A stretch of 64,000 nucleotides of DNA from Hydra vulgaris (lineage: Eukaryota > Cnidaria > Hydrozoa > Anthoathecata > Hydridae). The stretch spans positions 13,065,001 through 13,129,000 of the forward strand of contig NC_088933.1 of the NCBI RefSeq assembly GCF_038396675.1, in the 5' to 3' direction. A program made the position numbers and the translations under genes. Each line of letters opens with the position of its first letter. Position 1 is the stretch's first letter. Below are positions 1 through 64,000 of this stretch, one piece after another. The notes under the pieces are model-generated. The model did not search any database, was not told where the DNA came from, and worked only from the letters and a program-made list of their open reading frames with translations.

Positions 1-386
1 CTTCTTAAGTTACACAAGATAATTTTACGAGTCATCGTGTCTAATATTACGTTATTAAGCACTGATCTCAAAATAATAACTAATAATTTAAAGATCGGTG
101 TAATGAAGTAAACACTAAATATTCCTGCGACACTTAAATATTAAGTTTAACAATAAATATTCCTGCGACGGCTGCGATATTTTTAAAAAAACTGTGAATT
201 CAAAATAATTTCTTATTTTAAAAATATAGTTATCGAGTTAAATACTAGTTGTAGGTATGTTACAAAAAATTAAAAATATTTAAAATCTTAAATTAAATAT
301 AATATGTCAAAGAGTGAAAAAATTGCATAATAATTCTTTTGAAATTTTTAAAAATCAATATAAATTTAAAAAGTTATTAGTGTTTT

Positions 387-630
387 AAAAAAAAAATTCG
401 GTTTTGTGAAGATATAAATAAGTTACGGTTATTTTTTGTTGTAAAAAAAAATATGATCACACAATTTAATGTAAAATCGGAACCAAAAATAGGCGGTTTT
501 TAAGACACTAGTCTTAAAAACCGCCTATTTTTGGTTCCGATTTTACATTAAATTGTGTGATCATATTTTTTTTTACAACAAAAAATAACCGTAACTTATT
601 TATATCTTCACAAAACCGAATTTTTTTTTT
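387..630. repeat. Long near-perfect palindrome, arms about 120 bp
   Basis: Left arm 387-506 and right arm 511-630 are reverse complements around a 4-bp ACTA centre (GACACTAGTC). It looks like a foldback or MITE-type element; no coding capacity and no clear target duplication seen. Confidence 0.9.
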
Positions 631-639
631 TGAAAAAAT

Positions 640-1189
640 AAATCATTACTGCATTACTTAATTAAACTAAAATTGCAAATATATGAACACCATCACTGTA
701 ATACTTGATAATAAACATCTCTGTAATACTTGATAATAAAACTAATGCGACGTTTTAATTTCTACCGCGCACGTTTAAAAACATTTTTTTTTTAAAGTTT
801 ATCATTAAAATTACCGTTTAAAAATTAATTTTCTTATAAGTTATATGCAAGCTGTAGAAATTTTTATTGCCTTAACTTAACATTAATGGAAAACTATGTA
901 TATTTATTTATCAAATATTAAGACCAATATTTCACACTCGTGATTAAGTTTCACGCGGATAATATTTCTTTGGCAGCGACGTAGTTTGCGTAAAAAATTT
1001 TAATATTGTCTACTGTATGAATATTGTAATATTTTCATAAAACCCTCATTCTTTTAACAAGTTATCTAACGTTTCTTAAACGTTAAATAAATAAACTTTC
1101 GTTCACATAAGCTATAATCGGTGGCCGTTTAGTGGGAGTTTAACTGATTTAGCTAAATCCATGTCTATGTATGTGTGTGCGTGCGTGTA
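640..1189. other. AT-rich intergenic sequence
   Basis: No coding signal on either strand. A 21-bp direct repeat (..ctgtaatacttgataataaa) occurs twice at about 696-741. Confidence 0.6.
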
Positions 1190-1308
<119 letters not shown>

Positions 1309-2455
1309 AATTTATTTAATTCTAAATTTATTAAGTTCGTTTTAGATCAATTTTATGTCATACTAAAAACTTTGTAACCTGAACAACGGCACGCTTCGCC
1401 TTAAGGACAAAGGGAAAATTCTTGATATGCCGACTAGAACAGAAAAATAAAAAAGACTCTTAAGGGATTAGGATTTTACTCATAATTATTTTACCCGTTA
1501 ATAAACAGCTTTGTCTTATTGTCGTCAGTTTTTTAAGAATATTAAATTTAGTATAAAGCTGAGGGGAAAAATTGTGGAGAAAAATAAGACTAATTTTGTG
1601 GAAAAATAATAACAATATTTAAATTTGTGAAGATTGTCTATTAAAGAAAGTAATACAAAATGTTAAAAAAAAAAAAAAAACATTTTTAGGTATATGAAGA
1701 TGCTAAAACATTCAGGCTCATATCTAAAATAATGTTTATATCTAAGATAATGTAATAGGATTGAATTTTTATTTTATGCTCCAATCGTTGAACGCCAGCT
1801 TGATCAGTTTTTTTATCCTGAAAAATATAAAACTTTTTATATAAACAATGAGTGATGTGAATGTTCACACTACTATACGAAATAAATATTATATTTTAAA
1901 AACCATGATCGTCTGAGTATAGAAAAAAAGCTTATATAAAACAAGGAGCATTTTCTAATTGACTTAACTTCTAAACCCTCTTTTAGAGCCTAATTTGAGA
2001 TCTGTTCTAAAATTTTTGACAAAAAGGATATTAAAAAAATTTAATAATTTTTTAGAATGAGATTGAGGCACGTTTTTATTATAGGGGATAGTTAACAAAT
2101 TAGGTAATCTATTATTAGCTCCCTATAAACAGGAATATTATTACATGTAACCCCCTCCCTATCCTTTATTATATAATATGTGAATCATCCTTTAGCTACA
2201 TCCCTTGTAGTTTTTTCAGAAGGAAAGGTATTATCTCACTTATTTCAGACAACTAATGTCTCTAATTGCATCTTTGTAATTTTTTCAAAAGAAAAGATAA
2301 GATATTATTTATTACAACTTATGTCTCTTATCTTACTTTGATCTTACAAGGGAAAACAAAAAAAAAACGACTAACAAAAATTAAATAAAGTATAAGTATT
2401 AAACAACAAAAGAAAAAAAAATGTTATTTAAAAAATAATTTTACCTAGCAGTCAA
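1309..2455. other. AT-rich intergenic sequence
   Basis: Several homopolymer A/T runs; no domain or splice pattern recognised. Confidence 0.55.
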
Positions 2456-4560
2456 TTAGTTAGCAAATACCAAATCTTTACTAAGGAGATCTACAACTAA
2501 AGCATATTTCAAAATGTCAAAATCATCTGCCAGATTATAATCAGCTTTACTAGTCCAGTAAGCAATGACATACAAAGGGCTATTTTTTGTTTTCATTTTT
2601 TCAATTTTTCCGTTGTAAATAGTTGCCTGACAAGTATTATTACTCCAAGTGTGAAAAATCTTTCGACCAATTACTTTACCTTCTAAAATATCTAGAATAT
2701 TTTGTTTGGTCAATGGATCAAGCTTAGGAAATTCTACACCTAGATTTTGTCAAGTTAGATTTTTCACTTTTTTCTCTAATTTTTTTCTATCTGAAATTTG
2801 TCTTTTACTTATGTTTTGGTTTGCTCTATTTATCATTTATTTTCGCAATTCTAAGTATTGACTACAATTTTGCTGCCTTTTCTTTCTTCCATACGAAATT
2901 GCAAAATTTATCATTTGTTCCTGTTCAGTTTCATTGCATGAATCAATAAAAGCAAGAACATTGTTTTTTTGTGCTCATATTCGAGATGACAAATAGCACA
3001 AAGTAGCATTAGGGGAACATTTTTTAGTAGCATTAAACATGCCCATCACCTCCTCTGCAATGTTATTCACTCTAGCAGATCTTGTTTCAATCAAAAGATC
3101 TTTTGTTATTTCCATTTTAAAATAATTTTTAAATTATCTGTGAAGAACATCCACACAACAAGTTAGACATGCAGACATTTGTCTACAGAACATTTCTTCA
3201 TTTAATGGTTTTTTTCTTATTGAAAGAAGCATGCTATTATTTGGTAATTCTCCAAAAAAGTCATTTGCACAAGTTAACAAATCTAATGGGACCATAGTGT
3301 ATTTTTTAAAAACATTAATAACAGTTTGAGCTATATTAACTCCATATAGATGATGAACTTGATTTTCTACTGAGGTATAAAATTTCTATATCCAAGGACC
3401 AGTGAATAGTTTACCCAAAATTCCGAGAACTTGAAGTTCGGATAAGGCAGTTGAGAAATCTTCCCGTAGACGTGTTTGTAAGCCACCACATTTAACTGTA
3501 CCAGTGGCTAAAAACTTTTAAAAAGTTTCATGATATGCAAAATAAACTCCAGCCAAGTAAAATGAAATATGCAGCTGATTTCCCCAATATCTTGGAATCA
3601 AACCACATGAAAAACCTCAACTGTACTGCGACAAGGCACTGATTCAAACTTAAAACCAAATCTTTGAGAAAAGATTTCCAAGATAATTGGAATGTTTTTT
3701 GTTGACACTTGATTAACAATTGCATCATAAACAAACAGTCTTAATTTGAATGTGTATGATTTATGATCTATTTTTGAACATTGGGGAGAAGTTTTTTTTT
3801 CACATAAATTTTTTTCAAGAATTGAATTATTTATTTGCAATGCAGTTATATATTTTTCTTTTTCTTGAAGTTGTTGATGCAATTGTTTAACATTTTGAAG
3901 CTCAGAGTTGATTTCTATTTGAAAATGTTTTGCTTGTTTTGCTTCATTTTTTAAATATTTCATTATTTTCTTAACATTTTAATTTTTCTCAACAGGTATT
4001 CTGGATCATACATATGTTTTTTAAGCTTGAGTATCTGTATTTCTTTTCGCTTCAGCTTTTGGAACTTTTTTATGTTTTTGTTTTTGTAACAGACTTTTTA
4101 GGCTGTTTATACGTTCAGTATTTTTTTTGTTCATAAAAACTCTATCACTGATGGCTTTATGCAACCTTAATGTAAGAGATGCACATGATGCACAATTAGT
4201 GGTAGAAGGTTCAACATTTACAGGAACAAGAGAATAGTTTATTTTATTATTAGACTGTTTGATATCTGATTTAATTTCAAAAGGCTCACGACAAAGAGAT
4301 TTATAGTCCTGAAATCTAATAACAATTGATATGTTTTTGAATTTCTTAAAGTTGTTAATTACTTTTCTAACTCTGTGTTTGTATACGAAGTTGATATTTT
4401 TCTTCAGTGCTTTAAATGTTTTAATAAAATTAGACCCATTTGAATAATAAGAGAACATAACATGACCCTTTAATACTGGAATTCCAAAAGGTAATGGAAG
4501 GTTTGCTGAAAAATTATCATTAATGTACTGCTGGCCTACATCATGATTTGGTACAGACAT
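2456..4560 (-). pseudogene. Broken gene of a dispersed (probably transposon-related) protein family
   Basis: One protein of about 650-700 residues can be followed from MSVPNHDVGQ (4560) to DLLSKDLVFAN (2456). At least three in-frame stops and frame changes break it, near 4020, 3600, 3130, 2990 and 2745. Segments: a charged, Lys-rich N-terminus with a CASC pair; a coiled coil (about 3963-3800); a block around KLRLFVYDAIVNQVSTKNIP; a Cys-rich block around MFCRQMSACLTCCVDVLH (about 3200-3130); and a C-terminal block GRKIFHTWSN...YVIAYW. I recognise the style of a high-copy cnidarian repeat family but cannot name it. No terminal repeats were found. Confidence 0.6.
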
Positions 4561-5050
4561 TTCTTTAGTTAGCAGTTATGCCTATGATTTTGAATAAAAA
4601 TAAAAATATAACAAATCTTTAACACCAGTTTGGTTACTAAAAAAAATTCGCAATAAAAAATTTTAATAGCTTTTTTAATAATGGCTGTCAAAAACATAAA
4701 ATGTTCAAATCTAGATATCTTGGGAAGATCCTACAAACTTGAAATATTTTAATAGCATAGATAATTGATTGTTGTAAATGGCCATAGTAGTTTAATAAAG
4801 GTCCACGCTCATATTTTTGTTAAATTTAAACATAATAGATTACCTTAAATCTCTATCCAGCACAAATAATGAGATGGAGAATAAAATTAAACTGTAGTAC
4901 TAAATAAAAGTGTAATTATTTCTTTATTAAAACAATAAGCAAAATATGATTTTTATACCAACTGAAGCGAGTAAAAATGATGAAGAACTAATATACTTTT
5001 AAAACGCATGAGAAGTTTGTCACACAAACAAGGAGCCAAAATATCACGGA
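4561..5050. other. AT-rich intergenic sequence
   Basis: Nothing recognised. Confidence 0.5.
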
Positions 5051-5085
5051 CGGCGCACAGTGGGACAGAGTGTGCCAAAATACCT
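5051..5085 (+). other. Possible solo Transib-like end (CACAGTG preceded by CGGCG)
   Basis: CACAGTG at 5056-5062 follows CGGCG, which fits the GC-rich 5-bp target preferred by Transib elements. Subterminal similarity to the 48-54 kb element is weak and no partner end was found, so chance is a real alternative. Confidence 0.3.
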
Positions 5086-8000
5086 AAAAATCAATGCCGG
5101 CATTGCACGGTGAAAATTTGTCATAATGGTGAAGACATGTTCATTAGAGGAAATATCTAGTTGAAAAAAATTAATAATAATTTAAGAGTTGTTTTATGCG
5201 GTTATTTGCACGTTAATTTGACATGTGTTCCAAAACGCTATTTTGCATTTTTTGTTTATCAACTTTTTTACGCTACTAATGTTTTAAATTAACTTTATTG
5301 ACTTTCATTTTAAAATATATTATTTTAATTAACAATGTTTTTTTCGCTCAGACGTTTAAAAACAATTTAACGTAAGTGTAATCATTAGTTTTTGTGCATC
5401 GAAAACAGACAGTCTTCGATATTTTTTTGCTACTAACCTTTGCTATTAGGTATCAGATAAACCATCCTCCAATATCCTCCGAACATTTGATAATGCAAAT
5501 CTCATGCTAAATGTATGTAAATAGCCATGCATCATAAATATTTTGCAACTTTTTGCAATAAAAAAAGTTATAGCAAAACATTGGTCTTCGATATATATTG
5601 GTTATATCTCTTTTTATAACGTATAAAAAACTTAAGTTTGTAACTTAAGTAACTTAAGTTTAAGCATAGAATATGCTAATGTTATAAAAACATAAGCTTC
5701 TTATCGAAAAACATTTTAAATTATGTAATAGTGGCTATGATCAAATTCTTAGGTGATGGCAGGACCGGAGTCAGGCAATTTCAGGGCCTGCTTTACAATA
5801 GTCTTTTACTTTAAAACCAAGAAATACACAAAGTACTTTAATGCTCCTGTTAACTTCAGGCCAGGTCACAAATTCGACGGCAGAGCCAACGAATATAAGT
5901 AATGGATGGATTTAATATCGATAATGGGTTCAATATTGCAAAGGTCTGTGGCAATCATCTTGACGAAACACCCTTAAAAAAGTTCTCTTGGAATAACGCA
6001 AAGGGATACTTTGTCAAAAGATACCCTGTTGTATACCCAGAGTAGCCGTTCTTTACATTCTTTTTTATAAATTTTGTAAATGGTAGATTGTAAGACTATA
6101 AAAGTCTTTACAATAGAACAGTTAAAGTGTGTTAGCGCTAATGGCAGTTGATTGGTTTTGAAACATCATAACTAAACGCATTTAGTGTTCAAGGTGAAAA
6201 CTTTATATGATCAAGGACTCTAGTTAGCAACAAAAAGTTATTTTTAATCCGTCACAAATGAAAATTTAAAAAATCGAGGCGTTTAACCACTTTTTGAGAA
6301 ATTAGAGATATTAAAATTGATTTAAATTTCTGATTTTATTATACGCCATCTTTTTTTATCACACAAAAGACAAGTCAGCTAAATCTAGAACAGCATTTTG
6401 GGATACAACATTTTTACTAATTAATGTTTGTTATTCTATATTGGAAAGCTTTTTTTATTTTGTGACAATTGTAATTAGAAAGGGCTATTTTTGTATAAAT
6501 TAGAAAGGGCTATTTTTTTTTAGTCATCTGTGCTTAAGTAAAAATAAAAATAAAATTATTTTTTAATTTTTACTTTAACACATATTTCTTAAAAAACAAT
6601 CTTACTAATTTAACTATGTAATCTTTAAAACACAAATAATTCAATTAAACACCAGATAAAAATATAAAGTTCTTCTATTAACTAAAACCCTGTTTCTGAA
6701 TGTAATACTAATAATTCCAACTAATTTCTCACCAAAACCGGCTAATCCAATTAAGTGCCGAGTAAATAGTTAATTATTTTGACAGTTCCATAATGAACTA
6801 TTTACTCTGCCAACAACAATTTCGAATTTGTCAAAATTGTTGTTGGCAGTCGGCAAATGTTAGCTAACGAGGACCTTTTTATTTGTTTTTCTGTTTTAGA
6901 GATCTTTCTAGGCCTTACTTAGTAAAAAACAAATACGTCATCCCCTCTTCCCCCCCCCCCTCCTTTAAGATCTTTTTGGGACGGCACTGTTCGAATCCTC
7001 TGAATATTCTTTTATGTTCTTTCGTTTAGCACCTCTATTTTGTACTTCTAGTATGACTTTGCCTCAGAATTCTTTCCGTCTTCATATTATCTCGACTTAT
7101 ACAAATTAGGATGTCAAAATCCGCTGTGATCATGTTAAAGATCACGGTACAAACCTTAATTGAAATAAATTTTGCACTGCGCTTTCCTCCATGTATTACC
7201 TGATTTTATCAACCATAAGGGATCGTCCATAAATTACGTAAGGCAAACTTTTTGAATAAACAAAACCAAAGGTTTTCCCTCGCAGATTCTTAATTAAAAT
7301 AAAATATCAAAGTAGCGCATTTAAGTTGAATGAAAATCGCCCCGAAAAAGAGCTAAATATATTTTCAATTTTTAATATTTTTTTTTTTATCTTAAGCGAT
7401 GTTTTATAAACGCTTTCTTAAAAAAAAAAACACGGTTTCATTAACAAAAAATTCGCGGATGATTTGAGAAAACGATTTTATTAAAACTTAAAATTTGGAT
7501 GAAAGTTTTTCATTTAATAAAATTATTTCTGTACTTCAATACCATCTGCATTAGTGTGTTTCAAAAAAAAAAAAAAGTTTTTTTTTTCGCTTTGTCGCTA
7601 AATATTACACACTCCTAATCTTTCCCGCTGACCAATTCTTCTATTAATGTCAAAAAAGGCCATAAGGTCTCTAATACGTATTTAAAAAGGTCATTTTTTT
7701 TTGTGGAACATGACATTGTTTGCACAAACGTCTTTTGATTGTCACAACGCTAGGTACAACCTAAGTGACCATTATTTAAAAAAAAATTGATTAACTCTTT
7801 TGAGCTTTGATCAGAACAGTACATGGTTTTTTTGAGCCGGTACCCAACTAGAAAACATATATGGCGCATATACACGTGACATATTTACTTTTTTTATAAT
7901 ACGGCTTGTATTTTTTTTACTGACAAAATAAATAAACGGAAACAGTTACCTATAAGCATTGGTATTACGAACAAGAAAAAAGTATTGACGTTGAAAAAGT

Positions 8001-8146
8001 TAACCAAATAAAGGCGAATTATGGCATCAAAATAACATAATTAATTGATAGTGAAAAAAAACTGATTTAAAAAAAGCAAACTAAATCATAAAATTTACAC
8101 GAATTAATAAAGAAAGACAATCAAAAAACATAATAAAGTCAGTATT
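5063..8146. other. Mostly AT-rich intergenic sequence with a few repeat motifs
   Basis: Contains a short unrecognised reading frame (5902-6046), a direct repeat of TTAGAAAGGGCTATTTTT (6475-6520), a poly-C run (about 6950-6962) and a motif GGATCGTCCATAAATTACGT (about 7223-7243) that recurs in many animal transposons. No gene model could be supported. Confidence 0.5.
5902..6046 (+). CDS. Unrecognised short reading frame
   Basis: ATG to TAG, 47 codons, starting MDGFNIDNGFNIAKVCGNHL and ending YPVVYPE. It is less AT-rich and less biased in composition than its surroundings, so it could be a remnant exon or transposon scrap. No family recognised and no splice sites assigned. Confidence 0.2.
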
Positions 8147-8182
8147 CGGACATAGCGCTTCAAGCTTGAAGCGCAATGTCCG
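8147..8182. repeat. Short hairpin palindrome
   Basis: CGGACATAGCGCTTCAAG and its near-perfect reverse complement meet without a loop at 8164/8165. Confidence 0.85.
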
Positions 8183-8488
8183 TATGGGTTAAAAAACAAA
8201 AAATTCTAATGTTGACTAATCGCACAATTTCATAATACAAACCTCAGAAGACCTCATTCCATTAATAAATATATAAGTAAAAAATATATGGGTAAAAAAT
8301 AATTTGCATTTAAAACTGTTTATTAAATGATTTAACTGTTTTTCTTTCAAAGTGTATTTATACATATATAATTTTAAAACAACAATTGTCTATATAAATT
8401 TTATTTAAACATTAGTCATGTTTTTAAAATAAAAATTTATAACATAAATAAAAATTAACGGAAGAAAAACAAGAATCTGTTTCGGAAA

Positions 8489-8573
8489 CTAGTCCTCCCA
8501 CGGACTCATGTCGGCGTCAATGGCAATGCAGTTATATGAAGCGTAGCGAATGCGCTCTTCTGCGTGAGCAACA
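8489..8573 (-). CDS. HECTD3: HECTD3 exon 21 (last coding exon, stop TAG)
   Basis: Encodes [20 protein letters not shown] then DMSPWED and TAG, matching the conserved HECTD3 C-terminus. It lies 5.4 kb from exon 20. Its G+C is 45 of 85 bases, visibly higher than the other exons. A possible AATAAA signal is at 8400-8405 on this strand. Confidence 0.94.
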
Positions 8574-11500
8574 CTACGAGAATAAACAATATCACATATT
8601 ACCATATGCTTTATATCAGTTCTTATCATTTTTTATTATAAAAGCCTATTTAACCATCTTTTCAAACTCTATAACATAAAACTTTGTTATTATAATACTT
8701 TTCTTTGATAAAAGAAACTTTTAATAATACCTGTACTCTTTAAGTAAGATAAAAAAAACAAGCAAACAAAAAAACAAAAAACAAATAACGTCAAATATAA
8801 ATAAGATACAAACTCTGAGTGTTAATTATAATCACAAATAAACGCTAGTTTAACTTGATAAATCTTTTACATTATAATCAATAACACGTGCACATTGATA
8901 TGGATTATCAATAAGGTCAGAAAATATTTGTTGCTGGGTTTTTCGGTTTTGATACGGGCATAACATTCACAGTTTTTAGAGATTATTTAACTACGTGCAA
9001 AAGAAGTCATTTTACTATTTTCAATAAAATTCGATAAACCTTTGCTTACTCTGTTACCAAAATAAAGATTCTAAATTATTAAAACTATCAAAAAAAGTAA
9101 AAAATAGTTCTAAAGATTACCGGATGTAATTTAAAGTTTTAGTTAGCCCTGCTATGTTAAGATAAAGACTTTCGTGAACACATGCGTGTTAGAAGCAACT
9201 TTTTGCTTTTACCTTATTCTTCAGGTTAAAACTTAACCTGAAAAAAAGAAGGAAAAAAAAGGGTGCCAAAAATTTTTACATTTGGGGCCTGGACCCATGA
9301 CGTCAAACTTATTAGCCAACAAAAAAAATTAGCGTAAATTTAAAAAATATATGTTATATAAATGACCTTGTCAAGCGGAACAAAAAATATGCAAAAACCG
9401 TATGCTGAAAACGTTTCCTTCCCAAGATATACCACTTTTAATAATGTATAAAACACAGACCCAGAATTTACAGACTCCTATAAAAAGACTAAAAAAATGG
9501 TTCCTTCATTCCAGCTTTTTTATATATTAATCATGCATTTTGTTAAAAGAGTTGAATTTTCTATTAAAAGCAATTATCTATTATGAACAACGAATGAAAG
9601 TTCTTTCTATGGGAATTTAAGTTGGTTCATTGGCATGTTTTTTCATTACGAATAATAAATTTTTTTTTTGTTTTTTAATGAAGCAAGGTTATTTAATGAA
9701 GCAAGAAAAGCATCATCATCTTGATATTTTGGAACTATATAAATAATACAAAAAATATGGAGGATGTTACGAACTGTAAACAAAAGAGATCACAAAATAA
9801 ATTTTCGAGATGCATTATTTGTCAGAAAGATGATACTAAGAAAAAGGTCAGTACAGTCTTGTTGCAACTTTTCTATTTTGTAAATCTAGACATTTTAATT
9901 TTATCATGAGAATCCTTACCAATAATAATGGCACAACATTAGTCAGATTTGCAATTAATCAATCGTAATTACATCTTCAGACTTGGTGAACTCCATGTTG
10001 TATTTGCCTTTTTAAAAATAGTCGGCCATTCTATAGAAGGTAGTGGATTTGATACAGTCCTTAAAGAGGTAGCCATAAAACATTACGTCAAATTGCTGAC
10101 GGAAAGCACATGAAGCGATGCATGGAAGCGTACATGAATATTTATCTTTCTTTTAACAAACTTTATTTAAAAATCCCATTACAACAACATCCACAACTCA
10201 TAAATGAAATTCGGATCGGAAAAGATAAACTTGTTGCTGCAATAACTGATACCAAGTGCAATTTGAAAGTAATTACTGAAAATTGTGTTTTAGGTATCAA
10301 AGATTGCGAGGTTTTTATTATTTTTGATGAATTCGATAAAAGTCTATCACATTAGCTACTATTCCTGCGTAACTACATGGTCATGTATGAAGCTTTGCTA
10401 CTCTTTGTTCATTCATCTCATGAAAAATACTGGTCTTTACATCTTGCTTCACTTTACAGTATGGTAAAATATTTCTTTGCATTCAACCAGATAAAGTACG
10501 CTTGACTTACTCCATTGTATTTGGCAATAATGATTGACCTTGAGTCCAATGATTTACAATCTTAGAATAATCTAAAAGAGAACTTTGCAGTAATAGTGAA
10601 AATTTCAGTAAAAGTGAAATACCATTCACAAGCATTGGTTCTGATCACGCATTGGGGCAAGAAAACAAAGTGATGAAAACAAAGTAACTGGTGGTGCAAA
10701 AGGCTTGACTCAAAACCCTTCTGGTTTGCAAAGCTTTTGTCTAACTGCACCAATACTAAATGTCACCAATACATTGTCTGAAGATTTCTGTAATAAGAAT
10801 AATATTAGTTCTCAAAATCGATCTTGCCATTATCAACTAACTGGATTAACTTGTAACAGATTACCTACAAATGTTCAAAAATTACTGGATGCATTTAAAA
10901 TGTTTGATATCAGTTTTCAAGGAAAGGAATCAGTTATGAACATTATTTCTAAAACAATATTACTTATAAAGATTTCAAAAAAGTTGTTACAACATGCAAT
11001 AATTGACAACTATCTCTACCAGTGTTTCATTAAAGAGCGTTTAATTGGATCAGAATAAATTGATTCACCATTTAAAAAGTGTGCGCTATTAACATTTAAA
11101 ACACAAGGAAAAAATATTACTATTAGTGTTGAGAAGAAGCTTGTTCAACTAAAAGAAGAATGAACATTATTTTTACGATTTCTTGTTATGGTACGGAAAC
11201 GACCAGAGCTAGTCTTAGAGGATAGTATTGGCAACTACAAGTTTTCTGCTGCACCAAAACCAATGTTTACAGATGACATACAGCCCCTGCCTTCCACACA
11301 TAAATACAAAATACTACATAAGATAGAATTGATATTCATTCAGTAGTATCTTACCACAATACGACAAGCAATACCAAGAGTGTAATCATTATTAACAGAC
11401 TGGTGTTGGTAAACAGAGTTTACAAAGGTGCTTAAACAAGGTAGACCTTTTTATTCTACAAATAACATTATTAAAAAATGACTACTAAAAATAATACTTA

Positions 11501-14500
11501 CAAAAATATTTAAGATTGAAAAAAGGGGAGAAAACAAATAATTATCTCCCTGATGCTTTTGATTTTTCCAAACTTATTCTTATAACTCTGATAAGATCAA
11601 ATCATTTGTGCTGTTGCCTTTATTGTGAAATAGTTTATTAAATATAATCTGAACAAACCAAGGATCAGCTAAGACTGGTCAATCACATTAGAAAAACCTT
11701 TTGCAAAAGCAAAAGATTTTTTCAGCCTTGTGGCTTAGTTAAAGTATGTCAGTGCTGTTCAGCTAATCAGTCACATCCAAATCCCTGCACTGTTAAAATT
11801 ACAACAACCATAAACCCTTTTTTGCAATGACGTTGTTAAATTGGTTGAGTAAATGTGACTTAAAAGTAAGGTTTGTGAATTTGACTTAAAAGTAAGGTTT
11901 TCACACTAACAGTGAAGATAAATTTTTTTTTTCAAATAGGCTTATTTGTATCGACATAATTTTGTCCCTGGTGTGTAATCTATAAGCACGATTTTGGAAA
12001 AAAAACAAAGTTAGGGAAAAAAAAATTAATATAATTAGATCTAATGTCATTACCAGTTCTCATTGTTCCATGCTCTCAGTTTATTTATTTATACTTCCCT
12101 CCACAAGATCTTCTTGATAAAATAAAAGATCTTTATATTTTGCACTTGATTTTGAAGATATTTTATCAACAGAGTACATTTTATCATTTAATAACTATCC
12201 TTAATCAAAACAACTCTTTGATAGCTTTGAACTCAAGAGAAATGAAAATGTGCCAAAAACTATTGATTGATGCAATGTTAAATAAGGTCAAAAATAGAAA
12301 CTTTCCACTCATGCTGATGGATATTTTATTAATTTTTTTTTGTATTCTAAATAATAAAATAATGCTTTGCATTTAAATGATATTTATTCTCTCAACATAT
12401 AATGAAAATTACTTTAAAAAATATGTTTGCTAATGGTTGAGCTTTCTTAATAGTTTTTTAAAGTTGGAAACACAGTGAAATCATGTGGGACTTATTTTTT
12501 CAACTGAAGTTAAAGAGTTAAGGTCATTGTGCATTAATAAAAAAAAAAATTTTTTTGGGATGCTTTTATGAAATTTTTCTTTAAGAATATTAATAGTTTT
12601 TGTCCATAACACTAAATTGGTGTGAAATTCTCTACATTTTTTGAAAAAAAATGTAGAGAATTACACACCAATTTACCTTTTCTATTTATGTGAACTGGGA
12701 AAGCGATTGTAATTATGAAAACCATTGTGCATTATGAAAACATTATTTAACCCTTAATTTAATCAAATTACTATCCCAGTCCCCATATATTATTATAATA
12801 TGCTTAAGAGAATGTAAAAATGTTTTATATTTTTAAATTGGAAGAGAATTCAATATAATTTTTGCCCTTTCTAAAAAAATTGCTTGAAAATACCAAAACT
12901 GGATTTGAATGCAAAAAGCTTTATGCTATATTTATTCAGTTATTTCAACTTAAGAATTGTACAATTTTATATTATTCAAATCATCTCTGAAAGTAAAGAA
13001 TAAATAACCAAATCAATATTCATAGTTTTTATTTGCAAAAAACAAAGGTAGTCTATGCAATCTCATGTAAATATAGCACAAATACTAAAAATGAAACTGA
13101 AATTTTTGTGAAAGCCATGTCTATAATAATTCTTTCCACTTTGGAATGTTAATTAAACTATAAAACACTTTGGAATGTTAATTCCAAAGTAAAACTACAT
13201 ATTACAGTTTTACAAAAATATGACTTTGACACCAAACAAGATTTTATTAAGATTTTTAAAACAACTATAATATATTCCAAAATATTCCTGATTAAACAAA
13301 ATGCCTTATTCAAAATTTGCTTTGTATGAGTTATATGTGAATAAGAAAATGTCTGGAAAATATTGTTTTTTTTTGTTGTGAAAACATAGAAAAATGACAC
13401 TAAACATTAAAACACGTAAATTTAAATGAGTGATAGAACATAACCAAGAATCTTTTTAAATGTTCAAGATATCTAACATGCAGACATGATGTCAAATACA
13501 AATGTTTTAAAATAATTAATGTAATAGAAGCTCGGAAAAATAAAATATCCTAAAATGTTAGCTTTTCCAAATTCTAAAGTTAGAAAAATAAGAATTTTTA
13601 AAAGTATGTTTTAAATATAATCAAAAAGTATAGTTCAAATTTTATAAAAAAAAAAAAAAATTAAAAAGGTTAAAGAGCTTAAAAGTCATGACTTTAATAA
13701 CTGTAGTCAACATTAATAATAATTTTAAAATCAAATTGCGGTTATGGTTCTCTTCATAAGCGAGAAGTTCCGAGTTTCATCCCCACCACCCCTCTGGTAG
13801 TACCATGATTGTTTCTCTACAAATCGGCCTTGTTTGCCAAGGTTTGTGTTTCTGAGTTAAAGAGTTGAGAGAGGCTTGTAAACACAATAAAGTAGCTGAC
13901 TGTAGTGGCCCTCTCTGCCTTAGGAAGGTGATTAACAATATTGTTAAACATTAAAAAAAATTATTATAATTTTAAAGGGATTTGAAAGTATAGTATCATA
14001 CCTAGAATAGTTCGGCAAAAACAGTGTATGGGAACAAGTTGCTGATTCAGGAAGAGAATTTAAAGCAGCATTCCTAAAAAAAAAAATTATTAGGAAAAAC
14101 TCAAATAATTATGTATAATGAGATCACCATAACTGTTTAATGCTTATATTTATCCTATAAATGACAGTAAAGACACCACCCATTAAACCTCTTTATCATC
14201 CCTCTATAAAAATCTCGCTAAACCTTATTACTGCCTACCCTTTAATAAAATATTTTTATGGGTAAAGAAAACATAAAGTTTAAAATCAAAAACTTTTTTA
14301 ACAAAATGAGAAAGAAATGTAAGATACAAAAAAATAAGCTGTACACCATAAAATGCAAAAAATAAACTTAATTTTATAACGTCCTTTTTTTTTTCAAAAA
14401 AAGGCTCTCAGTTTCTCATTCCCTCCCCTGAACTAATATCTTCTTTACAGAGTTAAAGTATTATCAAAAATAGATACGAGTGTAATGTGTGAGAAAAAAA

Positions 14501-17027
14501 CTAAAGCCTCAATTAAATACATTTCTTGAAAAAAAATTAAAATATTAAAAAAAAAATGAAATTTTAGAAATATGTTTGGTCTAAAGGTTATTTCAGGTTT
14601 TATTTTTATTTTGATTAATTTGAACTGTATCCAAACAATAAAAGATACATCAATATTTAATTGTGATAAAATCATTCATTAAAATAAAATGACTTCACTG
14701 GAAAACAATTTGTAAGCCACTTATATTTGCCACAACTTCAAATATACAAGTATACTTATAAACAAAACCATGTTTTTTTATATTCACAAATGTAATAGTT
14801 GAATAAGATGTTTTAAAATTGTGTAAAACAGATAATATCAGTAATATATTATACAACTTCACACAATGCTTCATTACTCATTATTATTAATATTATTGTT
14901 TTTGTTATTACTTTAAGAAACCTCATACCACAGGTGTTAATGTCTTTTTTAAAAACATCTATAATTTATTCATTATTAAAATTACAATTTACATTACAAA
15001 TAACTATGATTAATTATTAAAGTGACATTATTAAATGCATTTCTGTATCTAGAGTACTTCTGTTGTCTATTTGCATTATTATTTATATAAGATGTTTTTA
15101 CATCTTGAAGACGCTTTCCTAATAAAGCAAAGTAAGCTACTAGTTAAAATAATTTAAAAGATAAAAAAATTGTAAAAAGCTTATTACTTATTATATCTAT
15201 TTATTATATAAATCTAAGATTTAGATTATAAATTTCTTAATTGTAGATTTTTAGCAGATTCTTTTTGTATTAATTGAGCTGTCTTAAAATATAAACTATT
15301 CACAATTTATCTTTCGCAATTAAATTTTAAAACCTTTTGCAGACTTTTAATTGATTTTTTGTTAATTATTTACAATCTGATATTTTAATTTATTAACTTA
15401 ATTGATTAATGTATAAAAAATATAATAATAATATATCTTCTCAAACTTCAAGTGGAAGATGTTGCTGGATGGTGATAAACTTAGACTAAATAATATAACT
15501 AGGTAGTAGCAAATGTTAACTGAATGATGTAAATAAATGGTGACAAACTATGACTTAATGATGTAGCTGGATGATGACAAATGTCAACTGAATGATATAA
15601 ATGGGTTAAATCTCTGCAAAAATTTGTGTAACTGTTCAAAAATTAAATTAAAAATGATTGAATCCTATTGTTTGATTTTATTTTATGATTAAACATTTAT
15701 TTTTAAAATTTTCTATTTTTATTAACATTTATGTTTTTGATTATAATAAGTTTCAAAAACTTACATTTTGCTTCCTGAAATAATAAGAGGTGTTGGTAAG
15801 CGTCGCCTGCCAGTGACAAACCTCAGGAAGCGACTACGATCCTCTACATTATCATTCAAAAATAAGAAAAACTGAAACCTTGAGAAAGCTTTTATAAAAT
15901 TAAACTGAAATAATGTCTGCTTACCATTAGTGAAATTTTCAATAGCTTGCCAAAATATTTTAATAGATGGATCATTTGACTCGTCTTCAAAATCTTGGTA
16001 GTGGACTAAATTTAAAATATAAAACATTATAAAGAAAATAAATGTAAAACATAATAAAGCATGCAAAAAGCAATGAAATACTTATGTTGTATTTCATTGC
16101 ACTTTGATATGCTATTAAAAAATATAATACTCTTTAAATTTTTATACCTTCTAATGTTTTCTTAACATTTTGATACTCTATTATATATTCGAAACATTTT
16201 GATATGCTATAATATAACTTACATTTTTTGTTCACAAATATTGATAATACAACCATATTGTGTTGTGAACATATTATAGTTGTAAACAAAAGAAGTGTGA
16301 CAAACTTATCATACTACAATTGTGAAGAATTTTGACAAAGGCTCTGATGCCTTCCGTTTTGTGAGTAATAAAGTTTTGGTTTAATTAAATCAGTTTTTTC
16401 ATAGATCCACAAAATAGGAAAATAATTGTTAAAAAGTGTTTCAACAAACATTATTATTAAGAATTTCAACAAATTATACTGAATGATGCTAAGAGACTCA
16501 ATGGTGAGTTTCATGTAGGTGGTTACCAATATCGTTTGAAGCTATAAATCTGCTAACAATGCTGACATTATCCCAAAATATGTTAGTGTGTAAAGACAGC
16601 TGTATTGCAACAAGTCCCTCAAAATCCAACTCCTCAACTCTAATTTTAAACTCCTCTGAGATAATCTAGGTCACACTAATCTAAAGACTGTCAGAGCTCG
16701 TGTTTAAAATTTATACGGTTAAGAAAAAGGTGAATAAAAAAATTATATGAACGAGTGTTGACAGTAGTGTACCTGATCTTTGGGGAGTACAAAAAATCTT
16801 GTTGAGTAGTAAAACCTTGACAGTATTGTCCCTGAACCTTGGGGAGAAATATGTTTATATATGCACTTTCCTCCCCATAGCTAAGTGACAAATATATATG
16901 AAATATGATAATGCTGAAACATGGTAACGCTGTCTCTGTTGCAACAAAAAATTTACTCATAGATTGAAAATGCGATAAAAACACCATAAGCATGGTCTTT
17001 AACACAATGTCTCTCAGCCTTTAGGAG

Positions 17028-17067
<40 letters not shown>

Positions 17068-20000
17068 ATATAGTGTAATGTAATACAAACTCTGCCTATT
17101 TGTAAGTTGCATTTTTGTGTGGTGAAAATCAAGTTGTGAAAACGTAAATAACTATAGATCAAAATACAAGTTGATTCAAAACTCCAAATAAATTTTTCAA
17201 AATGCAGTTTATAAAACTGAGCTGTGTAATTGTGAAAGTTTATTGTAAAGTTTAATTGTAAACATTAGGCTGCCCCAATTTCCTGCAAAATTGCTGTTCA
17301 AAATTTTGCAACGGAGTTGCATCATATAAACACTGGAAATTTATGTGCTTTTAAAATTTTCAAAAAATTGATTTTGCAAAATTAAGTTAAATATTATGTA
17401 AATACATAAATTATTGAATTTACATCTTTTTAGCCAAAAACATAACTTCAAGGTTAAAAAGTGCAATAATTCCTTTAATAATCATTTCTCCAATGTTCAT
17501 TAATTACTATAAAATTGTAGACTCATTTATGAACTAATCATCAATTATTATCTAGTGCTAGGAACCTTAACTTCTCTTGAAAATGTGATGAAAGTTTGCG
17601 CTGATGGGAAACTTTTTCTCATAAACTTTTAACTACTTTGAGAACATCTTGAAACTTTTCTTTTACCTTAGTGACACCTTAGGAAATCATTGCATAGCTT
17701 AAATCCTCTTTCAAAAGCTTCGTTAAAGAAATCCCAAAATCCCAACACATGTTGTGTTCATATTAAAGATAATGTTGAAAAAAAAGGTTTGAACCAACTT
17801 TTTTTGATTAAAAATAAATAATGAATGCATACCGAGAAAAACCAATCTTCTTGTTTTAGTCGAAGCTCATCTTCTCCATTTTACTAAAAAAATAGGAGGC
17901 TTTAAATTAAACGTCACAATCTACAGACTTCAGTAATTCCTTTCAAGCGCATTTAATTTATAAAAGTTTTAGTACTTGACGCCATGGTAGACTTTTGACA
18001 AATGAAAAATGTAATTAAACAAAGTTGCGCTTTTCTACTTTTATTTAAAAAGTACGTTGTAGTATTTTTTTAATATACAGCAAAACAAATTTACGAAATA
18101 CATGTTTTTCAAAATAAATTTAATTAGATATATTCTCACATGGCTAAATAAGATAAGTTTTGTGAAACACCTGATGAAAAATTTACTGAACAATAGACAA
18201 TGCGACGTCTGACTTTTTCGCGCAAAATTCAAGTAGTTCAGAATGTCAGACAAGAAAACTTTGTTTTTTCTCTAATATATTTTCCATGCTATGAGAACAA
18301 ATATGTTCCCAGGGCTTTTTTTGATCTTAGAATAAAATACCACAATATTGCATAATTTTAGGGGCTTTTTATTATTTAGTTGTTCTAAATAATAAGTAAA
18401 TTGAGTTCAAGTTAATATTTCAATATTTACAGTTGCAATATAATAAAAAAAAGATGTTTAATGTTAAACTTTTTATTTAGTTATTTATTTTTTACCTACT
18501 TTTGTTATAAAAAGACTTTAACATCCCCGTCATTAAAATCATCTGTTTTAAATATATTTCGACATGATTATTTAAGCAAAGTTTTTTCGTTTGACTTCCC
18601 AAACTTTATGCAAAGCAAATTCATACGAAATATTGTCTAACCAAATAAAAATGGTTTACTAATTCTAAACGGGTAATTAATATAGAGCAATTTTTTATCA
18701 GAATCTTGATTGAGATAACAAATACTTCATCATTTATTAACATTAAATATAGCACAATAACAATTTATAGCAACAAACAAGCACAAAATATTTGAGGTTT
18801 TAAATATCTTTTTAAATGTTAAAATCAGAAAATAAATAACTAAACAAATAATGAAAAATTTATGAATAAAAATAAATAAAAATTTTTCTAGAGTTTAGAA
18901 AGTCTACCGTGACGTCAAATACTAAAACTTTTATGAATTAAACGCGCTTGAAAGAAACTACCGAAGTCTGTAGATTGTGACGTATAATTTAAAGACTCCA
19001 ATTTTTTGAGTAAAATGGAGAAGGTGAGCTTTGACTAAAATGACAAAATTAGTTTTTCTCGGTATGCATTTATTATTTATTTTTAATCTAAAAAACTTGG
19101 TTCAAACTTTTTTTTCAACATTTAATATGAACACAATATCTCCTGGGAATTTAGGATCCTTTCAACTACTTGAAAATTTAAACAATTCATTTCAAGAAAG
19201 TCATTTATTTATATATTTAAAAAAACTCATAGAGATCATTCACAATATGGAAAAACCTCATTGATCCAGTGCTAATCAAATCACTCTGTGACTCCATCTG
19301 CTCTAAAATTGGCTTAAGATTAGGTTTTTTAAAGGATGCTCCAACACAATCCTTAGTACTTCCAGCACTTTCTAATTGTAGTCTTCATCAGATACCATTT
19401 GTGAGAAATGGGCCAACGGAACAAACTCTTCATTTAAATACCAACTATATCTGTTAAGAGCTTTTATTCCCTTGTCAGAAATTACAGAATCATAGTATGC
19501 AAACTGTTTCAGTTTCTCAACTAAAGCCAAATCATTGACTGGGGCAATGATTTGGCTTTAGTTGAGAGACTGAAACACTTACTGCAAACACACAGAAATG
19601 TCAAAACAATAGAACAATTTTCATTGTGTACAAAAGTTTTACCATTCATCTTGCTTTGTGCAAAGCTCCAGGAGGTTTCATGCTAAATGACTGAGGTTGA
19701 GAGCCTTTTGTTACTAATAACAGTTTGAGTTCAATAAGTTCTTGGTAATCGCTCTTGAGTGGAACCTAACACTAGAAGTACTCTATTCGCAGAATCATTC
19801 ATTATGCTAAGCTTTCTTGTTCCTTCTTAGTTGCTCTTAGCAAGCCACTTGAGCCAATCAAAAAAGAAATCTTTTTGTTCAACAATGTTAAAACAGCATT
19901 AGACTTACTCAGTAAAAAATTGAAATGTTTGGCCGGATGAAGCCTATATATATTTAATGAATCCCACAGTTGCTAAACATGGTTCTCTTACATGCCTGCA

Positions 20001-23000
20001 GCATACAAACCACAACAAGCGACGGTGTGACACATGCTACAGTGTGCTGTCCTGTGATGTAAAGAGTTAATGAATTCATTATTTAATAAACCTATACTTT
20101 AAAGCCTTACAATTAGTTCACTACTTAAAACCTACCCATTATTTGTAATCCTAGTGTTTGTGTAAAAATGATACTTTGATTTGAATTTTATAAATTATTA
20201 ATATATCACAAAATGTAATAAACAATTGTTTTATTAAAGCCCAACCAGTATTGGAAGATGTTGTTAAAGACCATGCTTATGATGGTTTTGTTGCATTTCC
20301 AATCTATGAGTAGATTTTTTGTTGCAACAGAGGCAACATCACCATGTTTCAGAACTGCTTTTGTAGTTAAACCTGAAAGGGTGGTACACCAAGATGTTTA
20401 GTTCAATTGAGCTGGGTTTAGTCCACCAAATAGATACCTCACAGGGTTCAGTCCACCAAACAGATTTCTCACTAAAACTGCTTAAACCCAACAGCTTCTT
20501 TGAAAATTAACGAATAGTCTCTTTTGGGAAAAGCTTTGTCAGGTTCTTTTTTGTCTTTTCTCAAAAACTTTTGCATTGACCTTGTCAATTTCTGAATAAG
20601 AATCTTTCCGGTCAGATATCATGCTTTGCATGAACGCAATTCTGTATCAATGGATATTCTTTCCATCGTAGTGTTATGTCATTTTTAAGTTTCCATATCT
20701 CGGAGAACTGATTTCTTATAAATGTTATGGTTGCATTTTTGACATACATTTCCTGATTCCTGGGTTATCCAAATGTCTTTGATTCTCATTATATTTTATA
20801 AACTTTATCAATTCATTGTGTGCTTTTTTTTTTATTTGTATATTTAATTTGATTATTTATTGCCAACATTGTTTCTTCCACTTATTGCAGGAATATTTTT
20901 CATCAAATAATGCTTCAGAACATTATCAATTGTAAAAGATAATGCATCATTAAAGACTAAATCCTTTAGGTTAGCAAGCAGGCAAAGAATCACTTGCTTC
21001 TGCATTGGCAGTTTGTGTCCTTTGATTTCCTTGTTGTCAATACCAGGAGTGGTCCCTAATATTATTTGTATATATCTATCAATATGTCTAGTTTTCATTT
21101 TGGTATATTTGCATTACATATTAATGCATTACATATTAACACATTAATCAATAGTAATCTGAAAAAAAGAAAAATTAGTTTAACAAGATTACAAAACAAA
21201 GATAAAGTAAACATTTGTAAAAATCACAAAAAGTTTTCACAGTATCATGTTGCTTGTGCTAACTCATATCAAAGAAAAAATTAAGAATAAAACCACATCA
21301 ATTGTTTTTAGGCCAAAACCCAGAACCAAAAATTGAACAACTGTCCAAAACCAAATTTTTGGGGAGAAGCTGGGCACCCTAGTAAACAAACATAATGTTT
21401 AGAGTTGCAATTAAATCTATTTTTGCAACACACTTTTTCTAGCTTAATAATAAACAAATTTTGGATAAAAATCAGTCTCTGTATTATCCACTTTACAAGT
21501 CAAAACAGAAAAAAAAAAAAAAACTTGACAGATGCAAGTCAAACCTGTCAAGAGTTATGTTAGTGTTGAAAAGTATAACACACATATATGCAAAATAAAA
21601 TTTATGCAACATAACTTTGCAATTGCTATTGTAATACTTCCTGTATTTTATTTTCATTTTTAATAGACTTTGTATCAATAATTATTGCAATTAAAAATTG
21701 TAATAGTTATAATTATAATTTAGTTGTATTTAGATTAAATTTTTCACAATTATAACTGTAATAAATTATAGTTGTATCGCTAATTACTGAAATTATAAAA
21801 ACTATTTTGTTTATGAATCTATTAATATACCTGATTTTTTCAAGGCTTCAACTGTTATAATAGGATCACCACAAATTCTTTTTTCAAGCTCTTGCCAAGT
21901 CATTAATGCTAATACAGCTTTTGGAACTACTTTTTCCAATCCATTTCTCATTGCAATCACCTATGGTTGATAATGAAGAAAAAAAAATAAAAAAAATCAT
22001 TCTTTAACAAAGTATTAGTATAGATTACTATAACTATAATATACATTTAGTCTGCCTTCCCTGATTATCCTGCCATCCCTGATCATCTTGCCATCAATGA
22101 TCATCCTACTATCCCAATCTTCTTTATTGTGCATCAGAAGTTTTTTTTCTTTCTGATACACAATATTAAGAAACTTTATTTAGAATAGAAACATTTTTTT
22201 ACCAACCAAATTTTTTCTTTTATGACTTGCCATAAGTTCCATTCTTTTACAACAATTGCTCCTTTTTTTAAAAAGATTTTTAGTTTAACTTTTTAGTTTA
22301 TTATGTAATCATTTACAGTCTTATTAAAGAATATCAGCTTTAATTCTATTAAAGCAATACATTACTAAGCCTTCTTTGGTGAATATTACTGTATGCTGCT
22401 AATGCTGCAACTTAAATTGTGTGCAAATAACCATGGTATCATGTAACCATGGTATCATGTGATACCATGCCAAAGTCCGTAGAATGATATAAAATTTAAC
22501 CTTTCAACCTTGGTAATAAGTTAAAAATCAAAAAACTATGTTTCTGTGTGAACAAGTTTATTTTATTTGTTAATAAAAAAAGGCAGACTTTAAATGTTGT
22601 CTGAACTTGATACCAATTTTTAAATCTCAATTCATTCTTGAATCATAATGAACATTAATATTTACAAAAATTATGGGATTATAATGTTTGATTAAAAGCA
22701 TTGTTGTATTTTTTATTCAAATAGATGATCATTTTGAGTATTTCAATTCTATTATCAATAAAAACTGTGAACTGCATATTTAAAACATTGTCACGTGTTA
22801 AGTATTACCATTTGAAAATTTTTAAACCTTGACTAAAATTTACATTTAGATTTAAAAACTATTTTTCAACCATGAAAAAACTGCATTAATTTTAATAAGA
22901 AACATTTGTAGAAAAGTGGTCACACAGCACCAAAGAAAACTGCTTGTATGCTTCCTTCAAACCTACATTTAACTTGAACTAAATTTGTGTATTATTTAAA

Positions 23001-26000
23001 ATTAAAAAACAAAATATCATACAAAACTAATATAAAGTTATGAACAAAATAATAGTAGTGTGATTAAAATTGAAAAATTAATATTAGTATCTTTAAACAG
23101 TTACTGAAAATTAAATTCTAATACTGGATTATTAATTAAATAGGCGTGAGATGATAAACTAATTAGCAGAAAATTTTAAATTTTTGCTTTTATTTATAAT
23201 AATTATATAAGTATAAAAAACAGGTTGGACATAATAATAGTAGTATTAATTTATTTAATGTTATATTGCAAATATTTTATTTTATTAACAAAAAAATGAT
23301 ATAAATTTAATTAAACAATAGTAAAAAATTAATATTTAATCGCATGTCCCCGGTTTTTTATCACAGCTTTGCATCTATTCAGCATTTAGTTAATCAAATT
23401 TTGACAACGTTCTAAAGGAATGTTGTTCCAAGCATTCTGGACAACTTGCCATAACTCCTGCTGATTTTTTGGTTTTTGACTATAAACTGCCTCTTTTACA
23501 TCCATCCAAAGGTTTTCAATCGGATTGAGATCCGGTGACTGTGCAGGCCAATCCATAACTGCAACCCTATTCCCAATGAACCAATTTTTTACCCTGCAAC
23601 TGGTATGCTTTGGATCGTTGTCCTGCATATAAACCCATCTTAGGGGCATATCTTCATCTGCATAGAGCAACATGGTATTTTGTAATATTTGAAGGTATAT
23701 GTTTTGGTCCATAATACCATCAATCTTATAGATTGGCCCTACGCAATAATAAGAAAAACAACCCCAAATATTTATTTTTGCTCCGCCATGTTTTACAGTT
23801 TTTATGATGTATTGCGGCTTGTATGCAGAGTTAGGTGGCCTCCTTACATACTTCCTGCGTCCAACGGACCCAAATAAAACAATTTTGCTTTCATCAGACC
23901 ATAAAATATTACGCCATTTTGAAACAGGCCAATCTGCATGGGTTTTTTCAAAATGTAATCTTGCTATCACATGCCTTTTTTTCATAAGGGGAACTTTTCT
24001 TGGGCTTCTGGTGACTAACTTACTTTGTACTAACCGCCTATGTACTGTTCTCGAAAAAACGCTTAAATTTAAATCTTCTTTAATATGGCGAGATGTTACA
24101 AAAGGATCTGCATCAGCAGCATGTTTTATCAATTTGTCTTCATGTTCAGTTGTTTTTTGTTTTCGGCCCCTTGTTTCGCCTACATTTTTCCATTTTAGAG
24201 CATTTCTAATCATCATAGGAGAACAACTTACTGTCTCTTGAATAAATTTGTATGTTTTCCCTTCTTGTTTTAATTTGGTAATTAGTTGTCTCTTTTCTGC
24301 ACTGCAATGCTTTGCACGACCCATAATTTCTATTTATAAAATAAATTTATACGATTATTTTATATATTTCATTAAATTAACACTAAAATTTATCTTACCT
24401 TTAATTAGTCTTACTAAAACCAAATAAACAAAAAGCTAATATAAATAAATTGATAGGAAACAACAGATATGTTATTTTAACCTACAAATCTAGATATGTT
24501 CGTATATAAAATTCGGGACTTCCCTAAAGTAATTTGAACAGTGTTACCAACATTTTTTACTCCCATTTCATTATTCAGTGTTTGTATTACTGTTATGCCT
24601 AAATTTATTAATTTATATTTAAATTTACATAAAATTATTATCACAAATCATTGTTTTACTAGCCACTACTATTATTTTGTCCACAACTGTATACTATTTA
24701 CACTTGCAAAAGAAAATAAGAAATACTTGTTCATTAAATTCAGAAAGACGCTTTTTTTTAACAAGATCCAAAAATTCAATTCTATTTTCATAAGAAACAT
24801 GAATGTTTTCTCCACCTTCTATAACTGGAACTACATCACCATTTGCCAACACCTGAAAAATTAAAAAACAATTTTTAAAATTACTCAGTATTTAATTTAA
24901 AAGTTAAAATAAAAAAAAATTAAAATGTGTGAGGGGAGATTGGGGGAAGGTGGATCTATACAACTAAAGGTAACAATGATAAAATTATATACAAAGCCAG
25001 ATATGTTGCAAAGGGCTACAACAAATTTAAGAGATTGATTAAAAAAAATTATAACCATGGAGTAGGTTAGTGTATTTTCAAAAGTTTTTATAAACTCTTC
25101 CTCAGTCATCTTCGCAACACTCTCGTGAAATCTAACCTTAAAAAAATCATTAAAAAACTTGAAAAGTTGATTTAACAGCAATTTGTAACAAAATCAAAAC
25201 AGATAAAATAAATACAGAACAAAATTTTTTATTGCAACAAGGAGGGATACGGAGTCCCAAAATGGACACCGGCTTTTAAAATCACAAAAAGATCACTTCT
25301 TCCTAGTTTTTGGTATCCAGGAGCTCTAAAAATATAAAAAAGTTTATGGACTACTAATAGGAAAAATAATAAGACTTTTAGGTAAGAGAAACAATTATTT
25401 TTTTAACCCGGAGTCCTTAGGTATTGTGGCGGCAAGGACTCTGCAACTCCGGGACTCTGGACTTAAAAACAATAAGTTCCAAGTCATTAAATCTCATGAA
25501 TTTTTTTTTTATAGCAGATCATAAGTCAATAAACATGTTTAGAGCTTCTAGACACTACAGACCTGAAAAAAAATGGAGACATAAAGCTGGAGTCCTTTTG
25601 GGACTCCGTATCCCTGGCGACAAGTATTGTTCATTTTCACAAAATGTTGGCAACATTTTAATATAGTTCTTTCTTAACTGTTGGCTGACTATAAATGTTT
25701 TGTTTTCTATTTTGTTAAAAAAACCACAAATGATTTTGTGTTGCAGATGATTGTGCAAAAAGAAGCCTCAAATTAATCAAGCAATTTGTTAGTTTATCTC
25801 AAAATTAAGAATAACAAAAAATGATAGTTGAATAGCATATTATATAGTTGTTTTATTTTTGCAAACATATTTTTTGAAAGTCACAAAATAGTTGTTAAAT
25901 AAGTGTTATTTGCATAAAAACTAAACTTCCCTAAATTTTTAGTGGTGAAGCAGCACTATTGCAATTTCCAAAAAAGTTTAAAAGTATATAAAATTATATA

Positions 26001-29000
26001 TGTACTTATATAATAAAGCAAAAAAATCAAATCATGAACAGCTAACATACTTCAGTAGCATCAATAGAAAAGTAATCCCTTTCCCATGATATTTTTTCAC
26101 AATTGAGCATTTTCCATATAAATAGTGGTAAAGACAGTACCTAGAAGCAATACATAAATAATTATAAAATTTGATGATCAATTCTAAAAAATATATAAAA
26201 GTTCATAGTCATCTGCATATCAGAACATATAAGTTCATAACCATCTAAATATCAGAACAAACATAAGTTCATAATTATCTACATTTATTTTTTTAATAGA
26301 AAAGCTGCGAAGAAAAAAAACCTTTTATTTTTATTAAATTTAGGGGTTTTTGAAACTTTTATTTTTATTAAATTTAGGGGGTTTTGAAACTTTTATTTTT
26401 ACTTTTATGGTGATAATTTTTTTCGCGAATGAAAACTAACAACATATTGTAGTAAATTAATATTGAGTGAATTCTCCCTTGGATTTAATTACAGCCGGAG
26501 TTTAGGAACACTAACAACCAATTTTTGGCATTCTTTGGGTGTAATTAAATACCAAACCTCTTGTACATGAGCCCAAAGTTCATCCTTATTCTTAGGTGGA
26601 GTGGAAAAGTTGTAGACCTGTTGTTTAACTATTGCTTATAAATTTTCGAGTGGGTTAAGATCAGGGCTTTGTGCTGGCCAGTTAATGACTTTCAGTTTCT
26701 TCTTATGAAGGAATTTAATGGTCTTACCAGCTTTTTGCTTAGGGTTGTTGTCTGGCATGAACATCATGTTACATAAAATACTGCCTCATTTTTAAAGCAA
26801 CTTGAAATATCCGACCTTGAGGATGTTGATATAGTCATCAGAGTTCATTATTCCATTAATTTTCACTAATTCATCAAATCTACAAGCACAGAAACATCCC
26901 AAAAACAAGAGTTTTCCTCTGCCTTATTTAACGGTTGATGTAAAATCTTGAGCACTTATCAAAATCAAATCAGAAGTCTTATTTGAATGAAGTTTAGCAT
27001 AATCTCATAGCTATTATTCATCAAATTTGTAACATCCTTTGCAGTTTTAGACTCTCCAGAAGCAACCAGACAAGCGATTGTTTTTAAATGATTGTAAATC
27101 ATCGCACAATTTTATATTTAAGATAATGAGACTTTCCTAATTCAGCAGCGATTTCACAATAAGATTTTCCAGATTTAAGCCTTTCCACAATATTTTTTTC
27201 TAGTTCAAAACTTATTTTCTTCATAATGCTAATAACAATATTTTTTTTTTTTAATGTTTTGTAAACAAAATCTAACTTTAAATTTTGTTTAATCAATAAA
27301 AATTATTGGAAAATTAATAACTCAATCATATTAGTCCTAAAGCTATTAATTTATGTTGTATGCGTATTTAAATGTGGACAATAATGTCAATTGCTTTTAT
27401 TTGCAAACAAAGTTATAACCATTAGCTTTTCACATAAAAATAAAAATTCAATATCCTCTAAACTTAATAAAAAGCAATATTTTCAGTTAGGTAAGTCTTA
27501 AATCTAATTAATAAAACTAAAACTTAATTTTTCTTTGCAGCTTATTTATTGAAAAAATGTTTTTTGATTAAATTGTGACAATTTTGTCACATGGTGACAA
27601 GTTTTTCACATACTGTATATTGCTAATTTTATAATTTCCTTAAATATTTATAAATGAAATGAATTTTTTTTTATTGAATATGTTGATAACTTTTATACAT
27701 AATATTTTTAAACATATATCATAGTTTAAACATAATTATAATTATTATTATTATTATTGTTATAATTACTACTACTATTATAATATAGATTGTTAAAAAA
27801 TTTATAATAGCAATATTTCAGGTCAGGTCAAGACCATCATGATTACCCTGCTACCGGTAACATGTTATCTAGTTAACCTACACATGTCCAGGTGCCTAGC
27901 TGGAATTATTTAGACAAAGGTTAAGAGAAATTAACTTAAAACACTTACAGCCTTGGGACTCTTGAATAAAGGCTAGAGATGGTGTCTGAATAAAAATTCT
28001 TATTTTAGGCAGATGTTAACAATAATTCTTGTAAAATGTTAACAAACTTCTAATGCTTCATTTTATTTCAAACAACTTATTCTCTGACAATAAGTATTTC
28101 AATAATCACATTCTCTGCTGACTTGTTAACCTTTATAACAGAAAAGCTCTTTAATGGATTAGATAGAAACAGTGAGAAAAGAGCTGTGGCTCTAGACATT
28201 TTAAATGCTTTTAACAAACTCTGGTGTGCTAATCTTCTTCATAAGCTTGCTATATATGGCATATCTGAATGAAATTTTAAAACTATTGATACATTTTCTA
28301 AACTCACTTTCTTTTACTTAATGGAAACAGATTACTAGATATATTAGATATCGTGAGGCAAGCACTTATGCAATTGACTAAGTGTTTGTTTAAGTTTGGC
28401 TACTGTTTGTCTTGCTGGCTACTTCTTGCCTTCATTGCTACTTCTGGTCTTGCTGGCTACTGCTGGTTTTGCTGGCTACTGCTGGTCTTCCCCTTTAAGC
28501 TCTCTTTATATGGTATATCTAGAAAAGTTTTGCAAATTATTAAACAATTTTTTTTCTTATCACAGTATTAAAACTGTCCTTGATAAACAACACTTTCTTT
28601 CATTGCTAGTAACATATGAAGGTACCACAAGGTTCCATCCTTTGTTTTGTGTTGTTCTATATCTATATTAATAATCTTACTTCTTACCTCTAATTATCTC
28701 TACCTTAACCTTATCTCTAAAGTAGCTTTATTTGCTGACAACATTACTATATCCTCTAGTCTTCATAAAAAATCATTAGTTATTGATTGCTTAGTAATCA
28801 TGCATGTGACAGCATAGTTTTCACAGTGGTTGGTGAAGTTTAACCCAAACAAAACTTTCTCTTTTAGAAAAGGTCCAAAACATAAATGTAGAGTTGTTAC
28901 CCAAAATATCCTCAGTAATATATATAGTTTGGTTTATTAAACACATAACTATTTTATACATGTTACACATAATACAGGACAAAAATGTATGTATGTCTGT

Positions 29001-29003
29001 ATG

Positions 29004-29037
<34 letters not shown>

Positions 29038-29210
29038 TGTATGTATGTATGTATGTATGTATGTATGTATGTATGTATGTATGTATGTATATGTATATAT
29101 ACATTCATACCTACATACTTATTTCTGCAAATTTGGCAATGAACATAATACAGTCAAAAACAAAAAGTCAAAAACAAAAAAACTGCCAGCCCAAAATCTT
29201 ACCATCATAC

Positions 29211-29304
<94 letters not shown>

Positions 29305-29307
29305 AAT

Positions 29308-29396
<89 letters not shown>

Positions 29397-29627
29397 CATT
29401 ATTCAAATATATATACCCATTCTTTATTACCAAAATACTTTAAAACTCACAAGATTTTCATTTCCCCTTAAACATGCTCCCATAATTTGACCAATCCATT
29501 CATAGTGAGCAAAGATTCGACAATTAGAGTTAGGAATGTAGCAATCCCGATAAATATTTGATGTTGCAAACTTAATGAAAATAAAACTAATCATTATTAT
29601 CATGGTCATAATCATGATCTTGTTTAA

Positions 29628-29726
<99 letters not shown>

Positions 29727-32700
29727 TATCATCATCATCATCATTATCATCATTATCATCATCATCATTATAATCATCATCATCATCATCATCATCATCA
29801 TTATCATCATCATTATGATCATCATCATTATGATCATCATCATTATCAAGTAATTAAATAAAAACTTTCAATACTTGATTAGGACTGCGAACAAAATAAG
29901 GTAGAGGGAGTAAGGCATCGGGTGATGAAGGGCATAGTTCTTCTGCTAGATCAGATAAGCTATCACGAAAACCTCCACCTATAGATTAGACATTTGAATT
30001 ATAAGAACTTTTTTTAATAATTTATAAAAATAATAAAACAACATCTAGTTTCTTTTTAAAATAATTTATAATTATTATTTAATAGCTAAATTGAAATATT
30101 ATTATATTTCACTTAAAAAGATTATATTTTACAAAATAATTTGAACAAATTTTCTAACCATTTGGTTATTTTGCAAATTCACAAATCATGATCATTGTAA
30201 ACACAAATTAGAATCAAAACAAGTAACAAAAATAAAAGTCAGGAAACTTTAAAGATGTACTTATTTTGTTGTTGTATACATCAAGGCTTGCTCACTGAGG
30301 CTCGCTCAACCTATCTAACAACCCCAACATGTTTTATCTCGTTTTCACACCACCCAAAAAAACTCAACCATAATGCTTTTATGCAATAACCTTTGACAAT
30401 TTTAATTTTAGGATTCTAGTTAAAACTGTATATTAGGTAAAAAAATTTGAAACATAAACCTTGATCAATGATACCCTCTCCAATAAACTTGCATTCCCAC
30501 CACTGTTCATATTTAGGTGGCCATCTACAAGTTTCAAAAAATGAGAGGTTAAAATCAATACAAGTTGAAAGAACAAACATTTTTATAAATACCTGTAATC
30601 CATCTTTGTTTCACATCTGTCTACTCTCAGAGCTTCATACAACTAAAAAGAAAAAAGAAACGTATTTATAATTTTAAATTTATCTAAATTTAAACAAATT
30701 TGAACAACAAAAAACATATTTAAAAAATCAAAATTCTATAAATTAAAAATTTTAAATTATGTTAATTTATATGTAATTATAATATTTGTTTAGAATTTTA
30801 AGCTTTTTTTTTTCCTTATGCAATAACTGTTATGATTGAATACTTGATTGAAAATTGAACTTTTTCCATCTGGATCAAATGTTGGATCAACTAACTGTTG
30901 AGCAGCAAGATGACGATTGATGTAAATCTTTGGAATTGTTGAAGGTGCAGCACCTTTATTCAAAAAAAATAATTAAAAAACATTTTAATGTTTTTTCAAA
31001 AACACCAATTTTAAATTTCTACTAAAAACTCAACAGCATAAAAAAGAATAACCTTCTGTTTCTCTAAGACAATTTTCAATAAGACCCTGTCTTTTTTTTG
31101 ATAATGGTAGCAATTGTCGAATCTCTTCTAAGCATTTATAAGTACCAACAGTGTATTCCCACAATGGCAACAGATATTGAATGACACTATCAAACAAGCT
31201 GATGAAACGATTCAATACTTGTGCACGATAATACAAGCAACTTCGATTCCCAACCTCAATTGATTGAAGTTTAGGATACCTAAAATGTACTTTATATTAT
31301 ATACTTCCCACCACGTCCCTGGTAGTACCACGCTCAACTTGTTTCTCCGCGCAGCAGCCTTGTTCGTCAAGGTTTGTGTTTTGGAATTATAGAGTTGAGA
31401 GAGGGTTATAACCACAAGTAGCCTCTTCATCTGTAGTGGCCTTCTCGGCCTTGGGGAGGTGAATTACAAAAAAAATATATACATATAAATTGCTCAATCA
31501 ACTATTATTTATTTAACCTTTTATTTGTTAAAGCTTGTTTCTGAATTATATTACAAAAAATATTTATAAATTTTTAAAATCAAGTTATTTAAGTAAATTA
31601 TAACTTTTTATTATATTGCACTGGTCAAACATAATACATACATGATAAAACATATTGCAATAAAATTAAAATATGCATAATAAAAACAGTTTAAAGATGT
31701 ATGACCAATTACTAAATTAGTTCTACATAATCACAGACATCCTAATAGAAATATATTTACCTCACTAGATCTTTTTCAAACAAATCTTTGTTCAATCGAC
31801 ATTGTCTTTGCTTTGAAGAAACAATCTTTATATAATGAATTCGACAATCTATTCCGTCATCTAACAAATCAAAGACAAAAATGTTTAAGCTAAAGAAAAT
31901 GTAACAAGGAATGAGATCAGCACAGAAAAATCACCAAATATTATGTGATTCGTAATCAACAGCTACAAGAATTACATGGTTCACAACAATGATATTTCAT
32001 CATAAACTAATTAATTAAAACTAATTTATATATTTAATAAAGGGCAACTCAAGATTGATGAACACTTTTCAGACCTCTGATACTATCCTAAAGAATGTGA
32101 AATTCAAAGTAAATTAACCTGGGTCTCAAGTTCACAAATCAATCTGAGTTTCAAGTTCACAAATCAATCTGGGTCTCTAATACTATCCCAAAGAATGTTT
32201 TTTTTTAAAGTAAATCAACTTAAATGAATGACTTTCAAATGAAGCAAAAAATAAGCAAAATCAAATTTTCATTTTGAAAAAAAAATAATGAAAATATAAT
32301 TTCGTTATAAAAGATCTTGATTAAAAAGACTTTTTTGTTGAAAATTTTTTGTGTAATATTATTAAAAAAAATAACTTTTTTATATAAAATAACTATTAAT
32401 TAAAAACTTTCATGATATCACTTCACTCCAAAATTTTATCTTCAACTCCCAACCTGAGTTTTTTTTTTTGTTTCAACTCCATTTTAAAGTGCTTAAAGAA
32501 ATTTTATTAATTGATATGCAAAATTAATAGCTTTTTAAACTTTTTAAAACATTTATATAATACTAAAATTTAAACTATATTTCTATTTATATTATTATAT
32601 TTCTAACATATATGAAAAGTAATTAACAAAATGTAAAAGTTTAAATTCATAACTTTTAATAGACATTTATTTTCTTCCAAAATTTTAAAATGGAGTTTAA

Positions 32701-35700
32701 ACAAATAAACGCTATGCATGTGAAATTTATCTACAATTATAATCTACTCTCCAATTTGGACTGGTTTTGCATCTAATCTATAGATTAGATGCAAAACCAG
32801 TCTTTACAAGATATTGTTTACAAGATAATCTACAGATTATCTTGTAAACAATTTCATGTGCTATAAAATTATTTATTATAACTTAAAATTATACCTTAAA
32901 CTTTTGCATTATTTTAAAATTATACCTTAAGTTATTTACCTTTGCATTCTTTTATCCTTATTTCAATCTGAGGGTAATATTCTGCTGCATTTTCTAATAT
33001 CACAACATCACCATTTTGACACCTAACAAAAATATAGAAAATATAGCAGAAAGTTTAAGGGATTGCCAATTTTTTTTTAAGAGCATAATTTCAAATAATC
33101 TCATTTATTGACTATTGTAATAAAAATTTAAAAACAAACCCATCAATTCTGACTTCATTTAATAGTTTACTTTGCACTGAATCGGTGAGACAATAAACAA
33201 GAACTCGGCTGGGCATGTAGTTATCATCACTGTCATCAACACCAATTATCAATTTTCTATGAAAATTGATGTAAATATAAAATAGAAAAAAAAAAAAAAA
33301 CCTTGATGAATATGAATGTTTTAAATAGAAGTATATAGAGGAGTATATGAGAGAGAATAACAATCTAGGAGAACACAAGGCAAAAATACTAACATGAAAA
33401 GAATGTTATTAAATGTAATATATTTATAATAATATTATAAATATAATTATAAATATATTACATAATATACTTAATAACACTCCACTTTATAACCATAGTA
33501 AGGAAGCACCAAGCTTCCTTACTATGGTTGAAAAATATGAATTATGTAAAAATACAGTAAAAAAAGTTTTTAATCAGATACTTTTTAACATCTTTTAAAA
33601 AAAAATTAATTTCGAAATATTTAAAACATACTGTATAATAACACCCGCTTTGATTTGCAATCGAATGTGATGCCTTCCAGAGCTCCCATCTGACTCCCAG
33701 TATGTGTCTGGATCATTGTCAAGCAAATTATTAGCACTGTCTTGTTCCTTTATTTAAAATTATGACATATCAATGAAAAAAAACATTTTTTTTTACTAAA
33801 AAAAATATAAAATTCAAAATGTATAATAAATTATAATAAAAGAAAGTAAAATCAAATAAGATTAAAAAAAAAATTTGAAAGACATAGGTAACAAAAATAT
33901 AATAATGTAATGTTATAGAACAAATACATTAAAATTAAAAATATAATAACATAATGTTATAGAACAAATACATTAAAGTTAAAAAAGTCACACAAAAAAC
34001 AAAATGTTAATAAAATTCAATAAAAAATTAATTATTAATTAATTTTTATATAAAAGTAAATAATTTTTAATCAAATAATTTCATACTGAAGAAACAGTGA
34101 TTGACTCTACATATCTGCTAGCCCCACCAATGTACAAATCATGACTTGAGGAATGATCAACTAAAAATTTAACAAGCTCTTCATCTGCCTCCAATGACCA
34201 ATTAGATGGTGGATTAGAAAGATGGTTAACAGCATCCATATCAACATTTTGTGGCAGAGATCTCGGAATTAGTTGTAACATGTAATTCATTTCAACCACT
34301 GACTGCCATCTTTTGTAATATAAATAAGAATTATTTAAAATATTAAAAACTTTAATATATCTAACTTTTAAAGAACATAATATAACTTAAAAAGTCTGTG
34401 TTTAAAAGTTTTTTTGATTAAAACGCATGAAATAAATTTTCTTTCTAAATTATAATTGAATTACAAAAACACTCTAAAAGTAATAAAAACTTATCATACT
34501 TAAAAAAAAATTAAAAAAATAAATACAAATGTTTTTAAAGATGCTGAATACCTATATAATACTTTATTTTCCTTTTTATCATTTTTATTTGCTTTAAGCA
34601 TAAAAGATTTAGGAACTTTTTTTTTGGATTCTGATATTTCAAATTTTGGTATTAACTTTGGTACATTATCTGTCTTTGAATCTCTAGGATGTATAATGAT
34701 CCAGGCTTCACTTACTGAGCAATCTGAAATAACATCTTTCAAAGTTGCAATTGACTCCTAAAATTAAAATGCATATAAATTATTTTAAAATGTTGTCCAA
34801 AAAACCTTTTTATACATGCAGAGGGAATGCCACATCTGAAGGCTTTTGAGATATTCATTTTCATTTTGACTTTTTGGGAGGAACATTGTTGGCTTTATAT
34901 AGTAATTACTAACTACAGAAATGACTTATTTACTTAAAGGTAAAAATGGAAAATATGTTAAACCAGTATTTTACTTTTTAAAAACAGACTCTTTAAACAT
35001 AGTTTAAACATAATTTCATTTCATCTCCCCAAGGCCATGAAGGCCACTACAGTAGAGGAGACTACTTTAGTTGGATTTTTACAAACCTCAAATATCTGTC
35101 AGATTTTTTATCAAAGGAAACAAAAGATCATATTAATACTGCAGTTGAGCAGCTTAAAACAAATTTACATTTTTGCTCAAAATATTTATGAAAATAAATG
35201 TAAATATTTTTTTTATAAATAATAACAATTATTACAACAAAAATATAAATTATTATAATATACATTTAAAATAAATAATCATTTTAAAACAAATATTTAT
35301 TTATATATAATTACTATTTATTATTATAATTCTATTAAAATATGTTTCTAAACTCTTACCCTCATTTTTAAAAAAAAAATTTACAACTATTTTAGGTTAA
35401 AACTAATTTTCATAAAATACTTTTTTAGTCATACTGCAATAAAATAGACAGTTTTATTTAAAAAAATAAAACTTTAATTTTTTGCAGGTCCTGAAATACC
35501 TATAATACGAACATAAATGTGATCGAAATCAATTTCAACAAGCAATATTGAGAATAAGTACAGGTTCGAATAACTAAAGGATGTTTTTATGAGTTTGTTA
35601 AGAAAAACCCACAGTAAATGAAAATTACATCAGATTTTTTAAAAAATTGTGAGAATAAGTTTAAATAAAGTATTGCAAATCATACCCATATATGCAGCAA

Positions 35701-38700
35701 GTAGCACGGCAAGAAGATAGCCAACGAGGCTTTGGCCCTGAGTGTAAGCGGTTCAGAGGGCACCAAAAAAATACAAAGAGTAAATAAAAAGGTTTTTTTA
35801 ATATAAAAAGTATAATTGCTATAAAAATTATAAAATGGCGCCCAGAGTCAAAATGACTTTTTAGTCATTTTGACTCTGGGCGCTTACCACCTGTGCTATG
35901 CCACTGCATATAGCATATGGGTCATTCCATGCCAAATGGACCCAAATTTTGATGAAACTTGATGGGTTGGTTTATATCAATTCCTGAAAATTTCAGCATA
36001 AAATGTTTTGTAGTTCACGGGATATTGTCATTTGGAATTTCTGATTTTTCCAAAAATAAAAGCTTTAGTAGCAAAAACATGTTTTGTTCATACTTTGAAG
36101 TTTTAAAAACAAAATTTCAGAAAACCTTCTAGTTTTTTTTTGTATTGTATTTTTTTATTGTATTTATTGTTTACTGTTATTGTATTTTTATTGTTTACTG
36201 TTATTGTATTTATTGTTTACTGTTATTGTATTTTTATTGTATTTTTATTGTATTTATTGTTTACTGTTATTGTATTTTTATTGTATAGTTTTTTTTTATT
36301 GTATTGAATTTTTTGAATGTCACATTTTATCCATAATGTCTACTTAATAAACCTAAAAAAACATTTGCAAATATAAAAAGTTGCTTTTTGATGAGTTAAT
36401 ATACAAAATCTGCAATTGAAGAAGTGAAAAGACATTTTTTTAGTTTCTATAAATAGTAGGCTTCCAAATTTTTAGAAATTGACTGATAAGATACAATTCA
36501 GTAAAAAATTATGAACTTCTAAAAATGTCTGCAACTAAAACTTATGAAAATGTGCCTCCACTTCAAAGCACTGGTAACCAAGGATCAACACTGGTTTTAA
36601 TAAGATTTTTTTTTTCTACTGATTTAATAGACTTTATCACAGTTATTTCAGAAAAAAAAAAAGGTACTCATGGGGAAATTACAAAATCAGAACAATTTCA
36701 AAATAATTTAAATAATTTGTGTACTGTTTTTGTTTTTATTTCTTTAGAGAGGTTATTATTTTCAGCAACAAAGTTGGATAAGGCGAAGCAACAAAAAAAA
36801 AAAGTATTAAGTTGACATTAATGATAATAATTTCTCAATATTTTATTTGTTTCATTTTAAAAAAGAAAGCGAAAATATAAATTGCTGTCTCTATGTAAAA
36901 TATATTTGTATAACTTTAATGTAACAAGTATATATTGTCTCTATATGAAAATGTCTTTGTAATGCATGTGTATACTTTTATGTATAACTTTTTTTATATA
37001 ATTATATTTATTTATTGAGAAGTACAAGCATGTTTAGCTTAATTGGACAAGGCATTTATTTCATATATGGAATGTCAGTGGTTTGAAACCACCTCTGTCT
37101 ATCTTTATTTAATTGTTTTTCTATTAAACAACACTGGTCATATATTTGCTTTGTAACCATTATCTTTTCTTTTTTGTATATAAGAAATCTTTTTGTTGTA
37201 TGTTTATAAATGATACACATCTCTTCAAATTCAGATTTCTTATACCATTTAAGCTTTTCAGCGTACTTTCTAAGTAAGGTGCACATACATATATACATAG
37301 TTTTTAAGCTTCAATTAGGCCATGCCATCTACAAATTTTTCACATACCCTTAATTGTTTCATACGACTTTTCTATTATTGTATGTTTTTATTCTCAATCT
37401 TTTAGCGCTTTTTAATTATGGATACTTGTTGCTTTTTAACATTAGGCTCTATGCGTTAAGTTCTACCCGCCCCTCTACTATGTTATTGGTGAACAATTAT
37501 TAATTATAACTATTATTACTTGTTATTCAAATATTAATAATAATTGTTAATAAGTATTTATTTATATTTCATCAACAACATAGTAGACCAAAAAAGAAGG
37601 GGGAAAGAAAAACAAAAATATTTTGCAAAGAGGTAAGATTCGAACCACGGACATTCCGTGTATGAACATTCATCACATCTAAACCTCTAACACAATGGAA
37701 CCCTCCCTACAACATTCTATATACCTCACAGGTGTCACTGGCTGATCACTAAAAACGAAAAGTTAAATGAACTTTCTGAGGTTCTTTACTAATGGCTAGC
37801 AAAATATTAAATGTTTTTTGTTGTTGATAAATTAGTAGTGCTGGTAATTGTCAGAATGGACGCACTAAGACAACATTCTTCCATAACTATCAGCTTTAAA
37901 GGAAATAAAGAACCGCTTAAATTTTGCCACACAACAAACACCATGAAATGTAACACTTAAGCATTAATACCGGGAGTAGATATCGATAAAATTAATCACA
38001 ACAAAATCACAGCGGACCAAAAATGTGCCCTTTTTAACCAAAAAAATTAACCGCATGCTCAAACAAGATATAAATCAAGTACCCCTTGGCATGCTTAATG
38101 CTTTGTGGTATTTTCATGACATAAAAATTGCTTAGTAATTGATTGTTCAAACACAATTATCTTACACATGCCTCTAGATTCATACCCAACACTGTGTATT
38201 GACAATCTTATTTAAAATAGCAGTAAATAAAGTTTTTAGTACCATTGACCTCAAATCCGCCTACCATAAGGTAAAAATACAACCAAAAGACTACAAATTT
38301 CTGAATTCGAAGCTAATGGTAGATTTTATAAGTTTAAAGGATTACTTTTGGTTGTACTAACACAGTACCAATTTTTCAATGAGTAATAGACAAGTTTATT
38401 CAGACCAATGAGTTGGAAAACACCTACGCCTACCTTGACGATTTAATTATTGGCGGAAAAGATGAACAAGAGCACAATGTAAATCTAAAAAAGTTTTAAA
38501 CGCAGCTAAAGAAGCCAATATAGGGATAAACATTGAAAAGAGTAACTTTAAAAAAACTCAAATGGAGTTTTTAGGCCATGTTATTGAAAACAACACCATG
38601 AAACCTGATCCCAAAAGATATGAAGCCTTAATAAATATGCCTGATCCATGAACCTTAAGTGAATTAAACAGATCGATTGGATTATTTGCCTACTAAACTA

Positions 38701-41700
38701 AATGGATTAACACATGCAACGAGCTAACCTTGCTACTTACTCAAGTAAGGGAAGGTTTTTCATTTTGGGGCCTAACTCTGCATGCTAAAGAAGCAATTAA
38801 AACGCTTAAAAATAAACTTGTCGAAGCTTGTCTGCCTCTCCTGACTTTAAGCTTCTATTAACTATAGAAACAGATGCTTCCCAAAAAGCTCTAGAAGGAG
38901 CATTATTACAGCTTGGTAGGTGTATAGCTTGTTTCTCAAGGACACTATCGAATGCCAAAAAGAAACACACAGTTGTTGAGAAAGAGGCTGCAGCTATAGT
39001 GGAATGCTGCAGAAGATGGAGGCACCTTCTTAACTTGGTTCCAAACATCAATATCACCACAGACCAAAGATCCATTTATCTTATCTTTATTAAATAAAGC
39101 TCTACAAAAATTAAAAACAAAATACTTACTTGCTGGCACTTGGAACTGGTGGATATTAACTATACAATCTCATATAAACCAGGCCACAAAAATAATGCTG
39201 ATGCCTTCTCCTGATGATCTTCCATACAAAGTACTTTGAAAACACTTCACGATATCCACACTCACCTATGTCATCCGGGGACAAAAAGAATGATACATTA
39301 CTGTAAAACTCGAAATCTGCCTTACTTGACCACTGAAATCAAGCAAATAATTAAAAAGCGTACAACATGCAATAAAACTCAAACTGCCTTTGTACAAACC
39401 TCCATGAGGTTGTCTTATTCAGGCAACAAGATCGTGGGAACATTTATCCATAGATTTTGTTAATAAATATATTTTATTACCATACCATAAATTTTGTTGG
39501 TCCCCTTCAATCCATTACAGCAAACAAATACCATCATGTGGTGGTGGACGAAAACTTGCGATACCTATTTGCCTTTCCTTGTCACGATATCACTGCATAT
39601 ACTATTATACATCATCTCCTCAGCCTTTTCTCATTATTTGGTTCACCCTCCTCAATACACACCAATCACGAGACACAGTTTAAAAGCATTAAACTCAAAC
39701 AATTTCTTGAAAGAAACAGTATCATCAAAACTAGAACTACTCGTTACCACACACAAGGCAATGGGCAATGCAAAAGAACAAAAAGGGCTATACTTAAAGC
39801 TATCAGTCTAGCCCTAAAAAAGTTAAATCTGGAAAAAGAAAAGTGGGAAATAGTCCTATAAATGGCTCTATCTTTAGTAAGAGGACTACTGTACACCGCT
39901 ACCAATGAAACACCACCACTATCTTTAGTAAGAGGACTACTGTATACCGCTACCAATGAAACATCAGAGGATGATGAGTTTCCATCAATCATCAGTAGTA
40001 GGTACCGTACTACCGGATTTTTTAACAAAACAGGACTCTGCAATACTTTACAGATCAGACAAAAGGTCGATCAACTCATTGACAAAGTTGGCAGCTGGTA
40101 GAGACTATATCTCCCTATTTCGCTCACATCAAGTTTCAAATGGAAAGATTGATACAGTATCAACCAAAGACCTTGTTCCACTTCACAAGGTAGACTCACC
40201 AGCAGAGTGTAGTAGTTATGGAATTCCGGCCCAACAGCAATCCAGGGGACAAAGTAGAGACCAAAGGACTTTTGCTCCTGATATCTGCGATCAATTAAAT
40301 GGAGAGTGGTATCTATTAAAAGTATGAAATAGTTTCAACCCCACCTAGTATACTTGAGAACTTGATAATGGATATTATCACAAATACCAAAGCACCAGAA
40401 GTGGGCATACCCAGTCAGTTTAATACTTAAAGCCCAACTACTGTAATAGAGCAATACATTCTCAAGAGTAGAACAAAATGTTAAAAGATCTAAATATCTA
40501 AACAACTACATTACTTATTAGTTCAGCATTTCCTCATTGAAAGGAATAATTTCCATGGACAAATTCAATAGTAGAGAAGACTTTTTATTTTTATATATAT
40601 TTATTTATAGCACATTCTTAAACCGTAACATCATTACCTGTCATTTAAGACTTGACACTTCTGCGAACCATATATATTAATTGCATTCTATTATTAACTC
40701 TATTATTGCGTTTTACTTACATCAATATTGTTATTGTAGTGACTTTATATATTTGATTAAAGCCTAATACTTAATATTGTACTTTATTGCCAGTTCACAA
40801 CACTTCTTTTGTTATTAAATTAAGTATGGGCTATGCAGGCTAACTAACTTAGGTTTTCTGCTGATTAAACTAACTCAATCAGCTTCAGCTTTATGCTGAT
40901 CAGCTTAAAGCTGAAGCTGAAATATTAACCACAATCCCTAAATATTTTAGCATAGTTCAGTAACTTGGCAACTTGAGACAACAATTAAAAAAAAAGAAGT
41001 GGCATCCTCAACTGCAGTGGCTTTCTCAACCTTGGGAAAGGAATACAGCCAAAAAAAAAGTAATAAAAAACATTTTAAGCTTCCAAAACACCTTTTACAC
41101 TTTCTGTAAAACCAGAAAGTTTTGATAACATTGTGTTCAAGTCATAAATGATGTCTAGTATCACTTTGTAAGTCATAAATGATATCGAGCATCTAGAACT
41201 AATAAAAAGATAATGAAAAGATGGATCATCATTATTAGTAGCAACATCATCATTGTTTTGCATCCTTGTTACTAGGCTTGCTGGAGCTGGATGTTTCTCA
41301 GAATATTATTTCTTTAACATACACAATTTTGACTCTATTTTCTTTAACTGAAGCATTTTTCATGTCATTTTCCTACTTCTACTAATACCTTTTTTTTACT
41401 AAAACTCTCTACATACTGATACCCAATTGTCTGCATCTTTATGCTCTACATGCCCCAACTATCTTTATCTTTTATACAAATCATGCAATGCAGCATCTAT
41501 ACTCAAAAAAAAAAACATTTTAAAATCAACTGACAGTTGGCCTAACGTAAATAAAGCTTAAGATCAACTGAACACAAAACTATACAAATTTACAGTAAAT
41601 AAACCTAAATGCAAGTTTACAGAACACAAATCTTTATTAAACTTTCTAACAATTTAAAACACCACAAAACATTAAAACCATTACAGAACATTAAAACAAA

Positions 41701-42138
41701 CAGTTTAACAAAATCTCACTTGTATCTAACATTTTTCGAATAAAAGCAATTTTTATGCCTTTTTTTTTTTTTAATATCTCAGCTAACTTCTGAAAAAATA
41801 AGATTCTTTAGTACCTTAGTAAGCTGGATCCAATCTCCTGCATCATTAGAGTAATCTTCACCATGAACTGTTATTGAAAAGTTTTTAAAAGCCTCTTCAT
41901 GAACTGTTAACCTTCCAATTATTCGATTACTTTTTAAAGGGCTAGACCAAATATTAAAATGTACTGAGGCTTGGGCTTTATTTCCTGAGTTATACAGATC
42001 TGGATGGATAACATACTCAATGAATTGTGGTACAAAGCATAGTTCTTTTGGCAATGAATTGTTATTTTTTATTGACTCTACCGTTTTTAAAACACAACGG
42101 ATGCTTGCAAGCCGCTTTCTTGCTTTATTTGCACCCAT
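8489..42138 (-). CDS. HECTD3: HECTD3-type HECT E3 ubiquitin-protein ligase, complete, 21 coding exons
   Basis: Exons, 5' to 3': 42138-41815, 34757-34552, 34309-34087, 33747-33632, 33256-33140, 33022-32940, 31860-31761, 31279-31053, 30953-30844, 30642-30593, 30524-30460, 29978-29875, 29570-29451, 26140-26051, 25136-25056, 24852-24727, 21960-21831, 16005-15925, 15843-15765, 14073-14002, 8573-8489. Every junction is AG/GT and all phases join; the sum is 2589 nt (862 aa plus TAG). Residues about 1-175 match the HECTD3 N-terminal region, about 210-390 a DOC/APC10-like domain, and about 540-862 the HECT domain. The predicted thioester cysteine is C824 in [12 protein letters not shown]. Family knowledge: HECTD3 accepts ubiquitin from an E2 on this cysteine and passes it to substrate lysines in the cytoplasm; substrates here are unknown. 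Start chosen at the ATG before GANKARKRL. No broken exon was found. Confidence 0.93.
8574..9756. other. HECTD3 intron 20, non-coding part
   Basis: AT-rich, with a small hairpin at about 9221-9242 (AGGTTAAAACTTAACCT). No coding signal. Confidence 0.55.
9757..11360 (+). pseudogene. Broken repeat-family gene inside HECTD3 intron 20 (opposite strand)
   Basis: Successive fragments in one order: [13 protein letters not shown] with a RCIICQKDD Cys motif (9757-9850); [33 protein letters not shown] (10107-10350); [16 protein letters not shown] then a [13 protein letters not shown] type motif (about 10630-10725); a block to 11058; and [20 protein letters not shown] (about 11180-11300). Many stops and frame changes separate them. 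The GxDHAxxQENK...GGxxGLTxNP pattern and the CIICQ start belong to a protein family common in cnidarian repeats that I cannot name; probably a transposon-encoded or transposon-amplified gene. Confidence 0.6.
11361..12612. other. HECTD3 intron 20, unrecognised
   Basis: Contains an open stretch at 12044-12376 (+) with no recognised domain (includes [20 protein letters not shown]). It may be more repeat-family debris. Confidence 0.4.
12613..12675. repeat. Hairpin / short foldback
   Basis: Left arm TAAATTGGTGTGAAATTCTC and the matching reverse complement ending at 12675; about 30-bp arms. Confidence 0.85.
12676..13732. other. HECTD3 intron 20, AT-rich
   Basis: Short direct repeat ACTTTGGAATGTTAATT (13138 and 13169); otherwise nothing recognised. 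Confidence 0.5.
13733..13948 (+). repeat. SINE candidate, copy 1 (longest)
   Basis: Begins with a tRNA-like stretch (GAAGTTCCGAGTTTCATCCC resembles a Pol III B box). It continues through CTGGTAGTACCA, CAAGGTTTGTGTTT, GAGTTGAGAGAGG and TGTAGTGGCC..GGCCTT-like 3' sequence shared with copies at 31297-31466, 35024-35064 and 40994-41047. It lies 54 bp from the exon 20 donor. Confidence 0.7.
14002..14073 (-). CDS. HECTD3: HECTD3 exon 20, active-site cysteine
   Basis: Encodes [20 protein letters not shown] then NYS, with split codons at both ends. The cysteine (residue 824) is in the position of the ubiquitin-thioester cysteine of HECTD3 (LPES.TC...LFLP). A poly-T tract precedes the acceptor. Confidence 0.95.
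14074..15764. other. HECTD3 intron 19
   Basis: AT-rich. At 15450-15605 there are degenerate tandem copies of an about 30-40-bp unit (AACTGAATGATGTAAATAAATGG type). No coding signal. Confidence 0.55.
15765..15843 (-). CDS. HECTD3: HECTD3 exon 19, HECT C-lobe
   Basis: Encodes [17 protein letters not shown] followed by [23 protein letters not shown] is a near-invariant HECTD3 C-lobe motif. Confidence 0.96.
15925..16005 (-). CDS. HECTD3: HECTD3 exon 18, HECT C-lobe
   Basis: Encodes [20 protein letters not shown] and onward to AIENFTN. Acceptor AATTTAG, donor [21 protein letters not shown] is completed by the next exon. Confidence 0.94.
16905..18010 (+). repeat. Left arm of a large inverted repeat (repeat-family remnant)
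   Basis: 16905-16998 matches the reverse complement of about 20256-20352, and 17780-18010 matches the reverse complement of about 18885-19115. Shared landmarks include TAGACTTTTGAC/AAAGTCTACC, TCTCGGTATGCATT and TCTGTTGCAACAAAAAAT. Divergence is moderate, so the pair is old. Confidence 0.75.
17032..17061. repeat. (TA)n microsatellite
   Basis: Short TA dinucleotide run in HECTD3 intron 17. Confidence 0.9.
18885..21098 (-). pseudogene. Right arm of the inverted pair; broken repeat-family gene
   Basis: Minus-strand fragments in order: [19 protein letters not shown] with [20 protein letters not shown] (21098-20853); a block with [20 protein letters not shown] (about 20350-20260); and [20 protein letters not shown] followed by [14 protein letters not shown] (about 19480-19350). 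Several stops intervene. The order and motifs resemble a high-copy cnidarian repeat protein also represented at 46.1-46.8 kb; no name given. Confidence 0.5.
19506..19576. repeat. Near-perfect hairpin, 32-bp arms
   Basis: Arms 19506-19537 and 19545-19576 around GACTGGGG; arm core CAACTAAAGCCAAATCATTG. Confidence 0.9.
21831..21960 (-). CDS. HECTD3: HECTD3 exon 17, HECT domain
   Basis: 43 codons plus one base: [20 protein letters not shown], then [34 protein letters not shown] matches HECTD3 closely. Confidence 0.96.
21961..23034. other. HECTD3 intron 16, non-transposon part
   Basis: AT-rich. It includes two copies of CCATGGTATCATGTG-like sequence near 22431-22465 and three diverged copies of a CCTGCCATCCCTGATCATC-type unit at 22060-22110. 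No coding signal. Confidence 0.5.
23035..24689 (-). mobile_element. Tc1-like DNA transposon, nearly intact (1655 bp)
   Basis: Ends are AAGTTATGAACAAAATAATA (23035) and, on the other strand, CAGTTGTGGACAAAATAATA (from 24689). TA dinucleotides flank both ends (23033-23034 and 24690-24691), the Tc1/mariner target duplication. A related internal motif GGACATAATAATAGTAGTA at about 23226 suggests an IR/DR-type end. It encodes a DD34E transposase on the minus strand. Inserted in HECTD3 intron 16. Confidence 0.9.
23329..24324 (-). pseudogene. Tc1-family DD34E transposase with one premature stop
   Basis: Open from [15 protein letters not shown] (24324) to RCQNLIN, where a TAA (23386-23388) interrupts it. 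The same frame continues [18 protein letters not shown] to a second TAA at 23329. Order: N-terminal paired-like HTH region (residues about 1-120), then the DDE domain with WSDES (first Asp), QDNDPKHTS (second Asp) and LNPIENLW (Glu), with 34 residues between the last two. It cuts and pastes its own element at TA sites. The late stop may leave a product shortened by 18 residues; activity unknown. Confidence 0.93.
24727..24852 (-). CDS. HECTD3: HECTD3 exon 16, HECT domain
   Basis: 42 codons in phase 0: [20 protein letters not shown], then [28 protein letters not shown] is a HECT signature. The donor is 36 bp from the end of a Tc1 transposon. Confidence 0.95.
25056..25136 (-). CDS. HECTD3: HECTD3 exon 15, HECT N-lobe
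   Basis: 27 codons in phase 0, ending [16 protein letters not shown] before GTTATA. It joins exon 16 as [15 protein letters not shown], the HECT pattern before the PGG loop. Confidence 0.9.
25242..25619. mobile_element. MITE candidate with about 21-bp terminal inverted repeats
   Basis: AGGGATACGGAGTCCCAAAA at 25243-25262 is repeated inverted at 25596-25615. ACAAG occurs just outside both ends (25237-25241 and 25620-25624), a possible 5-bp target duplication. It lies between HECTD3 exons 14 and 15, 106 bp from the exon 15 acceptor. Confidence 0.7.
26051..26140 (-). CDS. HECTD3: HECTD3 exon 14, HECT N-lobe
   Basis: Exactly 30 codons in phase 0: [20 protein letters not shown], then [10 protein letters not shown]. 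It matches the L.LP.FVWK.L segment of the HECT N-lobe. The 3.3-kb intron before it carries a LINE and a Tc1 remnant. Confidence 0.93.
26310..26402. repeat. Two tandem copies of a 45-46-bp unit
   Basis: TTTTATTTTTATTAAATTTA followed by GGGG(T/G)TTTTGAAAC, repeated head-to-tail. Confidence 0.8.
26489..27224 (-). pseudogene. Decayed Tc1/mariner transposase
   Basis: Starts [20 protein letters not shown] with [11 protein letters not shown] (HTH). Many stops and frameshifts follow; near the end [14 protein letters not shown] is readable, then [20 protein letters not shown] and VVSVPKLRL before the stop. This is a different subfamily from the 23-24.7 kb element and much older. Confidence 0.82.
28140..28870 (+). 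pseudogene. LINE reverse transcriptase remnant
   Basis: Readable pieces: [20 protein letters not shown] then HKLAIYGIS (RT finger/palm), [26 protein letters not shown] and [11 protein letters not shown]. These occur in the order found in CR1/RTE-like non-LTR reverse transcriptases. Frames shift repeatedly. Confidence 0.82.
28410..28492. repeat. Minisatellite inside the LINE remnant
   Basis: Imperfect tandem copies of an 18-21-bp unit, CTTGCTGGCTACT(G/T)CTGGT, interrupt the RT frame. Confidence 0.8.
28985..29098. repeat. (ATGT)n microsatellite
   Basis: About 27 tetranucleotide copies; all reading frames over it are artefacts. Confidence 0.97.
29214..29395. repeat. Compound (CA)n-(TA)n microsatellite
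   Basis: CA array 29214-29291 running into TA array 29292-29395, 55 bp from the HECTD3 exon 13 donor. Confidence 0.97.
29451..29570 (-). CDS. HECTD3: HECTD3 exon 13, HECT N-lobe
   Basis: Encodes [18 protein letters not shown] and then [31 protein letters not shown] is a diagnostic HECTD3 motif. It starts in phase 0 at TTTGCAAC, after ATTAAG. Confidence 0.94.
29627..29850. repeat. (ATC)n trinucleotide array in HECTD3 intron 12
   Basis: About 75 ATC units with scattered TTATC interruptions fill most of a 304-bp intron. Poly-Met and poly-Ile frames here are artefacts. Confidence 0.97.
29875..29978 (-). CDS. HECTD3: HECTD3 exon 12, HECT N-lobe
   Basis: Encodes [18 protein letters not shown] and continues to [10 protein letters not shown]. 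The intron after it (29874-29571) is only 304 bp and is mostly an (ATC)n tract. Confidence 0.94.
30460..30524 (-). CDS. HECTD3: HECTD3 exon 11, HECT entry
   Basis: Encodes [20 protein letters not shown] plus Q and a split G. This is the characteristic pre-HECT sequence of HECTD3. Confidence 0.93.
30593..30642 (-). CDS. HECTD3: HECTD3 exon 10
   Basis: A 50-nt exon encoding [16 protein letters not shown] plus two bases. Donor GTATTT; joins exon 11 at [11 protein letters not shown]. Confidence 0.9.
30844..30953 (-). CDS. HECTD3: HECTD3 exon 9
   Basis: Encodes [18 protein letters not shown] through KSSIFNQ. The INRHLA motif matches the INRRLA motif of vertebrate HECTD3. Confidence 0.9.
31053..31279 (-). 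CDS. HECTD3: HECTD3 exon 8, linker
   Basis: Encodes residues about 390-465, from YPKLQSIEV to RETEG. It includes [20 protein letters not shown], an alpha-helical segment between the DOC and HECT domains that is also present in HECTD3. A SINE copy begins about 20 bp upstream of the acceptor. Confidence 0.91.
31297..31466 (+). repeat. SINE candidate, copy 2
   Basis: Shares CCCTGGTAGTACCACG, AAGGTTTGTGTTTT, AGAGTTGAGAGAGG and TGTAGTGGCC with copy 1. It sits in HECTD3 intron 7, ending about 20 bp from the exon 8 acceptor. Confidence 0.75.
31761..31860 (-). CDS. HECTD3: HECTD3 exon 7, end of DOC domain
   Basis: Encodes [20 protein letters not shown] and onward to FEKDLVR. It begins and ends in split codons that join exon 6 (D) and exon 8 (R-YPKL). 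Confidence 0.91.
32759..32851. repeat. Two adjacent perfect palindromes
   Basis: 32759-32802 is a 44-bp palindrome with no loop (arm GACTGGTTTTGCATCTAATC..). 32814-32851 is a second one with an AC loop (arm TTGTTTACAAGATAATCT). Both lie in HECTD3 intron 6. Confidence 0.93.
32940..33022 (-). CDS. HECTD3: HECTD3 exon 6, DOC domain
   Basis: Encodes [20 protein letters not shown] and continues to IRIKECK. It has clean TTAG acceptor and GTAAAT donor sites. The segment matches the DOC-domain strand ending in the HECTD3 motif IRI.EC.DDGID. Confidence 0.9.
33140..33256 (-). CDS. HECTD3: HECTD3 exon 5, DOC domain
   Basis: Contains [17 protein letters not shown], the DOC-domain core. The donor is placed after GATGG because only that choice keeps phase with exon 6 (..RID-G-CQNGD). 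Confidence 0.92.
33491..33529. repeat. Short hairpin
   Basis: AACCATAGTAAGGAAG and its exact reverse complement around a 7-nt loop, in HECTD3 intron 4. Confidence 0.9.
33632..33747 (-). CDS. HECTD3: HECTD3 exon 4, DOC domain
   Basis: Encodes residues 252-289. It contains [18 protein letters not shown], the typical start of a DOC/APC10 fold. It begins in phase 0 and leaves two bases for the next exon. Confidence 0.92.
34087..34309 (-). CDS. HECTD3: HECTD3 exon 3
   Basis: Encodes residues 177-251. It contains [17 protein letters not shown] and YVESITVSS, which match the segment just before the DOC domain in HECTD3. Acceptor ACAAAAG, donor GTATGA. Confidence 0.9.
34552..34757 (-). CDS. HECTD3: HECTD3 exon 2
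   Basis: Encodes residues 109-176 plus two bases. It opens ESIATLKDV after TTTTAG and ends at KVLY-AG before GTATTC. The middle is lysine-rich and poorly conserved. Confidence 0.85.
35024..35064 (-). repeat. SINE candidate, copy 3 (3' fragment)
   Basis: Reverse complement reads ACTGTAGTGGCCTTCATGGC then CTTGGGGAGA, matching the 3' ends of copies 1 and 2. Confidence 0.65.
35838..35883. repeat. Perfect hairpin, 21-bp arms
   Basis: GCGCCCAGAGTCAAAATGAC and its reverse complement around a TTTT loop. Confidence 0.93.
36130..36305. repeat. Degenerate tandem repeat
   Basis: Copies of TTGTATTTATTGTTTACTGT and shorter TTATTGTATTTT units. Confidence 0.85.
37029..37097 (+). other. tRNA-like sequence (SINE head or pseudo-tRNA)
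   Basis: TTTAGCTTAATTGGACAAGG resembles a D-arm/A box, and GTGGTTTGAAACCAC a T-arm. It does not fold into a clean acceptor stem by eye, so it is not called a functional tRNA. Confidence 0.45.
37629..37700 (-). other. tRNA-like sequence, inverted relative to 37029-37097
   Basis: On the minus strand, GGAATGTCCGTGGTTCGAAT carries a canonical GGTTCGAATC B box. Similarity to 37029-37097 (GGAATGTCxGTGGTTxGAAxC..ACCTC) suggests the same family. An inner inverted repeat (CTATGTTATTGGTGAAC / CAACAACATAG) lies between them. Confidence 0.45.
38120..40330 (+). pseudogene. Ty3/Gypsy-type LTR retrotransposon pol remnant (RT, RNase H, integrase)
   Basis: In order: RT with [19 protein letters not shown] (about 38240) and the catalytic YLDDLIIGG (38431-38457); a segment [15 protein letters not shown]; RNase H with [17 protein letters not shown] (38872-) ; integrase zinc region with [17 protein letters not shown] (39250-39310); and integrase core with [16 protein letters not shown], where the usual Asp is Asn (N in HTNHE), and [14 protein letters not shown]. 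Ten or more stops and frameshifts. LTRs not found. It lies in HECTD3 intron 1 on the opposite strand. Confidence 0.9.
39868..39969 (+). repeat. 51-bp in-frame tandem duplication in the Gypsy integrase tail
   Basis: Two copies beginning CTATCTTTAGTAAGAGGACT (39868 and 39919), each encoding [16 protein letters not shown]-like sequence. Confidence 0.92.
40994..41047 (+). repeat. SINE candidate, copy 4 (3' fragment)
   Basis: GAAGTGGCATCCTCAACTGC then AGTGGCTTTCTCAACCTTGG, matching the 3' portion of copies 1 and 2. Confidence 0.65.
41815..42138 (-). CDS. HECTD3: HECTD3 exon 1 (start codon)
   Basis: Encodes residues 1-108, beginning [10 protein letters not shown] and ending WIQLTK before a GTACTA donor. 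The LPKELCFVP and DWIQLTK segments line up with the N-terminal region of vertebrate HECTD3. It is separated from exon 2 by a 7-kb intron carrying a Gypsy remnant. Confidence 0.88.
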
Positions 42139-42769
42139 AGAATTTAAATTTAGTGAGTATCATAATCTGCACAATAATTTAACTCGTTTAGATACCACTT
42201 TTTTATTGTTGATGCAATTTTTCTGTAATTTACGCACCAATATTGTTTTTAAAACTTGATATGATAAGTTGGATTTGTTTTTATTGTCCGGTCAAAATAA
42301 ATTATTAATTTTTACCCGTATTATCGAAATATACCGATATGTGTCGAGTAAGGGTGTCTCAAAAAAATTTATTTTTAAAATTTTATGTGCAGAAAAGTGA
42401 AATCGTTTCCATTATGTATAAGGATCTTTTAGTAAAAATTTCAGCTTTCTAAGTCAATTCAAAATAAAAAAGGTGTTTTTAAGTAATCTCTATATAATAA
42501 AACTTTTTAATTTCAGAAATCGAAAAGTTCTATTTTAATGATTTCTCATTAAAAAAAAAGTCTTATTTTGAGGTGTTAAGAAAAGGAGTTAATTTTTATG
42601 TGCTTCAGCAACTAATGCAAGAGTTTCAACCAAAGAAAAAGCGTTTAATTGAAAATATAAATAAATATATAACAGTTATTAGGATTTTCAAGGTGCTCCT
42701 AGAAGTCTTTACGGTTTTATCACAGAAGAGCATTTAACTAAAAAGTTCACGCCTCCTTTCTTACCGATG
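42139..42769. promoter_or_regulatory. HECTD3 5' flank (promoter not resolved)
   Basis: 630 bp between the HECTD3 ATG and a Transib-end fragment. No TATA box or initiator could be assigned in this AT-rich sequence. About 42660-42720 is repeated inverted at about 45530-45590 (AGGTGCTCC..AGAAGTC..TACGG). Confidence 0.35.
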
Positions 42770-43155
<386 letters not shown>

Positions 43156-43216
43156 AATTATGTCGGTGTGTTCTACAAATAGAGTGCTCAATGTTCTTAA
43201 AGAATAGAGCAATATT

Positions 43217-43641
<425 letters not shown>

Positions 43642-43654
43642 TTAGTAAAATATT

Positions 43655-44301
<647 letters not shown>

Positions 44302-44325
<24 letters not shown>

Positions 44326-46006
44326 AATTGACTAAAAGTCGAGTAGTCAAAAGCCGAAATGAGTCGACTAAGAAAAAACAAATAGTCAATTTAATCGACT
44401 ATAGGCTTCCCACTAATCGACTAAAAGTCAATTTAGTCGAATGAAAATCTTAAAATTCTTTTATCTTTTCATTCAATTTAACTTTCCAATTTTTTATTTT
44501 TGCTTGTTCGTTTAAAAACAAAAGCATGTACTATTATGACTAGAGATGTTACGGATAATGGTTTTGCCAAAAACCAAATATTTGGTTGCCTAATATTCAG
44601 TGACACTTTTCTATTTTGATGGTTCCGACCTGGTTCATTGAAGTGTATATTGTGAGTATATTGGAAAAAGAAGTTAAGTTATTTTCCAGTATACCCATAA
44701 AATTGGCAGTTTCGACTTAACGTCTTTACAACACTCTACAAACTGGCAAAATACAAAAGACGTTTTAAATGTGCTTTCAAAACCAGAGAAAAGCTTTTTT
44801 CTGGTTATAAAATTAATTAATTTATGACTTGGCTGTGTAACAGCACACATTATTTGTTGCCTGTTACATCAATTTTTTTAGATATAGTTATGTATAGACG
44901 TATCATACTCTTCAAAACACTCAAAATTATTACAAAAATAATCAGGCATTTGTATTTCAGAGGTAATTTTAGAAGTTAATATAGATGAATCTTTACTATA
45001 ACCTGAACTTTAAACTTCGTATAACTTTAATGGCAATGTTAATTATACGGTTGCAATAAAACAATGACAAAAATCCTTCTCAGTGAAAGGGTGCTTGATA
45101 CCGATGAACCATTACCAGTAATTAGTAGCACCGATGATGATTCAGCTCTACTTCGTAAGAAAAAGAAATCTAAGTGAAAACGATCAAACTAATCTTTTGA
45201 AAAAAATGCAAACATATAAAGATGTGAGAAAGTATAAATTAAATTGCAAATGATAGGTAGCAAACCCTTACAAGTGTTGGTCAGAAAACGCAAAACACTT
45301 CCTAACAGAACTTGCTTAAAAAATTTTATTGTTTGCCAGTGGCAGTGTACATATGAAATGGCTATTTTAGGAAGTATGACATCTCTAATAATAACCATCG
45401 CTTATTTTTTGTTTAAGCTTATAAAGTTTTAACTAATTAATAGGATATTAGCATTATTTAAGCTTTTTCCGGTGCTTTATATACAGAGGACCGGAAAGTA
45501 CTCATAGAGCTTAAAGAGCTTACGGTTTTATTATAATAAAACCGTAAGGACTTCTGGGAGCACCTTAATAACTACACAAAAATCAAGGAAAACAATTATA
45601 CCTAATTAAACAATCGATTATGTATTTCATTGCATTTTTTTGTTTTGTTTACTCAATGCATGGCCAATTCAAGCTGGCTCGGGGTCCGGGGGCAAAATTT
45701 AGTTGTGAAGCTCCAAAATCTAAATTTTTTCAATACAATCACATTGTAAATATAATTGTAAAGACTTGGGTATATAGCAAGTATTTAAGACAGTCCCTAA
45801 ATAGTTAGACCGTTCTCATATTGTTTTGATCCATTAACATTTAAATGATATGATGTTTAAGAATAGAAAGCAAAAATAAATTACTTTATTATTTTTATGA
45901 CAATTTATTTCAAAAAAATAAATTATTCCCATATTTCGACTTAATCGACTTTTAGTTAACTTAGTTGATTTTTAAAATGTATTAGTTAATTACTCGAATA
46001 ACACTA
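44302..46006 (+). mobile_element. hAT-like non-autonomous element with 8-bp target duplication
   Basis: Left end TAGTGTTGTC at 44302 and right end AATAACACTA ending 46006 are both flanked by AGAAAAAT (44294-44301 and 46007-46014). Subterminal GTCGACTAA / CTAAAAGTCGA motifs occur at both ends, as in hAT elements. No transposase domain was found inside; short frames at 45064-45178 (MTKILLSERVLDTDEPLPVI..) and 45620-45808 are unrecognised, and a 14-bp-arm hairpin lies at 45518-45549. Orientation is arbitrary. Confidence 0.85.
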
Positions 46007-46119
46007 AGAAAAATGCTATTAAACCAAAAGAAAAACTAAGGACCATGAAAGTAAAAGTGCGGGCACAAGAGGAAAATAATAGGAACTAGGACAAAATGAA
46101 TAAGAGGTGGAAGAACTAA

Positions 46120-47530
46120 AAGATAGAGAGTTTGATATTTTCTTGCACACAGTCAGTGACAGCCTGCCTGAATCTGATAACACTTTTATGCCTTCTTTAA
46201 AGACCAGGAAGATTTTAGGGGAAGTACAAGTTAGTCTTCAGTTGGGTATGGATGAACTCCTACGCAGCTAGATTCCTATTATGAGCACATATAGTGTTGG
46301 TGTCTGAACCAGGACCAGTTTTTTGATTTCTTTTTATAAAGCTGGTGGTATTAGCCTTGAGGAACTGAAGATCTCAAGATTAACTCTGAGGAGGAATACA
46401 CACTCTGTAGTCAGAAACCCAGATCATTCAAGAGCAAAACATAACTAGTGATTCAATTTGACACTAAGGTTATAAGCCACTAGACTAGTAAAGAAGAAAT
46501 TTCTACAACTCACTAAAGGATTGCTATAATTTTTTCTTCATTTGAAGCTGACCCTTTAAATTTGTTGCTTGATATTTTAAAAATTGAAACCACCAAAGTG
46601 ACCAGGCCATTACCATTCTAATTGTCTTCGAATACTATGAGTTGTCAGATCAGATTATTGGAGTGTGTGCTGACAACTCAGCCAGCAACTCAGATAAAAA
46701 TAATAGAGTTATAAAGAATATTGTTAATCATGCTTTAGAAAGACCTATTTTCTGGCTGATGTACAGACACCACATATAAGAGAGACATGTATCTCATGCC
46801 AGCAACCCTGTTTTAGACCAAACAAAAAAGTACAAACACACAACTTTATGTTTCACCTGAGCAGCTGTGGCCACAAATAAACCGAGAAGTAATAAAATTG
46901 AAAGAAAAGTTAAATTTTAATGGTCACAAGAGGCTTTTAGGAAAGATGCTATTTTACACGATCTTTCAGTAAAAACCAAAAAACTCTGTAACACAGCACC
47001 GCAGAAGCACTTTCTAGAGAGAAAATTACAAGTATCTTTGTCAGCTACAAACTTATTTTCTGGGTGCAACTATTCTTAATTTTGTTTTCAAGAAGTAAGG
47101 AGCTTACCATAAGGTAAAGTTTATGAGTTACTACCTTATTTAGCTGGTAATGTACCTTACATGTACATTACCTGCTGGTAATGCACATACCACAGAACTA
47201 TCACCCGATTTATTCGGTAACAGTAGTGCCTGAAACTCTCAAGAGAATAAATACTGCTACAAATTACATTGTACTTTTTCACGGACTATTTTTTCCGAAG
47301 ATTTCTATGGCAACTCAGAGCTTTTTCTAATAACCTGAGAGGTCAAAGTCTACGCAGACTGAATTTTCTCACCAAAAGCTTTTTACGCCAAAGTTGGAGC
47401 ATTAGATGCTCCAACTTCTTATTGTGTCTCTTGCAGACAGATTCGGATGCTGATGTTAAAAACAACATCTTCAAAATTTTTTTGAGGATGCTGTATTGCC
47501 GATCCAGAAAAGGAAGCCTTGGCAATTGAA
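46120..47530 (+). pseudogene. Broken repeat-family gene, possibly a hAT-like transposase relative
   Basis: Fragments HTVSDSLPESDNTFMPSLKT (46146-) and SDQIIGVCADNSASNSDKNN with ERPIFWLMYRHHI (about 46648-46780), followed by weaker blocks such as MYFFTDYFFRRFLWQLRAF (47269-). The CADxxASN..G/N...W...RHH pattern has the look of an RNase-H-like DDE segment and is common in cnidarian repeats. Many stops. A hairpin AAGTTGGAGCATTAGATGCTCCAACTT-like unit sits at about 47393-47419. Confidence 0.5.
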
Positions 47531-48292
47531 AAACCTTTAACCAAGACAGCCATTATTCCATTGTCAACTTTTTTGACTTTGTAACTAAGCAGGGTTATCT
47601 TCTTTTCTTCTTCTTGAAATTACTAAGAAAAAGCTTTTGTTATAGAGAAAAAAAAGCATAGCAGCTAGCATGAGTGAGAAATCCCCTGAGGTTAATTGTC
47701 AAGTATTCTTTTTGAGCAAAACAGCTTGCAGTCCTAAATGATTGAGCTGCAAGCCACAGCAAATTGTACCCTAACTTTATTGAAAAAACATGACGAGGAA
47801 AAACTTTTGGACATTATTCTTTAGCTATTATTACAATAATGTATTGGTAAAATTGTTTAGAGTATTTTTTCTATACCATAATATTATAAGAACAAAACAT
47901 TAATTACCAAGAACATTAATAATCATATCTTTCCTCTTTCAATTAATTTTTGTTTTCTAGGTTGTCGGGAAAAACAAACAACAAATATCCAAGAAAGTCA
48001 CTAAGAAGTATCTGCAGAGTAAGAGTATCTGCAGATATCTAAAAACTATCTGCAGAGCATCTAAAAAGTAAAATAGTTTTTAAAACTTTTCTTGTTGCTT
48101 TTTAGCCAAAGTAGAACAGAAATGTCAATTTCGAACATTTTCTATAATAATATTTCCACCTAAAATATCATTCTTATTCTATATGATATAATCAATGAAA
48201 TCTTAATCAGTGTTTTGTAAATGTTTTATATTCCCAGATATCTGGATGCTGACCTTAAAAATTGAGAAAACCAAAACATGCTATTATATAGG
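47531..48292. other. AT-rich intergenic sequence
   Basis: Contains a short tandem TATCTGCAGA-type repeat (48008-48056). Otherwise nothing recognised. Confidence 0.5.
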
Positions 48293-48297
48293 GACTG
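48293..48297 (+). repeat. Target-site duplication GACTG, left copy
   Basis: Directly abuts the CACAGTG terminus at 48298; identical to 54221-54225. Confidence 0.85.
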
Positions 48298-48337
48298 CAC
48301 AGTGGGTCGGATATTAGACATATGGTGGACAAAATTT
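48298..48337 (+). other. Left Transib terminus (long-spacer form)
   Basis: Heptamer CACAGTG 48298-48304, 24-nt gap, then ACAAAATTT (48329-48337), which matches the V(D)J nonamer ACAAAAACC at 6 of 9 positions. TGGTGGACAAAA occupies 48323-48334. Confidence 0.75.
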
Positions 48338-48659
48338 TTTTGACCTTTTTTTTTACTAAAACCCAAGCAATCACTTTCTAATTAAGATATATTTTTTTTT
48401 TTTATAAATTTGAAATTTTTAAAACTTGAAAAACGAGGATTTGTAATTTTTAATTTCAACTCTTTTAACTTTTTAAAATCGTGGAACTGAATAACACACT
48501 CTTCTAAGTTTATACTAGTGTCAATAATATCACGGCAACTAGGCGTCATTACCCCTCATCAGGTGCAATTAACTTTAAAAGCAAAAATAATCGAGTAAAT
48601 TATAAATATAAAAATGCGCACTTAAAAAAAATATGAAAATTTATCACTAGATTAGGTAT

Positions 48660-48742
48660 TCTATTATCAAACTATCATATGTCCACGACACTTGATAGTT
48701 TGATAATAGTTCAGTAGACTTTATTATTATAAAGTCCACTGA
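48660..48742. repeat. Two adjacent hairpins
   Basis: CTATTATCAAACTATCA and its inverse (48660-48708), then TCAGTAGACTTTATTA and its inverse (48711-48742). Confidence 0.85.
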
Positions 48743-48873
48743 ATTCTAATAGCACTATGTAAATAGAAAACAAGCACTCTTTATAGGCTACGTTCACTGT
48801 TTTCATTTTGACTTTTTTAACACTATGTTCTGTTGCGCCATCAAATCCAGCATTGTATCTAAACGTCAATTTA

Positions 48874-49680
48874 GTTAGTTCTTTAAGCATTGTGATTAGA
48901 ATAATCTAAGCATTGTGATTAGAATAGTTTAGTTAGTTCTTTAAGCATTGTGATTAGAATAATCTAAGCATTGTGATTAGAATAGTTTAGTTAGTTCTTT
49001 AAGCATTGTAATTAGAATAATCTAAGCATTGTGATTAGAATAGTTTACTTAGTTCTTTAAGCATTGTGATTAGAATAATCTAAGCATTGTGATTAGAATA
49101 GTTTACTTAGTTCTTTAAGCATTGTGATTAGAATAATCTAAGCATTGTGATTAGAATAGTTTACTTAGTTCTTTAAGCATTGTGATTAGAATAATCTAAG
49201 CATTGTGATTAGAATAGTTTACTTAGTTCTTTAAGCATTGTGATTAGAATAATCTAAGCATTGTGATTAGAATAGTTTACTTAGTTCTTTAAGCATTGTG
49301 ATTAGAATAATCTAAGCATTGTGATTAGAATAGTTTACTTAGTTCTTTAAGCATTGTGATTAGAATAATCTAAGCATTGTGATTAGAATAGTTTACTTAG
49401 TTCTTTAAGCATTGTGATTAGAATAATCTAAGCATTGTGATTAGAATAGTTTACTTAGTTCTTTAAGCATTGTGATTAGAATAATCTAAGCATTGTGATT
49501 AGAATAGTTTACTTAGTTCTTTAAGCATTGTGATTAGAATAATCTAAGCATTGTGATTAGAATAGTTTACTTAGTTCTTTAAGCATTGTGATTAGAATAA
49601 TCTAAGCATTGTGATTAGAATAGTTTACTTAGTTCTTTAAGCATTGTGATTAGAATAATCTAAGCATTGTGATTAGAATA
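48874..49680. repeat. 58-bp minisatellite, about 14 copies
   Basis: The unit begins TTAGTTCTTTAAGCATTGTG and contains AAGCATTGTGATTAGAATA twice, so it is itself a doubled sequence. Copies are nearly identical; the first few have TAGTTTAGTTAG where later ones have TAGTTTACTTAG, and one has ATTGTAATTAG. Confidence 0.97.
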
Positions 49681-50021
49681 GGTGCTTGTATATTAAGCAG
49701 CTAAGAGTTTTAAAAGATCTTTTAGGGGTATGAGTACTAAATAGTCATCTACATGAATGTTCTTAGGATGTATATGTCTTTTTCTTCAGCACCATTTCTT
49801 AGAAGCTAGTATATTGATTTTGATATACCACCATCAATAATTTATAATAAAGTTTAATCTGTTGAATAATTAGCAGCTTAGGGTTTTTATTTCAAATTTT
49901 TAAAATTTTTTCGACAGTCCTGTATTTAAACTCAATTTTTAGTTTTAATTTTGTTACATAAAGTTAAAAAATTAAAACTAAAAATTTGGGACTAGATAAA
50001 CTATTAATAACATCGTTAAGC

Positions 50022-50089
50022 TATATATGTTATATATGTTATATATATATATATATATAACATATATAACATATATAACATATATAGAT
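50022..50089. repeat. TATATATGT hairpin
   Basis: Inverted copies of GCTATATATGTTATATATGT around a TA run. Confidence 0.85.
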
Positions 50090-50506
50090 ATATTTTATTT
50101 ATATCTGTTGTAAAAATTATCATTAGATGAATTCATATTCAAAAAATCAGTTAAATTTTAACTATATTTCATTATCCAATGGAATTAAATCTAAATAGTT
50201 TACGGAAATTAAGTCCTCGTTGGAAGTTGCATCGTCATAGTCGTCATTGCTTTCACTATCCTCTTCGCTTTCGCTATATTGATGATGCGAGGAACTAGAA
50301 GGCATTTCTGTTAGTAAACTTATTACCTCAGAAGGAAGAGGTAACTTAAGATGATTCTGAATTCTTCCATTTAAGTTAATACTGGATGGGATAAGATCTG
50401 AGGTATCTAAGGCTCTATGAAAAATATCTTCTAGATTTTTTTTCTGCTAGTTTTACGAGCATAAAATTGTCTATCTTGTTTAAAAACTTTATGCCTAGCT
50501 TCAGAC

Positions 50507-51161
50507 TAACCATGAGCGAGGCTAGGTTTTTTCAAACCAAGACGAGACCGAGACGAGAAGTTAGTACTTCTCGTGAGAACGAGACGAGACGAGAAATTTA
50601 ACAATTTTTTGTTGGCTCTTGTGTTTCAAGTCTGACGTTTTACTTGCGCTTCAGTTTTGAATTAGGGGACAAATCTGCTAAAAGGACTCTGACAACAGGT
50701 TGGCACTCAAAATTATCCTTAACCTGTGAGGCTAACCATTCTTTTGTTGTTTGAAATTTTTTTGAAGAGCTTCAAGTTAAGCTAATGAAATTCGAGTTGA
50801 AAGTGCACCATTTTATACAAAAAGTTTTTGTATTTAAAATCTAATTAAAAATATTTAAAATCTAATTAAAATTTTTTAATTAGATTTAAAAAAAAAATCT
50901 AATTAAAAAATCTAATTAAAAATTTAATTTGTTTTTGTCAATAACAAATTAAATTTTTAATTAGATTTATTAAAATCACGGAGTCAAAATATTAATTAAT
51001 TAAAAAAACAAATTATTAAGCATTTTGTAAATTATAATAATTTTTAATTTGGAAAATAATGTAATATTTAAGTCTCGCAAAAATTTTCTATTTCTCGTTT
51101 CTCACGAGAAATCCCATTACTCACGAAAAACGAGAACGAGACGAGATCTCGCTCATGGTTA
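50507..51161. mobile_element. hAT-like non-autonomous element (655 bp) inside the Transib gene
   Basis: Ends TAACCATGAGCGAG (50507) and CTCGCTCATGGTTA (to 51161) are inverted repeats. CTTCAGAC flanks both sides (50499-50506 and 51162-51169), a perfect 8-bp duplication. Subterminal CGAGACGAGA repeats are present in both arms. The interior is AT-rich with ATCTAATTAAAA repeats and no coding signal. Confidence 0.9.
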
Positions 51162-52368
51162 CTTCAGACCCTTCTTCACCAAAATAACCTATTGGTATTA
51201 CTGTATTTTCTTCAATTTGTCTGCCATGTATTAAAACTTTATGTACAGTTGCAGGCAGCGGATACCAAGGATATTTTGACATATAATGCTTCGCCGTATC
51301 AAAACAATATTTTTCAAATTTATCTAAATTAATTTGATACTGGGAAGAAATGCATATAAGAATAGTTTTAAATTTTTTTATTAATTCTTCATCCACGTAA
51401 ATTCTTCATAAGTTATTTCGGAAAATTTTTTAACATTTTCAAATGCTCGGCGTGCAGAATTGCCGTCGTTAGTACTTCCAAAACCATCTACTTTTGGTTT
51501 ATCCGCGTAAAGGTGTAAATTTTTAAAGAACCGTTGTTGTATTTCTTTTTTTCTTCATAAAAGAATTTTCATAAATCATATCTGTATGATATGTGGACGA
51601 TGCATTCAAAAAATCGTTTCCAAGCATGTAGTGGACTAATACCATACTGTAAAGTATTAGGTTTAGGCTTTAATAATTCTGCGGTTTTGAGTTCCTGCAC
51701 TTTAACAAAATCATTGGGAGTAGCTCCACATATAGGACAAGCTTGGTTTGATTTTGTTCCAGTTAATATATTTAAAATTTTGCCATCAATTAGCGTCATA
51801 AATATAGTAAAGCTGATTTGAATTTTTTTATTATTAAAGAAATAAATTGATATTGGCTCTAGTTTATTTATTTGCCCGTCAATATCTTGTTTTTCTTTTA
51901 AAATGTGTTCTTTGGATTCCTTTATGTATTCGACTTTTAAAGGTCTAGAAAACCACACAGATTGAGGAGTGCGATTGTTCCATAAGATGTTATTATCTTC
52001 TGAGTTCAAACGAAGTGGTACAACAGTTATCACAAATAAATTTGAATCAAAATGACAACCAGCTGACATCAAAACCATAACTAAATATCATATCGGCTAT
52101 AATTTCGTTAGTATTAATGGATTCCATGTGCTGAAAAATCACTTCTTCTTGTAATTGTACAATACGTTTCACTGTATGCTCTAACAAACTCTTTAATGGT
52201 ACTTGTGCAATGATATCGGAAATTGATATACCATTTAGTCTACATGCTGATTTACATTTCCAAATCTCTTTGTAATCTGGATACATTTTACAATTTTTGA
52301 TAACAGCTCTTTGTCTAATGTTTTGATACTGCTGTTTACTTAAATTAGAATCACGTTTCTTTTGCTGA

Positions 52369-52431
52369 CGAAACATCTCTTATATTACAAGCAGCCATAC
52401 CTGCTGCTTGTAATATAAGAGATGTTTCGTG
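52369..52431. repeat. Perfect foldback inside the Transib coding region
   Basis: CGAAACATCTCTTATATTAC (and on to AAGCAG) is repeated inverted around CATACCT. One arm reads as conserved coding sequence (HETSLILQAA), so the other is likely an inverted duplication. Confidence 0.88.
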
Positions 52432-52785
52432 CAAGTTATCCCGGCATAACTCTGATGCTTCCAATCTCTTGGCCCGATCCGATTTTTCGGTATATGATAA
52501 CCTTGGTCGTCCAGAAGATGTTGATGGAATTGATTGACTTTAAGATGTTGATGGAATTGCATCATCAGTAAATGTAATTTCTCTTTTTAACCAATCTGAA
52601 TTTTTACTTTTAAATCGGCATATTGTTCTTTGGCAATCTGACAATTTTTATTCAAAAGAATTGTACAAACGACATATTTTCTTTTGAATATCATTGCTAA
52701 TAACTACTGTTTCATCACTTCCAGCTATTTGAATAACGTGCTCAAAAACATTTGACTTTTTTTTATATCTTTCTTTTTCAGCCAT

Positions 52786-54192
52786 ACATTAAATAAATTC
52801 TCGTATTTGAAACGGAACATCACTTCAAAAAAACAGATATATTTTTAATTGGGGCAACTAGGGGCAAGTTTTGAAAATTGGAATATATTCCTAAACATTA
52901 CCAAAATTTAATCGTGTAAATATATATATAGAGAGAAATACGGAGATTTTTTTAAAAGTCAAATCAAAGTTTTGAAAAATGTCAAGGAAGAAAAAATTCT
53001 ATACACGCGCCTAATTCTTTTATATAATCAATATAATAATGCAGTATTTTAATTTAATTAAATATTTTTAAAAACTATATACCTGTATAAAAATAATTTT
53101 CTTTACAGCAATCAAAAATGTTATTTATTTCAAAAGTTATGCATTATTAAACTAACAGCTCACTTTACGCTAACTCACTGCAAACTAAGCTGAGATAAAA
53201 AATATCCACAATTTGAGTGCATATTAAAAACAAACTAGGTAATCAATTTAAAAATAGACCACGTTTATTATCATTTTGGTGGGTTTACTTTAAGGTACCA
53301 CAAAAAAAAAAAAAAATCTTTTTAAGAACTTAAAAAAATTGAGTTTCTGCCAAAAAATCGGGTCTCAGAAACCATAATGAAATGGTATATCATAAGGAAA
53401 TAGTTTATTTTTTCGTATAAGCCCGTAAATTTCACCAATTTTTATAACATTACTAAACAAAAATGCACAAAAATTATTAGGTAAGGAGTACAATTTGCAT
53501 TAACAAACAAAATAACATGTGTCTATGTTTGGTAAAAAAAAATTAATTTCAAGAAAACAGCATAAATTACAAATCATTATTTTAAAATGTGAAAGAAGCC
53601 TTAAAAGGGAAATTTAGGGGCAAAGTCTATAGTTTGAATTGGTTGTATATATATTTGTATTTACTAGTTCAAGAACCTAATATAGGTTTTCCTAGGTTCC
53701 CTAAAATATAACATTTACTTATGTTAAGAAAACACTTAAATGTTAAAAACTTACCTCCTTATTTTAAAACCATTTTATAAGTGTATTATAAACGCTGATC
53801 TTTACTTTATTCTTTTTTCCTAAGGCTGTTCTGTTAAATATTTTAAATATAATTGCGTATGCACTATACTAATTACGTATGCACATAAAATTTTAAAATT
53901 TCCTTTTTCCTATAACTATGCATGTTATGCATAGTTATAGGAAAAAGGGCATTGCATAAGCCTAAAACCGAGTTTATTATCTCAGCTAAATGTTTAATTA
54001 CAAAAAATACAATTCAAATTAACGGTTCTTTCCTAAATTTAAAAAATATATATATATTATACATGGAACCCTAACTGATTTTTGTGGTTTTAAAACATAC
54101 TATTATACTTATAACAATTTAAAAAAAGTAAAAATAGAGTATTACGAATATGTTTTTTTTTTTTTTTTAATATAATAAATATTTTTTTTTTA
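52786..54192. other. 5' non-coding part of the Transib element
   Basis: AT-rich. 53640-54192 is homologous to the truncated copy at 42770-43050; it includes a palindrome CCTATAACTATGCATG at 53910-53942. The transposase promoter would lie here but was not resolved. Confidence 0.6.
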
Positions 54193-54220
54193 GGTTTTGT
54201 TCACCACTTGGCCCACTGTG
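54193..54220 (-). other. Right Transib terminus (short-spacer form)
   Basis: Read from the end inward: heptamer CACAGTG (54220-54214), a 12-nt gap, then AACAAAACC (54201-54193), which matches the V(D)J nonamer ACAAAAACC at 7 of 9 positions. TGGTGAACAAAA lies at 54206-54195. Confidence 0.75.
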
Positions 54221-54225
54221 GACTG
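54221..54225 (+). repeat. Target-site duplication GACTG, right copy
   Basis: Directly abuts CACTGTG at 54214-54220. Confidence 0.85.
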
Positions 54226-55939
54226 TCTGAACATAGACTTAAATTTGACTTAAATAGCTAAAATTTTAACTGCACAACTTAATTTTAACTTTAACAAGCA
54301 ACTTATACAATTTTACAACTTGTACAAACCTATAACAATTTTATTTTTTAACGCTTCGAATTTTGAAATAATTATCGTTACTTCGTTATGTTATCGGTAC
54401 TTATTATTATCAATTAGCGTTTTTTGAACAAAATAAAAATTTTTAGGTGGAGACATTTAATTAAAACTCAATTACACAAACATTTTTTATTGCATAATCA
54501 TTTTGTCATTTGACTGAATCTAAATTTACTTAATTGCCGAGTAATGAGTTTGTTTCATGTTATAAATCGAACGATTCACATCCTTGGTATAGGGTAGAGC
54601 GGAGCCTATCGGGAGAGTGGGGCATAAGGGGACAGTTATGCCTGAAGCCTAATATCTCAGCGTAAATTTTTTTTTTTTTTTTTCAATTTTTTTTTGATAA
54701 AACATTTTAACAGAACTGTTATGGTGAATCTCTTTTAATGGAACTTAATACACTCAATGTTTATAAACTTAACATATACCAAGTTATGCTTCATCAAAAA
54801 GTCAAAACATGGTTTATCTCCTAATATATTTCACTCTTACTTCATTAAAATTACTCATAAATACCCCATAAAGTTTTCAACGAATAATTTTGTTGTCCCG
54901 AGATCTTATTTAAAACTCAGTTCATTTTAAATTCAATACCGAGGACCATTTATATGGAAGAGTTTCTTGAAAAATATTATTAAAAATAAAACTCTTTTAA
55001 ACTTCTCCCCAGAACAATTCAAAAGAAAATCTAAACGATTTCTATTAGAAAATAACTTCGATCTTAAATTTTTTTTTTAAATTAGTACCTAAAATAATTA
55101 AACTGAAAAAAGTCATCGTTACTCACTTAATTTTATTTTGATTTGTTTCTTATTTTCTTCTCATAAAAATAAAAAATAAATAGCTAAAAGAAAATATATC
55201 TTATACGATTTACTATTTGTAATATATTGTGTTTTACTTTATCATTTTCAACCTGTAATTTTTTAACTTTTAATTTTTAATTTGTTTCATAAACTGAAGA
55301 CGACAATGTAAACGGGGCTCGGCGATATGACAATTTACGTCTTCTTCTTGCTCCGGCCATTTATTATCTATGCACAATCTTTCTTAATGTATATTTTATT
55401 AAACGGCAAAGTTAAATATAATAAATAAATAAAACCGTATCGTAAAACGATTTCGTTACGCATCTTATCGTAGGATAACAAATTATTACCAAATCTGAAT
55501 AGAGGAAAGAAAAATTAAAAAAAGATCATTTTGACATTTTGACTCATTTGTAGTGAACTTTTGGATAAATCATTTTGAAATATGTTTCTGAGAAAAACGC
55601 AAAAGTAAGTTCATTAATTTTAAAACATATAAAAAAAAAATTATGTTATTAGTGTAACTTACCTCTAAATGTTTATAGTGATTTGAAAAGAAGTCTTGTA
55701 TTTATTAAAAATTAATATCAATTTTTACATAACTTGTTTTTTAAGAAAAATTAAAATAAAACAACGTTTTCAACTTCATTTTGTTTGCTTTCTTATTTAT
55801 GTATTCACTTTCATTGCAGAATCCGCATTTTTTTTATCTTTGTATTTTGGAAAAAGCAAACTCTTTGAATAATCGAGTATCTCTTTAGTCGACTAATTTA
55901 AGGAAAATTTTATTTGATTTTTTTTTGCTTTTCTTTTGC
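54226..55939. other. AT-rich intergenic sequence
   Basis: A short GC-richer stretch at 54588-54650 (GTGGGGCATAAGGGGACAG) looks like a repeat fragment, and TTTAGTCGACTAATTTAAGG at 55884 resembles the hAT subterminal motif seen at 44.3 kb. No gene recognised. Confidence 0.5.
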
Positions 55940-55974
55940 CGCTCGAACTTGTGCTAAGGTTATCTATTTACATT

Positions 55975-56265
55975 CAGGTAAAACTAGGGCATCTTCTGAA
56001 TAATTCCTGTGCTGCTTCTCAAGGTTCTATCTTGTGGCCATATTTTTTGTTGGTCTATATAAATGACTTAAATAAAGCCTCAGACTTAATGAGTATCATG
56101 TTTGCCGACGACACCAATTTATTCCTGAATGATAATGACATATCCAAACCCTTTTCTACAATGAATGATGAACTTAAAAACATATCTACTTGATTCAATA
56201 GTAACAAATTAATGCTCAACATTAATAAAACCAAATGGATTCTTTTCCATTCGCTCTCTATTAAA
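55975..56265 (+). pseudogene. LINE reverse transcriptase fragment
   Basis: SQGSILWPYFLLVYINDLNK then MFADDTNLFLNDNDI, an RT palm with the FADD catalytic motif, and FNSNKLMLNINKTKWILFHS. Typical of CR1/Jockey-like non-LTR retrotransposons; truncated at both ends. Confidence 0.88.
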
Positions 56266-56728
56266 ATTTAATTTATTTATTAATATTCGTAATACTGCAA
56301 CTTTATAAAGTTGCAGTATTACGAAACTAATTAAATAAAAATACTTTGGATGTGGCTGTTGCAACAGCCATATACAAAATCAATAAAGATTTTTTTTTTG
56401 GATTCAATCTCGTTTACTAACTATTTAGAAAATAACGACTTTAGAGGTTTGACTGTTTAGTAACAGTATCCACAATAATAATGTCAGACACTGCTTGCAA
56501 AAGACTAGAACTATAAGATATCATCAAATTTTGTATCACTAATTTTTGATATTTTCAAAAACATTTGATATTTTGCGGTTTGTTTATAAACTAAATTTAG
56601 CGTTGCGTGGTTTATGGACGATTCTAAAGTGTTATGCCTAAATTTCATCAAAAATTATTCAAATTTATTGAAACTTAGCAAGTATTTTTATAAACTTAGC
56701 AAGTATTTTTATAAACAAACGTCTAACC

Positions 56729-56842
56729 CAGTGGGCACAGTACGTTTTTAAAACGTTTTTTGGACGTTTTTATTAGGTTTAAACCTCTAAACGTCTAAAA
56801 AACGTTTTAAAAACGTTTTAAAAACGTACCGTGCCCACTAGG
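56729..56842. repeat. Foldback MITE-like element
   Basis: CCAGTGGGCACAGTACGTTT at the left pairs with AAACGTACCGTGCCCACTAG at the right; the interior is AACGTTTTAAAAACGTTTT-type. Confidence 0.85.
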
Positions 56843-57305
56843 AAAAGACAAGTTGTTAAGATTACTAAAAGTTTAATAAAAACAAAGAAAAAAGGAAAAT
56901 TCATCGAAACTCATTTTTTTAAATATAATTTTGTTAAACTTTTTATTATAACAACATTTGTGCGTTAGAGGCATTTATATTCAGGTTTTTGTTTATATAG
57001 ATTATTATAAACAAAAAACCTTTTTGAGGTTTGTTTGTGTATCAGACGGAAGTCATGATATAAATCGGGTTCATGTTTAAGTAATTAAAGTGTCAAAAAA
57101 GTCAATCAAGTCATACGTATACGATTAAGTCATAATTAAATAATTAAAATAAAATTTAATCAAATAAATTCAATAAGTTTCAACTATTTTTTTAATTTAT
57201 CGTTGTAAAGTGAAATTCTTGACAAATATAGTATGTTTTCAGAACGAAGTTCTTACTTATATTATCATAAGGACGTTATTCAAGCGTCTCTCTCTTTTTT
57301 CCCCT

Positions 57306-57426
<121 letters not shown>

Positions 57427-57859
57427 ATAAAATTACGTATCATTATTGAATTAATAATATCGTTATTAATTGTCTGTTTAGTTTAGTTTATTATTATTAA
57501 TTGTCAGTTTACTTCATCAAAAATAAGGTTTTTTGATGGTTTTTTCAAATGACAATGAAGTTTTGAAAAAAATTCAAATATTATGTTCAAATACTTAATC
57601 CTAAATCAAAGATGGGTTTATAAGCTTCAGCGTGACACACCTTCGACCATTTTAAAATTACTTTTATTAAATCAAAAATGTCGCCGATGACAAAAAATAC
57701 ATAGATGCGTCAATTTAAAACAAAACAAAAACTTGACTTGATACTATTTTTGCTTTACATGCTGTATAGCAAAAATAGTATATTTTAATAATCTTAAAAG
57801 AAAATAAATTATATTCTTTTTAGATTAGATTAACTAATAAAACCTAATTTACTTAAATA

Positions 57860-59102
<1,243 letters not shown>

Positions 59103-59241
59103 ATGGAACGGAAAATGAAACAAGTTGGAATTTCGTTTCCACTGGCATTAATTGCATTCCAAGTGTTACTTCTTGCTTTGTTTGCTGGATTTGTTGATTA
59201 CGACTATACGAAATCTGGGCGTAACAATATGTTTTATGCGC
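59103..59241 (+). CDS. Rh-family ammonium transporter, exon 1
   Basis: Encodes MERKMKQVGISFPLALIAFQ, then VLLLALFAGFVDYDYTK and NNMFYA, plus one base before GTATAA. The first hydrophobic helix and the FVDYD motif are typical of Rh glycoproteins (RhAG/RhBG/RhCG type), which pass NH3/NH4+ across the plasma membrane through a 12-helix trimeric channel. The phase joins exon 2 perfectly (A-Q-FQDIHVM). An alternative start is the Met at codon 5. The 3.3-kb intron holds a hAT scrap and long (TA)n tracts. Confidence 0.88.
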
Positions 59242-60620
59242 GTATAAAACTTTTTAATTTTTTAAAATTTAATATTTGTTTTAAATTTAATATTTTTTTA
59301 AATTTATTATTTCTTTTAAATTTAATACTTCTTTTAAATTTAATACTTGTTTTAAAGTTAGTGTTTGGTAAATGACCAACCCCCAATATGCGTTTTTTTA
59401 TAACGCACATTGGGGGTTGGTCTTAAGGTTAGGGTATAAATAGCGCACAATGGGGGTTAATTTCAGAGTAAATAAAACCATAAATGGTATGTTTTAAACA
59501 AGCAAAGTTCCTGAATAATGATAAATTAAAAGTTATAAAAAAGTATGTTTCAGTATTGCTAAAATTACTAAAAATAAAAAACGTAGGATTAGTTCTAGGG
59601 TTTAGTGAGCTTTGTGATTTTTTATTAGAAACTATTTTCGTGACGGCACTTCAATAACAATTCCATTCTTTTATTTAGAAGTTCTTCAGATTTTGAGCAA
59701 GGTATAACTGCAAATTTTTTGAACCATAGTGTGCTATCGGGAGGTTCAGGTTTTAAGACCATGACCTTTATATATATTTTTAAATTTCAAACTTAGACAG
59801 ATTAAGTCGTGGACTTTTTATGGTTTGAAGATATATGGATGTATTGGAGATTGACATCAGATTTTTAAAAGCTTTATGGGTGTTTTCTGTTAAACTTTAT
59901 GTTACATCAAATAAATCGTCTGATTTAAGATTGGTTTTTACACTTATTTGAAATTCTACATTTTTGAATTATGGTTATATTCAAAGACCATTTTTACCAC
60001 AAAAATTATTTTAAAATTAGAATAAAGAATCTTGTAAAAACTATTTAATTAATAAAAGTTGTCTTGAGTTGTAAGAAAAAATGTAAGTAATTTTCAAGAT
60101 TAATGTTTTAATAAAACAAGCAATGATGCATGACAAGTTAAGTGTTGACGTTGTCAGTTTGTATTTACTAGTCTAGTTTTTTCAACAACTTCTTTTGTTC
60201 AAAGTATATTCAAAGCGGATTTATTCCGCAAACCTCCCCCCCCCCCCTGCATTTCACCCTCATTTCGTTTATTCAAGTTTATAAATAAAAAAATAACAGA
60301 GTTATACTAAATAATTTTTGTTATTGATTTTCTTTCAAATATGAGATAAAAGTTTTGTCACTCTTTACTCTTGTCCTCGCTTGCTTTAATCGCTCACCCA
60401 CAATAGATCGCTCACCCATGATAGATCGGTTGACGTTCCAAAGTCACCAGAGATTCTCATCAACAATAAAAATGGAAGTGTAATAAGTTTACCAGCATAA
60501 TAGCATGTTTACCACATAAGTTCACCTAAAACTGTTCCGAATTGGAAAAGTTTGTTAACAAGAAAAAAAATTTCTGTCTGTCCTACAACTTTTTCTTTTA
60601 ATCTAGCTTTTTGAAATTGC

Positions 60621-60668
60621 ATGTATAATGACTTGATTAGGTACCTTCTTAATCAAGTCATTATACAT
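60621..60668. repeat. Perfect hairpin, 19-bp arms
   Basis: ATGTATAATGACTTGATTA and its exact inverse around GGTACCTTCT. Confidence 0.93.
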
Positions 60669-60984
60669 TCCTTTGCAAAATCCACTAAAGTTGAAACTAA
60701 AAGAAGTAGATTCATCTAACTCAGGGTGTTGTTTCAATGACAGAAGATGTTGACGAGCTTGCCTGGAGATCCTTTATTGAATTTAAATTAATGTAGAGAA
60801 GAAAATAAGTAACCATTTGACGTTTTTCAAATTAAAATGTAGCAATGTTTTGCATTTCTTAAATATATGCTCCGCGTTTATTTTTGTATAAGTTTTTGGG
60901 ATTTTAGAAACACGTTTGATGAGAGATTAAAATCATGCAAAAATAATTCCGAGCCATTACAATTTAAACTAACAGTGGTCTGAT

Positions 60985-61180
60985 ATTCCGAAGCAAAATG
61001 GTTATTCGATTGGTCCGCAACACAACGGAAATTATTTAGGTATGCTTAAACTCCTATTCGAATTCAAACCATTCCTAACAGAACAGGATGGTACCTAATA
61101 TTTACAAACTAATATCTGGTAAAATTTTATCAAGGTTCTTGCTAATGAAATCGTGAAAACTATTGATAAATTTTAATTTT
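60985..61180 (+). pseudogene. hAT (ZMYM1/TTF-type) transposase fragment
   Basis: DIPKQNGYSIGPQHNGNYLG then MLKLLFEFKPFLTEQ, followed after a frame break by NFIKVLANEIVKTI. The HxGNYLGML.L..EFDPFL pattern is characteristic of the hAT-derived TTF-type zinc-finger (ZMYM1-like) family. Short and broken. Confidence 0.75.
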
Positions 61181-61839
61181 TTCTGAAGAATCATATAGCA
61201 TTAAAAATTATTTTTGAACTGGCTGCAGTCTAATTAATTGTTTTACAGGAACCAAATGTCGTTGAAAGTGTTTTAGAGCTAAAAATTGTTACTTTAATTT
61301 TTTGTACTTTGCAATTATGATGTTCTAATAACTTAAATTGTGTCAAAAAAATAAGCAGCAATTCAGAAAATAAGGTTATTTAATTTCATTATGCAATTTT
61401 GTATACTTAGAGGCCAATTTTTTTTAAAAGCTGAGGGCTAACTGATGTTAAAGACGGCTAATCTCTGTTTGGATTCTTTTAGTTACAGAAAGCTTTTACT
61501 TAAAATAAAGGTAAAAATAGAATAAAATTAAAGATAAAATAAATCACCGCTTCTAAACAATAAATAATGAGCCATGGATTAGTTCTAAGTTTAAAATAAT
61601 AATGAAATTAAAATCTGAACTCTATTTACTCTTAGTGAGTATGTAGACAAGACCAGACAAGTTCAAGCAAGCGAATCCAACTTAGATGCAACGATTCACT
61701 TATCTATAAACATTAAATTAAAATAAAACACCATTTTATTATATATATAACATTTTAAACTCACACATATATATATTTTTTATATATACTTTTTCTTCAA
61801 TATAACATGCATATATTTGTTTATTTTTAAAGTCACTTA

Positions 61840-62096
<257 letters not shown>

Positions 62097-62135
62097 ATGG
62101 GGCGGATCCAGCATTTTTTATTGTTTGAGATACAA

Positions 62136-62275
62136 TTATTCTTAGCGTTCAAAAATTATGACCTTATAAAATTTGTATACCCCTCAATTTGAGGGGTTTA
62201 CAATTGGTAACTCAATTTGAGGGGTTAACAAAGGTGCTAACTTTAAATAGTCATAGTTTTTGAACGCTAAGAGAT
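62136..62275. repeat. MITE-like hairpin
   Basis: CTTAGCGTTCAAAAATTATG pairs with CATAGTTTTTGAACGCTAAG. Two copies of CTCAATTTGAGGGGTT lie in the loop. Confidence 0.88.
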
Positions 62276-62580
62276 TAGTCTTTGAAATTTAAAATTTTTC
62301 AATGAATTTAATTTACGTTGAGAAAAGTAAAAAAAAATATTTTATCAACTTGTTTGCTCCCACGTTGGGGGTAGTTGTGGCCAAAATTTTAGGGCTGTTT
62401 TGTTCTCAGACTTCAATCACCGCAACTTTTTGCCTAGTATCCTTATTTGACATAAGTATAAACATGCAAATGTTTGGAGTTTGCTCCATGTTTGGAAGGT
62501 AGCTATCTTAAACAACAAAAAAATGCTAAATCCACCGATAAATATATATTCTATTAAAAATATATATATATATTTTATAG

Positions 62581-62797
62581 AATTTCAAGACATTCATGTT
62601 ATGATTTTTATCGGTTTTGGTTTTTTGATGACTTTTTTGAAAAAGTATGGCTATGGAGCTCTTTCATACAACTTACTCTTAGCCGCAGCCACAATTCAAT
62701 GGGCAACACTTATAAATGCATGGATAAAACAACGGATGCAAAAAAATACCAATCATTTTGAAGGCAATCCAACTAAAATTAAAGTTGGAGTGACAGA
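62581..62797 (+). CDS. Rh-family ammonium transporter, exon 2 (gene continues past the window)
   Basis: Encodes [20 protein letters not shown], then [20 protein letters not shown] and further to KIKVGVT. FQD.HVM.F.GFGFLM.FL is diagnostic of Rh proteins and covers transmembrane helices 2-3. Acceptor TTTATAG and donor GTGAGC; 2 + 71x3 + 2 nt. I found no third exon before the window ends, so the gene is partial here. Confidence 0.92.
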
Positions 62798-63465
62798 GTG
62801 AGCTGTCCTTTTTTTGCTTCTTTTTTTAATTGTTATTATTTTAATTGTTATTACTGTTATTAAAACTGTTGTTAATGTATGTCATTATTATTTTTATTAT
62901 AATTATTTTTATTATTATTATTAAGAGATTGAATCTCAAAATTATGCAAATTATGCACCAAGAAATGTAAACTATTAGTGTAAAACGTTTTCGAGGTTTG
63001 AGGTTTTGGGTCAAGCTGACCCGAAACTTCAAACCAAAAAAAAAAGCAAAACAAAAAAAAACTTAGCAACCTTTAAAATCTTCAACCGGTATCATTCTCA
63101 TCTCTCTTTAACAACAAATCTAATGAAAGAAATAATGATCGACATCTTTCTCTAAATTAGGTAGCACATGAGCCGAAGCAAAGACATAAGCAGAAAAAAT
63201 TGAGCAAAAAAAATCGAATGTAATAGTGTTGGGACTGGAGGTCTCAGATAAATATGACACAAATAAACAGGCAGCGAAGAGCTTCTTTAGAGCAGTTGGT
63301 TTAAATACCATTGGTATCTGAGAATCAGAGGTTTTAATTACAAAACACAACACAGAACTCCAAAAAACCAAGCTCATGGAGGTCACAGTCAAAAACTTCG
63401 AATTACATGCCCTGGTCTTGTCGAAAGCCAGGCATCATTTCGTTATTAACTTGTACATATATAAC
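62798..63465. other. Rh gene intron 2, AT-rich
   Basis: ATTATT-rich tract (62820-62925), then a more balanced stretch with a 90-codon minus-strand open frame (63392-63120) that has no recognised domain and lies next to the LINE scrap. Confidence 0.45.
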
Positions 63466-63690
63466 ATATATTTATATAGACCTTTCAAAAGCGTACCGCA
63501 CGAAAGAATTTCATATAAACTGAAGGCCTATGGCATCGTGGTTAATTGCATAACTAGATAAAAAATTAGTTGACCAATAGAAAATAACGTGTCAAAATAG
63601 CGGAGTACCTTAGGGTTCAGTTTTAAAACCGCTCCTTTTTTTTGCTCTACATCAACAATTTACTGGACAACAATGATAGATATCAAAGAT
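63466..63690 (+). pseudogene. LINE reverse transcriptase fragment
   Basis: IDLSKAY, VPHERISYKLKAYGI, IKN.LTNRK.RVKI and a GSVLKPLLFF/LLYINNLLDNN block appear in RT order but in shifting frames. The upstream 63100-63460 region is unrecognised. Confidence 0.8.
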
Positions 63691-64000
63691 ATAGATATAT
63701 CGAAGAATATACCTATATCTAATAGAAAAGAAGATTTATTGAAGATATATCTTCTATTCTAAATGTAATAATATAACATTGTATAAATATAGAAATAAAA
63801 TAGAAGATATATCAGAGATATTGCTGAGTTAAATGATATAAAAGAAAAAAACTTAATTCAGAAAAGTTACAGAAGGTGAGCTAAATAATATAAATAAATA
63901 AAAAATACTTCAATCAGAAAAGCTGCATTCAAATATGGAATTCCATTCTCAACTCTAATTGATCGCAAGAGCAACAACAATTCCTGCTTCAAGGGATCAG
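63691..64000. other. AT-rich end of window
   Basis: Copies of ATAGAAGATATATC-type sequence; nothing else recognised. Confidence 0.5.

Follow-up and report, generated by a model that had tools for sequence, protein, structure and literature searches.

Nested Transib-type insertions from two families at a Hydra vulgaris locus

Transib transposases are related to the enzyme with which vertebrates assemble their antibody genes. In the window, by which we mean the whole 64,000-nucleotide stretch of Hydra vulgaris DNA analyzed here, a broken Transib-type gene lies between two inverted CACAGTG termini, raising the question of whether the gene and the termini belong to the same transposon. The first-pass annotation had read them as one complete element of 5.9 kb, with its own gene (50162-52785) and its own CACAGTG ends. 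We instead favor two separate Transib insertions, a member of one family lying within a member of another, and assign a probability of about 0.93 to this reading together with the history proposed below.

The outer element and its CACAGTG ends

The outer ends read CACAGTGGGTC at 48298 (+) and CACAGTGGGCC at 54220 (-), and GACTG abuts both.

48293..48297, no strand: left 5-bp target duplication, GACTG
48298..48336, + strand: long (23-type) end, CACAGTG + 23 nt + GACAAAATT; the 3' end when read in the sense of the transposase remnant
48298..50020, - strand: 3' part of the apparently Transib-derived outer element, collinear in sense with positions 1008-2160 of copy L033
48711..48905, - strand: putative outer transposase remnant around the first catalytic-D block (KELTKLTFRYNAGFDGATEHS), from an ORF and a profile match
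48870..49681, no strand: 58-bp tandem unit, 14 copies, 99% alike, expanded within the outer element
53380..54220, - strand: 5' side of the outer element, aligning collinearly with L033 1-747
54186..54220, - strand: short (12-type) end, CACAGTG + 12 nt + AACAAAACC (family form GACAAAACC)
54221..54225, no strand: right 5-bp target duplication, GACTG
42770..43083, + strand: second, partial outer-family copy (short-end side) in the same window

Taken by itself, the window makes such a pair only moderately unusual: among 200 shuffled windows, 7 held one or more inverted pairs of CAC-starting 9-mers whose 5-bp flanks were the same. Copies elsewhere in the genome (911.5 Mb searched, 15 contigs) settle that it is real. 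The long end occurred at 199 sites with up to three mismatches to the family form, compared with 0 for a backwards control, and both ends were present in 15 of the 27 loci scanned (26 fetched plus the window). The 5-bp flanks of these two-ended loci were identical in eight cases, differed by one mismatch in five, and were different in two (L034 and L054). The outer family is thus multi-copy. The copy numbers given throughout, for both families, are lower bounds, as our similarity searches scored 40 of 112, 40 of 449 and 40 of 357 candidates, the window's own place included. The CACAGTG ends and exact GACTG duplication described by the first-pass annotation are therefore genuine. Two-ended copies elsewhere span 1655-2184 bp, versus 5923 bp in the window.

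The inner Transib copy

The inner part of the locus carries the following features.

50021..53379, - strand: younger inner Transib copy, from a different family; 3' end lost
53373..53379, - strand: terminal heptamer of the inner copy, decayed to CATTATG
50162..52785, - strand: broken transposase gene with stops, frame breaks, a nested insert and a local deletion
50507..51161, no strand: 655-bp insert with inverted termini TAACCATGAGCGAG, flanked by an 8-bp duplication, CTTCAGAC, at 50499-50506 and 51162-51169
52368..52430, no strand: perfect 28-bp inverted repeat with a 7-nt gap

A piece of the broken gene (51569-52087) matched the HzTransib transposase (PDB 6pqn) with E=3e-24, and pieces of a sister copy (L012) did so at 1.1e-20 and 1.4e-68. 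The similarity to RAG1 was weak (6.2e-5 to RAG1L, PDB 6b40; 0.0012 to Pfam RAG1, below its cut-off), and scans of Pfam and NCBIfam returned no family above cut-off. Assignment of the gene to a Transib/RAG1 type was right. On the basis of this homology, together with the CAC-starting inverted ends and 5-bp duplications found in its family, we place the inner element in the Transib superfamily.

The inner family's own ends are CACTATGGTTTCTGAGAC. Both were seen in 13 of 22 fetched copies, nine of them with exact 5-bp duplications; these 13 came from scanning 20 copies for CACTATG itself and so have that heptamer by selection, and two further loci of the family (L029 and L030) had no recognizable end. 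The flanks of 18 of the 20 aligned copies were also read without asking for an end. Unrelated flanks met the body at CACTATG in 14 of the 18 and at a close variant in the other 4. Across the 20 aligned copies, the body was common with the window, and outside it there were merely weak, A/T-rich matches (~60-70%).

Within the window, the inner copy retains a single, decayed end, and the loss of its 3' end leaves its own duplication uncheckable. The copy is cut off at about 50020, and ~0.26 kb of the outer element is missing at the same junction. The 655-bp insert is absent from the fetched sister copies that aligned across that point. Where the window has the 28-bp inverted repeat, many sister copies carry ~0.13-0.16 kb of other sequence, and we interpret the repeat as a local deletion with an inverted copy.

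Gene and ends are both of Transib type and the GACTG duplication is exact, as a single 5.9-kb transposon would have it. Copies elsewhere speak against this view. The 20 aligned copies of the gene's family match the inner part of the window and not the outer parts, and in each of the 18 whose flanks were read the switch falls at CACTATG or at a heptamer close to it. Relatives of the gene have CACTATG ends (13 of 20 two-ended). Conversely, 14 loci besides the window pair CACAGTG ends at a distance of 1.7-2.2 kb, and 13 of these, scanned by profile, contained no transposase sequence past column 146. Because the inner flanks change at CACTATG, the inner copies own CACTATG ends and the CACAGTG ends pair elsewhere, we regard the one-element view as refuted and leave it only a very small probability. 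The gene at 50162-52785 thus sits in a second Transib, of the CACTATG family, and all that the CACAGTG element retains of its own transposase is a piece of the N-terminal part.

Origin of the outer element and history of the locus

We scanned 26 outer-family sources with a Transib profile built from proteins of at least 400 aa, with E-values computed at a fixed size of 1000. Matches were found in 22 (iE<0.05; best 7.7e-13), in the N-terminal third and mostly in collinear order, with none beyond column 163 of 526. The window's own remnant matched weakly (iE 0.018), as did several others of the 22; the best value among 200 shuffled outer elements was 0.25, a control that applies to the first profile run only. 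A 56-aa outer fragment found no match in a PDB search. By BLASTP it was 31% identical to the inner transposase over 52 aa, and this similarity and the profile match together make the fragment convincing as Transib. A complete transposase was not seen in any of the 26 sources, and no autonomous partner bearing CACAGTG ends turned up among the loci examined. Because the Transib match is confined to the N-terminal third, the outer element looks like a non-autonomous Transib derivative.

5-bp duplications occur outside Transib too, and the outer element could in principle come from another superfamily (e.g. a hAT group with 5-bp duplications), its Transib-like fragment captured or due to chance. 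The lack of a complete transposase among the scanned copies would fit this, but mostly collinear Transib pieces in 22 of 26 sources argue against it. The outer family also has CAC-starting inverted ends with 5-bp duplications, and its CAC...TG heptamer and duplications match those described for Transib and RAG-like elements (PMC7204232; PMC8289069). We consider a different superfamily very improbable. Two specific candidates were rejected: for hAT termini starting at CAGTGGG with an 8-bp duplication, the 8-bp flanks differ and 5-bp duplications recur elsewhere; for IS3EU, complete families are described as ending in TA..TA (PMC10045372).

Under the favored reading of two nested Transibs, a ~2.1-kb non-autonomous, Transib-derived element with one short 12-type and one long 23-type CACAGTG end would have inserted first, probably mobilized in trans by the transposase of another Transib, and the 5-bp stagger of the cut would have duplicated GACTG. 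Cleavage would have taken place directly beside CAC, as it does for RAG and HzTransib. A ~3-kb autonomous-type Transib of the other family, with symmetric CACTATG ends, would later have entered it; the two outer parts collinear with L033 now lie on either side of this inner copy. A deletion may then have removed the inner 3' end and ~0.26 kb of the outer host element, and the insert with the 8-bp duplication and the minisatellite expansion would have stretched the locus to 5.9 kb, the order of these later changes being tentative. The outer copy is the more diverged, with a mean K80 of 0.229 to 23 relatives (whose own means in this comparison take in the window's copy), versus 0.050 to 20 relatives for the inner copy. 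The outer copy may represent a divergent subfamily rather than being only old. An earlier description of the insertion as datable holds only loosely, in that nesting provides relative ages.

Short and long ends and the 12/23 signals

Each outer end consists of CACAGTG followed by a shared block, GGTGGACAAAA, after 8 bases at the short end or 19 at the long end, a difference of 11. This asymmetry had been overlooked in the first-pass annotation, and we judge it the more interesting part of the locus. The GACAAAA of the shared block starts exactly 12 and 23 nt from the heptamer, and the nonamer-like ACAAAA starts at 13 and 24, within 1 of the V(D)J 12/23 spacing. At either end, 11 of the 15 copies had an exact CACAGTG heptamer. 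All 13 duplication-flanked pairs combined a short with a long end (one long end being a 17-base variant), although overlapping loci make some ends count twice in this tally (window/L039, L032/L067 and L044/L053). Such consistent pairing fits a functional need for both ends, in which case transposition would require one short and one long end; it could also reflect descent from one source element.

How far does this resemblance go? The best match to the nonamer (ACAAAAACC) over spacers of 8-29 was 7/9 at 13 for the short end and 6/9 at 24 for the long end, and the fraction of 200,000 paired shuffles reaching this level was 0.00026, in a test devised after the pattern was seen. The asymmetry may be real and yet unrelated to 12/23 signals, with a transposase-binding block that happens to lie 11 bp deeper on one side than on the other, and a resemblance to the nonamer that arises by chance in A-rich sequence. 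That sequence raises match scores, the long end reaches only 6/9, the shared block TGGTGGACAAAA is longer than any nonamer, and the symmetric inner family also has a 5' end that scores 7/9, with a spacer of 22. Against chance stand the registers themselves, rarely equaled in shuffles even if the test was post hoc, and the short-plus-long make-up of every pair with a matching duplication. We see the odds on this chance reading as even. A bolder proposal, that this is a cnidarian Transib lineage with a complete 12/23-type signal pair and the exact vertebrate heptamer, so that joining a short to a long signal, as V(D)J recombination does, would go back to the way Transibs transpose and would not have arisen in vertebrates, seems to us unlikely.

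Vertebrate V(D)J signals share with the outer ends the CACAGTG heptamer and an A-rich block that follows it at 13 and 24 nt, an offset of 11, but the outer ends match the nonamer at only 7/9 and 6/9 and are transposon termini, not gene-segment signals. HzTransib resembles the inner family in its transposase (1.4e-68 over the catalytic part); its ends are described as symmetric (PMC8289069), whereas the outer family is asymmetric and apparently non-autonomous. ProtoRAG and RAG-like transposons have 5-bp duplications, as here, and the terminal heptamer CACTATG given for them (PMC8289069) is that of the inner family. ProtoRAG ends are reported as asymmetric, 27/31 (PMC8355894), and the inner transposase differs from these elements in its weak RAG1 match.

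Ends of RAG-like transposons are described as resembling vertebrate signals weakly, and the same source gives 12/23-type ends outside V(D)J as known in a few Transibs alone, those listed being from fly and mosquito (PMC8355894): Transib5 of Drosophila, and Transib2 and TransibN1-N3 of Anopheles. By that published description, the insect elements are like the outer family in having a heptamer-like CAC terminus and a nonamer-like block spaced near 12 and 23; the outer family differs in its cnidarian host, its exact CACAGTG and its longer shared block. Asymmetric Transib ends are thus already known from insects, and the outer family adds another member, in a cnidarian. A single genome contains both heptamers in two Transib families: CACTATG, as in ProtoRAG, in the inner family and CACAGTG, as in V(D)J signals, in the outer. 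The outer family bears on the origin of the 12/23 rule, and its distant animal lineage, exact heptamer and many copies make it natural material for studying whether selection favors the pairing of unlike ends.

A Transib within a Transib

The first-pass annotation had read 48298–54220 as one complete Transib, with CACAGTG at both ends, a flanking GACTG duplication and an internal broken gene related to RAG1. The ends and the duplication are present in the window as described, and that observation is confirmed, although a comparable end pair arose in 7 of 200 shuffled windows, so that the pair is not overwhelming from the window alone. The internal gene is of Transib type, too: the piece at 51569–52087 matched HzTransib (3e-24). 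What did not hold is the single element, because the gene and the CACAGTG ends belong to two different elements, the printed junctions of the gene's other copies lying at CACTATG or a close variant. The original interpretation is thus partly supported: the locus holds two nested Transibs, and the asymmetric ends of the outer one are V(D)J-like.

Features of the locus (window coordinates)
48298–54220: outer element, flanked by GACTG
48298–48336 (+): long, 23-type end of the outer element
54186–54220 (−): short, 12-type end of the outer element
50021–53379 (−): inner, younger Transib copy
50162–52785: broken transposase gene of the inner copy
50499–51169, including the 8-bp duplication CTTCAGAC: nested insert of 655 bp, third-level, in the inner Transib
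52368–52430: perfect inverted repeat of 28 bp where the inner copy has a local deletion

A DNA query from the gene (51160–52790) placed it at many sites in the genome searched (911.5 Mb, 15 contigs; 40 candidates scored of 112). We fetched 20 copies with flanks and, later, two more. Homology of the 20 aligned copies to the window begins at ~53379 and fades near 50020, and beyond these limits they share only weak A/T-rich matches of about 60–70%. At the upstream junction, the 18 printed copies pass from unrelated flank into CACTATG (14/18) or a close variant (4/18), followed by GGTTTCTGAGACCCGATTTTTTGGC or a near form. By these homology limits and junctions, the gene belongs to a Transib from a second family, which is nested here and truncated. 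Scanning both sides of the 20 copies for CACTATG-type ends (≤4 substitutions) recovered both ends in 13, with element lengths of 2.9–3.5 kb and 5-bp duplications that were exact in nine, had one mismatch in three and were lacking in one; the scan found no such end in the two later copies. The window's inner copy has CATTATG as its 5' heptamer, and its 3' end is absent.

The sister copy L012 matched HzTransib in two frames (1.1e-20 and 1.4e-68) and the RAG1-like protein 6b40 (6.2e-5). For this family the Pfam RAG1 model reached 0.0012, below its cut-off. None of the 19 copies with frames listed has a single frame spanning the gene (longest, 421 aa; frames read without introns), so these copies look dead. 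Mean pairwise K80 among 21 inner copies, the window's included, was 0.042–0.087 over about 1.2 kb. The 655-bp insert has inverted termini TAACCATGAGCGAG. At 52368–52430 many sister copies carry about 0.13–0.16 kb of different sequence, and the inverted repeat there looks like the site of a template-switch deletion.

The outer family and its transposase remnant

The outer 5' side matched at all 40 places scored of 449 candidates, the window's own included; for the 3' side, 40 of 357 candidates were scored. The long end CACAGTGGGCCGGATATTAGACATATGGTGGACAAAA occurs at 199 genomic sites with ≤3 mismatches, as against 0 for the reversed pattern. Both ends were found in 15 of 27 loci (26 fetched plus the window), the second end not being found within the fetched stretch in the other 12. 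The 5-bp flanks of the 15 were identical in eight, differed by one mismatch in five and were different in two; the eight exact targets lean to C-R-N-Y-G. Two-ended elements span 1655–2184 bp, as compared with 5923 for the window's, whose two outer parts are collinear with 1–747 and 1008–2160 of another copy, L033; the 0.26 kb missing relative to L033 falls at the inner Transib's truncated junction. With a mean K80 of 0.229 to 23 others, which themselves average 0.081–0.118, the window's outer copy is an old or divergent family member. That it is more diverged than the inner copy is expected, since the latter is nested within it.

With a Transib profile built from proteins found with the inner family, the best three six-frame pieces of outer copies scored 2.1e-11, 3.4e-11 and 6.4e-9 (best of 200 shuffled elements, 0.25). 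Pieces at iE<0.05 were found in 22 of 26 outer sources, mostly several and collinear, though several single pieces were weak (0.005–0.04); at that threshold there was none in winR (a piece of the window) or in copies L060, L063 and L066. All lay within columns 25–163 of 526, with none past column 163 in any of the 26 sources, which suggests that each outer element keeps a decayed N-terminal part of the transposase; it reads from the short end toward the long end. Six of seven further loci agree, two weakly (L044 being the same element as L053). A block in copy L037 (KAGFDGAIGYSVYKQ), and likewise in the window at 48711–48905 (NAGFDGATEHS), resembles the first catalytic-aspartate motif. Judged by these similarities, the outer family itself appears to be Transib-derived.

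Inside the outer element, near the remnant, a 58-bp minisatellite has expanded (48870–49681; 14 copies, 99% alike). In a 4.6-kb outer copy, L067 (C10:25189300-25194300), several longer frames resemble a nested hAT element by eye. A further CACAGTGGGAC at 5052–5066 is at most a candidate member of the outer family, and the adjoining frames at 3598–4575 (−) gave no accepted family in a Pfam scan. Elsewhere in the window are the following.

23386–24333 (−): transposase frame of Tc1/mariner type, 315 aa without interruption, with Pfam matches to HTH_Tnp_Tc3_2 and DDE_3
39454–39861 (+): integrase-core-like frame (rve, 7.2e-7, slightly below its cut-off)
62451–62801 (+): exon-like frame with a match to ammonium transporters (PF00909, 9.2e-8), which may be part of a host gene of Rh type

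Asymmetric ends and their likeness to 12/23 signals

Between CACAGTG and the block GGTGGACAAAA that follows it, the outer family has 8 nt at its short end and 19 nt at its long end. Across 47 ends, scanned without presuming pairing and with some counted twice, the distance was 8 (24 ends), 19 (22) or 17 (1). Each of the 13 facing pairs whose duplication has ≤1 mismatch combined one short with one long end; 12 of them were 8+19 and the remaining one 8+17. Such uniformity could also come from a common source element, without any pairing rule. A 12-nt block, TGGTGGACAAAA, is common to both ends, offset by exactly 11. Over spacers 8–29, the V(D)J nonamer was matched best at spacer 13 in the short end, with 7/9 positions, and at spacer 24 in the long end, with 6/9; a fraction 0.00026 of paired shuffles did as well at both ends within 12 and 23 ±1, in a test devised post hoc, after the pattern was seen. 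The two ends of the inner family are alike in layout, with nonamer-like matches of 7/9 at spacer 22 (5' end) and 5/9 (3' end).

The ends, duplications and family membership can be read directly from the copies, and ordinary Transib cut-and-paste is their most likely origin. A transposase supplied in trans would cut adjacent to CAC at each end, and the cut ends would be joined to the target with a 5-bp stagger. The 5-bp duplications of such elements are described in PMC7204232. By analogy with Transib and RAG biochemistry, we infer the action in trans, hairpin chemistry and any short-plus-long requirement.

PMC8355894 attributes 12/23-type ends to a small number of fly and mosquito Transibs, and PMC9435367 assigns asymmetric ends always to Transib subgroup I and sometimes to subgroup II. 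Tree legends include Hydra vulgaris among RAG1/Transib homologs (PMC9435367) and Hydra magnipapillata among Transibs (PMC4411706). Among the titles and abstract openings listed in searches on Transib, none concerned 12/23-type Transib ends in a cnidarian, and we found no literature match for CACAGTGGG as a transposon sequence; the outer family may already be catalogued in Repbase. The V(D)J signal consensus and the ProtoRAG heptamer, CACTATG, are both given in PMC8289069, and the latter is the same as the inner family's heptamer (for example, in copies L013, L016 and L019). A single genome therefore has Transib families with both RAG-type heptamers.
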